A DNA stretch of 64,000 nt from Orlajensenia leifsoniae. GTDB lineage: Bacteria > Actinomycetota > Actinomycetes > Actinomycetales > Microbacteriaceae. Positions 1 to 64,000 of this stretch are shown here, one piece after another. Position 1 is the stretch's first letter. Each line of letters starts with the position of its first letter. A program made the translations under genes and the position numbers. The stretch lies in contig NZ_SPQZ01000002.1 in assembly GCF_004570845.1 (NCBI RefSeq), forward strand, positions 682,001 to 746,000, in the 5' to 3' direction. Below the pieces are notes generated by a model. That model saw only the letters and a program-made list of their open reading frames with translations. It searched no databases and was not told the DNA's origin.

Positions 1-1473
1 CAGCTGCCGTCGACCCACCCGATCGTCGCCACCATCAACGACCTCGAGGACGTGCTGGTCAACTTCGACGGCATCACCTACGCCAAGGGCGGATCGGTGC
101 TCAAGCAGCTCGTCGCCTGGGTGGGCATCGACGCCTTCTTCACCGGAGTCGCGGCCTACTTCAAGAAGCACCAGTGGGGCAACACCACCCTCGCCGACCT
201 CCTGTCCGAGCTCGAGGCCGCCAGCGGTCGCGACCTGTCCGGCTGGGCGAAGCTGTGGCTCGAGACCGCCGGCGTCAACACGCTTCGTGCCGACATCGAG
301 ACGGATGCCGCCGGCACCATCACGGCGTTCGCCGTCGAGCAGACGGCCGTCGAGGCCTACCCGACCATCCGCCCGCACCGCCTCGCCATCGGCTTCTACT
401 CGCTCCAGGACGAGAAGCTGGTGCGCACCCACCGCGTCGAGCTCGACGTCGACGGGCCCCGCACCGACGTCGCCGAGCTGGTCGGGCTCACCCGCCCCGA
501 TCTGGTGCTGCTCAACGACGACGACCTCGCCTACGCCAAGATCCGTCTCGACGAGGCGTCGCTCGCCGTCGCCCTCGAGCACCTGCACGCCTTCGAGAAC
601 CCGCTGGCGCGCTCGCTGGTCTGGGCCTCGGTCTGGGATGCCACCCGCGACGCCGAGGTGTCGGCGAGCGACTTCGTGCGTCTCGTGCTCGGCAACATCG
701 CCTCGGAGACCGAGTCGACGACGCTGCGCATCGTGCTCGGCCAGGCCGTGCTCGCCGCCTCTGCCTACACCGACCCGAGCCACCGCCCCGAGACCGTCAC
801 CGCCCTCGCCGACACCTTCTGGTCGCTGGCGCAGCAGGCGGAGGCCGGAAGCGATGCGCAGTTCCAGTTCGTGAAGTACTTCGCCTCGATCGCCGAGTCG
901 TCGTCGTACGTCGGCGAGCTCGAGTCGCTGTTCACCGGCGAATCCACGCTCGAGGGTCTCGACATCGACACCGACCTGGGCTGGGAGCTGCTGATCGCAC
1001 TCGTGGCGGCAGGCCGGGCGGACGAGAGCGACATCGACGCCCGCCTCGCGGAGGACAACACGGCGACGGGCGCCCAGTCGGCCGCCCACGCCCGGGCCGC
1101 GATCCCCACGGCCGAGGCCAAGCAGGCCGCGTGGAACTCCCTGGTCGAGGCGGACACCGCGCCCAACACCATCGTGCGCACCACGGGGCTCGGCTTCCAG
1201 CGCGCTGACGACACCAGCCTGCTCGAGCGATTCGTGCCGCAGTACTTCGAGATGATCGGCCGTGTCTGGGAGGAGCGCAGCTATGCGATCGCCGAGTTGC
1301 TCGTCGAGGGGCTCTATCCCACCGCGCTCGCGAACCAGGAGCTCGTCGACGCGACGCGCGCGTGGCTCGACGCGAATCCCGGGGTGCCGGCGCTGCGCCG
1401 CCTGGTGATCGAGAACCTCGCCGCGGTCGAGCGCGCTCTGGCCGCCCAGGCTCGCGACGCCCTCACCGACTGA
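1..1473 (+). CDS. pepN: Aminopeptidase N (M1 family), 3' part, first tandem copy
   Basis: This is the C-terminal part of a zinc aminopeptidase of family M1, which removes N-terminal residues from peptides in the cytoplasm. The window edge cuts off the catalytic half, so the GAMEN and HExxH motifs are not visible here. The reading frame is open from base 1 and begins with QLPSTHPIVATINDLEDV, which matches the downstream paralogue almost exactly. The conserved VNFDGITYAKG segment follows, then the all-helical C-terminal domain to the TGA at 1471-1473. The next gene is colinear with it throughout, so the two form a tandem duplication. Family assignment is firm; whether this copy is active cannot be judged from the window. 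Confidence 0.93.
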   Translation, partial: QLPSTHPIVATINDLEDVLVNFDGITYAKGGSVLKQLVAWVGIDAFFTGVAAYFKKHQWGNTTLADLLSELEAASGRDLSGWAKLWLETAGVNTLRADIETDAAGTITAFAVEQTAVEAYPTIRPHRLAIGFYSLQDEKLVRTHRVELDVDGPRTDVAELVGLTRPDLVLLNDDDLAYAKIRLDEASLAVALEHLHAFENPLARSLVWASVWDATRDAEVSASDFVRLVLGNIASETESTTLRIVLGQAVLAASAYTDPSHRPETVTALADTFWSLAQQAEAGSDAQFQFVKYFASIAESSSYVGELESLFTGESTLEGLDIDTDLGWELLIALVAAGRADESDIDARLAEDNTATGAQSAAHARAAIPTAEAKQAAWNSLVEADTAPNTIVRTTGLGFQRADDTSLLERFVPQYFEMIGRVWEERSYAIAELLVEGLYPTALANQELVDATRAWLDANPGVPALRRLVIENLAAVERALAAQARDALTD

Positions 1474-1567
1474 TCACCCTCACGGGCCGATCACGGCCGG
1501 CTGCGATGCCGGTCGATCGGAACACCATCCACCACACCACCAGCACCACACCGACGGAGGCACGCCC

Positions 1568-4156
1568 TTGCCCGCTGCGAACCTGACCCGCACCGAAGCC
1601 GAGGAGCGAGCCTCCGTCGTGCGTGTGCACGACTACACGGTCGCGCTCGACCTGACCCGCGGGCCGGAGGTGTTCGGCAGCGAGACGCACGTGCGCTTCG
1701 ACGCCACGCCGGGGGCGTCGACCTTCATCGAGGCGTCGACCCGGGTCATCCACGCGATCGAGCTCAACGGCGTCGCCCTGCCCGTCGAGCTGGGCGATGG
1801 AACCCGCATCCGTCTGGAGAATCTGCAGGCCGAGAACGTGCTGCGCGTGGTGTCGGATGCCGCATACACGAACACCGGCGAAGGCCTGCATCGCTTCGTC
1901 GATCCCGTCGACGACGCCGTGTACCTCTACACGGAGTTCGCCGTGGCCGAGGCGAACCGGGTCTTCGCCGTCTTCGACCAGCCCGACCTCAAGGCCACGT
2001 TCCAGTTCACCATCACGGCTCCCGACGACTGGCAGGTGTTGAGCAACGCGCCGACGCCGCTGCCGGATGCCGGAGTCGCCGACGGCACCGCCGTCTGGGA
2101 GTTCCCGGCCGGCCCCGTCATCTCGAGCTACATCGCCGCGATCATCGCCGGGCCCTACTCGGTGTGGCGCGACGTCGCCGAACTCCCCGACGGCCGGAGC
2201 ATCCCGCTCGGGCTGTTCACCCGTGCCTCCCTCGCGCAGTACGCTGATCCCGCAGTGATGTTCGACACCGTGCGCGTCGGCCTCGACTACTACGAGCGCA
2301 GCTACGGTGTCGAGTACCCCTACGACAAGTACGACCAGATCTTCGTGCCCGAGTACAACTGGGGCGCCATGGAGAACGTGGGCGCGGTCACCTTCAACGA
2401 GTCGTACCTGTTCCGGTCGAAGGTCTCGGAGCACCGTCGGCAGCAGCGGACCGTCGTGATCCTGCACGAGCTCTCTCACATGTGGTTTGGCAACTCCGTG
2501 ACCATGAAGTGGTGGAACGACCTCTGGCTGAACGAGTCGTTCGCCACCTGGACCAGCACCATCGCAGCGGCATCCGTCACGGAATTCACCGATGCCTGGG
2601 CCACCTTCACGTCTGTCGACAAGACCCGCGCGGCCATGCAGGACCAGCTCCCGTCGACGCACCCGATCGTCGCCACCATCAATGACCTCGAGGACGTCGA
2701 AGTCAACTTCGACGGCATCACCTACGACAAGGGCGCGTCAGTGCTCAAGCAGCTCGTGGCGTGGGTGGGTCTCGACGAGTTCTATGCCGGAATCGGCATG
2801 TACCTGCGCAAGCACGGCGGCGGCAACGCCACACTCCGCGACCTGCTCGACGAGCTCGAGGTCTCGAGCGGGCGCGAGCTCACGGACTGGTCGAGGCTGT
2901 GGCTCGAGACCGCGGGCGTCAACACGCTGCGGGCCGAGTTCGAGACCGACGCCGACGGTCGGTTCACGGCGTTCGCCATCGCCCAGACCGCCACTGCCGA
3001 ACACCCGACGCTGCGGCCCCACCGCCTCGCCATCGGTCTCTACGACCTCGACGCTGATGGAGCGCTCGTGCGGACGCACCGAGTGGAGGTCGACATCGAC
3101 GGCGCCAGCACCGACGTGCCCGAGCTCGTCGGGGTGACCCGCGGCGCCCTGGTGCTCATCAACGACGACGACCTCAGCTACGCCAAGATCCGTCTCGACG
3201 ACGACTCGCTGGGCACGGCCATCGACCACCTCTGCGATCTCCAGGATCCCGTGGCCCGCGCGCTCATCTGGGGCGCTGTCTGGGACACGACCCGTGACGG
3301 TGAGACGCCCGCCGGTGACTTCGTGCGACTCGTCCTCGGCAACATCTCCCACGAGGACCAGTCGTCGGCTCGCGGCACGGCGCTGTCGCAGCTGGAGCTC
3401 GCCCTGGCACGGTACATCGAGCCGGCTGCGGCCGAGCAGGTGGCCGCGGACTGCGGTGACGCCCTGTGGGCCCTCACCGTGTTGGCGGACGCCGGGTCCG
3501 ATGCGCAGCTCCAGTTCGTGACGAGCTTCATTCGAATCGCCTCGACGGCCCCGCACCTCGACATCCTCGCCAGCCTTCTCGACGGGTCCGTCGCGCTCGA
3601 GGGCCTGACGATCGACACCGACCTGCGCTGGGAGCTCGTGATCGCATTGGCCGCCGGAGGTGCGGCGACGGATGCCGACATCGACCACGCGCTCGCCTCC
3701 GACGACACCGCCAAGGGCCGGCAGTTCGCCGCCACCGCCCGCGCCGCGCGACCCGATGCCGAGGGCAAGCTCGCCGCCTGGACCCGCGTCGCCACGGACG
3801 CGAGCCTCTCCAACGACATGGCGCGCGCCATCGCCACGGGGTGGGGGCGAGCCCACCCGGCATCGCTGCTCGAGCAGAGCGTCGAGCCGTATTTCGAGAT
3901 GCTCCAGCGTGTGTGGGCGGAGCGCAGCTACACGATGGCCGAACTCATCGTCGTGCGGCTGTTCCCGTCGGCCCTCGTCACGCCCGAGCTCGCCGCGGCC
4001 GCCCACGCCTGGCTCGCCGAGAACGACGCTCCGCCCGCCCTCGTGCGCCGCATCCGCGAGCTGGTGTCGGAGCTCGAGCGTGCCCTCACCGCCCAGCGCA
4101 CCGATGCCGCCGCACGTTCAGAGGACGCCCAGATCAGCGCGTCCGACGCTCGTTAG
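1568..4156 (+). CDS. pepN: Aminopeptidase N (M1 family), second tandem copy
   Basis: A complete 862-residue M1 zinc aminopeptidase of the actinobacterial PepN type. The substrate-binding motif GAMEN is at residues 266-270 and the zinc motif HELSH at 300-304, with the downstream glutamate in NESFATW. The remaining two thirds is the helical C-terminal domain. The start is TTG at 1568, chosen because GGAGG lies just upstream (about 1556-1560) and the N-terminus PAANLTRTEAEERA is normal for the family. It follows the first copy by 94 bases and is followed after only 12 bases by the MscS gene. It probably acts in cytosolic peptide turnover; retention of two intact-looking neighbours suggests different specificity or expression. 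Confidence 0.97.
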   Translation: MPAANLTRTEAEERASVVRVHDYTVALDLTRGPEVFGSETHVRFDATPGASTFIEASTRVIHAIELNGVALPVELGDGTRIRLENLQAENVLRVVSDAAYTNTGEGLHRFVDPVDDAVYLYTEFAVAEANRVFAVFDQPDLKATFQFTITAPDDWQVLSNAPTPLPDAGVADGTAVWEFPAGPVISSYIAAIIAGPYSVWRDVAELPDGRSIPLGLFTRASLAQYADPAVMFDTVRVGLDYYERSYGVEYPYDKYDQIFVPEYNWGAMENVGAVTFNESYLFRSKVSEHRRQQRTVVILHELSHMWFGNSVTMKWWNDLWLNESFATWTSTIAAASVTEFTDAWATFTSVDKTRAAMQDQLPSTHPIVATINDLEDVEVNFDGITYDKGASVLKQLVAWVGLDEFYAGIGMYLRKHGGGNATLRDLLDELEVSSGRELTDWSRLWLETAGVNTLRAEFETDADGRFTAFAIAQTATAEHPTLRPHRLAIGLYDLDADGALVRTHRVEVDIDGASTDVPELVGVTRGALVLINDDDLSYAKIRLDDDSLGTAIDHLCDLQDPVARALIWGAVWDTTRDGETPAGDFVRLVLGNISHEDQSSARGTALSQLELALARYIEPAAAEQVAADCGDALWALTVLADAGSDAQLQFVTSFIRIASTAPHLDILASLLDGSVALEGLTIDTDLRWELVIALAAGGAATDADIDHALASDDTAKGRQFAATARAARPDAEGKLAAWTRVATDASLSNDMARAIATGWGRAHPASLLEQSVEPYFEMLQRVWAERSYTMAELIVVRLFPSALVTPELAAAAHAWLAENDAPPALVRRIRELVSELERALTAQRTDAAARSEDAQISASDAR

Positions 4157-4159
4157 ACT
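4154..4159 (+). promoter_or_regulatory. -10-like TAGACT before the MscS gene
   Basis: TAGACT lies 9 bases before the ATG at 4169 and overlaps the stop codon of the preceding aminopeptidase. It could start a transcript with almost no leader. No convincing -35 element is visible. Confidence 0.4.
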
Positions 4160-4168
4160 GGCGCATCT

Positions 4169-5242
4169 ATGAGTTGGTGGACAGAGTTCTGGGACACATT
4201 CGACGCCGCCTTCTGGGCTGACTTCACAGCGAAGGTCATCTCCGTCGCCGTGATCGTGATCGTGGCGCTGCTGCTGCGCTGGGTGCTGCACTTCGTCATC
4301 GAGCGGGTGGTTCACCGCATCGTCACCGGCGCCAAGAAGGGCCAGGCGAGCGACGACACGCAGGCCATAGCGGCAGCCTCGCCGCTCGCCGCCGTGCGGA
4401 TCGTGCAGCGCACCCGCACGCTCGGCTCGGTGCTCAGCAACGTGGTCAACGTGACGATCTTCATCGTCGCCGTGCTGATGATCGTGAGCACGATCAGCCC
4501 CGACATCCTCGGGTCGTTCGCGCTGCTCTCCGCCGCGATCGGCGCCGGCCTCGGTTTCGGCGCCCAGAACATCGTGAAGGACGCGCTCAACGGCATCTTC
4601 ATGGTGATGGAGGACCAGCTCGGCGTCGGTGACGTCGTCGACACCGGGCCCGCCACGGGAATCGTGGAAGCCGTCGGCATCCGGATCACGCAGATCAGGG
4701 ATGTGAACGGCACGCTGTGGTTCGTGCGCAACGGCGAGATCCTGCGCGTCGGCAACATGTCGCAGGGATGGGCCCGCGTGATCATCGACCTCGCGGTCCC
4801 TTACGAGGCCGACGTGGAAGCCGTCGAGAAGGCGATGCTCGACACGGCGCTCGACTTCGCAGCGACGCCGAAATGGCGCAGCCGAGTGCTCGAGAAGCCC
4901 GAGCTGTGGGGCATGGAGTCGATCTCGGCCGAGGCCGTCGTCATCAGGATCGTCGTCAAGGTGCGCACCTCCGCGAAGGACGATGTGTCGCGCGAACTGC
5001 GGATGCGCCTGAAGAAGGCCCTCGACGCCATGGGCGTGAAGCTCCCGTCTCTGAACAGCATCGTGCTGAGCGGCTTCGACGGCGCAGCCAGCGTCAAGGG
5101 TGCGAAGCCCCCGCGCACGAAGCCTCTCGAAACCATTCCGGTCAGCAAGAACACGGCACCCCGACTGCAGCGCCGGGTGCGTGCCCCGAAGAAGCCGCCT
5201 CAGGACCCGCCGACTCCCCCGAACGACAAGCCGGAGGCCTGA
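4169..5242 (+). CDS. Small-conductance mechanosensitive channel (MscS family)
   Basis: A 357-residue inner-membrane channel of the MscS family, which opens under membrane tension to release solutes during osmotic downshock. Hydrophobic segments are visible near residues 18-40 and 88-112. They are followed by the Gly/Ala-rich pore helix (LLSAAIGAGLGFGAQNIVKD) and the beta domain (DQLGVGDVVDTG). The last 50 residues are a basic, proline-rich tail beyond the usual domain. The gene begins 12 bases after pepN and ends 4 bases before the globin gene, so the three are probably co-transcribed, although a TAGACT box allows a separate start. Confidence 0.92.
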   Translation: MSWWTEFWDTFDAAFWADFTAKVISVAVIVIVALLLRWVLHFVIERVVHRIVTGAKKGQASDDTQAIAAASPLAAVRIVQRTRTLGSVLSNVVNVTIFIVAVLMIVSTISPDILGSFALLSAAIGAGLGFGAQNIVKDALNGIFMVMEDQLGVGDVVDTGPATGIVEAVGIRITQIRDVNGTLWFVRNGEILRVGNMSQGWARVIIDLAVPYEADVEAVEKAMLDTALDFAATPKWRSRVLEKPELWGMESISAEAVVIRIVVKVRTSAKDDVSRELRMRLKKALDAMGVKLPSLNSIVLSGFDGAASVKGAKPPRTKPLETIPVSKNTAPRLQRRVRAPKKPPQDPPTPPNDKPEA

Positions 5243-5246
5243 CGCC

Positions 5247-5705
5247 ATGACCGATCCCACCCAGCCTGCAGCGGCCGTTCAGCCGGCCGCCGTCCACCTC
5301 CGCGACGGCGAGAACGGCACGCCCGTCACGGAGACGCTCTACGAGCAGATCGGCGGCCACGCCACCTTCCAGAAGCTGGTGCACGAGTTCTACATCGGCG
5401 TCGCCGACGACCCGGTCCTGAAGCCGATGTACCCCGAGGAGGACCTCGGACCGGCCGAGGAGCGCCTCACCCTCTTCCTCGAGCAGTACTGGGGCGGACC
5501 CGGCACCTACAGCGCCCAGCGCGGCCACCCGCGACTGCGGCTTCGGCACCAGCCGTTCAAGGTGAACCCCGACGCCCGCGACCGCTGGCTCGCCCACATG
5601 CGACACGCCGTCGACACTCTGGCGCTGTCGCCACTCCACGACGCCACTCTGTGGGATTATCTCGAACGCGCGGCCTTCGCGATGGTCAACACCTTCGACG
5701 ACTGA
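5247..5705 (+). CDS. Truncated haemoglobin, group II (trHbO) type
   Basis: A 152-residue group II truncated globin. The core begins at LYEQIGGHATFQKLV (helices A-B, with the B-helix tyrosine in HEFY). It continues through PMYPEEDL and the EQYWGGP segment typical of trHbO proteins, and contains the proximal histidine in RLRHQPF and the G-helix tryptophan in RDRWLAHM. Group II globins bind oxygen and small oxidants tightly and are common single-copy genes in actinobacteria. The ATG at 5247 is preferred over upstream in-frame starts that lie inside the MscS gene; it leaves a Pro/Ala-rich N-terminal extension of about 30 residues. It sits 4 bases after the MscS stop. Confidence 0.93.
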   Translation: MTDPTQPAAAVQPAAVHLRDGENGTPVTETLYEQIGGHATFQKLVHEFYIGVADDPVLKPMYPEEDLGPAEERLTLFLEQYWGGPGTYSAQRGHPRLRLRHQPFKVNPDARDRWLAHMRHAVDTLALSPLHDATLWDYLERAAFAMVNTFDD

Positions 5706-5716
5706 ACTCGCACGCA

Positions 5717-5748
5717 CCGCGGGCGGCGCCACGCCGTACCGCCCGCGG
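5717..5748 (+). terminator. GC-rich hairpin after the globin gene
   Basis: CCGCGGGCGG at 5717-5726 pairs perfectly with CCGCCCGCGG at 5739-5748 across a 12-base loop, just after the globin stop. There is no T-run, so it is a candidate terminator or mRNA 3' stabiliser only. Confidence 0.5.
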
Positions 5749-5835
5749 CATCCGTAGCACCACCGCGGCACCACCCAGCACCACCCTGCTTTACGCAGCA
5801 CCACCCCACTGCATCACCCGTGACGAAGGAGCCAC

Positions 5836-7485
5836 ATGTCTGAAACCGCCGACGCCATCGTGGTCGGAGCCGGCCTCGCCGGTCTGACCGCAGCAGCCGA
5901 ACTGGTGCTCGCCGGCAAGACGGTGATCCTGGTGGAGCAGGAGCCCGCTGCGTCGTTCGGCGGACAGGCCTGGTGGTCGTTCGGCGGCCTCTTCCTCATC
6001 GACTCGCCCGAACAGCGCCGCATGGGTGTGAAGGACTCTCGAGACCTCGCCGCGCAGGACTGGTTCGGATCGGCCGGGTTCGATCGCGAGGAGGACCAGT
6101 GGGGGCGTCGCTGGGCCGAGGCCTACCTCGACTTCGCCGCCGGCGAGAAGCGCGCCTGGCTGCATCAGATGGGCGTGCGCTGGTTCCCCGTCGTCGGCTG
6201 GGCCGAGCGCGGCGGCTACGGCGCCGTCGGTCCCGGCAACTCGGTGCCCCGCTTCCACATCACCTGGGGCACGGGTCCGGGTGTCGTGGCGCCGTTCGCC
6301 GACCGCGTGAAGGCCGGTGAGGCGGCCGGGCTCGTGCGCATCCGTCACCGCCATCGTGTCGACGGTCTCATCGTCGAGGACGGCGCGGTCGTGGGAGTGC
6401 ACGGCGCCGTCCTGGCTCCGGATGCCGCAGACCGGGGAGCGCCGAGCAACCGCGACGTCGTCGGCGAGTTCAGGTTCGAGGCGCCGGCCGTCATCGTCGC
6501 CTCCGGCGGGATCGGCGGCAACCACGACCTCGTGCGCGCACAGTGGCCGAAGCGCCTCGGCGAGCCCCCGGCGACCATGCTCTCGGGCGTTCCCGCGCAC
6601 GTGGACGGCCGGATGCTCGGCATCACCGAACAGGCCGGTGCCCGCCTCGTCAACGGCGATCGCATGTGGCACTACACCGAGGGCATCACGAATTATGCGC
6701 CCATCTGGGACAAGCACGGCATCCGCATCCTGCCGGGTCCGTCGTCGCTCTGGTTCGATGCCGAGGGCAAGCGCCTGCCCGGCCCGCTGTTCCCGGGCTT
6801 CGATACGCTCGGAACCCTGGAGCACATCGTGGCGACGGGCCACGACTACAGCTGGTTCGTGCTCACCCAGAAGATCATCGAGAAGGAGTTCGCGCTCTCG
6901 GGCAGCGAACAGAACCCCGACCTCACCGGGAAGGACCTCAAGCTGCTCGCGCAGCGCGTGAAGGCCGGAGCCCCGGGTCCCGTGGAGGCGTTCAAGGAGA
7001 AGGGCGTCGACTTCGTGGTCGCCGACACCCTGCCCGAGCTGTTCGTGGGCATGAAGAAGCTCTCGCCCGATGTCGAGCTCGACTTCGCCGGAATCGAGCG
7101 CGAGATCGTCGCGCGTGACCGCGAGATCGAGAACGAGTTCTCGAAGGATGCGCAGGTCAACGCGCTCCGGAGCGCCCGCAAGTACCGCGGCGACAAGCTC
7201 ATCAGGGTGGCGAGCCCGCACCGCATCCTCGACCCTGCTGCCGGACCGCTCATCGCGGTGAAGCTGCACATCCTCACGCGCAAGAGCCTCGGCGGCATCC
7301 AGACGAACCTCGACGGGCAGGCTCTCGCGGCCGACGGAACACCGATCACCGGCCTGTACGCGGCCGGAGAGGCCAGCGGCTTCGGCGGAGGCGGGGTGCA
7401 CGGCTACCGTGCACTCGAGGGAACCTTCCTCGGCGGATGCCTCTTCTCGGGCCGGCAGGCCGGACGCGCAGTAGCGCGGCTCTGA
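5836..7485 (+). CDS. FAD-binding dehydrogenase (KstD/fumarate-reductase flavoprotein-like)
   Basis: A 549-residue flavoprotein oxidoreductase. The N-terminus has a classical Rossmann FAD motif (VVGAGLAGLTAAAEL, residues about 7-21) followed by an acidic strand end (VEQE). The C-terminus closes with the second FAD-contact region GLYAAGEASGFGGGGVHGYRA. Length and layout match the predicted oxidoreductases usually annotated as FAD-binding dehydrogenase and related to 3-oxosteroid 1-dehydrogenase and fumarate reductase. The substrate cannot be deduced. The start ATG at 5836 has AAGGAG 6-11 bases upstream. The 130-base gap before it contains the globin hairpin and a CACCA-rich stretch; nothing else was recognised. 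Confidence 0.88.
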   Translation: MSETADAIVVGAGLAGLTAAAELVLAGKTVILVEQEPAASFGGQAWWSFGGLFLIDSPEQRRMGVKDSRDLAAQDWFGSAGFDREEDQWGRRWAEAYLDFAAGEKRAWLHQMGVRWFPVVGWAERGGYGAVGPGNSVPRFHITWGTGPGVVAPFADRVKAGEAAGLVRIRHRHRVDGLIVEDGAVVGVHGAVLAPDAADRGAPSNRDVVGEFRFEAPAVIVASGGIGGNHDLVRAQWPKRLGEPPATMLSGVPAHVDGRMLGITEQAGARLVNGDRMWHYTEGITNYAPIWDKHGIRILPGPSSLWFDAEGKRLPGPLFPGFDTLGTLEHIVATGHDYSWFVLTQKIIEKEFALSGSEQNPDLTGKDLKLLAQRVKAGAPGPVEAFKEKGVDFVVADTLPELFVGMKKLSPDVELDFAGIEREIVARDREIENEFSKDAQVNALRSARKYRGDKLIRVASPHRILDPAAGPLIAVKLHILTRKSLGGIQTNLDGQALAADGTPITGLYAAGEASGFGGGGVHGYRALEGTFLGGCLFSGRQAGRAVARL

Positions 7486-7544
7486 CACCGGAACCGGCCG
7501 GATCGACACAACGTCACGGGAACAGGCGAATCCCGCCGCAGACC

Positions 7545-8216
7545 TCAGCCCTTGAGCGACCAGGCCTTGCGCCGGATGAGCACGTGGCCCCGCTTGGTGG
7601 TCAGGCGCGTCCACGGCCCCGTCTCGAAGACGTTCACCGGATCGTCGGCGTGCAGGAAGCCCAGGCTGAGCGCTGCGAAGGCGGCACCGGCCGGAACGTG
7701 CTCGAGGCCGTCGATCGGGCGCCCCCAGACCTCGGCGCGGGCTCGGGTCACGAGCTGCTCACCGGTGCCCGTCGGCACGGCGTCGGCGATCTCGGCGATG
7801 CCGGCGTGGGCGGCGAGTTCGAGGTGGACGGCATCCGTCGACCCCTGAGGGTGCCAGCCACCGCGCGGCGGCGAGATGCCCGCCCACGTGACACTGCCGA
7901 CCTCGTGCGGCACGCCGATCTCCGCCGGGCCATCGCCGCCAGCACTCTCGACGCGCGCCAAGCGGTCCAGCAGCGACCGGCTCGGAACGACGGCGTCGAA
8001 GGAGCCCGTGTCGGCCAGGGCGAAGGTGCGCAGGCCGAGCACCGTCGGCGTCTCGTCGAGGAGGCCGCGCGGGTAGAGGATCGCCGTGTAGACGGCGAGC
8101 ACGCCGGAGCCTGCGATCAGGCGCACGGAGCCGTCCTCCACGCGAGAGGCTCGGGACAGGTAGGTGGTGAGGTCGCCGACGCTCGGGCGGTCGGTGAGAA
8201 GGAATGACTGGCTCAT
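7545..8216 (-). CDS. Conserved hypothetical protein, 223 aa
   Basis: I do not recognise a characterised family. The 223-residue protein has no signal peptide or membrane segment and has a balanced soluble composition. It contains a central GSVTWAGISPPRGGWHP segment and a C-terminal WTRLTTKRGHVLIRRKAW. Codon use (GC third positions) matches its neighbours, which supports a real gene. It is convergent with the FAD dehydrogenase (59-base gap) and divergent from the thioesterase gene (82-base gap). ATG at 8216 is preceded by GAGGG and a TAGTTT box that may be its -10 element. Confidence 0.75.
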   Translation of the reverse strand: MSQSFLLTDRPSVGDLTTYLSRASRVEDGSVRLIAGSGVLAVYTAILYPRGLLDETPTVLGLRTFALADTGSFDAVVPSRSLLDRLARVESAGGDGPAEIGVPHEVGSVTWAGISPPRGGWHPQGSTDAVHLELAAHAGIAEIADAVPTGTGEQLVTRARAEVWGRPIDGLEHVPAGAAFAALSLGFLHADDPVNVFETGPWTRLTTKRGHVLIRRKAWSLKG

Positions 8217-8298
8217 CTGCCCTCTAAACTACCGGAGGGACGGGCCCCGACTCGCATCGGTGAGCCCCCACTCCGCGCGACACGAACACGAGGTGCAC

Positions 8299-9171
8299 AT
8301 GACGAACCCCATCGACGGCCTGCTCGACGTGCTCGATCTGGTCGACACCGGGGCACGCACCAGCGAGGACATCTTCACCGGCCCGAGCCAGTGGATGCCG
8401 CACGGCCGCGTCTTCGGCGGCCAGGTGCTCGCACAGTCCGTCGTGGCGGCCAGCCGAACCGTGCCCGACGACCGCGCCGTGCACTCGATGCACGGCTACT
8501 TCCTGCGGCCGGGCGACGTCAACCTGCCGATCACCTTCTCGGTCGATCGCATCCACGATGGCCGATCGTTTGCGACTCGACGAACGCAGGCCTACCAGAA
8601 CGGGGTGCCGATCCTCTCGATGATCGCGTCGTTCCAGGACCCTGATGACGGCGTCGACCACCAGATCGAGATGCCCGGCGACATCCCCGCCCCCGAGTCC
8701 CTGCCGACGACGGCCGAGCTCATCGGGCACATCGATCACGACGTGGCCCGCTACTGGTCCACCGAGCGCGCCTTCGACGTGCGCCACGTCGAGTCGCCCA
8801 TCTTCCTGTCCGTCGAGGGCGAGCGCGTGGCCCACCAGGCGGTGTGGATGAAAGCCGCCGGTCCCCTGCCCGACGACGACAGGCTGCACCGGGCCGCGCT
8901 CGCCTACGCGACCGACTACTCGATCCTCGAATCGCCGATGCGTCGACACGGGGTTCCGTGGGCCATGCGCGGACTCAGGGTGGCGAGCCTCGATCACGCG
9001 ATGTGGTGGCACCGCTCGGGTCGCGTCGACGAATGGCTGCTCTACGTGCAGGACTCCCCCAGCGCATCGGGTGGCCGTGGCCTCGCGCGCGGAAGCATCT
9101 TCAGCGCCGACGGCGTGCTGCTCGCCAGCGTCGCCCAGGAGGGCATGATCCGCGTTCCCGACGCCCGCTGA
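8299..9171 (+). CDS. tesB: Acyl-CoA thioesterase II (TesB family)
   Basis: A 290-residue double-hotdog acyl-CoA thioesterase that hydrolyses acyl-CoA to free acid and CoA. TesB hallmarks are visible: the N-terminal hotdog with RVFGGQVLAQSVVAA and HSMHGYFLRPGD, the RSFATRRTQAYQNG strand, and the C-terminal hotdog with ATDYSILESP, LDHAMWWH and the GRGLARGSIFSADG end. The ATG at 8299 has GAGGTG just upstream; the longer frame upstream runs into the divergent promoter and is not used. Its role is probably fatty-acid turnover, but natural substrates cannot be told from sequence. Confidence 0.95.
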   Translation: MTNPIDGLLDVLDLVDTGARTSEDIFTGPSQWMPHGRVFGGQVLAQSVVAASRTVPDDRAVHSMHGYFLRPGDVNLPITFSVDRIHDGRSFATRRTQAYQNGVPILSMIASFQDPDDGVDHQIEMPGDIPAPESLPTTAELIGHIDHDVARYWSTERAFDVRHVESPIFLSVEGERVAHQAVWMKAAGPLPDDDRLHRAALAYATDYSILESPMRRHGVPWAMRGLRVASLDHAMWWHRSGRVDEWLLYVQDSPSASGGRGLARGSIFSADGVLLASVAQEGMIRVPDAR

Positions 9172-9211
9172 CGAGCTCGCTGACCCCTCGCCGACCTCTC
9201 GCTGAGCCGAG

Positions 9212-9958
9212 TCAGCGGTCGAGCTCGGCCTGCAGCAGCACGTCGTCGGAGTCCAGGGCGCGGATGTCGACCATGGTGATGCGGTCGATGGGCACATCGG
9301 TCGAGCCGTCGGCGCGCACATCGGTGCCCGGGGCGGCACTCCAGCTCGAGACCAGGCGGGAGTCTCCTGCGTCGTCGGTCACGTAGAGGCCGTAGCGGTC
9401 GGATGCCGCAGGAGCGCCGTCGGTGCGGCCACCGTCGCTGCCGCTGTCGCCGTATCGGTCGTTCCCGGCGCCGCTGCCGCCGTCCTTGTAGCGGCAGTGC
9501 GTCGAGAGGGCGGTTCCCCACGCCTCCCCCACCACCCTGACGTCGGCGCTCAGGGCGGTCTGGCCGGTGCTGTCGAGGTGCAGCGTCTCGGCCTGCGCCG
9601 CCGGAGGATTCTCGACCCCGCCGATCGAGAGCACCAGGGCGACGGTCACGGCCGCCACTCCGAGCGCTGCTGCCGCGACGATGCGGCCCCGGCGCCGGCG
9701 TCGGCGACGAGGACGCGGCTCAGGCCCGGGCACCGGCTCAGCCGCCTGCTGCACAGGCTGGTCGGCTGCCGCATCCGGGATCTCCACGATCGACACCCGT
9801 GACAGCAGCCCGGGCATGCCGGAGACCTCGGCGACAGCAGCGCTGCAGCGCGGACAGGTCGAGAGGTGGTCCTCGTAGTCGAGACGCTCGCGCGAACTCA
9901 GGGCCCCCAGCACGTAGGCGGCATCCCAGTCCGAGTAGGCGTCGATGGTCGCGCTCAT
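9212..9958 (-). CDS. Anti-sigma factor (RskA-like) with zinc-binding ASD domain
   Basis: A 248-residue membrane anti-sigma factor. The N-terminal cytoplasmic domain (residues 1-55) contains the H-x3-C-x2-C motif in HLSTCPRCS used to hold ECF sigma factors. An Arg-rich stretch precedes one membrane helix (about residues 97-117, RIVAAAALGVAAVTVALVL), and the rest forms an RskA-type extracytoplasmic domain. The ATG overlaps the stop of the sigma gene by 4 bases, so the pair is translationally coupled. It should keep the sigma factor inactive until regulated proteolysis or a conformational change at the membrane. The 40 bases to the convergent thioesterase gene hold nothing recognisable. Confidence 0.92.
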   Translation of the reverse strand: MSATIDAYSDWDAAYVLGALSSRERLDYEDHLSTCPRCSAAVAEVSGMPGLLSRVSIVEIPDAAADQPVQQAAEPVPGPEPRPRRRRRRRGRIVAAAALGVAAVTVALVLSIGGVENPPAAQAETLHLDSTGQTALSADVRVVGEAWGTALSTHCRYKDGGSGAGNDRYGDSGSDGGRTDGAPAASDRYGLYVTDDAGDSRLVSSWSAAPGTDVRADGSTDVPIDRITMVDIRALDSDDVLLQAELDR

Positions 9959-10464
9959 CGTCCGGTCACCCCGCGTTCCTGCAGGGCGAGGCGCAGAGCG
10001 CGCAGGGCGTAGTGCAGCCGCGACTTGACGGTTCCGCTGGGTACGCCGAGCTCGTCGGCCGCCTCGGTTACCGATCGTCCTCCGTAGTAGACCGTCACGA
10101 GCACGGCACGGTGGTCGTGACTCAGCTCGCCGAGGGCATCGGCGATGAGCCAGCGATCGAGGGCGGCATCCGTCGAGTCGGCCTCCACCACCTCGGGAAC
10201 ATCGTGCACGGCGAACTCCTGCTGCGCTCGAGCGCTCCTCCTGTCGTCGATCACGAGATTGCGGGTCACCGTGAACAGCCAGGCACGTGCCGAGCCCTCG
10301 GACTGGTCGAGGATCTCCGGCCGCCGCCAGGCTCTCAGCATGACCTCCTGGACGATGTCGTCGGCCAGCGCCCTGTCACCGGTCAGTCTCACGACGTAGC
10401 GCCAGAGCGCCGGCGCGTGCTCGTCCTGGATGACGCGCAGAGCCTCGGCCCGGTCATCGCTCAC
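9955..10464 (-). CDS. ECF-type RNA polymerase sigma factor
   Basis: A 169-residue extracytoplasmic-function sigma factor. Region 2 is seen in LWRYVVRLTGDRALADDIVQEVMLRAW and FTVTRNLVID; region 4 in LSHDHRAVLVTVYYGGRSVTEAADELGVPSGTVKSRLHYALRALR. The GTG start at 10464 is supported by GGAGG about 10 bases upstream. It is co-transcribed with the anti-sigma gene (4-base overlap). Upstream, on the same strand, is TGAACC-N17-GTGTTA at 10482-10510. The same signature points the other way toward the Rieske gene, so autoregulation is likely. It resembles the SigK/RskA arrangement, but I do not assign an exact ECF group. Confidence 0.94.
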   Translation of the reverse strand: MSDDRAEALRVIQDEHAPALWRYVVRLTGDRALADDIVQEVMLRAWRRPEILDQSEGSARAWLFTVTRNLVIDDRRSARAQQEFAVHDVPEVVEADSTDAALDRWLIADALGELSHDHRAVLVTVYYGGRSVTEAADELGVPSGTVKSRLHYALRALRLALQERGVTGR

Positions 10465-10481
10465 GAGAGCACCTCCATCGT

Positions 10482-10510
10482 TAACACGAATGGCGCCTGC
10501 CTTCGGTTCA
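10482..10510 (-). promoter_or_regulatory. ECF-type promoter of the sigma/anti-sigma operon
   Basis: Read on the minus strand, TGAACC (10510-10505), a 17-base spacer and GTGTTA (10487-10482) lie 17 bases before the GTG start at 10464. The layout fits the GAACC / CGTnT pattern of ECF promoters and is matched by the promoter facing the Rieske gene. Confidence 0.7.
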
Positions 10511-10533
10511 GTCGTACTCCCGCAAAGCCCGGT

Positions 10534-10562
10534 TGAACCTTTCCCGAGGCTGCGCCGTGTTC
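10534..10562 (+). promoter_or_regulatory. ECF-type promoter of the Rieske/DUF2231 pair
   Basis: TGAACC (10534-10539), a 17-base spacer and GTGTTC (10557-10562) face the Rieske gene, leaving a leader of about 75 bases. The -35 is identical to that of the divergent sigma operon and the -10 differs only in its last base, with a C directly before it in both. This suggests one sigma factor drives both. Confidence 0.68.
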
Positions 10563-10642
10563 CCTGTAGAACCGTCTTCCCTCCAGAACTGCAAAGCTAC
10601 TCCGGCTTCATCCAGCGTCAATCGAGAGGATCGCCCAGCATC

Positions 10643-11134
10643 ATGACCGAGCAGAGGATCATCACCCGCCGAGCAGCACTCGTCATCAGCGGAGCCGGCG
10701 CGAGCGCCATCGCCCTAGCCGCGTGCACCCCGGGCACCGACACGGGCACAGCGCCTGCCGACTCCGCGACGACGGATGCCGCCTCCCAGGCACCATCGGC
10801 CTCATCATCCGCCGCCCCCGATGCCGGAGCCGCATCCGGAACCGAGGTCGCGAAGCTCGCCGACATCCCCGTCGGAGGGTCGATCGACGCGAAGCTCGGC
10901 GCCGACCCGATCGTGCTGGCGCAGCCGACCGCCGGTGAGGTGGTGGGCTTCAGTGCCATCTGCACCCACCAGCAGTGCGTCGTCGCCGCAGCTGCAACGG
11001 AGTTCGACTGCCCCTGTCATCAGTCCCGCTTCGACGCCGCCACCGGGGAGCCGTTCCCCGGGAGCAAGGCGCTCACGGGCCTCGCGAAGCTCACGATCAC
11101 CGTCGACGGCGACACCGTGCTCGCGTCGGCGTGA
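10643..11134 (+). CDS. Rieske [2Fe-2S] protein, Tat-exported lipoprotein
   Basis: A 163-residue exported iron-sulfur protein. The N-terminus has a twin-arginine start (ITRRAALVISGAG) and a lipobox (LAAC, Cys at residue 31), followed by an Ala/Ser/Pro-rich linker to about residue 68. The Rieske domain carries both cluster motifs, C-x-H in CTHQQC and C-x2-H in CPCHQSRF, and ends with the usual GKALTGLAKLTITVDGD-like strands. It should sit on the outer face of the membrane and take part in electron transfer; the partner is unknown. ATG at 10643 was chosen because the signal peptide starts there, with GAGAGGA upstream. It is followed by a DUF2231 gene after 15 bases. Confidence 0.93.
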   Translation: MTEQRIITRRAALVISGAGASAIALAACTPGTDTGTAPADSATTDAASQAPSASSSAAPDAGAASGTEVAKLADIPVGGSIDAKLGADPIVLAQPTAGEVVGFSAICTHQQCVVAAAATEFDCPCHQSRFDAATGEPFPGSKALTGLAKLTITVDGDTVLASA

Positions 11135-11149
11135 GCAGCGGCATCCGAC

Positions 11150-11659
11150 ATGGACTACTCGTTCAACGGACTCCCCGTGCACATCCTCATCGTGCACGCC
11201 GTCGTCATCGTGGTGCCCGTCGCCGCGATCGTGGTGCTGCTGGCGACGGTGTGGCCACGGGCGAGGCGCTGGTTCGGACTCGTCACACCGATCCTCGGGG
11301 TGATCGCCGCGGCATTCGTCTACGTGGCGAAGGAGGCGGGCGAATGGCTGAAGGACCGCCTGCCCGACTCGCCGCTCATCCAGGAGCACGCCGATCTCGG
11401 CGACACTCTGCTGCCGTGGGCCATCGCGCTGGCCGTCCTGTCCATCGTCGTCTACGGCTGGTATCGCGTGGTCGACAAGCGAGCCGCTGACGAGGCCCCG
11501 TCAGCGTTGGTCCGACGCATCGTCGCGATCATCCTGGCCGTCGCGGCCGTCGTCGTCGTGCCTGCAGGCATCATCACGACCGTGATCATCGGCGAGTCCG
11601 GCTCCCGCGCGGTGTGGGAGGGTTCGTTCAGCGACACTCCGCTCGATCCCGCCCCGTGA
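11150..11659 (+). CDS. DUF2231-like four-helix membrane protein
   Basis: A 169-residue integral membrane protein with four hydrophobic segments (about residues 12-35, 45-60, 86-104 and 123-148). It has the FNGLPVHILIVHAVVIVVP opening typical of DUF2231 proteins, including two early histidines (residues 11 and 16) and another in EHADLGD. Paired histidines in helical bundles often bind haem, but that is inference. It lies 15 bases after the Rieske gene in the same direction, so the pair probably forms one exported/membrane redox unit under the adjacent ECF sigma factor. Confidence 0.8.
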   Translation: MDYSFNGLPVHILIVHAVVIVVPVAAIVVLLATVWPRARRWFGLVTPILGVIAAAFVYVAKEAGEWLKDRLPDSPLIQEHADLGDTLLPWAIALAVLSIVVYGWYRVVDKRAADEAPSALVRRIVAIILAVAAVVVVPAGIITTVIIGESGSRAVWEGSFSDTPLDPAP

Positions 11660-11712
11660 GGCACGAGTGCGGAGCGAGCGCGCCGAAACGAAGGGAACGC
11701 CGGCCCGCAGGG

Positions 11713-12210
11713 CTATGAGCGCGACGGCGCCCGCTTCGTGAAGGCGACGGGCTCGTCGAGATACGGAGTCCAGGACGCCCGTTCATGGTCGTTGATGCGA
11801 CGTGGGCGACCGGATGCGGCATCCACCAGCACGATCGTCGTCGCCGCCCGGGCGTAGAGCACCGCGGGCGCGACGCCGACGGGCGACCACACTTCGTAGC
11901 AGACCTCGAGGCTCGCTCCACCCATCCGCCCGATCCAGAGCTGAACGTCGAGTGGCAGCCGCTGGTAGGGCACCTGCGCGAGGTACTCGACCTCCTGGCG
12001 GGCGATGATCGTGAGGGTTGCGGCACCCGGACGACCGTCGAGCACGGCGGTCGAGGCGCCGACGGCCGTGTCGCCGTGGACGGCCTCGTCCGTCTCCCAG
12101 AACGCCTGGATGCGCGCCTCCTCGAGAAGGCGCAGCATCGAGGCGTTGTTGACGTGGGCGTAGGCGTCGAGGTCGCTCCAGCGCAGCCGGATCGGTACGT
12201 TGAGCCTCAC
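11713..12210 (-). CDS. Acyl-CoA thioesterase, 4-hydroxybenzoyl-CoA thioesterase (hotdog) family
   Basis: A 165-residue single hotdog-fold protein. The signature LRWSDLDAYAHVNNASMLRLLEEARI at residues 8-33 contains the catalytic Asp in the D-x-x-x-H-V-N-N pattern of 4HBT enzymes; QEVEYLAQVPY and a substrate-strand region follow. It should hydrolyse small or aromatic acyl-CoA thioesters; the substrate is unknown. I chose the GTG at 12210 because it begins the conserved region and sits 16 bases after the ettA stop; longer frames run back through ettA. It is probably co-transcribed with ettA. The 53 bases to the convergent DUF2231 gene are unremarkable. Confidence 0.88.
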   Translation of the reverse strand: MRLNVPIRLRWSDLDAYAHVNNASMLRLLEEARIQAFWETDEAVHGDTAVGASTAVLDGRPGAATLTIIARQEVEYLAQVPYQRLPLDVQLWIGRMGGASLEVCYEVWSPVGVAPAVLYARAATTIVLVDAASGRPRRINDHERASWTPYLDEPVAFTKRAPSRS

Positions 12211-12226
12211 GAGTCGAGCCGACCGC

Positions 12227-13909
<1,683 letters not shown>

Positions 13910-13914
13910 AGCGC

Positions 13915-14400
13915 CTACCAGTCTATGGGGCGCGTCTCTCCCAGCAGACAGGCTCCCTGGCCCGACGGCGCGGCGACCTCGCTGTGGTAGCCACCGGATG
14001 CCGGTCCGTACTGTCCGATCAGGCATTCGCCGTTGAAGAGCACCGACCATTGGATGCTGTCGGCCTGGAGGTCGATCGCCGTTCGGTCCGGAGTGACCTG
14101 CATGGCGGCCTTGTCGAACCCGCCCGCGACGAGGGCGTCGACGAAGTCGCGTCCACCGGCGGCCGCATTCGCGGCGATCACCGCGTTGTTCACGAGATCG
14201 AAGTAGTCGAGGTTCTCGCCGGCCGAGAGTCCCGGCTGCAGCTCGGGGATCGCCGGCGCCGTGGGCGTCGGAGTGGGCGAGGCCGTGGGCATCGTGGTGG
14301 TCGGCGCGGGGATCGGAGCCGCGGGGGTGCAGGCACTGAGTGCGCCGACCACGGCGATGATGAGAGCCGCACTGGTCAGCAACCGATTGCGTCGACGCAC
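13915..14400 (-). CDS. Small putative lipoprotein (DUF6993-like)
   Basis: A 161-residue secreted lipoprotein. The signal peptide RRRNRLLTSAALIIAVVGALSAC ends in a lipobox with Cys at residue 24. A Thr/Pro-rich linker (residues 25-50) and a compact domain follow, the latter containing FVDALVAGGFDKAAMQ and CLIGQYGP. I believe this is the Microbacteriaceae DUF6993 family, but function is unknown. The GTG at 14400 is selected because GGAGGAG precedes it by 6 bases and the signal peptide begins there; the longer frame overlaps ssb. It ends 5 bases before ettA and may be co-transcribed with it. Confidence 0.8.
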   Translation of the reverse strand: MRRRNRLLTSAALIIAVVGALSACTPAAPIPAPTTTMPTASPTPTPTAPAIPELQPGLSAGENLDYFDLVNNAVIAANAAAGGRDFVDALVAGGFDKAAMQVTPDRTAIDLQADSIQWSVLFNGECLIGQYGPASGGYHSEVAAPSGQGACLLGETRPIDW

Positions 14401-14455
14401 GCTCCGCTCCTCCTCCGCCACCCCACGGAGGCACACTCCAGAGTCTAGGTCGCGG

Positions 14456-14989
14456 TCAGAACGGAGTGTCATCCGATCCGACGAGGGACGGGGTGTCGGA
14501 AGACGCCGAGAGCGGCACCGTCCACCCGCTGCGCGGGGCGGCCTCCGCGTCGCCGCCGTCGCCGGTTCCGGGAGGCGTCTGCTCGGACGGCTGCGGCTGC
14601 CGATCGGCCGCACTCTGCGACGCCGACTCGGTGCGCTGCGTCTTCGAGTAGCTGCTGGTCCCCCACGCGAGGTTGTGCCCGATGGCGTCGGCCTCGACGT
14701 CGACAGCCGTGCCCCGCCCCTTGTCGTTCTCCCACGTGCGCACCCGCAGCCTCCCGGAGACGATCACGTTGTCGCCGCGGCGAACCGACTGCTCCACATG
14801 CTCGCCGAGGGTGCGGAACGCCTCGACCGTGAACCAGCTGGGGTCGGCGTCGACCCACTCGTTCTTCTTCCTGTCGTAGTACCGCTCGCTCGCGGCGATG
14901 CGGAAGGTCACCTTGCGCGCGCCTCCGGGGAGGATCGTCGACGCAGGGTCCGTTCCGACGTTTCCGACGATGGTGATGGGGTTCGACAT
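14456..14989 (-). CDS. ssb: Single-stranded DNA-binding protein
   Basis: A 177-residue SSB. The N-terminal OB fold (residues 1-110) shows ITIVGNVGTDP, FRIAASERYYD and the strand VIVSGRLRVRTWEND. The C-terminus is a low-complexity Gln/Ser/Pro-rich tail ending in DDTPF, the acidic, Phe-terminated tip that recruits DNA repair and replication partners. It may be the secondary SSB paralogue rather than the replicative copy, because it is not beside rpsF/rpsR/rplI. ATG at 14989 has GGAGG 6-10 bases upstream. The next 233 bases to the divergent aldo/keto reductase gene hold promoters and no gene. Confidence 0.94.
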   Translation of the reverse strand: MSNPITIVGNVGTDPASTILPGGARKVTFRIAASERYYDRKKNEWVDADPSWFTVEAFRTLGEHVEQSVRRGDNVIVSGRLRVRTWENDKGRGTAVDVEADAIGHNLAWGTSSYSKTQRTESASQSAADRQPQPSEQTPPGTGDGGDAEAAPRSGWTVPLSASSDTPSLVGSDDTPF

Positions 14990-15210
14990 GGCTTCCTCCG
15001 TATGGTCTCCTGCCCCGACGCGCTCGCCCCGGGGACGCGGCCCGCTCCGGTCGCACCCGTGCCTGGAATGCGCCCGGACGGGCCGCGTTGAACACATGCT
15101 GGCGGCATCCGGAATCGTCACGAGGGCGGCATCCGCTGTCCGTTGGAAAGCGGATGCGAGCCGCGCGCTGGGGAGGAGCCGCGCGCAGCACGAGCGTCGC
15201 CGCCGAGCCC

Positions 15211-15216
15211 TAGGCT
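15211..15216 (+). promoter_or_regulatory. Leaderless-type -10 box for the aldo/keto reductase
   Basis: TAGGCT ends exactly 6 bases before the ATG at 15223, and there is no ribosome-binding site, so the transcript probably starts at the start codon. Confidence 0.55.
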
Positions 15217-15222
15217 GACCTC

Positions 15223-16230
15223 ATGCCTTATGTCGCCGCCCCCACCCGCTATGACGAGATGACCTACCGCCGCACCGGACGCAGCGGCCTGAAGCTCCCC
15301 GCGCTGTCGCTGGGACTCTGGCACAACTTCGGTGACGAGCGCTCGACCGACGTGCAGCGCGCGATCCTGCGCCGCGCCTTCGATCTGGGCATCACGCACT
15401 TCGACCTCGCGAACAACTACGGCCCTCCCTACGGTTCTGCGGAGACCAACTTCGGCCGCATCTTCGCCGAGGACTTCCGCGGCTACCGCGACGAGGTGAT
15501 CGTCTCGAGCAAGGCCGGCTACGACATGTGGCCCGGCCCGTACGGCGACTTCGGATCGCGCAAGTACCTGCTGTCATCGCTCGACCAGTCGCTCGGGCGT
15601 CTGGGGCTCGACTACGTCGACATCTTCTACTCCCACCGCCCCGACCCCGAGACCCCCATCGAGGAGACCATGGGTGCGCTCGCGACCGCCGTGCAGCAGG
15701 GCAAGGCGCTCTACGTCGGCGTCTCGAACTACGACCCCGAGCAGACGAAGGCCGCTGCCGCCGCTCTCGCCGAGCACAAGATCCCGCTGACGATCCACCA
15801 GCCGCGGTATTCCATGTTCGACCGCCACATCGAGGACGGCCTGTTCCCCGTGCTCGACGAGCTGGGCACGGGCAGCATCGTGTTCTCGCCGCTCGCCCAG
15901 GGCCTGCTCACCGACCGCTACCTCGACGGCAAGGTCCCGTCGGACTCGCGCGCTGCCACCAGCCGCTTCCTTTCGGAGGACAGCATCGACTCCGACTACC
16001 TCGAGCGCCTGCAGGGCCTGAAGGCCGTTGCGGATGCCCGTGGTCAGTCGATCGCGCAGCTCGCCCTGTCGTGGGTCCTGCGGCACTCGACCGTCACGAG
16101 CGCCCTCGTGGGCGCGTCGAGCGTGGCTCAGCTCGAGCAGAACGTCGCAGCGCTCGAGGCGCCGGCGCTCTCCGCCGAGGAGATCGCTGCGATCGAGCCC
16201 TTCGCTGTGCACGGCACCGGCCAGCGCTAG
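15223..16230 (+). CDS. Aldo/keto reductase (YghZ / glyceraldehyde-3-phosphate reductase group)
   Basis: A 335-residue NADPH-dependent aldo/keto reductase, a TIM-barrel enzyme reducing aldehydes. The catalytic tetrad is visible: Asp and Tyr in FDLANNYGPPYG, Lys in VIVSSKAGYDMWPGP and His in IFYSHRPDPE. The phrase ETNFGRIFAEDF and the GPYGDFGSRKYLLSSLDQSL stretch are typical of the YghZ/MgrA subgroup, which detoxifies methylglyoxal and L-glyceraldehyde 3-phosphate. It lacks an upstream ribosome-binding site and appears leaderless. The following transporter begins 3 bases after its stop, so the two are an operon. Confidence 0.94.
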   Translation: MPYVAAPTRYDEMTYRRTGRSGLKLPALSLGLWHNFGDERSTDVQRAILRRAFDLGITHFDLANNYGPPYGSAETNFGRIFAEDFRGYRDEVIVSSKAGYDMWPGPYGDFGSRKYLLSSLDQSLGRLGLDYVDIFYSHRPDPETPIEETMGALATAVQQGKALYVGVSNYDPEQTKAAAAALAEHKIPLTIHQPRYSMFDRHIEDGLFPVLDELGTGSIVFSPLAQGLLTDRYLDGKVPSDSRAATSRFLSEDSIDSDYLERLQGLKAVADARGQSIAQLALSWVLRHSTVTSALVGASSVAQLEQNVAALEAPALSAEEIAAIEPFAVHGTGQR

Positions 16231-16233
16231 AGA

Positions 16234-17184
16234 GTGGGCTACCTCTACGCCCTGGCGGCCGCACTGCTGTTCGGCATGAACGGGTCGGTCACCAAGGTGA
16301 TCGTGGAGGCCGGCATCACGCCGGCGCAGCTGACGTTCTGGAGGGTGGCATCCGTCACTGTCATCGCGGGTGCCATCCTGCTGGTGACCAACCGTCGGGC
16401 ATTCCGCATCACGGCGCGTCAGCTGGCCGTCATGGCGGCGCTCGGCATCTTCGGCGTCGCCCTGCTCCAGTGGACCTACGCCGTCGCCGTGAGCCTGCTC
16501 CCGGTCGGCATCGCCCTGCTGCTCGAATACCTCGCGGTGCTCGCCGTCGCCGTGATCGCCCGGGTGGTGTTCAAGGAGCGGGTGAAGCCGCGCATCTGGG
16601 CTGCGATCGCGCTCGTGCTCATCGGCCTCGCCGTCGTCGCTCAGATCGGGCAGTCGACGTTGAACGTCGTGGGGGTGCTGTTCGCGTTGGCCGCCGCGGC
16701 CACCCTGACGGTCTACTTCGTGGTGGGCGAGCGGCAGGTGGGCGCGACGTCCCCGCTCGCCGTCGGCTTCTGGTCGATGGGCTTCGCCGCTGTCTTCTGG
16801 GGCGTGCTCAGCGGATGGTGGGACGTCGATCCTGCGCTGCTGGGATCCACGGTGTCGCTGGACGGCAACCTGGATGGGGTGAGCGTCCCACTCGCGATAC
16901 CGCTGCTCTGGAATGCCGTGCTCGGCTCGTTCGCACCCTTCCTGCTCTCGCTCCTCGCCCTCAAGCACCTCACGGCCACGGCTGCAGGCATCACCGCTTC
17001 CTCGGAGGTGCTGTTCGCCTTCGGAGTCGCGTGGCTCTGGCTGGGCGAGACCCTCACCGTCGTGCAGCTGCTCGGAGTCGCCCTCGTCACCGTGGGCATC
17101 GTGCTCGCCCAGACGGCTCGCGCCGGCAAGGTCCTCGACGCCGATCTCGCGACCGGAACGCTGGCGGCGGAGAAGCTGTTCTGA
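16234..17184 (+). CDS. EamA-family (DMT superfamily) transporter, RhtA-like
   Basis: A 316-residue integral membrane permease with about ten hydrophobic helices arranged as two EamA repeats. The first starts at YLYALAAALLFGMNGSVTKV, and the second covers residues about 150-290 with the conserved ITASSEVLFAFGVAWLWLGE helix near the end. Family members export amino acids, purines or other metabolites; the substrate here is unknown. The GTG start at 16234 lies 3 bases after the aldo/keto reductase stop, so translation is coupled. Confidence 0.9.
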   Translation: MGYLYALAAALLFGMNGSVTKVIVEAGITPAQLTFWRVASVTVIAGAILLVTNRRAFRITARQLAVMAALGIFGVALLQWTYAVAVSLLPVGIALLLEYLAVLAVAVIARVVFKERVKPRIWAAIALVLIGLAVVAQIGQSTLNVVGVLFALAAAATLTVYFVVGERQVGATSPLAVGFWSMGFAAVFWGVLSGWWDVDPALLGSTVSLDGNLDGVSVPLAIPLLWNAVLGSFAPFLLSLLALKHLTATAAGITASSEVLFAFGVAWLWLGETLTVVQLLGVALVTVGIVLAQTARAGKVLDADLATGTLAAEKLF

Positions 17185-17277
17185 GTCCTCGTTCCTGTGT
17201 CCGAACGGATGTCGGTGGTCGCTTCTAGCCTGATGGGACAGAAGAAAGCACCGGGCCGGCGCACACGAGGAGACAGC

Positions 17278-17535
17278 ATGACTGCAACGATCGAGATCCG
17301 TTCCCTGCGACCCGGCACCGCCCTCGAGGCGCGTGTCCCCGGCCTGGAGTTCGCGCCGGTACGCGCCGACCTGTGGCGGGTCGTCACCGATCGTGGCGAC
17401 GTCCGCGGTCACATCGAGCGCCTCGGCAGCGGGGACCTCGGGCGTTTCACGGCCCGTCTCTCGCGCGGCGGTTCCCGCACGCTCACTCTGGGCGAGTTCT
17501 GGACGGCGCAGGCCGCAGCGGAGAGCTTCGCGTAG
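17278..17535 (+). CDS. Small conserved-looking protein, 85 aa
   Basis: An 85-residue basic, soluble protein (MTATIEIRSLRPG ... TLTLGEFWTAQAAAESFA) that I do not recognise. Support for a real gene comes from AGGAGA 6-11 bases before the ATG, codon use like its neighbours and a stop in a sensible place before the next promoter. The RLGSGDLGRFTARLSRGG segment suggests a short beta-rich fold. It could be co-transcribed with the EamA gene 93 bases upstream. Confidence 0.65.
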   Translation: MTATIEIRSLRPGTALEARVPGLEFAPVRADLWRVVTDRGDVRGHIERLGSGDLGRFTARLSRGGSRTLTLGEFWTAQAAAESFA

Positions 17536-17619
17536 CGCGAGCGGCGTTCGACCGGCCGGTTGCAGGAGCGCCTTCGGCCACGCCGGGCCCTGATCCCCGG
17601 CATCCGTCGCACCCGCGGG

Positions 17620-17625
17620 TAAAGT
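17620..17625 (+). promoter_or_regulatory. Leaderless-type -10 box TAAAGT
   Basis: TAAAGT ends 7 bases before the ATG at 17633. It overlaps the alternative GTG at 17624 and therefore argues for the ATG as the true start. Confidence 0.55.
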
Positions 17626-17632
17626 GCGCCAC

Positions 17633-18361
17633 ATGCAGTGGATCACGGACTTCTTCAACTGGCTCTTCTCGGATGACGCACGCCCCACGCTCTTCGCAGC
17701 CGGAGTGCTCGTCGTCGCCATGGTGCTCTCGGCGCTGCTCGCAGCCTGGGTGGCACGCGCCGCCGTCCGCAGTCTCATCGATCAGCGCGACCGCGAGGTG
17801 AAGGCGACGGCCATCGCCGCCCTCATCGACGCCGCCACCGAGTCGTCGGTGTGGAACTCCCTCACCCCGCAGGAGCAGGTGCTCGCCGACCGCGCCGTGG
17901 GCGAAGCCGACATCCGCGTGCGCATGCTCCCGATCCGCGGCGCCGCCGTGGCCGCGAATTGGGCAGCCCACCAGTTGCACGAGATGAAGCGCGCTTCAGC
18001 GACCTTCGGCTACGAGCTCGAGCCCGCCGTCGTCGAGTTCCGGGACCGCCTCGTCGACTGGCAGAAGCGCCCGGCCCGCGCCCGCAAGCTGTTCCAGACC
18101 GATCTCGAGCGCTGGAAGGTCATGAACACCGCCGCCGAGAAGGCTCTGCTCGCCGAGCAGGATGCCTGGGTCGCCGAACAGCACCACCAGCAGTTCGAGC
18201 CGGCGGCAGCCACCACCCCGTACACGCCGGCGATGGCGCCTTTCGCCCCGACACCGGCATCCGACGCCTCGACCGAGACCCAACGGCTTCTCGACGACGT
18301 TTCCGCGCTGCCGGCGCGGCGCAAGGACGACGACGGCACCGACGTGATCACGACGCCCTAG
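17633..18361 (+). CDS. Membrane-anchored hypothetical protein, 242 aa
   Basis: A 242-residue protein with one strongly hydrophobic helix near the N-terminus (about residues 20-40, LFAAGVLVVAMVLSALLAAWVAR). A long helical, charged cytoplasmic part follows (DQRDREVKATAIAALIDAATE, WQKRPARARKLFQTDLERW), then a Pro/Ala-rich tail. I do not recognise a named domain; it resembles family-restricted actinobacterial membrane proteins. The ATG at 17633 is preferred over GTG 17624 because a TAAAGT -10 box sits 7 bases upstream. It is followed by a strong terminator hairpin. Confidence 0.75.
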   Translation: MQWITDFFNWLFSDDARPTLFAAGVLVVAMVLSALLAAWVARAAVRSLIDQRDREVKATAIAALIDAATESSVWNSLTPQEQVLADRAVGEADIRVRMLPIRGAAVAANWAAHQLHEMKRASATFGYELEPAVVEFRDRLVDWQKRPARARKLFQTDLERWKVMNTAAEKALLAEQDAWVAEQHHQQFEPAAATTPYTPAMAPFAPTPASDASTETQRLLDDVSALPARRKDDDGTDVITTP

Positions 18362-18378
18362 GCGCTGATCTGGAGAAC

Positions 18379-18421
18379 GACGAAGGGAGAGCGGGCCTCG
18401 CAGGCCCGCTCTCCCTTCGTC
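18379..18421 (+). terminator. Perfect 20-bp terminator hairpin
   Basis: 18379-18398 pairs without a mismatch with 18402-18421 across a 3-base loop (CGC). It follows the stop at 18361 and separates this + operon from the convergent nadE gene. There is no long T-run, but arms with A/T near the base favour bidirectional termination. Confidence 0.85.
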
Positions 18422-18432
18422 ATCTGAGCGGA

Positions 18433-18515
18433 CACCTCTGAGCTGCCACCCGGAGTGACCACCTCTGAGCGACCGACTCGGAGCGACCGCCTCTGAACGA
18501 CCGACTCGGAGCGAC
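18433..18515. repeat. Three tandem 27-28-bp imperfect repeats
   Basis: Units at 18433-18459, 18460-18487 and 18488-18515 each read about CACCTCTGAGCGACCGACTC followed by GGAGCGAC. Units two and three differ at only two positions; unit one is shorter and more divergent. The array lies between the terminator hairpin and the nadE stop, in noncoding DNA. Confidence 0.85.
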
Positions 18516-18564
18516 CACCTCGGCGGCGCCGTCACGGCGCTCGGCGAGCAGCGGACGCGCTGGG

Positions 18565-19395
18565 TCAGCGCGCGGGCTTCCACCAGGTGTCGAAGGGGCT
18601 GACCGGATCGCGGCGCTTGTGCTGCGTGGCCAGATAGCGGTTCTCGATCGCCTCGGCCACGGCATCAGCCACGTCGCGGCCCTCGAGGAAGTCATCGATG
18701 TCGGTGTAGGTGAGCCCGAGGTTCGCCTCATCGGTCTGGCCGGGGTTCTCGTCGAGAAGATCGGCCGTCGGCGCCTTCGAGGAAAGCACGTCAGGTGCGT
18801 GGAGGTACTGCAGCAGGGCGCGGCCCTGGCGCTTCGTCAACCCCGACAGCGGCAGGATGTCGGCACCACCGTCGCCGAACTTGGTGAAGAAGCCCGTCAC
18901 GGCCTCGGCTGCGTGATCGGTGCCGACGACGAGGAGTCCGTGCTGGCCGGCGATGGCGTACTGCGCGATCATCCGGGCGCGGGCCTTCACATTGCCCTTG
19001 TTGAAGTCGGAGAGCGGTTCATCGAGGGCGTCGGCGTACTCGGCGGCGAAGGCGTCGGCACTGTCCTGGATGTTGAACTCGGCGCGCTTCTGCGGTCGGA
19101 TGAAGTCGAGCGCGAGCTGGGCGTCGGCCTCGTCGGCCTGCACCTTGTAGGGCAGCCGCACCGCGATGAAGGCCGCGTCCACACCCTCGGAGGCCAGCTT
19201 CTCGATGGCCAGCTGGCACAGCCGCCCGGCCAGAGTCGAGTCCTGCCCTCCGCTGATGCCGAGCACGAAGCCGCGCGTTCCGGCGCGCTTCGTGTAATGC
19301 ACGAGGAAGTCGACCCGGCGTTCCACCTCCGCCGCCGGATCGATCGTCGCCTGCACGTTCAGTTCCTGGATGATCTGTGCCTGAAGCTCTCGCAT
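18565..19395 (-). CDS. nadE: Ammonia-dependent NAD+ synthetase
   Basis: A 276-residue NAD synthetase catalysing the last step of NAD+ synthesis from deamido-NAD+, ATP and ammonia. The ATP-pyrophosphatase P-loop [15 protein letters not shown] is at about residues 43-57, and [33 protein letters not shown] carries the substrate-binding region. There is no N-terminal glutaminase domain, so it is the short NH3-dependent form. ATG 19395 is preceded by TAGATT 6 bases upstream (minus strand), a leaderless configuration. The 169 bases beyond the stop hold the repeat array and terminator. Confidence 0.97.
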
Positions 19396-19401
19396 GCTTC
19401 G

Positions 19402-19407
19402 AATCTA
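19402..19407 (-). promoter_or_regulatory. Leaderless-type -10 box for nadE
   Basis: TAGATT (minus strand) lies 6 bases before the nadE ATG at 19395; no ribosome-binding site is present. Confidence 0.55.
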
Positions 19408-19429
19408 CTGCGCGCTCGTTTCGGACTCG

Positions 19430-19840
19430 TTACCCCTCGGGATAGTCCATGGCGATGATCTTCGCGCTCCACGGGCAGTAGGTGTCGCTCGTGAGCGTCT
19501 TGTCCTCCACGTAGGAGGGCAGGCCATCGCAGACCTCGGTGGTGACGTCGGCGAACTCGAGGGTCTTCGGATCGATGTGCCAGTTCCAGCCGGTGTTCAC
19601 CTCGGGATCGGGTCGCACGATCTTCCCCACGGGGATCGTCGCGAGCTCTTCGCCGTCGAAGAGACGCTGCGCATGGTCGATGAGCTCGGGCGTGACGAGT
19701 TCGATGCGGAAGGTCTCGCCCACCACCTGGAAGGTGGCCACAGGGCCTCCGGAGCCGGCGCGCTCCGCGTCGGCGCATCCGCTCGACGCGAGGACGACGA
19801 CGACGGATGCGGCGATGACGAAGACGTTTCTGCGCCGCAT
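19430..19840 (-). CDS. Lipoprotein with BP74-N-like domain
   Basis: A 136-residue secreted lipoprotein. The signal RRRNVFVIAASVVVVLASSGC gives a lipidated Cys at residue 22. The mature part reads like the BP74 N-terminal domain known from Dictyostelium calcium-binding proteins and scattered bacterial exoproteins: FQVVGETFRIEL, the GKIVRPDPEVN turn, NWHIDPKTLEFADVTTEVCDG and the closing YCPWSAKIIAMDY. The two internal cysteines could form a disulfide. Function is unknown. ATG 19840 begins the basic signal peptide. It ends 34 bases before the nadE start and is divergent from the antiporter gene. Confidence 0.72.
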   Translation of the reverse strand: MRRRNVFVIAASVVVVLASSGCADAERAGSGGPVATFQVVGETFRIELVTPELIDHAQRLFDGEELATIPVGKIVRPDPEVNTGWNWHIDPKTLEFADVTTEVCDGLPSYVEDKTLTSDTYCPWSAKIIAMDYPEG

Positions 19841-19939
19841 CGGCCCAGTGTGGCAGGTCATCGACGCATTCGGAGCCCGAGAGGCGGCCTGCCGATATCA
19901 TCCGAGGGCATGCCCCCGCCGGCCGGTCTGGAGAATCCC

Positions 19940-21163
19940 ATGGATGACATCTCATTGAGTTCGATGGTCCTGGTGCCCGCCATCGCCGTCGCCGCCCCTC
20001 TCCTGGGTCGCCTCCTCGGACGGCTCATCCCCGTGCCATTGGTCGTCTTCGAGATCCTCCTGGGTCTGTTGCTCGGGCCTGCGGTGCTCGGCTGGGTGCA
20101 TCCCGGGGGCTTCCTCGAGGTGTTATCGCAGTTCGGGCTCGCCATGCTGTTCTTCCTCGCAGGCAACGAGATCGATTTCGCCACGATCAAGGGCCGTCCG
20201 ATGAAGCGCGCCGTGCTCGGCTGGCTGATCTCCCTCGTCGCCGGGGTGCTGGTCGGTATCGCCCTGGCCCCCACCGTCGGCGCCGGCATCTTCATCGGTG
20301 TCGCACTCACATCGACCGCGCTCGGAACTCTGCTTCCCGTTCTGCGGGATGCCGGTGAGCTGAAGACGCCGTTCGGCATCGCCGTGCTCGCCGTCGGTGC
20401 CATCGGAGAGTTCGGTCCGCTCCTGGCGATCTCACTGTTCCTCGGTGGCCGATCACCCGGGGTCGCGGCCGTCGTTCTCGTCGCGTTCGCCGCCATCGCC
20501 GGTCTCGCCATCTGGTTGGCCGCCCGTGGGTACGGTCGTCGTCTGCATCGCATCATCACCTCGACGATCCACACGAGCGGCCAGTTCGCGGTGCGCCTCG
20601 TCATGTTCACCCTGTTCGCCCTGAGCGCCCTCAGCATCATGTTCGGACTCGACATGCTTCTCGGGGCGTTCGCCGCCGGCATCCTGTACCGCCTGCTGCT
20701 CACCGGCGCACCCGAGAAGGACGCCGAGGCGATCGAGTCGAAGCTCGAGGCCGTCGGCTACGGTTTCCTCGTTCCGGTGTTCTTCATCGACACCGGACTC
20801 TCGTTCGATCTGGCCGCGCTGCTAGGCGACACGCGCAATCTGCTCCTGCTGCCGATCTTCCTGCTGCTCTTCCTCGTCGTGCGCGGCCTGCCGAGCGTCA
20901 TCGCGGCTCCACCCGGCGCTGCTCGCGCCGACCGTGTCGCAATCGGACTCATGGGCGCGACAGCGCTGCCCATCATCGTGGCCGTGACCAATATCGGGGT
21001 CAGTGAGGGCGACCTGACGACCGGAACGGCAGCATCGCTCGTCGGAGCCGGTCTGCTGAGCGTGCTGCTGTTCCCGCTGATCGGGTTGGCCTACCGTAAG
21101 CGCTCGCCCGCCTACGCACCGGCCGCCCCGGACAAGGACGCGTTCATCGCCGAGGAGGGGTGA
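19940..21163 (+). CDS. Cation:proton antiporter (CPA2 / KefB-like membrane domain)
   Basis: A 407-residue membrane protein with about 11-12 hydrophobic segments, matching the Na+/H+ exchanger domain of CPA2 transporters. Motifs include LVVFEILLGLLLGPAVLGW at the N-terminus, LAMLFFLAGNEIDF with the conserved acidic residue, and FLVPVFFIDTGLSFDL near the end. There is no C-terminal RCK/TrkA domain. It should exchange Na+ or K+ for protons for pH or ion homeostasis. The ATG at 19940 has GGAG 7-10 bases upstream; an alternative ATG at 19910 is in frame. A tRNA gene on the other strand follows. Confidence 0.88.
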   Translation: MDDISLSSMVLVPAIAVAAPLLGRLLGRLIPVPLVVFEILLGLLLGPAVLGWVHPGGFLEVLSQFGLAMLFFLAGNEIDFATIKGRPMKRAVLGWLISLVAGVLVGIALAPTVGAGIFIGVALTSTALGTLLPVLRDAGELKTPFGIAVLAVGAIGEFGPLLAISLFLGGRSPGVAAVVLVAFAAIAGLAIWLAARGYGRRLHRIITSTIHTSGQFAVRLVMFTLFALSALSIMFGLDMLLGAFAAGILYRLLLTGAPEKDAEAIESKLEAVGYGFLVPVFFIDTGLSFDLAALLGDTRNLLLLPIFLLLFLVVRGLPSVIAAPPGAARADRVAIGLMGATALPIIVAVTNIGVSEGDLTTGTAASLVGAGLLSVLLFPLIGLAYRKRSPAYAPAAPDKDAFIAEEG

Positions 21164-21177
21164 GGATCGGATCGTGA

Positions 21178-21253
21178 TGGTGCCCCCGGCAGGAATTGAA
21201 CCTGCGACCAAGAGATTAGAAGGCTCCTGCTCTATCCGCTGAGCTACGGGGGC
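21178..21253 (-). tRNA. tRNA-Arg (anticodon TCT)
   Basis: Read on the minus strand, the acceptor arms GCCCCCG and CGGGGGC pair perfectly. The D arm (GCTCAGCGGATAGAGC), anticodon loop CTTCTAA (TCT, reading AGA) and T arm (GGTTCAATTC) are canonical. The discriminator is A and CCA is encoded (21180-21178). Confidence 0.97.
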
Positions 21254-21292
21254 GCGATCGTCAACGATACCGCAGCGCTCGCGTGCGGCCGC

Positions 21293-21553
21293 TCAGAGCG
21301 CTTTCGCCGCGGCGACGAGGACTTGCGCGAGGGTGGGCACTCCGGCAGCTCTGAAGACCTCGGTGCCGTCCGCTGAGCGGATGATCATGGTCGGGGTGGA
21401 GCGGATGTTCTCCGCCTCGGCGGCGGCCATGTTGTTGGCGACGTCGTACTCGGCGACCTCGGCATCCGGAACGAGACGCGCAGCCTCGGCGACCACCGCC
21501 CTGGTCTGCATGCAGGGCTCGCAGAAGGCGGATGTGTAGAGCTCGAGCAGCAT
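21293..21553 (-). CDS. Thioredoxin-fold protein with CEPC motif
   Basis: An 86-residue minimal thioredoxin-fold protein with the active-site motif CEPC (residues 12-15, in SAFCEPCMQTRAVV) and the cis-proline loop STPTMIIRS. The D-A-E-V-A-E-Y-D-V central strand is as in glutaredoxin-like thioredoxins. It is cytoplasmic with no signal peptide and probably acts as a small disulfide reductase. The ATG at 21553 has TAGACT 6 bases upstream and no ribosome-binding site. It is divergent from orn. Confidence 0.88.
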   Translation of the reverse strand: MLLELYTSAFCEPCMQTRAVVAEAARLVPDAEVAEYDVANNMAAAEAENIRSTPTMIIRSADGTEVFRAAGVPTLAQVLVAAAKAL

Positions 21554-21559
21554 CGTTCC

Positions 21560-21565
21560 AGTCTA
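21560..21565 (-). promoter_or_regulatory. Leaderless-type -10 box TAGACT
   Basis: TAGACT (minus strand) ends 6 bases before the ATG at 21553. Together with the box at 21605-21610 it makes a compact divergent pair of leaderless promoters. Confidence 0.6.
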
Positions 21566-21604
21566 CGGAGCGTTGCCGACGGATCGCGTGTCGCCGGGCG
21601 CACG

Positions 21605-21610
21605 TAGACT
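21605..21610 (+). promoter_or_regulatory. Leaderless-type -10 box for orn
   Basis: TAGACT ends 6 bases before the orn ATG at 21617. Confidence 0.6.
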
Positions 21611-21616
21611 CGCCTC

Positions 21617-22237
21617 ATGAGCAGTGGTGTAGATCGACTCGTCTGGGTCGACTGTGAGATGACCGGACTCGACCTCGCCGTCGACGAACTCGTGGAGATC
21701 GCGATCGTGATCACCGATTACGACCTGAAGCCACTCGATGAGGGCATCAGCATCGTGATCAAGCCCGATGACAGCGCCCTCGCGACTATGGGCGATTTCG
21801 TGCGCAACATGCACACGGAGTCCGGGCTCATCGAGGAGATCCCCCACGGTGTGAGCGTCGCGGAAGCCGAGTACCAGGCCATCGAGTACGTGCTGAAGCA
21901 TGTGCCTGCCGATGCCAAGGCGCCGCTGGCCGGAAACAGCATCGGCACCGATCGCACCTTCCTGCACGCCTTCATGCCGCGGCTCGACGCTCAGCTGCAC
22001 TACCGCGTGGTCGACGTGTCGTCGATCAAGGAACTCGCCCGTCGCTGGTTCCCCCGCATCTACTTCAACGCTCCCCCGAAGGCCGGCGGACACCGTGCGC
22101 TGGCCGACATCCTGGAGTCCATCCGCGAGCTCGAATACTACCGACGGGCCATGTTCGTGCCCGATCCCGGGCCCACGTCCGAGGAGGCGCAGGCGGCTGC
22201 TGAATCCGTCGTGTCAGATTTCACCTCTCGGGTGTAA
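21617..22237 (+). CDS. orn: Oligoribonuclease (DEDDh 3'-5' exoribonuclease)
   Basis: A 206-residue DEDDh exonuclease that degrades 2-5-nt RNA oligomers, including pGpG, to mononucleotides. ExoI D-x-E is in LVWVDCEMTGLDL, the second Asp in AGNSIGTDRTFL, and the H...D pair of ExoIII in GGHRALADILESI. Length and motifs match actinobacterial Orn. The ATG has a TAGACT box 6 bases upstream, so it is probably leaderless. It is flanked by tRNA-Arg and tRNA-His genes. Confidence 0.97.
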   Translation: MSSGVDRLVWVDCEMTGLDLAVDELVEIAIVITDYDLKPLDEGISIVIKPDDSALATMGDFVRNMHTESGLIEEIPHGVSVAEAEYQAIEYVLKHVPADAKAPLAGNSIGTDRTFLHAFMPRLDAQLHYRVVDVSSIKELARRWFPRIYFNAPPKAGGHRALADILESIRELEYYRRAMFVPDPGPTSEEAQAAAESVVSDFTSRV

Positions 22238-22298
22238 TACACTTCTCTAGTTGCCTTTCGCGCAGCGCCGGATCTCCGGAGCTTCTCGGCAGGCGCAT

Positions 22299-22375
22299 GG
22301 TGGGTATAGCTCAGTTGGTAGAGCGCCTGGTTGTGGTCCAGGAGGTCGCGGGTTCAAGCCCCGTTACTCACCCCA
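22299..22375 (+). tRNA. tRNA-His (anticodon GTG)
   Basis: Acceptor GTGGGTA (from 22300) pairs with TACTCAC, with one G-T pair. The anticodon loop TTGTGGT gives GTG (His), and the T arm contains GGTTCAAGCC. The base before the acceptor is G (22299) and the discriminator is C, giving the extra G-1:C73 pair that identifies tRNA-His. CCA is encoded at 22373-22375. Confidence 0.97.
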
Positions 22376-22383
22376 ATGTGGCA

Positions 22384-22409
22384 GGCCCCGGAGAGATCCG
22401 GGGCCTTTT
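22384..22409 (+). terminator. Rho-independent terminator after tRNA-His
   Basis: A 9-bp perfect stem (GGCCCCGGA / TCCGGGGCC) with a GAGA loop is followed by TTTT, 8 bases after the tRNA CCA. It ends the tRNA-His transcript. Confidence 0.9.
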
Positions 22410-22464
22410 CCCATCACCCGTGGTTTTCCCCTCACCCGTGGTTTCTGTTCGATGGAGGCAGGGC

Positions 22465-22767
22465 ATGGCACATCGCACCAGCACGGCGCGCGCCGTCGAC
22501 ATCGGCATCACCGTGCTGCTGATGCTCGTCTCCGGTGCGCTGGCCGTGGCGTTCTTCTCCGCCGGGCTCCTCTGGGCGCTCGACTCCAGCCCGAACATGC
22601 TCGGGTTCGCGCTCGGCGTGTACGGGCCGATCGCAGCAGCCATCGTCGGTGTCGTCGTGGGGATCATCCTGCTGACGCGGGATCGCAGCGGCATCGTCGC
22701 GCCGTTCGCGGCCATCGTGGTCTCGATCCTGCTCTGGTGGATCGGCAGCACCCTCGTCGCGGCATGA
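22465..22767 (+). CDS. Small membrane protein, 100 aa
   Basis: A 100-residue protein with three hydrophobic helices (about residues 11-37, 44-68 and 76-98) and no recognised domain. The ATG at 22465 is preceded by GGAGG. The longer in-frame ORF runs back through the tRNA-His gene and is discarded. It lies 55 bases after the tRNA terminator. Its small size, multiple helices and absence of charged loops suggest a family-restricted membrane protein of unknown role. Confidence 0.72.
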   Translation: MAHRTSTARAVDIGITVLLMLVSGALAVAFFSAGLLWALDSSPNMLGFALGVYGPIAAAIVGVVVGIILLTRDRSGIVAPFAAIVVSILLWWIGSTLVAA

Positions 22768-22779
22768 CACGATGAGGGC

Positions 22780-23127
22780 ATGGACCTGAATGCGGAGGAG
22801 TTCGAGAAGCTCGTGATCGATGAGCTCGACGAACTGCCCGACGACATGGTCGACGGCCTCGACAACGTGATCTTCGTCGTCGAAGACCGCCCCGAGGACG
22901 GCTCACTCGACCTGCTCGGCCTCTACGACGGCGTCGCCCTCACGGAGCGCGGCCAGTACGGCTTCGGCGAGATGCCCGATCGCATCATCCTCTACCGCGA
23001 GCCCCTGCTCGCGATCTGCGAAGACGAGGACGAACTCCGCGACGAGATCCACATCACCCTCGTGCACGAGATCGCGCATTTCTACGGCATCGACGACGAC
23101 CGCCTGCACGACCTCGGGTGGGCTTAG
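22780..23127 (+). CDS. Minimal zinc metallopeptidase (zincin fold, DUF1025-like)
   Basis: A 115-residue protein of the small metallopeptidase family found throughout actinobacteria. The zinc motif HEIAH (residues 99-103) is followed by the short FYGIDDDRLHDLGW tail that supplies the third ligand, and the upstream ITLVHEIAHFYG helix is canonical. The N-terminal half (EFEKLVIDELDELP, NVIFVVEDRP) is the usual substrate-side domain. Physiological role is unknown. It begins 12 bases after the small membrane protein gene. Confidence 0.9.
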   Translation: MDLNAEEFEKLVIDELDELPDDMVDGLDNVIFVVEDRPEDGSLDLLGLYDGVALTERGQYGFGEMPDRIILYREPLLAICEDEDELRDEIHITLVHEIAHFYGIDDDRLHDLGWA

Positions 23128-23171
23128 GCGCCCACCGAGTGTGGCGGCCGGCCGGCATCCATCCGCCGGGT

Positions 23172-23177
23172 TAACCT
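23172..23177 (+). promoter_or_regulatory. Leaderless-type -10 box TAACCT
   Basis: TAACCT ends 6 bases before the ATG at 23184, without a separate ribosome-binding site. Confidence 0.5.
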
Positions 23178-23183
23178 GAGGGC

Positions 23184-24437
23184 ATGGACTTCCGCCCCGG
23201 CCGCTTCATCGGCATCCTCATCGGCGTGGTCGTCATCCTCGGCATCGGCGTCTACGGCCCGGTGACCCTGCTGGCACCACTGCCCGCCGTTCACGCCGAG
23301 GTGCTCAGCCCCGCCAATCCCGCAGCCGACGCGAAGCCCCCGACGCTTCCGGCCGAGGGGGCCAGCGCGGTGATCGCCGTCGGCGAGACGAAGCCCTTCG
23401 CTGTCGCCGGAACGGCGGATGCCGTTCCCATCGCCGGGATCGCGAAGGTCATCGCCGCGCTCGTGACCATCGACGAGAAGCCGCTCGCCGTCGGCAAGGC
23501 GGGCGACAAGATCACCATCACGACGCCCGACTACGCCGCCTACATCGACTACAGCAAGGAGGGCGCCCGCACCCTTCCCGTCTTCCGCGGCGAGAAGTGG
23601 ACCGAGCAGCAGGTGCTGCAGGCCGTCCTGCTCGGCTCGAGCAACAATCACGCCGACACCCTCGTGCGGTGGGCTTTCGGATCGGTCGACGCCTACGTGG
23701 AGGCAGCGAACACCTGGCTCGCGAAGAACGGCATGAAGAGCACGACCGTCGCCGACGCCACCGGCCTCAGCGGAGACACCGTGGGAACCGCATCCGATGC
23801 CGCCATGCTCGGGGTGCTGCTGAGCGAGCAGCCGACCCTGCACGACATCCTCTCCCAGCCCGCGACGGCTCTCGTGAATGCACGCGGCGTGGAGAACACC
23901 ACCGACTTCTTCTCGGATCTGGGCGTCTTCGGAATCTCGCGCAGCTTCACCGACCCCGCCGGCGTCTGCTACCTGTTCACCAAGACCATCGGCGAGGGTG
24001 ATGCCGCTGTCACTGTTTCGGGAGCCTTCATCCGACAGCCCGACTACGAGACCCTGGCTTCGGGTATCGAAGCCTTCGCCGCCAGCGCCGAGGAGAGCGC
24101 AGCCCCCGTCGACGTGATCGCGAAGTCGACGGCCTACGTGCACTTCCGTGCACCGTGGGGCGCCCAGGCCGACGGCGTCACCGGCAAGGCCGTCACCAGG
24201 TCGGCGTGGAAGTCGGGTTCGTCATCGACGAAGGTCGACTTCGAGGACTTCAGCACGAAATCCGAAGGCGCAGTCGTCGGTCACGTGCGCGTCGGCGACG
24301 GCGATGCATCCGTGGCCCTGAAACTCTCGAAGCCCATCCGGGATCCGGGTCTCGGCTGGCGGCTCATGAACCCGATCCCGATGGTGCAGTCGCTCATCGA
24401 GTCGCAGACCTCGGGAACCGAGACCGCGGAGAAGTAG
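23184..24437 (+). CDS. D-alanyl-D-alanine carboxypeptidase-like protein lacking catalytic motifs
   Basis: A 417-residue membrane-anchored protein (one N-terminal helix, residues 9-29) with the overall fold of an S11/penicillin-binding D,D-carboxypeptidase. However, the SxxK motif reads GIAK at residues 85-88, with Gly in place of the nucleophilic Ser. The position of the KTG box reads ISRSFTDPAG near residues 251-260. The SxN motif (SSN, residues 152-154) is kept. It is therefore probably a pseudoenzyme, perhaps a scaffold or regulator at the cell wall. The rest, including GVCYLF and the C-terminal beta domain, is intact, with no frameshift. Confidence 0.82.
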   Translation: MDFRPGRFIGILIGVVVILGIGVYGPVTLLAPLPAVHAEVLSPANPAADAKPPTLPAEGASAVIAVGETKPFAVAGTADAVPIAGIAKVIAALVTIDEKPLAVGKAGDKITITTPDYAAYIDYSKEGARTLPVFRGEKWTEQQVLQAVLLGSSNNHADTLVRWAFGSVDAYVEAANTWLAKNGMKSTTVADATGLSGDTVGTASDAAMLGVLLSEQPTLHDILSQPATALVNARGVENTTDFFSDLGVFGISRSFTDPAGVCYLFTKTIGEGDAAVTVSGAFIRQPDYETLASGIEAFAASAEESAAPVDVIAKSTAYVHFRAPWGAQADGVTGKAVTRSAWKSGSSSTKVDFEDFSTKSEGAVVGHVRVGDGDASVALKLSKPIRDPGLGWRLMNPIPMVQSLIESQTSGTETAEK

Positions 24438-24480
24438 CCCTCCACCGCGGATCGAGATCCCCGATCAGAGCGTCAGAGCG

Positions 24481-24732
24481 TCAGAAGGTCTCTTCGTCCG
24501 ACTCGACGGGGTCAGAATCGCCGGCGTCGAAGCTGTAGCGCACGTGCAGCTGGTCGTTGACCTCGCGCTCCTCGCCGGCGTCGTACCAGAACAGCGACTC
24601 GAGTCCGTCGACGGCGGCGACCATGCCGATGCGCTTCTCAGCCGCTCCGCCGATGAGGATGCGAGTCTCGACCTCGCCCTCGAGGGGTCCGTCGGTGAAC
24701 TCGGCGATGTACGAGACGTCTGGTGTAGTCAT
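24481..24732 (-). CDS. Small acidic hypothetical protein, 83 aa
   Basis: An 83-residue acidic soluble protein (VSYIAEFTDGPLEGEVETRIL ... DSDPVESDEETF) that I do not recognise. The VETRILIGGAAEKRIG strand pattern suggests a small beta-barrel-like fold. The gene has a TAGGTT box 6 bases before its ATG on the minus strand, and codon use like its neighbours. It is convergent with the carboxypeptidase-like gene and lies 18 bases after the kinase gene. Confidence 0.7.
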   Translation of the reverse strand: MTTPDVSYIAEFTDGPLEGEVETRILIGGAAEKRIGMVAAVDGLESLFWYDAGEEREVNDQLHVRYSFDAGDSDPVESDEETF

Positions 24733-24738
24733 CTCTCC

Positions 24739-24744
24739 AACCTA
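24739..24744 (-). promoter_or_regulatory. Leaderless-type -10 box TAGGTT
   Basis: TAGGTT (minus strand) ends 6 bases before the ATG at 24732; the six bases between read GGAGAG, so a very close ribosome-binding site is the alternative reading. Confidence 0.4.
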
Positions 24745-24750
24745 CTCGCC

Positions 24751-25314
24751 TCAGTCGCTGCGCACTCGCACGTCGGCACGGGTTGACGGATGCTCCCGCT
24801 CCACGTAACGACGCCACTGGGCCTCCCACTCGTCCCAGTGGGCGTCGAAGGCGCCGGCATCGCGATCGAGGGCACGGGGCTTGCGCACGGCATCCGACGC
24901 CTCGATCCAGACCCTGATGGCGATGACGGATGCGGATGTCGTGCTCAGAGTGCCGCAGCCCTCCACGATCAGCGGCTGCGACGCCGCCACCTCGTGCCAC
25001 TCGGCCGGTGCATCGTGTGTCCAGTCCCAGCGCCGCCAGCCGCCGTCGAGCCCGGCGGCACGCGGCACGAGCAGGTCGGTCGCGACGGCAGCCGACGCCG
25101 CGTCGAGTCCGGACCAGCCGGGATAGATGCTGTCGAGCCTGACGAGGGCAGGGCTGCTCGTGGCATCCGACCACCCTGCGACGAGGCGGTCGGCGAACGT
25201 CGACTTGCCCGATCCGCTCGGGCCGTCGATGAGCACAGTCGCCGGACGGGCGGCCGCCGCAGCCAGCTCCAGGACGCGCTCGGCCGCTGCGCTCGGATCG
25301 ATCCACTCAGGCAA
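24751..25314 (-). CDS. P-loop kinase-like protein (uridine-kinase-related)
   Basis: A 187-residue P-loop protein. Walker A is GPSGSGKST (residues 31-39) after VLIDG; LVRLDSIYPGW and PLIVEGCGTLS resemble the Walker B and acceptor regions of uridine-kinase-like phosphotransferases. The substrate is unknown. The TTG start at 25314 overlaps the ecfT-type gene by 8 bases and is preceded by GGAG, so it is the last gene of the riboswitch-controlled transporter operon. A salvage kinase acting on the imported compound is an attractive but unproven idea. Confidence 0.75.
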   Translation of the reverse strand: MPEWIDPSAAAERVLELAAAAARPATVLIDGPSGSGKSTFADRLVAGWSDATSSPALVRLDSIYPGWSGLDAASAAVATDLLVPRAAGLDGGWRRWDWTHDAPAEWHEVAASQPLIVEGCGTLSTTSASVIAIRVWIEASDAVRKPRALDRDAGAFDAHWDEWEAQWRRYVEREHPSTRADVRVRSD

Positions 25315-26104
25315 GGACGAAGCTCCAGGTACCCGCCCAGACGGCTGCTGCCACGGCCACGGCGGCGATGGCGGCGCCCAGCATCACGAGGAGCACCTCA
25401 CGGGCGCCGAACGTCGACGGTCGCGCCCAGCTGCGCTCGACATGGTCGGCACCGAAACCCCGGGCCTCCATCGCCGTCGCGAGCTTGCTGCCGCGCCGCA
25501 CCGAGATCACGAGCATGGCGAACGCCTGGCCCGCGAACAGGCGCACGGCACCGATGGGCCCGCGCGCATCCGAGATACCGCGCGCACGCCGCGCCAGGCC
25601 GAGCGAGCGCCAGTCCTCGATGCCGAGACCCACGAGGCGGAGGCCGGCGAGGGCGCCGAGCACGAAGCGCGCGGGAAGGCGCACCACCTGGGCGAGGCCG
25701 TCGGCGAGGTCGGTCGGGTCGGTGCTGGCGAGCAGCACGATGCCGGGCAGTCCGATCGCGAGCACACGCAGCATGATGGCGAGGCCGAGCCCGAGTGAGC
25801 CCTCGGTCACGGTGATGAAGCCCCATTCCCAGAGCACGGCACCGGAGTCGACGCCGTAGAGCACCGTGGTGAGTCCGGCCAGAGGGGCGGCGATCCACAG
25901 CGGTGACGTGCGGAGCCAGAACTGCCGCGCGCTCAGGCCGGCGAAGCCGAGCAGCAGGAGCTCGAGGGCGAGGGCGACAGCCGCAGACACCACGTCGATC
26001 GACAGCAGCAGCACGATGCTGATGAGCAGAGCGGCCGCGAGCTTGGCGACGGGATTGATGCGCGCCACCAGGCTCGGTCTGATCGTGGGGGTCAGGATGC
26101 TCAT
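25307..26104 (-). CDS. ECF transporter transmembrane protein EcfT (YkoC-like)
   Basis: A 265-residue integral membrane coupling protein of an energy-coupling-factor importer. Five or so helices are visible (from about residue 18, KLAAALLISIVLLLSIDVVSA). The two cytoplasmic coupling motifs carry the A-R-G signature (SLGLARRARGISD and SKLATAMEARGFG), which dock onto the ATPases. The ATG at 26104 overlaps the stop of the ATPase gene by 4 bases. With the neighbouring S component and fused ATPases it forms a complete solute-specific ECF transporter. Confidence 0.93.
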   Translation of the reverse strand: MSILTPTIRPSLVARINPVAKLAAALLISIVLLLSIDVVSAAVALALELLLLGFAGLSARQFWLRTSPLWIAAPLAGLTTVLYGVDSGAVLWEWGFITVTEGSLGLGLAIMLRVLAIGLPGIVLLASTDPTDLADGLAQVVRLPARFVLGALAGLRLVGLGIEDWRSLGLARRARGISDARGPIGAVRLFAGQAFAMLVISVRRGSKLATAMEARGFGADHVERSWARPSTFGAREVLLVMLGAAIAAVAVAAAVWAGTWSFVLA

Positions 26105-27591
26105 CGCACGACGTCCGCTGTCGATCCCGAGGTGAACGAGAACTCCGCGTCGGCGATGGCCTCGACCACGTGCTGGTCGTGGGTGACGGCGACGACCGCC
26201 GTGCCCTCGTCGAGCAGTTCCGCCAGCAGCGCCATCAACTCGGCCCACGTGTTCGCGTCCTGGCCGAAGGTGGGCTCGTCGAGCACGAGCAGCTGCGGCG
26301 CCGTCGCGAGCACGGTGGCGACCGAGAGCCGCCGCTTCTCCCCGCCCGAGAGTGTGAAGGGGTTCGCCTCGGCGAGGCGGCTCAACCTGAGGCGCTCGAG
26401 CAGCGCGTCGGCCCGGGCTGCAGCCGCGGCCGCATCGACGCGCAGTGCGTGCGGTCCCACGAGCAGTTCGGCCCGAACCGTCGGCGCGAGGAACTGGTGT
26501 TCCGGGTCCTGGAACACCGTGCCGATGCGCGGCAGCAGCTCGCGGCTGCGCCAGCGGTGGGGCGACGGGTCGAGGCCGCCCGCGAGCAGCGGGGACGCAC
26601 GCACAGCACCAGAGACCGGCGCGAGGAGGCCGGCGATGGTGAGTGCCGTCGTCGACTTGCCGGAGCCGTTCGCGCCCGTGAGTGCGAGGGCACGCCCGGC
26701 GGCGATGTCGAAGCTGATGCGGCTGGCCGCGATCTCCGGACGGCGGGCTGCGAACGGCGTGCGCCCCACGGCCAGGTCGTCGACGGAGAGAACGGATGCC
26801 GCGAGCCCGTGCTCGCGCCGACGCACCGGAGCCCGCGGTGGCCAGCCCGGAACCCACACCCCGGCGGCGGCGAGACGCTCGCCCTGCGCCGTGAGCACGG
26901 CGTCGGGCGGGCCGTCGGCCAGCAGCCCGCCGGCCGGATCGAGAACGATGACGCGATCGACGACGGGGAGCCAGACGTCGACACGGTGCTCCACCACGAT
27001 GAGGGTCGCTCCCGATCGCGCGATCGACCCGGTGACGGCGTCCCGAACCTCACGTACCCCGTCGGGGTCGAGGTTTGCGGTCGGCTCGTCGAGCAGCACG
27101 AGGCCAGGGCGCATCGCGAGCACGCCGGCGAGGGCGAGCCGTTGCTTCTGCCCACCCGACAGTGCGGACGTCGGCGCATCGAGCGGCAGATCGAGACCGA
27201 CCCACTCGAGGGCCTCGCCGACGCGCTGCCAGATCTCGTCGCGAGGAACCCCGAGGTTCTCGCAGCCGAAGGCGACGTCGTCGCCGATGCGGGCCAGGAC
27301 CAGCTGCGAGTCCGGATCCTGCAGCACGAGGCCGGCTCGGCCACGCCGATCCCGCGGGTCGGCGCCGTCGATGGCGAGCCGACCGACCTCCTCACCCTCG
27401 TCGTCGCCTCCGAGAACCCCGGCCAGGGCCGCCAGGAGGGTGCTCTTGCCCGCGCCCGACGGACCGAGCAGGAGCACCCGCTCCCCCGGCTCGATCACGA
27501 GGTCGAGCCCGGAGACGGCGTGCGAGCGGCGACCGGCGTGCCGCCAGCCCCACCCGTCCGCCGTCACGCGGGCGCCGGATGCGCCGCTCAC
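26101..27591 (-). CDS. ECF transporter double ATPase (EcfA-EcfA' fusion, YkoD-like)
   Basis: A 496-residue fusion of two ABC ATPases powering the ECF importer. The first module has Walker A GPSGAGKST, signature ALSGGQKQRL and Walker B LVLLDEP; the second has GANGSGKST, TLSGGEKRRL and LLVLDEP. Module linkage at about residues 230-270 is a loop without extra domains. The ATG overlaps the S-component stop by 4 bases and its own end overlaps ecfT by 4, giving tight translational coupling across the operon. Confidence 0.96.
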   Translation of the reverse strand: MSGASGARVTADGWGWRHAGRRSHAVSGLDLVIEPGERVLLLGPSGAGKSTLLAALAGVLGGDDEGEEVGRLAIDGADPRDRRGRAGLVLQDPDSQLVLARIGDDVAFGCENLGVPRDEIWQRVGEALEWVGLDLPLDAPTSALSGGQKQRLALAGVLAMRPGLVLLDEPTANLDPDGVREVRDAVTGSIARSGATLIVVEHRVDVWLPVVDRVIVLDPAGGLLADGPPDAVLTAQGERLAAAGVWVPGWPPRAPVRRREHGLAASVLSVDDLAVGRTPFAARRPEIAASRISFDIAAGRALALTGANGSGKSTTALTIAGLLAPVSGAVRASPLLAGGLDPSPHRWRSRELLPRIGTVFQDPEHQFLAPTVRAELLVGPHALRVDAAAAAARADALLERLRLSRLAEANPFTLSGGEKRRLSVATVLATAPQLLVLDEPTFGQDANTWAELMALLAELLDEGTAVVAVTHDQHVVEAIADAEFSFTSGSTADVVR

Positions 27592-28253
27592 AGGGAGGCG
27601 GCATCCGTTTCGACTGAACGCGTCTCACGGCCGGCGGCGAATCGACTCAGAGCACCCGTACGGGCGAGTCCGCGCATCGCGAGCCACGAGAGGAGACCGG
27701 CGAGGACCACGCCCGAGACGATCGCCGAGACCAGGTAGACGACCTTGTACTGCAGCTCGAGGGCCGCGTAGCTGGTGAAGGTCGTGTCGAGGAGACCGAC
27801 GGCCACTCCGGCACCGGCGCCGGCCAGCAGCGCCACGCCCAGGTTGAAGCTGCGGTACAGGAAGATCGCGAACACGATCTCGGCTCCGAGGCCTTCGACG
27901 AGGCCCCAGATGAGCGTGGAGAAGCCCCACTGCGTTCCGATGATCATGGAGACGACGGCCGCCACGAGCTCGGTGCAGATCGCCGCGCCCGGTTTGCGGA
28001 TGACGAGCCCACCGAGCACTCCGGCGAAGAGCCAGCCACCGGCGAGCAGGCCCTCGAGGCCAGGCGTGAAGGCGAGCACGCTCGAGAGCGGAGTCCACGC
28101 GAGACCCCAGGCCCAGAAGATGACGCCGGACGCCACGCCGATGACGCTGGCGACGACGATGTCGACGACCCTCCAGCGGAAGCGCCCGGATCGGGACGTG
28201 CGGGTCGACCGCGTCGAATCGACGTCGGAGATGGTGCTGTTCGTGTTCTGCAC
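27588..28253 (-). CDS. ECF transporter S component, YkoE family (thiamine/HMP uptake)
   Basis: A 221-residue substrate-binding membrane protein with about six helices after a basic N-terminus. The VVDIVVASVIGVASGVIFWAWG opening, GTQWGFSTLIWGLVEGLGAEIVFA and the closing helices fit YkoE-type S components, which take up thiamine or its pyrimidine precursor HMP. A TPP riboswitch directly upstream supports this specificity. I chose GTG 28253 because AAAGGG lies about 8 bases upstream; the alternative in-frame GTG at 28289 lies closer to the riboswitch. First gene of a four-gene operon. Confidence 0.9.
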   Translation of the reverse strand: MQNTNSTISDVDSTRSTRTSRSGRFRWRVVDIVVASVIGVASGVIFWAWGLAWTPLSSVLAFTPGLEGLLAGGWLFAGVLGGLVIRKPGAAICTELVAAVVSMIIGTQWGFSTLIWGLVEGLGAEIVFAIFLYRSFNLGVALLAGAGAGVAVGLLDTTFTSYAALELQYKVVYLVSAIVSGVVLAGLLSWLAMRGLARTGALSRFAAGRETRSVETDAASL

Positions 28254-28305
28254 TGTCGTGCCCTTTCGCTGAAGCGGAAAAGAGGGCACGGGAAAAGAGA
28301 TGGTC

Positions 28306-28396
28306 TGCCTCCCTGCGCTGGCATGATCCAGATCAGGTTCGACGGTCGAAGGTTGAGAACCTTCCTCTCAGCCCGGCATACCGGACTCCCGTGTTC
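28306..28396 (-). ncRNA. TPP riboswitch (THI element)
   Basis: Read on the minus strand this segment contains the invariant TPP-aptamer pieces: CGGGAGTCC ... CCGGGCTGAGA, then the variable stem-loop GGAAGGTTCTCAACCTTC. The pyrophosphate/pyrimidine core GAACCTGATCTGGAT...ATGCCAGCG and the closing CAGGGAGG follow. It lies about 50 bases upstream of the YkoE-type start, so thiamine pyrophosphate should turn down the transporter operon, probably by blocking translation initiation or by early termination. Confidence 0.96.
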
Positions 28397-28473
28397 GAGA
28401 CCGAGTCTAGACCCACCCGCGCTGCGATGACGTCACGCGGGAAGCACGTGACGCATCGCGAGGGAGGAACCGG

Positions 28474-28830
28474 TCAGTGCTTGAGGGCGCGGATGATCCG
28501 GCGCAGCGCCCACCCGGTCACGGCGACGAAGGGCACACCGACCGTGAGCAGGGCGATCGTGTTCGGCTCGAAGCGGGTGCTGCTCCCCCGGCTGATGTAG
28601 GCGCCGATCGGGATGGAGTATCCGCCACCGCCGCCGCCGGACCCGACCCCCTTGAGGTTGGCGACCTTGGAGTCGCCTGTCGCCTCATCGATGCTGCCAC
28701 CGCCGAAGCCGTACCAGACGATGGCCACGGGGACGATGGTCGAGCCTCCGAGTTCGACGGGAGACCCGTAGGCCGCCTGCACCCCGAAGTCCTTGGCCGA
28801 ATCAGCGAGCTGTGCAACAAGGTTGGTCAT
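28474..28830 (-). CDS. GerW/YtfJ-like small protein
   Basis: A 118-residue protein resembling the Spore_YtfJ (GerW) family: AYGSPVELGGSTIVPVAIVWYGFGGGS, a glycine run (GVGSGGGGGGYSIPIGAYI) and a C-terminal hydrophobic helix (TIALLTVGVPFVAVTGW). In Bacillus this family is linked to spore germination. The organism suggested here does not form endospores, so the role must differ. The ATG has TAGCGT 6 bases upstream (minus strand). The 77 bases up to the riboswitch hold nothing recognised. Confidence 0.78.
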   Translation of the reverse strand: MTNLVAQLADSAKDFGVQAAYGSPVELGGSTIVPVAIVWYGFGGGSIDEATGDSKVANLKGVGSGGGGGGYSIPIGAYISRGSSTRFEPNTIALLTVGVPFVAVTGWALRRIIRALKH

Positions 28831-28836
28831 GGTTTC

Positions 28837-28842
28837 ACGCTA
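28837..28842 (-). promoter_or_regulatory. Leaderless-type -10 box TAGCGT
   Basis: TAGCGT (minus strand) ends 6 bases before the ATG at 28830. Confidence 0.5.
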
Positions 28843-28895
28843 CCCCGCAGTCCCCCGCCGCGATAGGGCGACGACGGGAATCCGCGCAGTGCCGC

Positions 28896-30119
28896 TCAGG
28901 ATTGCTTCTTGGGGCGGAGCAACGCTGCCGGCCGAATGCTGCCCTTGCCGAACCGCGCGGCCACCTCGTCGATGGTGGTCTCGGCGTCGCGCCAGTCCTC
29001 ATCGGGATCCCAGAGGCTGAGGCCTGAGCCGCTCTCCCCCAGCTGCTCGACGCGCACTCCGATGAGACGGATGCGCTTGCCTGCGGCACCCAACGCGTGC
29101 CACGCGGCTGTGGCCTCCTCGTAGATGCGCCGGCCGACGTCGGTCGGCTCGGCGAGGGTGCGCGACTTGGTCACCGTGCTGAAATCTGTGTAGCGCAGCT
29201 TCAGCACCACGGTGCGCGCCACCAGCCCGGCCGCACGCAGGCGGGCGGCTGCGTCGTCTGCCTGATGCAGCATCGCGCGACGGATCTCCGCCTCGTCGGT
29301 GACGTCGTAGCTGAAGGTGACCTCGCGCCCGATGCTCTTCTCCTCGCGCTGGGTCGACACCGAGCGCGGGTCGATCCCGTTGGCCAACGAGTGCAGCTTG
29401 GCCGCGAGTGCCTCGCCCAGCGTCGAACGCAGCACGTCGTACGGGGTGTCTGCGACGTCTCCGACCGTCGCCAGGCCGAGGCGGCGCAGCGACTCCTCCG
29501 TGGTCGGTCCGACTCCCCACAGGGCGCCGACGGAGAGCGGGCGCAGGAACGCCTGCGTCTCGGCCACCGGAACAACCAGCATGCCGTCGGGCTTGGCCCG
29601 GCTCGACGCGACCTTGGCGACGTACTTCGTGCCGGCGACGCCGACAGAGCAGGTGAGGCCGGTCTCGGCCTCGACCCGCCTCCGGATCATCTGGGCGATC
29701 TCGCTCGGCGAGCCGTGCACGCGGCGTGCCCCGGCGACGTCGAGGAAGGCCTCGTCGATCGAGAGGGGCTCGACCAACGGGGTGGCGTCCTCGAAGATGG
29801 CCAGAACCTGCTTGGAGTATTTCGAGTACAGGTCGTAGCTGCCGGGCAGCACTGTGGCGTTCGGGCAGCGCCGGAGGGCGAGCGACATGGGCATCGCCGA
29901 GTTCACGCCGTACCGGCGGGCCTCGTAGTTGGCCGCGGACACCACCGACCGCGGGCCGATGCCGCCGCCGACGATGACGGGTGTTCCCCGCAGCTCCGGC
30001 CGGCTGAGCAGCTCGACGGACGCGAAGAAGGCGTCCATGTCGACGTGCAGGATCGTCGCGCCGGTGTCGTCGACAGGCGTCGTGTTCACCTGCCGGGAAC
30101 GGCCGTCCTGCTTGCTCAT
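28896..30119 (-). CDS. dinB: DNA polymerase IV (Y family)
   Basis: A 407-residue translesion DNA polymerase. Catalytic motifs are ILHVDMDAFFASVELL (metal-binding Asp) and EPLSIDEAFLDVAGAR (second acidic pair), with the thumb helix-hairpin-helix GVGPTTEESLRRLGLATVGD and a little-finger domain. It copies past DNA lesions at the cost of fidelity. ATG 30119 is adopted; a GTG immediately before it (30122) is the alternative, and TACTCT just upstream could serve either. The extreme C-terminus (LLRPKKQS) lacks an obvious long clamp-binding motif. No LexA-box-like palindrome was recognised upstream. Confidence 0.96.
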   Translation of the reverse strand: MSKQDGRSRQVNTTPVDDTGATILHVDMDAFFASVELLSRPELRGTPVIVGGGIGPRSVVSAANYEARRYGVNSAMPMSLALRRCPNATVLPGSYDLYSKYSKQVLAIFEDATPLVEPLSIDEAFLDVAGARRVHGSPSEIAQMIRRRVEAETGLTCSVGVAGTKYVAKVASSRAKPDGMLVVPVAETQAFLRPLSVGALWGVGPTTEESLRRLGLATVGDVADTPYDVLRSTLGEALAAKLHSLANGIDPRSVSTQREEKSIGREVTFSYDVTDEAEIRRAMLHQADDAAARLRAAGLVARTVVLKLRYTDFSTVTKSRTLAEPTDVGRRIYEEATAAWHALGAAGKRIRLIGVRVEQLGESGSGLSLWDPDEDWRDAETTIDEVAARFGKGSIRPAALLRPKKQS

Positions 30120-30189
30120 CACTCACGAGAGTAGCCGCAGTGGCTGACACTTCCGGCCGTCGGGCTGCGGATGCCGCCGGTGACGCGGG

Positions 30190-30816
30190 TCAGAACCCGA
30201 AGTCGCCCCCGCCGAAGTCCCCGCCGCCGAAATCGCCGCCGCCGCCGTCCCAGCCACCGGCGCCGTCGGCGCTCGTCGAGCCTCCGGCATCCGTCGCCCC
30301 GCCGGAATCGCTCGAACCTCCGTCAGCGGCCGTCGCATCCGTGCCGCCGAAGTCGGGCAGGAAGGCGTCGGCGATGGCCGAACCGATGACGAAGCCGGCC
30401 ACGGTTCCGAGCATCGTGCTCGCGAAGTTGCCGCCGAACATGCCACCGCCCGGGCGCTGCGAGAAGGTGCGCTCGATGGAGCCCGGAGAGCGCAGCTCCG
30501 ACCGCGTCGCCGACCGCGCCAGCGAGTCGGGAGAGTCGGACTGCGGTGCCTCACCGGGCGCCGCGGAGGCACTCAGCTCCTGGAACACCTGGGCCCGCTG
30601 CGCCGGAGTGAGCTTCGCGAAGGCCTCGGCATGGGCCTGCTCGATGGTCTCGGGCGGAGCCGTGCGGAGCAGGTAGCGGTAGCGCTCGATGGCGATCTCG
30701 TCGGCCGAGCGGGCAGGCCCGCCCGCTGGCGCAGCCTGGGCGCCCGGCGCGTACGTCGGGCGCTGCTGCGGCGTGTTCGATGCCGTGTTGCCGGTCAGCC
30801 AGTCGAGGAAGCCCAT
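30190..30816 (-). CDS. Conserved actinobacterial hypothetical with Gly-Asp-Phe-rich C-terminus
   Basis: A 208-residue protein of unknown function. After MGFLDWLTG and a Pro/Ala linker comes a conserved helical segment, DEIAIERYRYLLRTAPPETIEQAHAEAF, then LARSATRSELRSPGSIERTF. A glycine-zipper-like hydrophobic stretch (residues about 132-150, NFASTMLGTVAGFVIGSAIADAF) and a low-complexity tail with FGGGD repeated three times follow. Homologues are often mislabelled cation-transporting ATPase, but there is no ATPase motif. ATG 30816. The 197 bases upstream contain a repetitive palindrome. Confidence 0.75.
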   Translation of the reverse strand: MGFLDWLTGNTASNTPQQRPTYAPGAQAAPAGGPARSADEIAIERYRYLLRTAPPETIEQAHAEAFAKLTPAQRAQVFQELSASAAPGEAPQSDSPDSLARSATRSELRSPGSIERTFSQRPGGGMFGGNFASTMLGTVAGFVIGSAIADAFLPDFGGTDATAADGGSSDSGGATDAGGSTSADGAGGWDGGGGDFGGGDFGGGDFGF

Positions 30817-30910
30817 GATGCTCGTTCCGTTCGTGAGGAGTGGAGCTCCAGCCTACGGATGCCGGGCTGCGAGATGGCTGTCACTTCAGCGATCGTTCCG
30901 AACCGGCACC

Positions 30911-31004
30911 CCCGCCGGTCGCTGAGGCCCGGGCGCAGCCCGCGGCCGAAGCGATAATGCGGCTGGTGCTTCGGGCGGTCGCTGCGCTCGGCCCTCACCG
31001 AGCG
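30911..31004. repeat. Intergenic palindromic repeat, copy A (after gatB)
   Basis: The left arm (from 30911, CGGTCGCTGAGGCCCGGGCG through CCGCGGCCGAAGCG) and right arm (30968-31004, GCTTCGGGCGG through GGCCCTCACCGAGCG) are imperfectly complementary. The element lies 9 bases beyond the gatB stop. It shares both arms with copies B-D. Confidence 0.8.
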
Positions 31005-31013
31005 ATAAGCGCG

Positions 31014-32531
31014 CTAGACCTGCTGCGCCCGCTCCAGCACGAGCTCGCGCACGCGGGCGGCATCCGCCTGGCCCTTCATGGCCTTCATGACGGCCCCGAT
31101 GACCGCTCCGGCCGCCTGCACCTTGCCGTCGCGGATCTTCGCGAGCACGTCGGGCTGGCCGAGCAGTGCCTCGTCGATGGCGGCGATGAGCGCACCGTCG
31201 TCGGAGACGACGGCGAGCCCGCGGGCGTCGACGACCTCCTGCGGAGTGCCCTCACCGGCGATGACGCCCTCGAGCACCTGGCGGGCCAGGCGGTCGGTGA
31301 GCGTGCCGGCGTCGACCAGGTTGGCCAGCGCTGCGACATCGGCCGGAGACACCAGGCTCGCGGCATCCGCGTCGGAGGTGTTGGCGATGCGGGCGATCTC
31401 GCCGGTCCACCACTTGCGCGCGGCGGCCGGAGTGGCGCCGGCGGCCACGGTCTCGGTGATCTCGGTGAGGAGACCGGCGTTGTTGATGTCCTGGAACTCC
31501 AGGTCGGTGAAGCCCCACTCGGCCTTCAGCCGGCGGCGTCGGGCAGCCGGAGGCTCCGGCAGGGCCGAGCGCAGCTCCTCGATCAGCTCGGCCGACGGAA
31601 CGACGGGCAGCAGGTCGGGCTCGGGGAAGTAGCGGTAGTCGTCGGCGTCGCTCTTCGGGCGTCCGGCGCTGGTCTCGCCGGTGTCCTCGTGCCAGTGCCG
31701 CGTCTCCTGCGTGATGCTGCCACCCTTCGCGAGGATGGCCGCCTGGCGCTGGATCTCGTAGCGCACGGCGCGCTCGACCGAGCGCAGCGAGTTGACGTTC
31801 TTCGTCTCGGTGCGGGTTCCGAGCGGGGCGACGGGCTCGCCGGCCGCAGCGCGCGGGCGCAGCGAGACGTTGGCGTCGCAGCGCAGGTTGCCGCGCTCCA
31901 TCTTGGCGTCGGAAATGCCCAGCGACACGACGATGTCGCGGATGGTCGAGACGTAGGCCTTGGCCAGCTCGGGCGAGCTGTGCTCGGCACCGTAGATGGG
32001 CTTGGTCACGATCTCGACCAGCGGAACGCCGGCGCGGTTGTAGTCGACGAGCGAGTACTCGGCACCCTGGATGCGTCCGGTGGACCCACCGACGTGAGTC
32101 AGCTTCCCGGCGTCCTCCTCCATGTGCGCGCGCTCGATCGGCACGCTCACGATGGAGCCGTCGGAGAGCTCGACGTCGACGGATCCCTCGAAGGCGATGG
32201 GCTCGTCGAACTGCGAGATCTGGTAGTTCTTCGGGGTGTCCGGGTAGAAGTAGTTCTTGCGCGCGAAGCGGCTCGACGGCGCGATCTCGCACCCGAGCGC
32301 GAGACCGAGGCTGATCGAGTACCGCACGGCCTGCGCGTTGACGACGGGCAGCGAGCCCGGCAGGCCGAGGCAGGTCGGGGTGATGTTCGTGTTGGGCTCG
32401 GAGCCGAACACGTTCGGCGCATCCGAGAACATCTTGGTCTTGGTGTTGAGCTCGACGTGCACCTCGAAGCCCATGACGGGCTCGAACAGTTCGAGTGCCT
32501 TGTCGAAGTCCATCAGTTCTGCGCGGGCCAT
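31014..32531 (-). CDS. gatB: Asp/Glu-tRNA amidotransferase subunit B
   Basis: A 505-residue GatB, the tRNA-binding kinase subunit of the GatCAB complex that converts Glu-tRNA(Gln) and Asp-tRNA(Asn) to the amidated forms. The cradle domain shows [18 protein letters not shown], the [12 protein letters not shown] motif and EEDAGKLTH; the DYNRAGVPL and SLRPRG-like regions follow, with a C-terminal helical/YqeY-like tail (residues about 360-505). ATG 32531 shares one base with the gatA stop (TGATG), so translation is coupled. Confidence 0.97.
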
Positions 32532-34060
32532 CAGCGGGCACCTTCCTGGGCGGCGATGAGCTGGGTGAGGTCGGGAGCCTGATCGAGCAGGCGACCGCCC
32601 CATTCGGCCTCGAGGAGCTTCTCGAGCGCTCCGCCGACGGTGTAGAGACGCTCGTCGGCCCGGGCCGGAGCGACGAACTGGATGCCGACCGGCAGGCCGT
32701 CCTCGGCGGCAAGGCCCGCGGGCAGCGAGATGCCGGGAACGCCCGCGAGGTTGGCCGGGATGGTGGCGATGTCGTTGAGGTACATGGCCATCGGGTCGTC
32801 GGACTTCTCGCCGAGCTTGAACGCCGTGGTGGGCGCCGTGGGCGAGGCGACCACGTCGACCTGCGCGAACGCGGCGTTGAAGTCGCGCTGCACGAGGGTG
32901 CGCACCTTCTGGGCGCTGCCGTAGTAGGCGTCGTAGTACCCGGCCGACAGCGCGTAGGTGCCGAGGATGATGCGACGCTTCACCTCGGCGCCGAAGCCGG
33001 CCTCGCGAGTGGCGGCCATCACGTCTTCGACCGTGCCGCCGCCCTCGGGCGTGACCCGCAGGCCGAAGCGCACGGAGTCGAACTTGGCCAGGTTGCTGGA
33101 GGCCTCGGCGGGCATGATCAGGTAGTACGCCGAGATGGCGTACTCGAAGTTCGGCGTGTTGACCTCGACGATCTCGGCACCGGCCTTCTCGAGCAGCGCG
33201 AGCGACTCGTGGAACCGGTCGAGGACGCCCTGCTGGAAGCCCTCGCCGTCGAGCTGGCGGATGACGCCGATGCGCATTCCGGAGACGTCGGCGGTGCGCA
33301 CGGCCTCGGCCATCGACGGCCAGCGGTCGCGCAGCGACGTCGAATCGTGGTGGTCGTGCTTGCCGATGATGTCGTGCAGCAGAGCGGAGTCGAGCACGGT
33401 GCGGCTGACGGGACCGATCTGGTCGAGCGACGACGCCATGGCGATGGCACCGTAGCGGCTGACGGCGCCGTACGTCGGCTTGACGCCGACGGTTCCGGTG
33501 ACGTGCGCGGGCTGGCGGATGCTGCCGCCGGTGTCGCTGCCGAGCGCGATGGGCGCCTCGAAGGCCGCGACGGCCGCGGCCGAGCCACCGCCGGAGCCAC
33601 CGGGGATGCGGTCGAGCGCCCACGGGTTGTGGGTCGGCCCGTAGGCGGAGTGCTCGGTGCTGGAGCCCATCGCGAACTCGTCCATGTTGGTCTTGCCGAT
33701 GGGGATGAGCCCGGCCTCGCGCACGAGGCGCACCGAGGTGGCGTCGTAGGGCGGAACCCAGCCCTCGAGGATGCGGGACCCGGCCGTCGTGGGCATGTCG
33801 GTGGTGACCAGCACGTCCTTGACGGCGATGGGGACACCGGCGAGGGGTCCGAGCTTCTCGCCCGATCCGCGGCGACGGTCGATGTCGCGGGCCGCGGTGA
33901 GAGCGGCATCCGTCGCCACGTGCAGGAAGGCGTTCACGCCGCCGTCGACGGCGGCGATGCGGTCGAGCGAGGCCTGCGTGGCCTCGACGGCGCTGATCTC
34001 GTGCGCGGCGAGGCGCTCCCCGAGCTCGGAGGCGCTCAGGCGGATGATGTCGTCGCTCAC
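32531..34060 (-). CDS. gatA: Asp/Glu-tRNA amidotransferase subunit A
   Basis: A 509-residue amidase-signature enzyme that releases ammonia from glutamine for tRNA amidation. The catalytic Lys lies in [12 protein letters not shown], and the cis-Ser and nucleophilic Ser in the amidase signature [15 protein letters not shown] and [12 protein letters not shown]. The second Ser of the common GGSSGGS is Gly here, which I recall as normal for actinobacterial GatA. Start GTG/ATG at 34060 overlaps gatC by 4 bases. Part of the gatC-gatA-gatB operon. Confidence 0.97.
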
Positions 34061-34356
34061 TGCTCCTCCCCCAGGATCGCCGAGACGCGGAAGCGCGAAC
34101 CGTCGTGGTCGGGAGCGCCAGCGAGGGCCTGCTCCACCGTGAGGGTCTCACCGACGACGTCGTCGCGGAAGACGTTCTCGAGCGGGATCGGGTGGCTCGT
34201 GGCCGGCACGTCGGGCGTGGCGACCTCGGTCACCTTGGCGACGGAGTCGACGATCTGGTCGAGTTCCGCGGTGAGGGTCGCGATCTCTTCTGGGCTGAGG
34301 TCGATGCGTGCGAGATTCGCGATGTGCGCGACCTGCTCGGCACTGATTCCGGACAT
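34057..34356 (-). CDS. gatC: Asp/Glu-tRNA amidotransferase subunit C
   Basis: A 99-residue GatC, the small belt-like subunit that stabilises GatA-GatB. The helices [22 protein letters not shown] and [27 protein letters not shown] are standard for the family. ATG 34356 has CGGAG upstream and starts the amidotransferase operon. It lies 40 bases after the phosphoesterase gene; a TAGAAT sequence at 34394-34399 (minus strand) overlaps that gene's stop and could be its -10 element. Confidence 0.95.
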
Positions 34357-34396
34357 GGGTCTCCGTCGGATCGTGGCGTGTGGGTACTGATCGATT

Positions 34397-36193
34397 CTAT
34401 CGGGGCACGCCGAACAGCCCGGTGCCGTACTTCTGGAGCAGGTCGAAGGCGTCGCCGTAGGTCTGGGGCTCCGCCTCTCCGGGGGCGCCGTACTTCGCGA
34501 TCAGCAGGCCGACGAGTCCGCGGCCGGGCGGACTCAGCGGATGATCGCGGTCCTTCTGCGCGGGGTGCGGAGTCGACTCGGGGTTCGGCGGGCTGTACTG
34601 CGGCGTGGTCGTCGGCCAGGTGCGGGGATCCCGCGGCGTGCGCAGGGTGACGGCGTTCAGGATGTCGGGAGCGCCGTCGTCGCGCTCGGTGAGGGGTTTC
34701 AGTCCGTGCAGCTTCGACAGCGTCGCGATGAGGGAGCCGTGGTGCATGGGGTCGTTGATGACGCTGCCGGATGCCGTCCACGCCGAGATCGCGATCGCCG
34801 GCACGCGGCAGCCGAGCCTGTCGAACGTGAATCCCATCTCGCCCGGATCCTTCGCGCCCTTGCCGCCCGGAGGAGTCGCGTCGGGCGGGGGCACATGGTC
34901 GTACGTTCCCCCGTGCTCGTCGAAGGTGATGAGCAACAGCGTGTTGAGCGCGTTCGAGCCCGTGGTCGCCGCACTGGTGCGCACGGCATCGTAGATGCGG
35001 TGCACCAGCGCTTCGCCCGCCCGCACGTCCGAGATGGCGCTGTCGATGACCGGCTCGCCGTCGAGGTCGCTCTCTCGGAGACGCCCCACCGGCGGGTGGA
35101 AGTCGTTGTGGTCGTAGATGAGACGCGGCTCGACGAACGAGTACGGCGCGAGCTTCCCATCGGCCACATCGGTGTAGAACTGCGACATGGGTGCGAAGTG
35201 CGCGGTGCGCCAGTACTTCTCCAGGGCGGGCGCGTGCAGCACGCCGGTCAACGACACGAGCTGCAGGTCGTCGAAGTAGATCCGCCAGTCGATGCCCGCG
35301 TCCTCCAGGCGGTTGAAGACCGTCGGGTCGGCCGGTGCGTCGAGCCACTTGCTGTAGCCGGCTCCGCCCTTGTTCGTGACGAAGCCGTGCGAGGTCGAGG
35401 CGTGGAAGAACGATCGGTTGCAGAAGGTCTGCGATGGCACGGCGCAGTGCCAGGCGTCGTAGAGGGCGAAGTTGCGGGCCAGCGTGGACAGGACCGGGAG
35501 CATCTCGGGAGAGAAGCTCCCCATGATGTGAGCGGCCGCCTCGGGACTCGGCGGCGATCCGCCCCGGAGATGGCGGTACTCGGATCCGTAGTCGGCGAGG
35601 AACCCGCTCATCGTCGGCTTCGCTCGGGCGGCAGGCGCGTTGAAGGGCGCCTTCATGTCCTCGACGGCGATTCCGGCGTTCGACGGCGGGTCGACGGTGC
35701 CGAACAGCTGGGTGTTGACGTGCGGGTACTCCTCGCCCGGGTCGGGATCGGGTCGGCTCATGATCTCGTCCGTCGGTCCGGCGTAGACATGGGCCGCGAC
35801 AGTCCGGCCGTCGAGTGTGCTGTTCGAGTAGTCGCCGAAGGCGATGCCGTCGAAGGTCTGGCCCGACGGCAGGTCGTCGGGGGTGTAGAGGAAGCCGAGC
35901 AGGTTGTCGAAGGAGCGGTTCTCGCCCATGAGCACGATGATGTGCTCGATGCCCGGGGCGGCGCCGGGGTCTGGAGTGGGCTGGTCGGCCCGGGCGCCAG
36001 CCGAGGCGTCGTTCACGCCCCTCTCATGGCCGATGACCCCGCCGGCGACTCCGCCGGCGATCACCCCAGCCGCCGCGATTCCGCCGGCCGTCAGAAAGGC
36101 GCGACGCGAGGTGCCGCCTGGCTTCTGCTCGGGCGCCTGCCCGGGCGTCTGCCCGGCCTCGGACCCTGAACTCTGCTCCCCCGGCGCGGCCAT
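34397..36193 (-). CDS. Tat-exported phosphoesterase (phospholipase C / acid phosphatase family)
   Basis: A 598-residue exported phosphoesterase. A hydrophilic N-terminus leads to a twin-arginine signal (SRRAFLTAGGIAAAGVIAGG, residues about 29-48). The mature enzyme begins with the family hallmark IEHIIVLMGENRSFDNLLGF and ends its catalytic domain with LLLITFDEHGGTYDHVPPP, the metal-binding Asp/Glu/His cluster of the phospholipase C-type phosphoesterases. Actual substrate (phospholipid or other phosphate ester) is unknown. ATG 36193 lies 3 bases after the ligA stop, so it is co-transcribed with ligA. Confidence 0.9.
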   Translation of the reverse strand: MAAPGEQSSGSEAGQTPGQAPEQKPGGTSRRAFLTAGGIAAAGVIAGGVAGGVIGHERGVNDASAGARADQPTPDPGAAPGIEHIIVLMGENRSFDNLLGFLYTPDDLPSGQTFDGIAFGDYSNSTLDGRTVAAHVYAGPTDEIMSRPDPDPGEEYPHVNTQLFGTVDPPSNAGIAVEDMKAPFNAPAARAKPTMSGFLADYGSEYRHLRGGSPPSPEAAAHIMGSFSPEMLPVLSTLARNFALYDAWHCAVPSQTFCNRSFFHASTSHGFVTNKGGAGYSKWLDAPADPTVFNRLEDAGIDWRIYFDDLQLVSLTGVLHAPALEKYWRTAHFAPMSQFYTDVADGKLAPYSFVEPRLIYDHNDFHPPVGRLRESDLDGEPVIDSAISDVRAGEALVHRIYDAVRTSAATTGSNALNTLLLITFDEHGGTYDHVPPPDATPPGGKGAKDPGEMGFTFDRLGCRVPAIAISAWTASGSVINDPMHHGSLIATLSKLHGLKPLTERDDGAPDILNAVTLRTPRDPRTWPTTTPQYSPPNPESTPHPAQKDRDHPLSPPGRGLVGLLIAKYGAPGEAEPQTYGDAFDLLQKYGTGLFGVPR

Positions 36194-36196
36194 CGG

Positions 36197-38545
<2,349 letters not shown>

Positions 38546-38639
38546 GGGACGACGACCGACGCTCGGCACGGATGCCGCCACCGGCCGCCGCGCGCAGTGG
38601 GTCGCGCGAACTCCGCGTCCGACGCGCTACGACCGCAGG

Positions 38640-39782
38640 CTACGCGCGGGCCTCGGCGAGCAGCGGCTCCACCGGCACGGCGCTCACGGTGCGGTCGATG
38701 GTGCACTGGCCGAGCACGCGGGTGCCGACGTAGACGACGGCGGTCTGGCCCGGGGCCACGCCGTTGAGCGGCACGTGCGGGGTGACGACGAGCTCCTCGG
38801 CTCCGGCGGCATCCGTCGACACCACGGCCGTCGCGGGCACCGGATCGGCGTGAGCCCGGATCTGCACCTCGCACTCGAACGGCATGTGCGAGTTGAGCGG
38901 CGGGAGACCGGCCCAGGTGAAGCGCGAGCCGGCGATCTCGGCGATGTCGAGAGCCTCCTTGGGGCCGACGACCACGGTGTTGTCCTTCGGGCGGACCTCG
39001 AGCACGAAGCGCGGCTTGCCGTCGGCTGCAGGAGTGCCGATCTGGAGGCCGCGACGCTGGCCGACCGTGTAGGCGTGCGCACCCTCGTGCTCGCCGAGCT
39101 TGGCGCCCGTGCGGTCGAGGATGTCGCCGGTCTCGGCACCGACGCGCTCGGCCAGCCAGCCGCGGGTGTCGCCATCGGGGATGAAGCAGATGTCGTGGCT
39201 GTCGGGCTTCGACGCCACGCTGAAGCCGCGCGCGGCGGCCTCGGCGCGCACCTCGGCCTTCGACGGGGTCGCGCCGAGCGGGAACATCGCGTAGGCGAGC
39301 TGCTCGGTGGTGAGCACGCCGAGCACGTAGGACTGGTCCTTCGCCCACGCCGCGGCGCGGTGCAGCTCGCGGTTGCCCGCGGCATCCGTCGTGATCGAGG
39401 CGTAGTGCCCGGTGACGACGGCGTCGAAGCCGAGCGAGACGGCCTTCTCGAGCAGGGCGGAGAACTTGATGCGCTCGTTGCAGCGCATGCAGGGGTTCGG
39501 CGTGCGACCGGCGGAGTACTCGGCGATGAAGTCGTCGACGACGTCGGCCTTGAACCTCTCGGAGAAGTCCCACACGTAGTACGGGATGCCGATGAGGTTG
39601 GCGGCGCGCTGGGCGTCCATCGAGTCCTCGATGGTGCAGCATCCGCGCGATCCCGTGCGCAGGGTTCCGGGCATGCGGCTGAGCGCGAGGTGCACGCCGA
39701 CCACGTCGTGTCCGGCGTCGACGGCGCGCGCCGCGGCGACCGCTGAATCGACGCCACCGCTCATGGCTGCCAGAACTCTCAT
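38640..39782 (-). CDS. mnmA: tRNA-specific 2-thiouridylase MnmA
   Basis: A 380-residue ATP-dependent enzyme that thiolates U34 of tRNA(Lys), tRNA(Glu) and tRNA(Gln). The PP-loop [12 protein letters not shown] is at the N-terminus. The conserved [15 protein letters not shown] carries the first catalytic Cys, [12 protein letters not shown] the second, and the C-terminal beta-barrel binds tRNA. The persulfide sulfur should come from the cysteine desulfurase encoded just upstream. ATG 39782 has TAGACT 7 bases upstream; the apparent 891-codon longer frame runs through the desulfurase gene and is discarded. Confidence 0.97.
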
Positions 39783-39789
39783 GGGTCCC

Positions 39790-39795
39790 AGTCTA
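39790..39795 (-). promoter_or_regulatory. Leaderless-type -10 box for mnmA
   Basis: TAGACT (minus strand) ends 7 bases before the mnmA ATG at 39782. Confidence 0.6.
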
Positions 39796-39833
39796 CGAAA
39801 CGGATGCTGGACGGATGCCGTCTGCCGTGGTGT

Positions 39834-39930
39834 CCCGTTCGCTGAGGCCCGGGCGCAGTCCGCGGCCGAGGCGCACGATGGCGACCCGGGCGCTTCGGGC
39901 GGTCGCTTCGCTCGGCCCTCAGCGAGCGGG
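39834..39930. repeat. Intergenic palindromic repeat, copy B (after the cysteine desulfurase gene)
   Basis: The left end CCCGTTCGCTGAGGCCCGGG and right end GGCCCTCAGCGAGCGGG are imperfect inverted repeats around a GC-rich centre containing CGCTTCGGGCGG. It lies 5 bases beyond the desulfurase stop at 39935. The right arm is of the same subtype as copy A. Confidence 0.85.
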
Positions 39931-39934
39931 CCGA

Positions 39935-41146
39935 TCAGCGATCGAAGGAGGTCGTGCGTCCGGCCAGGCCGGCGCGCGCGGCCTGCGCGTATGCCGCAGG
40001 CAGCGCCGCCACGAACGCGTCCACGTCGGCCTCCGTCGTCGTGCGCCCGAGCGTCACGCGCAGGGCACTGCGTGCGGTCTCGTCGTCGCGTCCCATCGCG
40101 AGCAGCACGTGCGACGGCTCGGGGATGCCCGCCTGGCACGCCGACCCCGTCGAGACCGAGACGCCGGCGGCATCGAGCAGGAACAGCAGCGAGTCGCCCT
40201 GGCAGCCCGGGAAGGCGAAGTGGGCGGTACCCGGCAGCCGTCCGGCGGCATCCGGGTCTCCATTGACGACGACCGACGGTACCGCGGCGACGACACCGGC
40301 GACCAGGCGCGAGCGGAGTGCCTCCACCCGCGCCGACTCCCCCTCCATCGCGGGGATCACCGCTCCGGATGCCGCAGCGAACGACACGGCCGCCGCGACG
40401 TCCTGCGTTCCCGACCGCACCTGCCGCTGCTGGCCGCCGCCGTGGATCAACGCCTCGAGCGCAGCGGTCCGGCTCAACACGAGTGCCCCGATGCCGACTG
40501 GCCCGCCGATCTTGTGCGCCGACACGCTGAGCGCCACCAACCCGACGCCGGCCGCGGCGCCCGAGGCGGCGCGCACGTCCGCGAAGGAGATCGGGACGTG
40601 CCCGTACGCGGCGACGGCGTCCAGATGAAGCGGAATCCCGTAGCGGGCGGCGAGGGCCGCGATCTCGGCGACGGGCTGGAGTGTGCCGACCTCGTTGTTG
40701 GCCCACAGCATGCTGACGAGGGCGATGGAGGCGGCATCCGTCGCCAGGGCGCTCTCGAGGGCGTCGAGGCGGACGCGGCCGAGCTCGTCGAGCGGCAGCC
40801 AGTCGATGACAGCATCCTCGTGCCGCTCGAGCCACTCGACCGTGTCGATGGTGGCGTGGTGCTCTCCCCCGGGAACGAGGATGCGAGTGCCTGGACGGGC
40901 CCAGAACAGGCCCTTGATGGCGAGGTTGATCGCCTCGGTGCCGTTGCCCGTGAAGACGACCTCGATGGGATCGCAGCCGAGGGTCGCTGCGACCTGTTCG
41001 CGAGCCTCCTCGAGGAGGCGTCGGGCGTTCTGGCCCTGACTGTGGATGGACGACGGGTTGCCGACGACGGCCATGGCGTCGACGTAGGCCGAGATGGCGG
41101 TATCCGACATGGGAGTCGTCGCGGCGTGGTCGAGGTAGACGGCCAT
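39935..41146 (-). CDS. Cysteine desulfurase (NifS/IscS-like, class V aminotransferase fold)
   Basis: A 403-residue PLP enzyme that takes sulfur from cysteine as a persulfide. The N-terminus [12 protein letters not shown] is the family hallmark. The PLP lysine is in [14 protein letters not shown] (usually SXHKXXGPXG), and the persulfide Cys lies in [19 protein letters not shown]. It resembles NifS/IscS group I. Its position next to mnmA suggests it feeds tRNA 2-thiolation, without the Tus relay found in enterics. ATG 41146 has GGAGG 4-8 bases upstream. Confidence 0.95.
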
Positions 41147-41300
41147 GAGTCCTCCGATCGGTCGAGCGCGCGCCTCCCATTCTCGCCCGTATCCGGAGGA
41201 GTACGTCACGAGTGCACCCGACCACGCGCTGGGATGCACCAGCGTCGGAGGCGAGCCGGGCCACGGGAGCGCCGTGTCCGGATCGGCCTTCAGCGATCAG

Positions 41301-41306
41301 TACTGT
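41301..41306 (+). promoter_or_regulatory. Leaderless-type -10 box for glgX
   Basis: TACTGT ends 7 bases before the glgX ATG at 41314; no ribosome-binding site is seen. Confidence 0.5.
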
Positions 41307-41313
41307 TGATCGC

Positions 41314-43356
41314 ATGACTCACGCCCGGCCCTCCGCCCCGCTCGGCGTACGGATGACCTCGCACGGCGGGGAGTTGCGCGTCTGGAGCGCGACCGCCGAA
41401 TCGCTGGAACTCTGCCTGTTCGACACCAACGACTCCGACTGGGTCTTCAAGACCGTTCCGATGACCCGTGAGGGCGATGTGTGGTTCGCCCGCACCCGCA
41501 GCCTCTCCCCCGGACGCCTGTACGCGGTGCGCGCCACGGGTCCGAAGACACCGCAGGATGCCTTCGATCCCGATCGCCTGCTGCTCGATCCCTATGGCCG
41601 CGGCATCACCCGCTCGGCCACCGGATGGCGATCCGTCGTCGTCGACGACGAGTTCGACTGGCAGGGCATCGAGTCGCCGCGCACCTCCCTCGACCACACC
41701 GTCGTCTACGAGATGCACGTCAAGGGCTTCAGCAAGCTGAACCCCGACGTTCCGGCCGAACTGCGCGGAACCTACGCCGGGCTGGCGCACGACGCCTCCG
41801 TCGCCGCCCTGCAGGATCTCGGCGTGACGGCCGTCGAGCTTCTCCCGGTGCACGCCTTCACCTCGGAGCAGCGGCTCATCAAGCAGGGCCTCGAGAACTA
41901 CTGGGGCTACAACACCCTCGGCTTCTTCGCCCCGCACGCCCCCTACGCCTCCGATGCCGCCCAGGCCGCCGGGGCCGACGCCGTGCTGCGCGAGTTCAAG
42001 GGCATGGTGAAGGCCCTCCACAAGGGCGGGATCGAGGTCATCCTCGACGTGGTCTACAACCACACGGCCGAGGAGGGCCCCGGCGGCCCGACGACGAGCC
42101 TGCGCGGCATCGACAATCGCGGCTACTACCGCCAGGACGCCCACGGCGGCTACATCGACACCACCGGCTGCGGCAACACCCTCGACTTCGGCCAGCAGGC
42201 CCCGCAGGATCTCGTGCTGGACTCGCTGCGGTATTGGGCGGAGGAGGTGCAGATCGACGGCTTCAGGTTCGACCTGGCCGTCACCCTCGGACGAGGAGAG
42301 AACCTGGCGTTCGACCCGCAGCATCCGTTGCTCCAGGGCATCCTGAACGATCCGGTGCTGTCGCGGCGCAAGCTCATCGCGGAACCGTGGGACATCGGCC
42401 CCGACGGCTGGAAGACCGGCGCGTTCGGCGACGGCTGGACCGAGTGGAACGACCGCTACCGCGACCGCATGCGCGACTTCTGGCTGGGCGACATCGCCCG
42501 CGCCCGCGCGACGGGATCCGCGGGCAGCGGCATCGGCCGGTTCGCGACCCGCCTCGCCGGATCAGCGAACACGTTCTCGCAGCAGCGCGGCCCGCTCGCC
42601 TCGCTGAACTTCATCACGGCGCACGACGGCTTCACCCTCGCCGACCTCACCGCCTACAACGAGAAGCACAACGAGGGCAACGGCGAGAGCAACCGCGACG
42701 GATCGAGCAACAACAACTCGTTCAACCACGGAGTAGAGGGCCCGACGACGGATGCCGTCATCCTCGACACCCGTCGCCGCGCGATGCGCAACCTGCTCGG
42801 CACCCTGCTGCTCTCGGCCGGAGTGCCCATGCTCACCGCCGGCGACGAGTACGGCCGCACCCAGCGCGGCAACAACAACGCGTACTGCCAGGACAGCGAG
42901 CTCACCTGGCTGAGCTGGAAGCGGGAGGCCTGGCAGACCGATCTGTTCGCCGTCACGAAGCGCCTGCTGCAGTTGCGCCGCGAGAACCCGGCGCTGCGCC
43001 CCGTGAACTTCGGAATGTTCGGCGAGACGGTGCCGAGCGCGTCGCAGATGGACTGGTTCAACGACGAGGGCCTGTCGATGTCGGAGGAGGACTGGAACTC
43101 GCCCGACGAGCGCACGCTCCAGTACCTTGCGGCGTCCACGCCCGAGTTCGAGGAGTTCAACCGCATCCTGCTCGTGATCCACGCCCTCGAGGAGCCGACC
43201 TCGGTCACTCTGCCCGAGCACGCGGGGGTCGAGGGCTACACGCTGCTCTGGGACTCCTCGGACGACACTCTCGACGACCGCGAGACCGAGTTCGTCCCGG
43301 GCCAGGAACTTCAGGTCTCGCCCACGTCGATGCAGCTCTACCGCGCCCACGACTGA
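41314..43356 (+). CDS. glgX: Glycogen debranching enzyme GlgX
   Basis: A 680-residue GH13 isoamylase-type enzyme that removes alpha-1,6 branches from glycogen. An N-terminal CBM48 domain (residues 1-100) precedes the GH13 barrel with [21 protein letters not shown] (nucleophile Asp), [10 protein letters not shown] (acid/base Glu) and [10 protein letters not shown] (transition-state Asp). ATG 41314 is favoured by the leaderless TACTGT box; the longer frame enters the divergent desulfurase promoter region. It is followed after about 15 bases by ybaK and then by the convergent phosphorylase gene. Confidence 0.96.
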
Positions 43357-43372
43357 GGGGACGGACCTGTTG

Positions 43373-43855
43373 GTGAGAACGGATGCTCCGGGCACACCGG
43401 CGACGGTGGCACTCACTGCGGCCGGCATCCCGTTCACCGCCCACGTCTACGAGCATGACCCGCGGGCGACGAACTTCGGCACCGAGGCCGCCGAGAAGCT
43501 GGGCCTCGATCCGGAGCAGGTGTTCAAGACCCTCGTCGCGGACGTCGCGGGCACGCTGGTGGTCGCCGTCGTTCCCGTGACGGGCATGCTCGACCTCAAG
43601 GCACTCGCGGCTGCGGCAGGCGGCGGCAAGGCTGCGATGGCCGACCCGAAGCTGGCGGAGCGCAAGTCGGGCTACATCGTCGGCGGCATCAGCCCGATCG
43701 GTCAGAAGACGCCGCTGATGACGGTGATCGACGAGACCGCCATCCTGTTCGACACCGTGTTCGTGTCGGGCGGCAGGCGCGGGTTCGACATCGAACTGGC
43801 GCCGGATGACCTTGCGGCGATCACCGGGGCCACGTTCGCGGCGATAGCTCGCTGA
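43373..43855 (+). CDS. ybaK: YbaK/EbsC-family Cys-tRNA(Pro) deacylase
   Basis: A 160-residue member of the YbaK/ProX/EbsC editing family that hydrolyses misacylated Cys-tRNA(Pro). Motifs include FTAHVYEHDP, FKTLVADVAGTLVVAVVPVTGMLDLK, and the GYIVGGISPIGQKTPLMTVID strand with the catalytic Lys. GTG 43373 is preferred over TTG 43370 for spacing to the upstream GGACGGA. It probably shares a transcript with glgX, although its role in tRNA quality control is unrelated to glycogen. A palindromic repeat follows its stop. Confidence 0.93.
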   Translation: MRTDAPGTPATVALTAAGIPFTAHVYEHDPRATNFGTEAAEKLGLDPEQVFKTLVADVAGTLVVAVVPVTGMLDLKALAAAAGGGKAAMADPKLAERKSGYIVGGISPIGQKTPLMTVIDETAILFDTVFVSGGRRGFDIELAPDDLAAITGATFAAIAR

Positions 43856-43856
43856 A

Positions 43857-43946
43857 CCGCTCGCTGAGGCCCGCGCGCAGCGCGCGGCCGAAGCGAGTCC
43901 ACGATGGCGCTTCGGCCGCGGACTTCGTCCGGGCCTCAGCGAGCGG
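43857..43946. repeat. Intergenic palindromic repeat, copy C (between ybaK and glgP)
   Basis: Arms at 43857-43895 (CCGCTCGCTGAGGCCC onward) and 43908-43946 (CGCTTCGGCCGCGGAC to CTCAGCGAGCGG) form a long imperfect hairpin around ATGGC-containing loop bases. It lies between convergent genes and could terminate both. The right arm belongs to the same subtype as copy D. Confidence 0.85.
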
Positions 43947-43953
43947 GGGCGCC

Positions 43954-46521
43954 CTACGCCGTCGCGATCAGTCCCAGATCGGCCGTGGCCGCCATCAGTC
44001 CGTTGTGCGGCACGACACGCACCGTGTAGCCGAACGACCCGGCGCGCCCGAGCTTCACCGTGCCCGTGAACAGCGTCGGCTTGCCAGCATCCGGGGTCGC
44101 GTCCTTCGCAGCCACGGGCTCCAGAGCCAGCCGGTGCACATCGGTGAGCTCGTCGTTCTCGCCGCTGCGCCCGTAGACGGCCTCGACGAGCACGTCGTCA
44201 GGCGAGAGCCCCCCGAGGTGGATGTGGGCACGCAGGTGCAGCTCGTCGCCCACCTGCGGCACCGAGGTCATGCCCCCGGACTCCACGTGCGCGACGGACA
44301 CCCCCGGCCACGCGGCATCGACCTTGGCGCGCCAGGCCGCGAGCTCGCGGCCGCCCGCGAAGTGATCGGCGGAGAGGGCCTTCTCGGCAGCGGCGGCGGG
44401 CACGTACAGCGCCTGCACGTACTCACCCACCATGCGGTCGGCTGACAGCGCCGGAGACAGCGTGCGCAGGGTGTGACGGATGCTGCGCATCCAGCCACGG
44501 GGAATACCGTCGTGGTCGCGGTCGTAGAATCGCGGCGCGATCTCGTGCTCGATGAGGTCGTACATGGCCTCGGCCTCACGGCGGTCGCGCTCGGCCGGAT
44601 CCGTCACCTCGGCTGAGGGGATGGCCCAGCCGTTCTCGCCGTCGTAGAACTCGTCCCACCAGCCATCGAGGATCGACAGGTTCAGCACGCCGTTCAGCGC
44701 CGCCTTCATGCCCGATGTCCCGCAGGCCTCGAGCGGACGGAGCGGGTTGTTGAGCCAGACATCGGTGCCCGGGTACAGCGTCTGGGCCATGGCGATGTCG
44801 TAGTCGGGCAGGAAGACGAGTCGCCCGCGGATCTCGGGCTCGGCGGTGAACCGCACGAGTTCCTGGATGAGCCGCTTGCCCTCGTCATCCGCCGGATGCG
44901 ACTTACCGGCCACCACGATCTGGATGGGTCGCTCGGGATGCGTGAGCAGGGCGCGCAGGCGATCGCGGTCGTGCAGCATGAGGGTGAGGCGCTTGTAGGT
45001 GGGCACGCGACGGGCGAAGCCGATCGTGAGCACGTCGGGGTCGAGCACCTCGTTCGTCCAGGCCGCGACAGGACCCGTGGGGTTCTGGCTGCGCCACGAC
45101 TTGGCGGTGCGTCGTCGCGCATCCTCCACGAGGTCGGCGCGCATGGCGTTCCGCACCGACCACAGGTCGAGGTCGCTGAGCGCCTCCGACGACCAGTCGA
45201 CGCGGGTGGTGTCGGACGTGCCGAAGGTCTTCTCGGCGAGCTCGAGCAGGCGCGGGTTGGTCCACGTGGGCGCGTGCACACCGTTGGTGACCGAGCCGAT
45301 CGGCACGTCGTTCGCGTCGAATCCCGGCCACAACCCCGAGAACATGCCGCGGCTCACCTGGCCGTGCAGTTTCGAGACGCCGTTGGCGCGCTGCGCGAGG
45401 CGGAGGCCCATCACGGCCATGTTGAAGACGTCCTTCGTTCCGCCGTCGTACGACTCGGCGCCGAGGGCGAGCACGTCGTCGACCTGCACGCCGGGCAGCA
45501 GGTCGGTGGAGAAGTAGCGGGTGATGAGCGCCGCATCGAAGCGGTCGATGCCGGCGGGCACCGGCGTGTGGGTCGTGAACACTGTTCCGGCGCGCACCAC
45601 CTCGAGCGCCTCGGAGAAGGAGAGCCCCTCGCCGATCAGCCCGGCGATGCGCTCGAGCCCGAGGAAGCCGGCGTGGCCCTCATTGGTGTGGAACACCTCC
45701 GGAGCCTCGGTGCGGGTGAGCTCCGACCAGGCGAGTACGGCACGCACGCCGCCGATGCCGAGCAGGATCTCCTGCAGCAGCCGGTGCTCTCCCCCGCCGC
45801 CGTAGAGGCGATCGGTGATCTGGCGCAGGTCGTCGGCATTCTCGGGGATGTCCGTGTCGAGCAGCAGCAGGCGCACGCGTCCCACGGCCGCCTGCCAGAT
45901 GCGGGCGTGCAGGGCCCGGCCATCCGGAAGCGCGATCGAGATCTGCAGCGGCGAGCGGTCGGGTCGGCGCAGCACGGCGAGCGGGAGGCCGTCGGGATCG
46001 AGTGCCGGATAGCTCTCGAGCTGCCAGCCGTCGGCCGAGATGGCCTGCGTGAAGTAGCCGGCCTTGTAGAACAGGCCGACCGCCACGAGTGGGATGCCGA
46101 GGTCGGAGGCGCTCTTGAGGTGGTCGCCGGCGAGGATGCCGAGACCACCCGAGTACTGCGGCAGGGTGGCGGCGATGCCGAACTCCGGCGAGAAGTAGGC
46201 GATGCGAGCGGGCTTGTCGCCGTCGAGGTGCTGGTACCAGCGGGGCTCCTCGAGGTAGGAGGTGAGCTCGTCGCGGAGCTGGTTCGCCCAGCCGACGTAG
46301 CCGTCGTCGGCGGCGAGCTCGTCGAGGCGCTCGCGGCTGACCTCGCCGAGCAGGGCGATCGGGTCGTGGTCCACCGCACGCCACACCGCGGGATCGATGC
46401 GCTCGAACAGGCGCCGGGTGGGCTCATGCCACGACCAGCGCAGGTTGCCCGCGAGGGCTTCCAGGGCGCCGAGGCGGTCGGGGAGGACGGCACGGACGGT
46501 GAACTTGCGGATGGCCTTCAC
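43954..46521 (-). CDS. glgP: Alpha-glucan phosphorylase
   Basis: An 855-residue GT35 glycogen/maltodextrin phosphorylase that releases glucose 1-phosphate. The N-terminal actinobacterial extension (VLPDRLGALEALAGNLRWSWHEPTRRLF) is the DUF3417-type domain. The PLP-lysine site is in PLEACGTSGMKAALNGVLNLS, with DGWWDEFYDGENGWAIP nearby. Of the candidate starts I took GTG 46521 (VKAIRKFTV), with AGGGTGAG upstream; 46530 is the alternative. It is divergent from glgE (84 bases between) and convergent with ybaK. Confidence 0.95.
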   Translation of the reverse strand: MKAIRKFTVRAVLPDRLGALEALAGNLRWSWHEPTRRLFERIDPAVWRAVDHDPIALLGEVSRERLDELAADDGYVGWANQLRDELTSYLEEPRWYQHLDGDKPARIAYFSPEFGIAATLPQYSGGLGILAGDHLKSASDLGIPLVAVGLFYKAGYFTQAISADGWQLESYPALDPDGLPLAVLRRPDRSPLQISIALPDGRALHARIWQAAVGRVRLLLLDTDIPENADDLRQITDRLYGGGGEHRLLQEILLGIGGVRAVLAWSELTRTEAPEVFHTNEGHAGFLGLERIAGLIGEGLSFSEALEVVRAGTVFTTHTPVPAGIDRFDAALITRYFSTDLLPGVQVDDVLALGAESYDGGTKDVFNMAVMGLRLAQRANGVSKLHGQVSRGMFSGLWPGFDANDVPIGSVTNGVHAPTWTNPRLLELAEKTFGTSDTTRVDWSSEALSDLDLWSVRNAMRADLVEDARRRTAKSWRSQNPTGPVAAWTNEVLDPDVLTIGFARRVPTYKRLTLMLHDRDRLRALLTHPERPIQIVVAGKSHPADDEGKRLIQELVRFTAEPEIRGRLVFLPDYDIAMAQTLYPGTDVWLNNPLRPLEACGTSGMKAALNGVLNLSILDGWWDEFYDGENGWAIPSAEVTDPAERDRREAEAMYDLIEHEIAPRFYDRDHDGIPRGWMRSIRHTLRTLSPALSADRMVGEYVQALYVPAAAAEKALSADHFAGGRELAAWRAKVDAAWPGVSVAHVESGGMTSVPQVGDELHLRAHIHLGGLSPDDVLVEAVYGRSGENDELTDVHRLALEPVAAKDATPDAGKPTLFTGTVKLGRAGSFGYTVRVVPHNGLMAATADLGLIATA

Positions 46522-46593
46522 CCGACTCACCCTATGGCCGTGATGTGACCGGCGTGTAAACGTCAACCCTCAGCGCGCCGCACCTGATCGCGC

Positions 46594-46599
46594 TACGGT
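46594..46599 (+). promoter_or_regulatory. Leaderless-type -10 box for glgE-glgB
   Basis: TACGGT ends 6 bases before the glgE GTG at 46606. Confidence 0.5.
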
Positions 46600-46605
46600 C
46601 GGAGA

Positions 46606-48638
<2,033 letters not shown>

Positions 48639-48642
<4 letters not shown>

Positions 48643-50855
48643 CACGCGACGACGCCGAGGTCGCCCTGGGCCTGCCCGAGCTCTCCCCCGAACTGCTGGC
48701 CACCCTCGCCACGGGCAGCCACTTCGACCCGCACTCGGTGCTCGGCCAGCACCTCGTCGACGCCGCCGGCGTTGGCGACCCCGTGACGGTCATCCGCGCC
48801 CTGCGGCCCCTCGCGGAGAGCGTGCACGCCGTGCTGCCCTCCGGCGCGCACATCGAGCTCGCTCACATCGGGCACGGCATCTGGCAGGGCGTCAGCGTGC
48901 TCGGCGTGCAGGACTACACGCTGGAGACCCGCTACGCCGACGGCGCCCATTGGATCGCCGACGACCCGTACCGCTATCTGCCGTCGATCGGCGAGCTCGA
49001 CCTGCACCTCATCGGCGAGGGCAGGCACGAGCGCCTCTGGGACGTGCTCGGCGCGCACTACCGCGAGCACCTCGGCGTGACCGCGGGCACGCGCGGCACG
49101 TCGTTCACGGTCTGGGCGCCGCGAGCCCGGGCCGTGCGCGTCATCGGCGACTTCAACGGCTGGGACGGCACCCAGCACTCGATGCGCAGCATGGGCGGGT
49201 CGGGAGTCTGGGAGATCTTCGTTCCCGAGCTGCACCCGGGCAGCGCCTACAAGTTCGAACTGCTCACCCAGGGCGGCGAGTGGGTGCGACGGGCCGACCC
49301 GATGGCCAGGTTCACCGAGGTTCCTCCGGCGACGGCATCCGTCATCGGGGAATCGAACTACACCTGGAACGACGGCGAGTGGATGACGCACCGCACCTCG
49401 CACGACGTGCACGACGACCCGATGAGCGTCTACGAGTTGCACTTCGGCTCCTGGCGCCCGGGGCTGAACTACCGCGACGCCGCCGACCAGCTCATCGAGT
49501 ACGTGAACGAGTTGGGCTTCACGCACGTCGAGTTCATGCCACTGGCCGAGCATCCCTTCGGCGGATCCTGGGGCTACCAGGTCACCGGCTACTACGCCGT
49601 CACCAGCCGGTACGGCCACCCCGACGACCTGCGCTACCTGATCGACCGGCTGCACCAGGCCGGCATCGGCGTGCTCATGGACTGGGTGCCCGGCCACTTC
49701 CCGAAGGACGAGTGGGCCCTGGCGAACTTCGACGGAGCGCCCCTGTACGAGCATCCCGACCCGCGCCGCGGCGAGCAGAAGGACTGGGGAACCCTGGTCT
49801 TCGACTTCGGCAACCGCCAGGTGCGCAACTTCCTCGTGGCGAACGCCCTGTTCTGGCTCGAGGAGTTCCACGTCGACGGCCTGCGCGTCGACGCCGTGGC
49901 CTCGATGCTCTACCTCGACTACTCGCGCAAGGAGGGCGAGTGGGAGCCGAACATCCAGGGAGGACGCGAGAACCTCGAGGCGATCTCGTTCCTGCAGGAG
50001 GCGACGGCCACGGCCTACAAGCGCAACCCCGGCGTCGTCATGATCGCCGAGGAATCGACCAGCTGGAAGGGCGTCACGGCGCCCACCTCCGCCGGCGGAC
50101 TCGGATTCGGCTTCAAGTGGAACATGGGCTGGATGCACGACTCGCTCCAGTACATCCAGGAGGACCCGATGTACCGGTCCTACCACCACAGCGAGATCAC
50201 GTTCTCGTTCCTCTACGCGTTCAGCGAGAACTTCATGCTGCCGATCAGCCACGACGAGGTCGTGCACGGCAAGGGCTCGCTGCTGGCCAAGATGCCGGGC
50301 GACCACTGGCAGAAGCTCGCCAACGTGCGCGCCTACCTCGCCTTCATGTGGGCCCACCCCGGCAAGCAGCTGCTCTTCATGGGCCAGGAGTTCGGCCAGC
50401 CGTCCGAGTGGAGCGAGGAGCGCGGACTCGACTGGTGGGTGCTCGACCAGCCCAGCCACCGCGGCCTCTTCGATCTCGTCGGCGCGCTCAACCGCGTGTA
50501 CCGGGAGAACCCGAGCCTGTGGGCTCTCGACAACGACTCGAGCGGCTTCGAGTGGATCGACGGCGGCGCTGCCGAGCAGAACGTCGTCTCGTTCCTCCGC
50601 AAGGACGGCAGCGGCGACGTGATCGCCTGCATCATGAACTTCGCCGGCAACCCGCACAGCGACTACCGCGTCGGCCTGCCGTTCGCCGGGCGCTGGGACG
50701 AGATCATGAACACGGATGCCGCAGCCTACGGCGGCTCCGGCGTCGGCAACCTGGGCGGCGTCGAGGCGACGGCGACGCCCTGGGCCGGGCGTCCGGCCTC
50801 GGCCGCGGTCACGCTGCCGCCGCTCGGGGGGCTCTGGCTGAAGCTGCAGCGGTAG
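48639..50855 (+). CDS. glgB: 1,4-alpha-glucan branching enzyme GlgB
   Basis: A 738-residue GH13 branching enzyme that adds alpha-1,6 branches to glycogen. Two N-terminal carbohydrate-binding modules (about residues 1-215, with FTVWAPRARAVRVIGDFNGWDG) precede the barrel. Catalytic regions are MDWVPGHFPKDEWAL, GLRVDAVASMLYLDYSRK (nucleophile Asp, about residue 418), MIAEESTSWKGV (acid/base Glu) and LPISHDEVVHGKGSLL. Coupled to glgE through a 4-base overlap (ATGA), it makes the branched product of the same pathway. Confidence 0.97.
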
Positions 50856-50862
50856 CCCGTCA

Positions 50863-50963
50863 CCCGCTCGCCGAGGCAGCGACGAAGTCGCCGCTTCCCG
50901 CTCGCCGAGGCAGCGACGAAGTCGCCGCTTCCGCTCGCCGAGGCAGCGACGAAGTCGCCGCCG
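50863..50963. repeat. Three direct repeats of a 33-34-bp unit after glgB
   Basis: Units at 50863-50896, 50897-50930 and 50931-50963 each read (C)CCGCTCGCCGAGGCAGCGA followed by CGAAGTCGCCGC. Units 1 and 2 are identical; unit 3 lacks one C at the start and ends CCG instead of CTT. The unit resembles the outer arm of the palindromic repeats, so the array may be multiplied left arms of copy D. Confidence 0.9.
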
Positions 50964-50988
50964 AGGTGGAGGGAGGCGGCGCGCTCCG

Positions 50989-51040
50989 GTGGCTTCGGCG
51001 CGCTTCGGCCGCGGACTTCGTCCGGGCCTCAGCGACCGGA
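50989..51040. repeat. Intergenic palindromic repeat, copy D (right arm only)
   Basis: GCTTCGGCCGCGGACTTCGT followed by CCGGGCCTCAGCGA closely matches the right arm of copy C at 43908-43946. No intact left arm is adjacent, but the triple 34-bp repeats upstream look like diverged left arms. It lies in the convergent gap between glgB and the thioredoxin/TPR gene. Confidence 0.75.
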
Positions 51041-51060
51041 AGGTTCCGGTTCGGGGCGCG

Positions 51061-52026
51061 TCAGTACAGCAGCGCCGTCAACCGACGACGAGCCGGCGCC
51101 ACCCGCGGGTCGTCGAGGCCGACGACCTCGAAGAGCTCCAGCAGGCGCTCGCGCACCAGGTTCTTGCCCGCGGCATCCAGCTTCGGGAACACCGTGAGCA
51201 GACGATCGAAGGCGTCCTCGATGTGTCCGCCGGACAGGTCGAGGTCGGCGACGTCGAGCTGAGCGTCCAGATCGTCGGGTGCGGCTGCGGCGCCGTTGCG
51301 GATCTGGTCGATGGTCTTGCCCTGCAGGCGGAACAGCAGGCTCACCTGGGCGAGACCGGCGACGGCCTCCCTGTCGGCGGGGTTCTGGGCGATCGCCGTC
51401 TTGTAGTGGCCGATCGCGGCCGGGTAGTCGCCGTCCTCGATGGCGGCGTAGGCCTCGGCGTGGTGGGGTGGCAGCGGCTTCTCGACGGGTTCCGGGGTCT
51501 CGGTTGCGGCATCCGCGTCGAGAGCAGTCGCGGTGCCCGTGACACCGTTCTGGGCGGCCAACTGCAGCACCTGTTCGAGAACGCCGCGCGCCTGCTCCTC
51601 GGGAACGACACCGGCGAACAGCGGAACGGGCTGGCCCGACACGATGGCGGCGGTGGTCGGTACAGACTCCACCCGGAACGCCTGGGCGAGCTGAGGGTTC
51701 GCCTCGGCCTGCACCGTGGTCAACACGAAGCGCCCGCCGAAGCTGCGCACGAGCTTCTGCAGAACGGCGGTGAACGCCACCGACTCCTCTGCCCAGTCGG
51801 CGGCGAGGTCGACGATCACGGGAACGTGCTGCGAGAGCTCGAGCACCTCGCCGAAGTTCTCGTCGGTGCCGGTGAGCACGAGGCTCGGCACCTGCACCGC
51901 TGCGCCGGCGGCGGGAGCTCCGCCACCCGCCGCGGCCCCGGGCGCGCCCGGCTGCGGCCGGTTCGCGAGAGAGGACAGGTCGACGGCGCCGCTCAGGCGG
52001 GACGGCACGGGGGGCAGGTTGGTCAC
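51061..52026 (-). CDS. Thioredoxin-fold/TPR chaperone-like protein (CnoX/YbbN type)
   Basis: A 321-residue co-chaperone-like protein. An Ala/Gly/Pro-rich N-terminus (residues 1-45) is followed by a thioredoxin fold (VPVIVDLAADWAEESVAFTAVLQKLV) whose active-site position reads ADWAEESV, without the CxxC pair, so it is not a redox enzyme. The C-terminal half has TPR-like helices (AYAAIEDGDYPAAIGHYKTAIAQNPADREAVAGLAQV). Bacterial relatives protect proteins under stress. The GTG at 52026 has GGAGG just upstream and overlaps the preceding gene's stop by 4 bases (GTGA). Confidence 0.9.
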   Translation of the reverse strand: MTNLPPVPSRLSGAVDLSSLANRPQPGAPGAAAGGGAPAAGAAVQVPSLVLTGTDENFGEVLELSQHVPVIVDLAADWAEESVAFTAVLQKLVRSFGGRFVLTTVQAEANPQLAQAFRVESVPTTAAIVSGQPVPLFAGVVPEEQARGVLEQVLQLAAQNGVTGTATALDADAATETPEPVEKPLPPHHAEAYAAIEDGDYPAAIGHYKTAIAQNPADREAVAGLAQVSLLFRLQGKTIDQIRNGAAAAPDDLDAQLDVADLDLSGGHIEDAFDRLLTVFPKLDAAGKNLVRERLLELFEVVGLDDPRVAPARRRLTALLY

Positions 52027-53942
52027 GGTACCTCCGAGGCAGAGATGAGTCCCTGCGAGAACCCGAGGAGCTTGATCTTCTCGGATGATCCCGCAGGAGG
52101 AACGTAGAACAGGATCTGGTCGCCGTAGGTCTGGGTGACGCCCTTGGCGGAGTTCTCGACACCCGAGTAGGCCTTGGCCGCGTTCTGCGGCGATACCGTG
52201 CCGCCATCCGTCGGCTTCACGGTCTCGGTCTCGTTGATGTTGGCCGTGACCACGGCACCGGAGTCGTTTGTCGCGAGGGCGATGGTCATCCCTTCGCCGA
52301 CGGAGTTGGTGAAGTCGATCGCGGCAGTCGCCGGAAGGGCCGCACGGCGCTCCTCCTTCGTGGCGACGCCGACCTGGGCGATCAGCGGATCGTTCTCGGT
52401 GTCGAAGAGGGGGTAGTACTGGCTCTTGTCGCCTTGCAGGAGGATGTCTGCGTAGGCGGAGGCCACCTGGTCGGGCGGAAGCAGCAGGAACTCGGAGTCT
52501 GGCGCGACGATCGGCGAACCGATCACTGCTGGAGCCAGCCCGGGTACGGTGGCGTCGGCCGTGAGCGAGACCGCGTAGCGCACGAGGTAGTTCTTCCGCG
52601 GCGACTCCTGGGTCATGACCAAGGCCGTCGGCTTGGTGGTCGGGTCCTCCTGGTTCTGGATGACCGTCATCACCACGCGGGGCCAGGAGTCCGTCTGCTG
52701 TGGGGCCGTCACCACGACTGGGGCCGCGGGGATCGCGTCGGGCGCCGCGTAGTCGGGAAGAGTGGCACGCACCTTGTAGTTGGCCTCGCGCAGCTGGAGG
52801 GCCGGACCGGTGAAGCGGGTCTTGATCGCGTCGACGTCGAGCGCCTTGTCGGCGTCGCCGGCCAGGACGGCGATCTTGCGCACGATGCGCTCGAGCTGCG
52901 GCACAGTCACGGCGGGAGGCTTGATGTCCTCGTCTGCGACGGGTGCGGGGGTCGAGTCGGCCGTGGCCGTGGCGGATGCGGAGATCGTCGGCTCGGGCCC
53001 GAAGGTTGGCCAGTAGTCCGATGAGCATCCGCTGAGGGCCAGCCCGCCGATCAGCAGCACGGGCAGCACCGCGATGCGCGGCGCTCGTCCGATGGCGCGG
53101 CGACCGCCACCGTTGCCGGTGACCTCCTTGATGGTCTTCGGCTTCGGCGCGCGGGGCAGTTTCGGCATCCGTGGCCCCTTCGGCATGTTGCGTCGCGGTC
53201 GACGCGAGCGGCGCAGGTGCAGCAGCGCCAACAGGTAGCTCACCAGGCCGACCAGAAGCAACACCAGCCCGCCGACGATGAGAGGCCCGGCCCACGGGGT
53301 GGAGTTGTCGAGGGGCCAGGTGATGCTGATCTTCGACGGCGCCGGCTCGGCACCGTCACCGGCGACGAGCAGCGAGTATCCCTCGGGGATGCTGAGGGTG
53401 GCACTGACGCTGCCCGTTCCGGAGTACTCCTCGAGCCAGAGGTCGCTGCCGGCGGGGTTGGCGGTCGGGTCGGCCTTCGATGCCGCATCCGCCGTCGCGT
53501 CGGCCGCTGCATCGTCGGTTGCTGCGGGAGGAGCCGGCGTGGCCGGGGCGGTGGCACCGGGGGTCGGCGTGCCCGTCGGCGTCGATGTCGGGGTGGGCGT
53601 CGGCGTGGGTGTCTCCGTCGACGCCGGCGGCTTCGTCGTCAGCTCGTTCGTCTTCTGGTCGAAGCGCACGGTCTCGAATGACTCGTCTCCGATCCAGGCC
53701 GTCACGTCGGCTTCCCGGCCGAGGGCCATCATGACCGGTCCGGATCCCGCGACCTTCACGGTCTGGGCTCCGGGATGCGCCAGCAGGGCGCTCGCATCGA
53801 TGACCGAGTACGGGTCGCCGTCCTGCGTCGTGACGGCGAGCTCGATGCTCGACGGTTCGAGCAGCACGGTGCGCTGGGCGATGCCGAACGCGATCATCAC
53901 TGCCGCGACGAAGAACGCCGCAATGGCTAGAACGAATCGCAC
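52023..53942 (-). CDS. Large three-segment membrane protein with internal lipobox-like site
   Basis: A 639-residue protein of unknown function that appears conserved in this family of bacteria. An N-terminal helix (residues 2-22, RFVLAIAAFFVAAVMIAFG) precedes an extracytoplasmic domain, a Thr/Pro-repeat linker (TPTPTPTPTSTPTG, about residues 111-128) and a second helix (about 219-243). A very basic cytoplasmic loop (LRRSRRPRRNMPKGPRMPKL) follows, then a third helix ending in LALSGC (Cys306), then a large C-terminal domain. The last part looks like a lipoprotein fused behind a membrane protein. GTG 53942 has GGAGAG upstream. Coupled to the next gene. Confidence 0.85.
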   Translation of the reverse strand: MRFVLAIAAFFVAAVMIAFGIAQRTVLLEPSSIELAVTTQDGDPYSVIDASALLAHPGAQTVKVAGSGPVMMALGREADVTAWIGDESFETVRFDQKTNELTTKPPASTETPTPTPTPTSTPTGTPTPGATAPATPAPPAATDDAAADATADAASKADPTANPAGSDLWLEEYSGTGSVSATLSIPEGYSLLVAGDGAEPAPSKISITWPLDNSTPWAGPLIVGGLVLLLVGLVSYLLALLHLRRSRRPRRNMPKGPRMPKLPRAPKPKTIKEVTGNGGGRRAIGRAPRIAVLPVLLIGGLALSGCSSDYWPTFGPEPTISASATATADSTPAPVADEDIKPPAVTVPQLERIVRKIAVLAGDADKALDVDAIKTRFTGPALQLREANYKVRATLPDYAAPDAIPAAPVVVTAPQQTDSWPRVVMTVIQNQEDPTTKPTALVMTQESPRKNYLVRYAVSLTADATVPGLAPAVIGSPIVAPDSEFLLLPPDQVASAYADILLQGDKSQYYPLFDTENDPLIAQVGVATKEERRAALPATAAIDFTNSVGEGMTIALATNDSGAVVTANINETETVKPTDGGTVSPQNAAKAYSGVENSAKGVTQTYGDQILFYVPPAGSSEKIKLLGFSQGLISASEVP

Positions 53943-54068
53943 GTAAGAACTCTCCTCGTGTGCCGGATGCACAGACCCCTCAGACTAACCGATGCGCTCC
54001 TGAGAGTCGCCTCAGCCCTCCCCACCTGCCCCGGATGGGGTCGTATGCGATGGGGTGCCGACACCCAC

Positions 54069-54074
54069 TAAAAT
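54069..54074 (+). promoter_or_regulatory. -10 box TAAAAT for the DivIVA/Scy-like gene
   Basis: TAAAAT lies 53 bases before the TTG start at 54128, leaving a leader of about 45 bases that contains the ribosome-binding site. No clear -35 is visible. Confidence 0.5.
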
Positions 54075-54127
54075 CATGAGCGGCGTGCATGCTCTCCCCC
54101 GGCTGCCGCATCGACAAGGAGTATCAA

Positions 54128-55741
54128 TTGGCCACCGACGAGACAGAGTTCACCCAGGTCTTCCGCGGATACGACCGTGACGAGGTCGACAAGGTCATCC
54201 AGGGACTCCGCCGCGACGTCATCACGTCGAACAACCACGCCACAGAGGCCGCCAAGGACATCAAGCGCCTCAATGCCCGCATCGACGAGCTGAGCGCAGA
54301 ACTCGAAGAGGTCGGAAGCCCGACGTTCTCCGGACTCGGCACCAAGCTGGAGAACACGCTCCGAGTCGCCGAGGAGCAGTCCACCCGGCTCATCGCCCAG
54401 GCCGACATCGATGCCGAGAAGCTCCGCAGCTCCGCATCGGGCGAGGTCGAGAAGATCCGCACCCAGGCCAACGACCAGGCCGAGCGCGTGCTCAACGACG
54501 CCCGCGGCAAGGCAGCACGCATCCTCGACGATGCCCGCATCGAGGCCGACGACGTCGTCACGCGCGCCAAGGAGCAGCAGGAGCTGTTGACCCAGGATGC
54601 CGCCCGCGACGCATCCGCCATCCGTGGAGCCATCGCCACCGAGGCCGCAGAGCTCCGCGCCACCGCCAAGCGCGAGACCGCCGCCATACGCGCCGAGGCC
54701 GAGCACGAGGCCGCCGAGATCCGCGTCGTGGCCAACCGTGAGGCATCCGAGGCCCGCGAGGCCGCAGCAGGTCTCGCCCAGGAAACCGAGCAGACCCGCG
54801 CCGAGGTCGCCCTCGAACTCGACCAGGCCCGCGCGACGCTCGCCCGCGAGACCGAGCAGGCACGCATCGACCTCGCCCGCGAGACCGAGCAGGCACGACT
54901 CGACCTCGAGCGCGAGAGCGCCGAGGCTCGTCAGGCCATCGACGCCGAGATCGCCGAGGCCCGCACCGCCCTCGACCACGAGCTCACCCAGCAGCGCACC
55001 GACCTGCAGCGCGAGATCGACGCGACGCGCGCCGACCTCGCGCTGGAGCGCGAGCAGGCCAAGACCGACCTGGGCCGGGAGTCCGAGGCTGCGAAGCAGC
55101 GACTCGAGCACGAACTGGCGCGCCTCCGCGCCCGCCACGACGCCGACGTCGAGCAGTCCCGCGCCGACCTCGCACTCGAGCACGAGCAGGCCAAGGCCGA
55201 CTTCGAGGCCGACGCCGAGCAGGCCCGCATCGACCTCGAGAACCAGCTCTCCGCCATGCGCAAGAAGGCAGACCACGAGGTCGGCAAGCTCCGCCGGGAG
55301 ACCGAGCAGGCCCGCATCGACCTCGACGTCGAGCTCAAGGCCCGCCGCGACGAAGCCGAGCAGGAGCACCTCGCCCGCCACCAGGAGGCCGTCTCGCAGA
55401 CGCAGAAGTTCCTCGACGACGCCAACGCCCAGCTCGCCGAGGCGATCGCGCGCACGAAGGAGAACCGCGCGGAGGCCGACCGCCTCGACACCGAGGCCAA
55501 GGCCGAGTCGCGTGCCCTCGTCTCGCAGGCCGAGTCCGACGCGGCCGACGCGATCAGCGAGGCGGAGGCCCGTGCCAAGGCGGCCATCTCCGAGGCCGAC
55601 GAGCGCACCCGCGCCCTCGTGTCCGACGCCGAGGACCGCCTCTCGCAGATCCGGATCGAGCGCGACGCCGTCGCGGGCTACTTCGAGAGCCTGCGGAGCG
55701 TGCTCAAGCAGGCCGAGCAGGTTCGGGCCGACGGCGAGTAG
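54128..55741 (+). CDS. DivIVA-domain long coiled-coil protein (Scy/FilP-like) with hendecad repeats
   Basis: A 537-residue, almost wholly helical protein. A DivIVA-like N-terminus (FTQVFRGYDRDEVDKVIQGLRRDV, residues 7-30) leads to a long Ala/Glu/Arg-rich coiled coil. From residues 217 to 381 it is built from fifteen consecutive 11-residue units such as ARETEQARIDL and ALEREQAKTDL. The hendecad pattern recalls Streptomyces Scy and FilP, which organise polar growth. The TTG start at 54128 is preceded by AAGGAG with 7-base spacing; the in-frame ATG 39 bases upstream lies beyond it. Probably a cytoskeletal or polarity scaffold; partner unknown. Confidence 0.88.
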   Translation: MATDETEFTQVFRGYDRDEVDKVIQGLRRDVITSNNHATEAAKDIKRLNARIDELSAELEEVGSPTFSGLGTKLENTLRVAEEQSTRLIAQADIDAEKLRSSASGEVEKIRTQANDQAERVLNDARGKAARILDDARIEADDVVTRAKEQQELLTQDAARDASAIRGAIATEAAELRATAKRETAAIRAEAEHEAAEIRVVANREASEAREAAAGLAQETEQTRAEVALELDQARATLARETEQARIDLARETEQARLDLERESAEARQAIDAEIAEARTALDHELTQQRTDLQREIDATRADLALEREQAKTDLGRESEAAKQRLEHELARLRARHDADVEQSRADLALEHEQAKADFEADAEQARIDLENQLSAMRKKADHEVGKLRRETEQARIDLDVELKARRDEAEQEHLARHQEAVSQTQKFLDDANAQLAEAIARTKENRAEADRLDTEAKAESRALVSQAESDAADAISEAEARAKAAISEADERTRALVSDAEDRLSQIRIERDAVAGYFESLRSVLKQAEQVRADGE

Positions 55742-55768
55742 CCGCAGCAGAGCCGGAATCCGACCTCA

Positions 55769-56833
55769 GTGAAGATCCACAACGCGTTCAGGCTCGGCCT
55801 GATCGGGACACTCGGCGTGGGCCTCGGCCTGCTCATCCTCTTCTCGGTGGTGCAGCTGTCCACGATCCTCACCTACGTCGGCGCCGCGCTGTTCCTCGCG
55901 CTCGGCCTCGACCCGGTCGTCTCGTGGCTCGAGTCCAAGCGGTGGCCGCGCTGGTCGGCCATCCTCGTGGTGCTCGTCGGCGTGCTCGGCCTCGTGGCCG
56001 GCCTCGTGGTCCTGGTCGTGCCGATCATCGTGTCGGAGACCTCGAAGTTCATCTCGCAGATCCCGTCGATCGTCGAGCGGGTGGCGAGCCCCGACTTCAT
56101 CGACCAGCTGCAGGACCAGTTCCCCGCCTTCGACGTGCCGCTCATCGCCGACAGCATCACCAAGTCGATCAACGACTTCGTGGCCGATCCGACCAAGGTC
56201 GGCGATCTCGCCGGCGGGGTGCTGGCCATCGGCATCGGCATCGGCGCCGGGCTCTTCGCCGTCATCATCGTGCTCATCCTGACCTTGTACTTCACGGCGT
56301 CGCTCGGATCGATCAAGCGGGCGACCTACCAGCTGGTCCCGGCCTCGAAGCGCGAACGGTTCTCGGATCTGACCGAGCAGATCACGGCATCCGTCGGCCG
56401 CTTCGTCGTGGGCCAGGTGAGCCTCGGTCTCATCAACGGAGTGCTGAGCTTCATCTTCCTGTCGATCATCCGGGCACCGTTCCCAGCAGTGCTCGCCTTC
56501 ATCGCGTTCTTCCTGTCGATCATTCCGCTGGTGGGAACGATCTCGGGCTCGGTCATCATCGTGCTGGTCTGCCTCATCCCCGGTCTGGGTTCGCCATTGA
56601 CCGCCCTCGTGGCCGCGATCTACTACATCGTGTACATGCAGGTCGAGGCATACATCCTGAGCCCGCGCATCATGAGCCGCGCGGTCTCGGTGCCCGGCTC
56701 CGTCGTCGTGATCGCCGCCCTCGCCGGAGGCGCGCTCCTCGGCATCCTCGGAGCGCTCATCGCGATCCCCGTCGCCGCGTCGATCCTCCTGATCATCAAG
56801 CAGGTCGTGATCCCCCGCCAGAACGAGCTCTAG
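55769..56833 (+). CDS. AI-2E family transporter (putative permease)
   Basis: A 354-residue membrane permease of the AI-2E/PerM family with about seven to eight hydrophobic segments. The N-terminal LGLIGTLGVGLGLLILFSVVQLS, a periplasmic loop (residues about 90-145) and the C-terminal SPRIMSRAVSVPGSVVVIAALAGGALLGILGALIAIPVAASI are typical. Members transport small molecules or ions; the substrate is not predictable. The GTG at 55769 is 27 bases after the coiled-coil gene, so the two may share a transcript. Confidence 0.88.
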   Translation: MKIHNAFRLGLIGTLGVGLGLLILFSVVQLSTILTYVGAALFLALGLDPVVSWLESKRWPRWSAILVVLVGVLGLVAGLVVLVVPIIVSETSKFISQIPSIVERVASPDFIDQLQDQFPAFDVPLIADSITKSINDFVADPTKVGDLAGGVLAIGIGIGAGLFAVIIVLILTLYFTASLGSIKRATYQLVPASKRERFSDLTEQITASVGRFVVGQVSLGLINGVLSFIFLSIIRAPFPAVLAFIAFFLSIIPLVGTISGSVIIVLVCLIPGLGSPLTALVAAIYYIVYMQVEAYILSPRIMSRAVSVPGSVVVIAALAGGALLGILGALIAIPVAASILLIIKQVVIPRQNEL

Positions 56834-56855
56834 GCATCGGTCTGCGGCGCTCCAG

Positions 56856-57617
56856 TCAGTCGGCCGGCCAGCGGGTCGGCAGTGGTAGGGCGGCCGGGTT
56901 CACGACGCGCACGATCTCGTCGAGAACCCGCCGGGTCTGCGTCTCCCCCACCCAGAGGTGCTTGGCGTCGTCGACCGCGATGACCTCGGCATCCGGGACC
57001 GCTGCGAACTTCTCGAACGCCTCAGCGGGCTTGAGGAAGTCGTCGTGCTCGGGAATGAGTGCGACCAGCGGATGCCCGCTCCCGGCCCACCGGGCCAGCT
57101 CGTCGGGGCTGGTGCGGCGCAGCGGCGGGGACAGCAGGATGATGCCGTCGATCGGGTGCTCCAGCCCGTGCTTCAGGGCGAGTTCGGTTCCGAACGACCA
57201 GCCCACGAGCCACGGATGCGGCAGCCCGCGCTCGGCCACGAAGTCCATGGCCGCTGCAACGTCCTCGCTCTCGGTCACGCCATCGCCGAAGGCGCCGTCG
57301 CTCGTCCCCCTGGGCGACGTCGTCCCGCGGGTGTTGAAGCGGAGCACGGCGAGGTCGGCCAGTGCCGGCAGTCGTCCGGCCGCCTTCCGCAGGATGTGCG
57401 AGTCCATGAAACCGCCGTGGGTGGGCAGCGGATGCAGCGTCACGAGCGTCGCCACCGGCGGCCGGTCGGCGGGCAGAGCGAGCTCTCCGACGAGCGTCAA
57501 CCCGTCGCTCGTGCGCAGCTCGATGTCCTCTCGGACGGCCGGGAGGTCGATGCCTCCGCGGATCTCCTGCGTGGCCGTGTCGGTCAACGGATCCTCATCT
57601 CGTGCGGCATCCGTCAC
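56856..57617 (-). CDS. Alpha/beta-hydrolase
   Basis: A 253-residue alpha/beta-hydrolase. The fold begins LRTSDGLTLVGELALP; the oxyanion strand follows as VTLHPLPTHGGFMDS and the nucleophile elbow is GWSFGTELALKHG (Ser in G-x-S-x-G). The His is in DDAKHLWVGET near the end, after an Asp-bearing loop (IPEHDDFLKP). It is similar to the KANL3/Tex30-like or dienelactone-hydrolase-type serine hydrolases. GTG 57617 overlaps the upstream zinc-ribbon gene's stop by 4 bases (GTGA), so they are coupled. Confidence 0.88.
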   Translation of the reverse strand: MTDAARDEDPLTDTATQEIRGGIDLPAVREDIELRTSDGLTLVGELALPADRPPVATLVTLHPLPTHGGFMDSHILRKAAGRLPALADLAVLRFNTRGTTSPRGTSDGAFGDGVTESEDVAAAMDFVAERGLPHPWLVGWSFGTELALKHGLEHPIDGIILLSPPLRRTSPDELARWAGSGHPLVALIPEHDDFLKPAEAFEKFAAVPDAEVIAVDDAKHLWVGETQTRRVLDEIVRVVNPAALPLPTRWPAD

Positions 57618-57916
57618 CGGATGCGCCAGCAGTGGTTGTGCCAGTGGCGACGATCGGCCAATGCGGCGGCATCGCCGAGCAGGGCGTCGGCGCGCCAGGC
57701 CACGACGTGGGCGATGCCCGGGTCGATTGCCAGGGAGCATCCGGGGCACACGTAGCTCTTGACGGCCTGCAGGCTCGACACGGGCTGCACGTTCCAGCTG
57801 CCGTCGCGCTTCGCCTCGGTGCGACGCCATCCGGCCATGAGGCGGGTCAGGTCGTCGTCGGGCTCGTCGCCGCCCCGGCCGCGCCCGCGCTGCGGCGGAC
57901 GGTTGGATCGGGGCAT
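57614..57916 (-). CDS. Small zinc-ribbon-like protein, 100 aa
   Basis: A 100-residue cytosolic protein with an N-terminal Arg/Gly/Asp-rich stretch and a Cys/His cluster: CPGCSLAIDPGIAHVVAW and RRHWHNHCWRIR provide C-x2-C and H-x2-H-C ligands for a zinc site. Homologues in actinobacteria are frequently labelled ATP/GTP-binding protein, but I see no nucleotide motif. The ATG has TAGACT 6 bases upstream (minus strand) and the gene overlaps the hydrolase by 4 bases. Confidence 0.82.
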   Translation of the reverse strand: MPRSNRPPQRGRGRGGDEPDDDLTRLMAGWRRTEAKRDGSWNVQPVSSLQAVKSYVCPGCSLAIDPGIAHVVAWRADALLGDAAALADRRHWHNHCWRIR

Positions 57917-57922
57917 GGGTCC

Positions 57923-57928
57923 AGTCTA
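57923..57928 (-). promoter_or_regulatory. Leaderless-type -10 box TAGACT
   Basis: TAGACT (minus strand) ends 6 bases before the ATG at 57916, directly after the stop of the transglycosylase-like gene. Confidence 0.6.
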
Positions 57929-57939
57929 AGCGCGGCGGC

Positions 57940-58629
57940 TCAGTACCAGCCGGCGTCCTCGGAGTGCGCCCACGCACCGCAGGGGCTTCCGTAGCGGTCG
58001 CCGATGTAGCCGAGCCCCCACGCGATCTGGGTGGCGGGGTTGGTCTCCCAGTCTCCGCCGGCGCTGCCCATCTTGGAACCGGGGAGGGCCTGCGGGATTC
58101 CGTAGGCTCCGCTCGAACTGTTGCTGGCGTAGACGTTCCAGCCCGATTCGCGGTCCCACAGTGCCACCAGGCAGCTGAACTCGCCGTCGCCCCATCCCCG
58201 TGCGTGCACCATGTCGAGGGCTATCGCCTGGGCCGTCCCGGGGTCGGGGTTGCCGGCGGGCGGTGCCCAGCCTGAGCTCTCCTCCTCCTCGACGGCGGCG
58301 GGCTCGATGATCACGGGCTCGGGTTCGGGCTTGGCCATCACGTCGTAGCCGTCGCGCTGGATCGTCACCTCGTACTCGCCGGCGACGTCGAGAGCCTGCA
58401 CGTCGGCGGGGTCGTACGCCTGCGGAACGCGGAAGTAGGGAGAGGCTGTCGCGCCCGAGTACGGGTCGACGACGTTCACGAGGATGAAGGCGGCACTGGC
58501 GGCGAACGCGAAGGCGAACAGTGCCGCGTGAGACCGGGACCGGCGACGCACCGGGGCGGGTCGCTTCATCGGTGTCGCGACCGCGACAGCGGTCTTGACG
58601 GGGACGAGTACTCCGGAATGCCTACCCAC
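57940..58629 (-). CDS. Exported transglycosylase-like protein (lytic transglycosylase/SLT-type fold)
   Basis: A 229-residue membrane-anchored or secreted protein. A basic N-terminus precedes one hydrophobic helix (about residues 32-52, ALFAFAFAASAAFILVNVV) and a linker. The C-terminal 90 residues are a compact lysozyme-like domain: FSCLVALWDRESGWNVYASNSSSGAYGIPQALPGSKM, with the catalytic Glu in DRESGW and the GIPQ motif, ending GLGYIGDRYGSPCGAW. It probably cuts or remodels peptidoglycan. GTG 58629 has GAGGAAT just upstream and TAGCAT 9 bases upstream. Confidence 0.9.
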   Translation of the reverse strand: MGRHSGVLVPVKTAVAVATPMKRPAPVRRRSRSHAALFAFAFAASAAFILVNVVDPYSGATASPYFRVPQAYDPADVQALDVAGEYEVTIQRDGYDVMAKPEPEPVIIEPAAVEEEESSGWAPPAGNPDPGTAQAIALDMVHARGWGDGEFSCLVALWDRESGWNVYASNSSSGAYGIPQALPGSKMGSAGGDWETNPATQIAWGLGYIGDRYGSPCGAWAHSEDAGWY

Positions 58630-58685
58630 GATTCCTCGATGCTAGCCCAGAAGGCCCGCCGACGACCACCTTCGCACCGCGTGGC

Positions 58686-59234
58686 TCACCGAACGGCCAA
58701 CATCACGTCGACGACGCTGTCGAGCACGATGTCGACCTGAGCCTCGCGGTACCCGCCGCGCTGAGGACGGAAGACAGCCGTGCGCACGTCGTCGACGGTG
58801 AGCGCGTAGCCGTCCTGGAAGTAGCGGGTGAGCTTGGCGGCGAACTTGTCGACGTCCGCGACGCTGTAGCCCTCGGTGAGGATGCTGGTGCGCTGGAAGC
58901 GATGGCCCTTCTCCCGATCGAGCCGGTTGAGGATGACCTGGGCGGTCTGGCGGGCCTCGCGGTACCACTCCTCGTTCCCGGCACCCTGCAGTGCCCGATC
59001 ACGTTCACGGGCGGCGAAGGCGTCCTCGAGACGCTCGAGCGCCGCGTCGACGTGCTGCGTCGAGTAGCCGCCCTTCTGCATCGAGAATGCCGTGCGACGG
59101 ATGTCGTCCGCCACCATGGTCGCCGTCGTGGGGTCGGAGTCGTAGGCGACGCGCGCCTCCGCGAGGAACGCCTCGACCTGGTCGACGTTGTAGCCGGGCT
59201 TGCCTCTACCGGCGCGGGGGAAGGTGGTACTCAC
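58686..59234 (-). CDS. DivIVA-domain repeat protein
   Basis: A 182-residue protein built of repeated short DivIVA-like modules: GYNVDQVEAFL near the start, GGYSTQHVDAAL, GYSVADVDKFAAKL and GGYREAQVDIVLD. It corresponds to the DivIVA-domain repeat family common in actinobacteria downstream of cdsA and may take part in cell-envelope localisation. GTG 59234 is adopted, with CAGAAT 6 bases upstream. It follows cdsA by 21 bases and may belong to the rpsB-cdsA transcription unit. Confidence 0.88.
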   Translation of the reverse strand: MSTTFPRAGRGKPGYNVDQVEAFLAEARVAYDSDPTTATMVADDIRRTAFSMQKGGYSTQHVDAALERLEDAFAARERDRALQGAGNEEWYREARQTAQVILNRLDREKGHRFQRTSILTEGYSVADVDKFAAKLTRYFQDGYALTVDDVRTAVFRPQRGGYREAQVDIVLDSVVDVMLAVR

Positions 59235-59255
59235 GGGAACATTCTGCCAAACAGA

Positions 59256-60278
59256 TCAGGCGAAGATGAGGAACAACGCGTAGGTGATCACGGCCGACGG
59301 CAGGATCGAGTCGAGCCTGTCGAGGAATCCACCGTGTCCGGGGAGCCAGGAGCTCATGTCCTTGATGCCGAGGTCGCGCTTCAGCAGCGATTCGGCGAGG
59401 TCGCCGATGGTCGCCGAGAGCACGATGGCCACGCCGAACACCAGGCCGAACCACCAGGGCATCTGCAGCATCAGCACGGCGAGGAGTACTCCCCCGACGA
59501 GGCTCGCAGCCACGGCGCCCGCGAAGCCCTCCCAGGTCTTCTTCGGGCTGATGCGCGGGGCCATCGGATGCCGCCCGAAGGAGAGGCCGCTGGCGTACGC
59601 GCCGGTGTCCACGGCGATCACGAGGATCAGGAACGCGAGGATCCAGTACTCGCCGCCCTCGCGCGCGAGGAGAAGCACGGTGAAGCTCATGAACAGCGCC
59701 ACGTATATGAGGACGAAGATCGCGGAGCCGACGTCGCGCAGCAGCGAGCTGCCGTCCACCCGCCGCCCGGGCAGCAACGTCTCGATGAGTCGCCACAGCG
59801 TGACGAGGGCGATGCCGCCGACGAGACCGAGCCACTGGCCGGCGCCCGACCAGAACCACGTCAGGGGGATCATCGCGACGGTGGCGAAGATGACGGGGAT
59901 GACCGGCACCATCCGGCCCGACCGCCGCAGGCCCTGGCTCAGCTCGTAGACGGTGAAGAAGACGATGAACGCTCCGAAGAGGAGGAACAGTTCCTTCACC
60001 ACGATGAGGCTGAAGAGCATGGCGAAGCCGAGCGCGAGGCCGATGAGGATCGCGAGGATCAGATTGCGACCCGTGCGGGCCTGGATCTTCTCGCTCGTCG
60101 CCTCGATCTTGCCGCGTGTCGCCTCGAACTGACGCTCGATGTCCGCGCGCGTCGACTCGAGCTGGCGCTCGATGTCGGCGCGGGTCGCCTTCACCTGGGC
60201 TCGGACGTCGTCACGCTTCCCATCGCGCTTGCGGCGAGGATCCCGGGTTTCCGGCGCGGGTTCATCAGGAGCGGACAT
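59256..60278 (-). CDS. cdsA: Phosphatidate cytidylyltransferase CdsA with hendecad N-terminal extension
   Basis: A 340-residue integral membrane enzyme making CDP-diacylglycerol for phospholipid synthesis. The C-terminal signature SLLKRDLGIKDMSSWLPGHGG followed by FLDRLDS is the CdsA family motif, and about eight helices precede it. The first 70 residues are an extra cytoplasmic extension: a basic stretch, then three 11-residue units (ATRADIERQLE, STRADIERQFE, ATRGKIEATSE) at residues 31-63, predicted to form a coiled coil. It overlaps or abuts frr (5-base gap) in the ribosomal operon. Confidence 0.95.
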   Translation of the reverse strand: MSAPDEPAPETRDPRRKRDGKRDDVRAQVKATRADIERQLESTRADIERQFEATRGKIEATSEKIQARTGRNLILAILIGLALGFAMLFSLIVVKELFLLFGAFIVFFTVYELSQGLRRSGRMVPVIPVIFATVAMIPLTWFWSGAGQWLGLVGGIALVTLWRLIETLLPGRRVDGSSLLRDVGSAIFVLIYVALFMSFTVLLLAREGGEYWILAFLILVIAVDTGAYASGLSFGRHPMAPRISPKKTWEGFAGAVAASLVGGVLLAVLMLQMPWWFGLVFGVAIVLSATIGDLAESLLKRDLGIKDMSSWLPGHGGFLDRLDSILPSAVITYALFLIFA

Positions 60279-60283
60279 CAGCC

Positions 60284-60838
60284 CTAGACCTCGAGGAGTT
60301 CGGCTTCCTTGCGCTTCAGTGCGTCGTCGATGGCGTCGACGTGCGTCTTGGTCACCTGCTCGAGTTCCTTCTCGCCGCGGGACACCTCGTCGTCGCCGAC
60401 TTCGCTCTTCAGGGCGTCGAGCTCGTCCTTGGCCTTGCGGCGGATGTTGCGCACGGACACCTTCGCGTCCTCGCCCTTGCTCCTGACGATCTTGACGAAC
60501 TCCTTGCGGCGGTCCGCCGTGAGCTCGGGAAGGGTCACCCGGATGATGTTGCCGTCGTTCGACGGGTTCGCACCGAGGTTGGGGGTGTCGCGGATGGCCT
60601 GCTCGATGTCGCGCAGGGCGCTCTTGTCGTAGGGCGTCACGACGAGGGTGCGGGCCTCGGGGTTCGCCAGCGAGGCGAGCTGAGCCAGCGGCGTCGGCGT
60701 GCCGTAGTAGCTCACCATGATCTTCTGGAAGAGCTGGGGGTTCGCGCGCCCGGTACGCACGGAGGAGAAGTCGTCTTTGGCGACTTCGACCGCCTTGCTC
60801 ATGCGGGCAGCGGCATCGGACAGGACATCCGCGATCAC
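60284..60838 (-). CDS. frr: Ribosome recycling factor
   Basis: A 184-residue ribosome recycling factor that, with EF-G, splits post-termination ribosomes. Conserved parts include [55 protein letters not shown] and the C-terminal helix [13 protein letters not shown] 60838 is preferred because GGAG lies upstream and the conserved N-terminus [13 protein letters not shown] begins there. It sits between pyrH and cdsA. Confidence 0.97.
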
Positions 60839-60872
60839 GGTGACTCCTTCTGGAAGGTTCTTGAGGGAAAGC

Positions 60873-61589
60873 TTAGTTGCTGACGACGGTGCCGAGGTCG
60901 GCACCGAGAATGGCGGCGGTCACGTTGCCCGCCGGCTCCATGCCGAAGACCTGCATGGGCATGTCGTTGTCCATGCAGAGGCTGAAGGCCGTGGAGTCGA
61001 CGACCTTGAGGCCCTGCTGGAGCGCCTCCTGGTATGTGATCCTGTCGATCTTCTTCGCGTCGGGGTTGGTGCGCGGGTCGTCGTCGTAGACGCCGTCGAC
61101 GCCGTTCTTCGCCACGAGCACGACATCGGCCTCGATCTCGAGCGCACGCTGAGCTGCGACGGTGTCGGTCGAGAAGTACGGCAGGCCTGCTCCGGCCCCG
61201 AAGATGACGACACGACCCTTCTCGAGGTGTCGCTCCGCCTTGCGGGGGATGTAGGGCTCGGCGACCTGGGTCATCGAGATCGCTGACTGCACGCGCGTCT
61301 CGAGACCGGCCTGCTCGAGGAAGTCCTGGAGGGCGAGGGCGTTCATGACGGTGCCGAGCATGCCCATGTAGTCCGCGCGTCCACGGTCCATGCCGCGCTG
61401 GGAGAGCTCGGCCCCACGGAAGAAGTTGCCGCCGCCGACGACGATGGCGATCTCGACCTGGGTGGCGGCATCCGCGATCTCCCGCGCCAGTGCACTGACG
61501 ACATCGGGGTTGACGCCGAGGGATCCGCCGCCGAAGGCCTCTCCCGAGAGCTTGAGGAGCACGCGCCGCCTCGTGTGGGTTCCGTTCAT
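60873..61589 (-). CDS. pyrH: UMP kinase
   Basis: A 238-residue bacterial UMP kinase of the amino-acid-kinase fold. Motifs are [12 protein letters not shown], the glycine-rich [15 protein letters not shown]-like [17 protein letters not shown] and [17 protein letters not shown]. It phosphorylates UMP to UDP and is usually inhibited by UTP. ATG 61589 is the first sensible start, 34 bases upstream of the frr start region; a plausible AAAGGAT precedes it. Its upstream gene is tsf beyond the terminator. Confidence 0.97.
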
Positions 61590-61672
61590 GCTGGACGCAT
61601 CCTTTTCGTCGACTGTGTTCAACCTACTGTGCCCCGACTGCGGGGCGTGCCACCGCACGCGCGATGGCAGAG

Positions 61673-61710
61673 AAAAAGGAGCCCGGATCGTTGATGATCC
61701 GAGCTCCTTT
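61673..61710 (-). terminator. Rho-independent terminator after tsf
   Basis: AAAGGAGC and CCGGATC at 61675-61689 pair with GATCCGAGCTCCTTT at 61696-61710 (one mismatch, 6-base loop). On the minus strand the hairpin is followed by TTTTT (61677-61673). It lies 11 bases after the tsf stop and separates rpsB-tsf from pyrH-frr-cdsA. Confidence 0.92.
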
Positions 61711-61721
61711 CACTGTGCGTG

Positions 61722-62552
61722 TTACGCGCCGACCTTGAAACGGGCGAAGCCCGAGATCGTGAGTCCGGCATCCGAGACGACCTTGGCGACGGACAGCTTG
61801 TTGTCCTTCGCGTAGTCCTGCTCGAGCAGGGCGACCTGCTTGAAGTAGGCGCCGACGCGACCCTCGATGATCTTCGGGAGGGCGGCCTCGGGCTTGCCCT
61901 CCTCGCGGGAGATCTGCTCGACGATGGCGCGCTCCTTGTCGACGGCGTCAGCCGGGACATCCTCGCGGGTCAGGTACTCGGGGTTGGCGAACGAGATGTG
62001 CTGCGCGATCGACCGAGCGGTCTCAGCGTCTGCACCGGCGTAGCCGACGACGACGCCGACCTGCGGGGGCAGGTCCTTCGACGTCTTGTGCAGGTAGATC
62101 GCGAAGTTCTCACCGGAGACGAGAGCGACGCGGCGCAGCTCGATCTTCTCGCCGAGGATGGCGGCCTCTCCGTCGATGAGGTCGGCCACGGTGCCACCGG
62201 CGGCGGGGGCAGCGAGGCCCTCCTCGACGGATGAGGCACCAGACGCGGCGACAGCGGCGAGGACCTTCTCGGACAGCGCGACGAACTTGTCGCCCTTGGC
62301 GACGAAGTCGGTCTCGCAGGCGAGCTCGATCAGCGTGGCGGTTCCGTTGCCGTTCTCGACGGCGGCGACGAGGCCCTCCGAGGTGGAACGGTCGGCACGC
62401 TTCGCGTTGCCCTTCGCACCCTTGAGACGGAGGATCTCGGTTGCCTTCTCGACGTCACCCTCGGCCTCGACGAGCGCAGCCTTGGTGTCGGACATTCCGG
62501 TACCGAGCTGCTCGCGCAGAGCCTTGAGGTCGGCGATGTTGAAGTTAGCCAT
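61722..62552 (-). CDS. tsf: Elongation factor Ts
   Basis: A 276-residue EF-Ts, the guanine-nucleotide exchange factor of EF-Tu. The N-terminal UBA-like domain ADLKALREQLGTGMSDTKAAL carries the TGxxDxKxAL signature; the core contains TLIELACETDFVAKGDKFVAL and the closing coiled-coil region. ATG 62552 lies 23 bases after rpsB; both are co-transcribed and end at the terminator at 61673-61710. Confidence 0.98.
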   Translation of the reverse strand: MANFNIADLKALREQLGTGMSDTKAALVEAEGDVEKATEILRLKGAKGNAKRADRSTSEGLVAAVENGNGTATLIELACETDFVAKGDKFVALSEKVLAAVAASGASSVEEGLAAPAAGGTVADLIDGEAAILGEKIELRRVALVSGENFAIYLHKTSKDLPPQVGVVVGYAGADAETARSIAQHISFANPEYLTREDVPADAVDKERAIVEQISREEGKPEAALPKIIEGRVGAYFKQVALLEQDYAKDNKLSVAKVVSDAGLTISGFARFKVGA

Positions 62553-62575
62553 AGAGCTTCTCTTTCGTATCGTGG

Positions 62576-63508
62576 TTACTTGGCGTCGGCGGAAGCTGCG
62601 GCAGCCTCGACCGGTGCCTCGACGGGAGCCTCGGCCTCGACGACCTCGAGGGGCGTCTCAGCGTCTGCGACCTCGACGGCGACGTCGGCCTCAGCGGCGT
62701 CGGCGACCTTCTCGGTCTCGGCCGAAGCCTGCGCCGGGGTGCTCTCGGAACCGGCCTGGAGAAGCTCGGCCTCCCACTCGGCGAGCGGCTCAGCAGGCTC
62801 CTGGCCCTCTTCCGGCTTCTGGTGACGCTGGACGAGGCCCTCGGCCGCAGCATCGGCGACGATGCGGGTCAGCAGTGCGACGGAGCGGATGGCGTCATCG
62901 TTGCCCGGGATCGGGTACTGGACGTCGTCCGGGTCGCAGTTGGTGTCGAGGATGGCGATGACAGGGATGCCCAGCTTGTGCGCCTCGTCGATCGCGAGGT
63001 GCTCCTTCTTGGTGTCGACGATCCAGATCGCGGACGGCGTCTTCGTGAGGTTGCGGATTCCACCGAGGCTCTTCTGAAGCTTGATGAGCTCGCGCTTCTG
63101 GATGAGCAGTTCCTTCTTGGTGTATCCACGGCTCGTGTCGTCGAAGTCGACCTCCTCGAGCTCCTTCATGCGAGCGAGGCGCTTGGAGACCGTCTGGAAG
63201 TTGGTGAGGAGTCCACCGAGCCAGCGCTGGTTGACGTAGGGCTGGCCGACGCGGAGCGCCTGCTCGGCGATGGATCCCTGAGCCTGCTTCTTCGTTCCGA
63301 CGAAGAGGATGGTGCCGCCGTGAGCGACGGTCTCCTTCACGTAGTCGTAGGTCTTGTCGATGAAGGCAAGCGACTGCTGCAGGTCGATGATGTGGCTACC
63401 CGAGCGCTCGGCGAGGATGAATCGCTTCATCTTCGGGTTCCAACGGCGGGTCTGGTGCCCGAAGTGAACGCCGCTGTCGAGCAGCTGGCGAATGGTGACG
63501 ACGGCCAT
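62576..63508 (-). CDS. rpsB: 30S ribosomal protein S2
   Basis: A 310-residue ribosomal protein S2. The start [27 protein letters not shown] and the core (INQRWLGG-like [33 protein letters not shown]) are canonical. The last 65 residues form an Ala/Glu/Val-rich acidic tail found in actinobacterial S2 but longer than the enteric form. AAGGAG precedes the ATG at 63508 (about 10 bases upstream). A 150-base leader separates it from its likely promoter. Confidence 0.98.
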
Positions 63509-63664
63509 GGCCGTACTCCTTCTTCTCAGTTATGCCTCCGATCGGATGATCGGACGCCCTGGTGCCCGGCGCACGCCCGCTGCCCCTCGCGAGAGGTGCA
63601 GACTGAGTGGGTGTGTCGGCCGATACGGCACGCGTAGTCAGCGCTCGAAGGCGCTGCTCGGATC
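63509..63664 (-). promoter_or_regulatory. Long 5' leader of rpsB
   Basis: About 150 untranslated bases lie between the TAGACT box and the rpsB ATG, with several GC-rich inverted repeats (for example AGCGCTCGAAGGCGCT at the promoter end). An S2-responsive autoregulatory leader is possible, but I do not recognise a specific Rfam-type structure. Confidence 0.35.
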
Positions 63665-63670
63665 AGTCTA
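63665..63670 (-). promoter_or_regulatory. -10 box TAGACT of rpsB-tsf
   Basis: TAGACT (minus strand) is the best -10 candidate for the rpsB-tsf operon. Unlike the leaderless genes it lies about 157 bases upstream of the start codon. Confidence 0.5.
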
Positions 63671-63777
63671 GCAGTTCATGGATGCGCAACTCCCCCACAT
63701 CTGCGACCTGCGCCGGCGACTCCCACCGGGTGGCTCGACGTTCGTACCGACGGCTTCGGGGAACGGATGCTGGAGGC

Positions 63778-64000
63778 ATGATTTCCCGTCTCGGCCGCGG
63801 TCTGCGACTGCTCGCGTTGTGCGCCGCCGTGGGCGTTCTCGGGTTCGGCGCCTCGTCCGCTGCCGGCGGCGCCAGCAGCACCGAGGTGGCGCCCGACCCG
63901 GGGTGGCGGTGGCCGCTCGCCCCGCCGGTGAATGTCGCTGCGCCGTTCCTGGCGCCCGCAACGCGCTACAGCGCCGGGCACCGGGGCATCGACCTGGTCG
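63778..64000 (+). CDS. Exported M23-type peptidase, 5' part
   Basis: The first 74 codons of an exported protein, cut by the window end. A signal peptide (RLGRGLRLLALCAAVGVLGFGASSA, residues 4-28) is followed by PGWRWPLAPPVNV, FLAPATRYSAGHRGIDLV. The W-x-W-P-L ... Y-x-x-GHRGIDL layout is that of M23 (LytM/lysostaphin-type) metallopeptidases, where the His is the first zinc ligand. GGAGG precedes the ATG. M23-like genes are commonly found divergent from rpsB in actinobacteria. Catalytic completeness cannot be checked from this fragment. Confidence 0.85.
   Translation, partial: MISRLGRGLRLLALCAAVGVLGFGASSAAGGASSTEVAPDPGWRWPLAPPVNVAAPFLAPATRYSAGHRGIDLV

What the first reader, a model, noticed from the sequence alone, without database searches (positions are those of the whole stretch)
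10482..10562. Mirror-image ECF promoters driving a sigma/anti-sigma pair and a Rieske/DUF2231 module
The 178-base gap carries TGAACC-N17-GTGTT on both strands, at 10482-10510 and 10534-10562. The hexamer is identical and both spacers are 17 bases. This strongly suggests that the ECF sigma factor activates itself and the neighbouring exported Rieske protein, making the Rieske/DUF2231 pair its regulon core.
Basis: partly seen in the sequence, partly recalled or inferred. Interest (0 to 1): 0.56.

Follow-up and report, generated by a model that had tools for sequence, protein, structure and literature searches.

The report
Paired SigL-type promoters, Rieske redox module
In this actinobacterium two back-to-back promoters of the same kind appear to switch on a stress regulator and, in the opposite direction, an exported iron-sulfur protein with a membrane partner; related bacteria keep the promoters but often carry a different exported or membrane protein behind them.

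Summary
The sigma factor is a SigL-type ECF (NCBIfam PRK09645 above cut-off; best solved relative M. tuberculosis SigL). Its partner matches RslA.

In 31 loci with a divergent Rieske or DUF2231-like gene, TGAAC-N16-18-CGT stands before sigL in 31 of 31 and before the divergent gene in 30 of 31 (permuted-motif means 0.01-0.15). The -35/-10 spacing is fixed, while the gap between the promoters varies from 2 to 58 bases, once 364: two promoters, not one operator. Other relatives have the site before other genes: YceI 11 of 11, Lipoprotein_15 8 of 8, FMN-binding lipoprotein 2 of 2, DoxX 5 of 6. A test on genes away from sigL was weak for Rieske and negative for DUF2231.

Best reading: a SigL/RslA-type switch that autoregulates and drives an exported redox module. 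The redox signal and the module's job are inferred; no transcription was measured.

The parts
10483..10510 (-). SigL-type promoter of the sigma/anti-sigma operon: -35 TGAACC (10510-10505), spacer 16, -10 region CGTGTT (10488-10483)
   Evidence: TGAAC-N16-18-CGT before sigL in 31 of 31 divergent loci
10534..10561 (+). SigL-type promoter of the Rieske gene: -35 TGAACC (10534-10539), spacer 16, -10 region CGTGTT (10556-10561)
   Evidence: TGAAC-N16-18-CGT before the divergent gene in 30 of 31 loci
9955..10464 (-). SigL-type ECF sigma factor, 169 aa, GTG start
   Evidence: NCBIfam NF007227 (PRK09645) 239.3 bits, cut-off 202; M. tuberculosis SigL 6dv9 E 8.5e-53
9212..9958 (-). RslA-like zinc-finger anti-sigma factor, 248 aa, HxxxCxxC motif, one hydrophobic segment (by eye); its frame overlaps the end of sigL
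   Evidence: Pfam zf-HC2 7.1e-06; RslA 3hug_B E 1.5e-13
10643..11134 (+). Exported Rieske [2Fe-2S] protein, 163 aa, twin-arginine signal with a lipobox cysteine
   Evidence: Pfam Rieske 6.5e-10; RR, Cys28 and the CxH/CxxH ligands invariant in the 17 sequences aligned
11150..11659 (+). DUF2231-like membrane protein, 169 aa, helical model, three invariant histidines (H11, H16, H80)
   Evidence: 17 of 19 aligned members match Pfam DUF2231 at E <= 0.001, best 1.4e-9, though this member does not; invariant residues; model mean pLDDT 88.4

Best explanation
The intergenic region carries two back-to-back promoters for one SigL-type ECF sigma factor. When the RslA-like anti-sigma factor lets it go, the sigma factor transcribes its own operon (sigma plus anti-sigma, giving positive feedback and built-in shut-off) and, in the other direction, an operon for a lipid-anchored Rieske protein and a DUF2231-like membrane protein. 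Shown by sequence and comparison: the two promoter-like elements, the identity of the sigma and anti-sigma factors, the export signals, and conservation of the layout. Inferred: that RNA polymerase with this sigma factor uses both; that oxidation (zinc loss at HxxxCxxC) is the signal, as reported for M. tuberculosis RslA; that Rieske and DUF2231 form one electron path across the membrane, DUF2231 carrying a histidine-bound cofactor or quinone; and that the module restores the redox state of the envelope. In the wider family the sigma factor appears to serve a slot into which different exported or membrane proteins, several of them redox proteins, have been exchanged.
For: Sites real and not chance. 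Sigma is SigL-type, anti-sigma RslA-like; HxxxCxxC present in 102 of 103 related anti-sigmas. Paired sites: 31 of 31 and 30 of 31; permuted controls, means 0.01-0.15, maximum 2. Spacing TGAAC-N17-CGT in 31 of 31 sigL promoters and 28 of 31 opposite ones, while the distance between the two varies. Over 103 SigL loci, 78 have the site within 200 bases of sigL, 16 more before a YceI or DoxX gene that leads into sigL, 9 neither. Other partner genes: 26 of 27 with the site, control mean 0.225, maximum 5. Weak support: Rieske genes not divergent from sigL have a TGAACC site in 4 of 7 genomes with SigL at E <= 1e-30 and in 1 of 13 without (Fisher p 0.03). A close Rieske in a genome without SigL (G010, L128) lacks the site. 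CG-TG agrees with the strongest positions of the measured M. tuberculosis SigL -10 consensus (passages of PMC6372665).
Against: No expression data. The Rieske test away from sigL is fragile: with the TGAAC pattern used elsewhere, 500 bases upstream, it is 4 of 7 against 3 of 13 (adding G040 and G043; p 0.17), and moving the borderline genome G039 to the SigL side makes it 4 of 8 against 1 of 12 (p 0.11). The same test on best DUF2231 hits gives 0 of 6 with SigL (G013, G027, G038, G048, G056, G057) and 1 of 4 without (G039), though a second copy in G038 has a site. The residues that set -12/-11 specificity in M. tuberculosis SigL (His54, Asp60) align with Arg48 and Gln54 here; the -9 and -7 preferences are met at neither site, -8 only at the sigma promoter. 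One divergent locus (L043) lacks the opposite site and 9 of 103 SigL loci show none. The loci are related to each other and were chosen by similarity to the window's sigma, so counts are not independent. No solved fold matched the DUF2231-like model at E <= 0.001.
Confidence: 0.86

Rival explanations
1. The facing TGAACC/GGTTCA boxes are the two halves of an inverted-repeat operator for a transcription factor, not two promoters.
For: Both hexamers are identical and face apart symmetrically.
Against: The distance between the boxes varies from 2 to 58 bases (one 364), while each box keeps a nearly exact distance to its own CGT. Sites also occur singly: of the 72 loci without a divergent Rieske or DUF2231 gene, 47 have a sigL-strand site and 11 an opposite one within 300 bases (control means 0.4 each).
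Confidence: 0.03
2. Only the sigL promoter is used by this sigma factor; the Rieske promoter is read by another ECF sigma factor with a similar -35 preference, or mainly by the housekeeping sigma factor.
For: The genome holds three other relatives of this sigma factor at E <= 1e-8. G035 has a site before its Rieske gene without a SigL at E <= 1e-30. DUF2231 genes away from sigL lack the site in 6 of 6 SigL-bearing genomes, best hits.
Against: The site before the divergent gene is present in 30 of 31 loci, and in 26 of 27 further partner genes of other families. Both sites share all 12 fixed bases here and in two same-genus genomes.
Confidence: 0.08
3. The promoters are real, but the Rieske/DUF2231 pair is not a redox relief module; it is an accessory path of respiration or a cofactor-assembly helper that merely shares the regulator. 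(This concerns the module's job and can hold together with the promoter part of the best explanation.)
For: Among solved structures the Rieske profile is most like bc1/b6f and related Rieske domains. No fold match was found for the DUF2231-like model.
Against: NCBIfam bc1/b6f models score far below their cut-offs (36.3 against 275; 34.6 against 154). The slot beside sigL can instead hold an FMN_bind-like lipoprotein with ApbE, which points to exported electron carriers in general.
Confidence: 0.3

Closest known systems
SigL/RslA of Mycobacterium tuberculosis
   Same: Sigma and anti-sigma homologous; a SigL-dependent promoter before sigL, with a -10 consensus beginning T-G and a preference for C-G just before it (passages of PMC6372665); HxxxCxxC zinc motif that is redox-sensitive in RslA (passages of PMC2877774).
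   Different: SigL-dependent promoters named there are P-sigL, P-pks10 and P-Rv1139c. A passage on M. avium subsp. paratuberculosis lists mpt53 and a cytochrome c biogenesis gene among operons that it appears to link to SigL; the linking sentence was only partly shown. Neither passage shows a divergent Rieske/DUF2231 pair. His54 and Asp60 are not conserved here. The TGAACC -35 consensus of SigL is recalled; the two primary papers were not held and a text search for SigL with TGAACC found none.
Flavinylated extracytosolic electron-transfer clusters (FMN_bind, ApbE, NQR/RNF-like)
   Same: In L044 and L058 the slot opposite sigL holds an FMN_bind-like lipoprotein followed by ApbE and an oxidoreductase-like membrane gene; NQR/RNF-like clusters are reported primarily from Actinobacteria and candidate phyla (passage of PMC8238504).
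   Different: The window has Rieske and DUF2231 instead; the word 'sigma' is not found in that paper's main text.
Rieske subunits of bc1 and b6f complexes
   Same: Rieske domain and ligand motif.
   Different: Short Tat-type lipoprotein; below the NCBIfam cut-offs of the bc1 and b6f models it matches.

Membership tests
SigL-type ECF sigma factor (NCBIfam PRK09645) | Score above the curated cut-off | tested here: met
   239.3 bits against 202
SigL-type ECF sigma factor (NCBIfam PRK09645) | Closest solved relative is SigL, over nearly the full length | tested here: met
   6dv9 E 8.5e-53, residues 6-167; second is 3hug_A (E 6.4e-23), the SigL fragment crystallised with RslA; the next match is RpoE 2q1z at 1.9e-15
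SigL-type ECF sigma factor (NCBIfam PRK09645) | Cognate RslA-like zinc anti-sigma factor in the same operon | tested here: met
   3hug_B E 1.5e-13 with HxxxCxxC aligned
SigL-type ECF sigma factor (NCBIfam PRK09645) | Promoter-reading residues as in M. tuberculosis SigL (His54, Asp60); a property of that protein rather than a defining mark of the family | tested here: inconclusive
   Arg48 and Gln54 align there, an Asp lies one residue before the Gln; the effect on specificity cannot be told from sequence
SigL-type ECF sigma factor (NCBIfam PRK09645) | Recognition of these two promoters by this sigma factor | not testable with these tools
   needs transcription assays
DUF2231 (PF09990) | Match to the Pfam model | tested here: inconclusive
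   window protein: no match at E <= 10; 17 of 19 aligned members match at E <= 0.001, best 1.4e-9
Rieske domain (PF00355) | Pfam match above cut-off and CxH/CxxH ligands | tested here: met
   39.2 bits against 20.3; ligands invariant in the 17 sequences aligned
bc1 or b6f Rieske subunit | Score above an NCBIfam equivalog, subfamily or exception cut-off | tested here: not met
   36.3 against 275; 34.6 against 154; 32.3 against 250; 22.2 against 97.4
Tat-exported lipoprotein | Twin arginine followed by hydrophobic stretch and lipobox cysteine | tested here: met
   R9, R10 and C28 invariant in the 17 sequences aligned; export and lipid attachment themselves not testable

The most novel reading that the evidence does not exclude
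Across Actinobacteria, SigL-type sigma factors are dedicated controllers of the outward-facing electron budget of the cell envelope: a conserved promoter, often a back-to-back pair, forms a socket beside sigL into which unrelated exported or membrane modules (Rieske/DUF2231, FMN_bind/ApbE, Lipoprotein_15, YceI, DoxX) have been plugged repeatedly, which would make Lipoprotein_15 and DUF2231, families that Pfam describes without a function, parts of such electron paths.
Probability: 0.38. Interest if true: 0.68.

Novelty: new variant of a known kind. Interest (0 to 1): 0.5.

Why it matters
What the SigL system is for is, as far as I know, unsettled. A promoter that can be recognised by eye, kept beside sigL in several actinobacterial families while the gene behind it changes, gives a direct list of candidate targets outside the mycobacteria. 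It also ties DUF2231 and Lipoprotein_15, which Pfam describes as a predicted membrane protein and a secreted repeat of unknown function, to one regulator and so makes their role testable.

Tried and rejected
Inverted-repeat operator: rejected because the gap between boxes varies while each promoter's inner spacing is fixed. Chance: rejected. A larger regulon in this genome: of the 12 hits of TGAACCN15-17CGTNT, the pair precedes its genes properly; L008 is intergenic but points at the end of a gene; L015 (spacer 15) lies 132 bases before a ROK-like regulator (named by eye) but inside a frame called on the other strand; the other 8 lie in called frames (the caller is a simple one of my own, and it also extends the Rieske frame over the promoters). 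The loose pattern TGAAC-N17-CGTG gives 105 hits against 4 for the reversed control; these were not classified, and codon usage probably explains most. The loose three-genome scan was too noisy to use. Genes away from sigL: weak for Rieske, negative for DUF2231. Fold search with the DUF2231-like model gave nothing at E <= 0.001. Heme ligation by H11/H16/H80 was considered, but coordinates were not measured. In NCBIfam the DUF2231-like set matched no model above a cut-off; one member had a weak transporter hit. Paper searches for a link between ECF or SigL-type sigma factors and Rieske, DUF2231, DoxX or YceI, for Rieske or DUF2231 with flavinylation and for DUF2231 with heme or Rieske listed nothing on point among the rows shown; papers outside the held library were not searched.

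Full report
What is there. The window shows a sigma gene (GTG 10464 to 9955, minus strand), an anti-sigma gene overlapping its end (9958 to 9212), and on the plus strand a Rieske gene (ATG 10643 to 11134) and a small membrane protein (11150 to 11659). The 178-base gap holds TGAACC-N16-CGTGTT on both strands, 10510 to 10483 and 10534 to 10561. In the 3.78 Mb genome the pattern occurs five times: this pair, one intergenic site that faces away from an ammonium-transporter-like gene, and two inside open frames taken as coding.

Who reads it. The sigma factor scores 239.3 bits on NCBIfam PRK09645 (cut-off 202), and its best solved relative is M. tuberculosis SigL (6dv9, E 8.5e-53). The anti-sigma factor matches Pfam zf-HC2 and RslA (3hug_B, E 1.5e-13), with HxxxCxxC in register. 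Passages of PMC6372665 give the SigL -10 consensus as T-12 G-11 N C/A-9 A-8 G-7, with a reported preference for CG just upstream and the strongest specificity at G-11. Both sites here read CG-TG. With that numbering the predicted starts are about 10474 (minus) and 10570 (plus). The -9 and -7 preferences are met at neither site, -8 only at the sigma promoter. Residues His54 and Asp60, which set specificity in that protein, align with Arg48 and Gln54 here. The -35 consensus TGAACC for M. tuberculosis SigL is recalled; the primary papers were not held. In the fetched set, however, both Mycobacteroides sigL genes carry TGAACC-N16-CGTGTA upstream (L118, L120).

The comparative test. By profile, 21 have a Rieske gene and 10 a DUF2231-like gene as the nearest divergent match. 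TGAAC-N16-18-CGT stands before sigL in 31 of 31 of these and before the divergent gene in 30 of 31; the miss is Cryobacterium sp. Y82 (L043). Two hundred permuted motifs gave means of 0.01 to 0.15 loci per class and strand, at most 2. The 31 include the window's own locus and two of its genus, and the set is related, so the counts are not independent. The inner spacing is fixed (N17 in 31 of 31 sigL promoters and 28 of 31 opposite ones; of the other three, L116 has N18, the site of L034 lies beyond the scanned 300 bases, and L043 has none), while the two promoters stand 2 to 58 bases apart, once 364. Spacer columns are mostly variable, with a few partly conserved. This is what two promoters look like, and not what one operator looks like.

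Beyond adjacency. Best Rieske hits not divergent from sigL carry a TGAACC site in 4 of 7 genomes with SigL at E <= 1e-30 (G038, G048, G051, G056 with; G042, G047, G050 without) and in 1 of 13 genomes without it (G035) (Fisher p 0.03). G056 is linked to sigL within two kilobases and G050 lies just upstream of it; leaving both out gives 3 of 5 against 1 of 13 (p 0.04). The test is fragile. With the looser TGAAC pattern G040 (385 bases upstream) and G043 also match, and it becomes 4 of 7 against 3 of 13 (p 0.17); with G039, whose best SigL relative scores 4.2e-30, moved to the SigL side it is 4 of 8 against 1 of 12 (p 0.11). SigL-bearing genomes also tend to hold the closer Rieske proteins. Best DUF2231 hits not divergent from sigL give no support: 0 of 6 with SigL, 1 of 4 without (G039), although a second copy in G038 has a site. 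The cleanest single case is G010: a close Rieske protein, no SigL (best relative 4.8e-15), no site. So co-regulation is well supported where the genes are divergent from sigL, and not shown elsewhere.

The slot and its contents. Of the other 72 loci, 47 have the site on the sigL strand and 11 on the opposite strand within 300 bases (control means 0.4 each, maxima 9 and 6). Eight loci have a Lipoprotein_15 gene on the opposite strand and two an FMN-binding lipoprotein followed by ApbE; eleven have a YceI gene and six a DoxX gene leading into sigL in the same direction. Pfam was run on ten representatives only (FMN_bind scored 21.7 bits against a cut-off of 22); the other members rest on phmmer matches to them. 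Of these 27 genes 26 carry the site (YceI 11 of 11, Lipoprotein_15 8 of 8, FMN-binding 2 of 2, DoxX 5 of 6; permuted control mean 0.225, maximum 5). In three loci (L025, L030, L066) YceI leads into sigL and Lipoprotein_15 runs the other way, both with a site: the mirror pair has moved one gene out. In all, 94 of 103 SigL loci have the site at the sigL operon, 78 directly and 16 through a partner gene; 9 do not. On a quick tree of the sigma proteins the partner label needs at least 22 changes, counting loci without a partner as a class (13 without them), against 53.6 for shuffled labels. The label is thus clustered by lineage and has changed many times; 34 of 99 inner branches are open, so the number is rough.

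The module. In the 17 Rieske sequences aligned (of 24 loci with a match) the twin arginine, the lipobox cysteine and the ligands are invariant; the window's Rieske is below the cut-offs of the NCBIfam bc1 and b6f models that it matches. The membrane protein is not recognised by Pfam DUF2231 on its own, but 17 of the 19 members aligned (of 23 loci with a match) are at E <= 0.001. It has three invariant histidines and an all-helical model (mean pLDDT 88.4) without an informative solved relative. Two neighbouring genes in one direction behind one promoter suggest that they work together; that they pass electrons across the membrane is inference.

How it works, by strength. Shown by sequence: two SigL-type promoter elements in mirror arrangement; a SigL/RslA-type regulator pair; an exported Rieske protein and a membrane partner behind the second promoter. 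Supported by comparison: co-regulation of the regulator and the divergent module, and exchange of modules behind a constant promoter. Inferred from passages on the M. tuberculosis system (PMC2877774): oxidation of the anti-sigma CXXC releases zinc and weakens sigma binding. PMC10449499 (abstract and passages) links SigL to low iron and zinc and to cleavage of RslA by the Rip1 protease, so the signal here could be metal or proteolysis instead.

What is known. An autoregulated SigL promoter and redox-sensitive RslA are known from the passages above. I found no paper tying a SigL-type or other ECF sigma factor to a Rieske/DUF2231 pair or to the interchangeable slot; a main ECF classification paper was not held, so a prior description there cannot be excluded. 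I therefore call this a new variant of a known kind.

Noticed in passing
window 10430-11134 (+): The Rieske frame stays open upstream through the promoter region to an ATG at 10430, so an automatic gene call can wrongly start the Rieske gene inside the sigma gene, as my own simple caller did; aligned homologues support the start at 10643.
   Followed up: yes
window 10464-10488 (-): The sigL promoter lies at a nearly constant distance from the start codon (site start 44 to 48 bases upstream in 24 of the 30 loci listed), which predicts a very short mRNA leader of about 10-12 bases with the ribosome-binding site at its very start.
   Followed up: partly
L107, L111, L115 (Arthrobacter): A SigL-type site precedes a divergent small proline/alanine-rich lipoprotein-like gene, not searched against any family library.
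   Followed up: no
L037 (888-1436, -): A SigL-type site faces a divergent 183-residue membrane-like protein with only a sub-threshold match to DUF7475.
   Followed up: no
L035: The anti-sigma relative lacks HxxxCxxC (the only one of 103), no site is found within 200 bases of sigL, and an NQR2/RnfD-like oxidoreductase gene lies upstream.
   Followed up: no
L053 (Kribbella pittospori): The DoxX match beside sigL is weak (E 2e-08) and has no site, unlike five other Kribbella loci; possibly a broken copy.
   Followed up: no
L158 (G039) and L135 (G035): SigL-type sites precede a DUF2231 and a Rieske gene in genomes with no SigL at E <= 1e-30; G039 has a borderline relative at 4.2e-30.
   Followed up: partly
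window 8164-9171 (+) and 11713-12240 (-): Acyl-CoA thioesterase and 4HBT thioesterase-like genes flank the module on both sides; a similar sequence, judged by eye, stands downstream of the sigL operon in L044 and L058.
   Followed up: no
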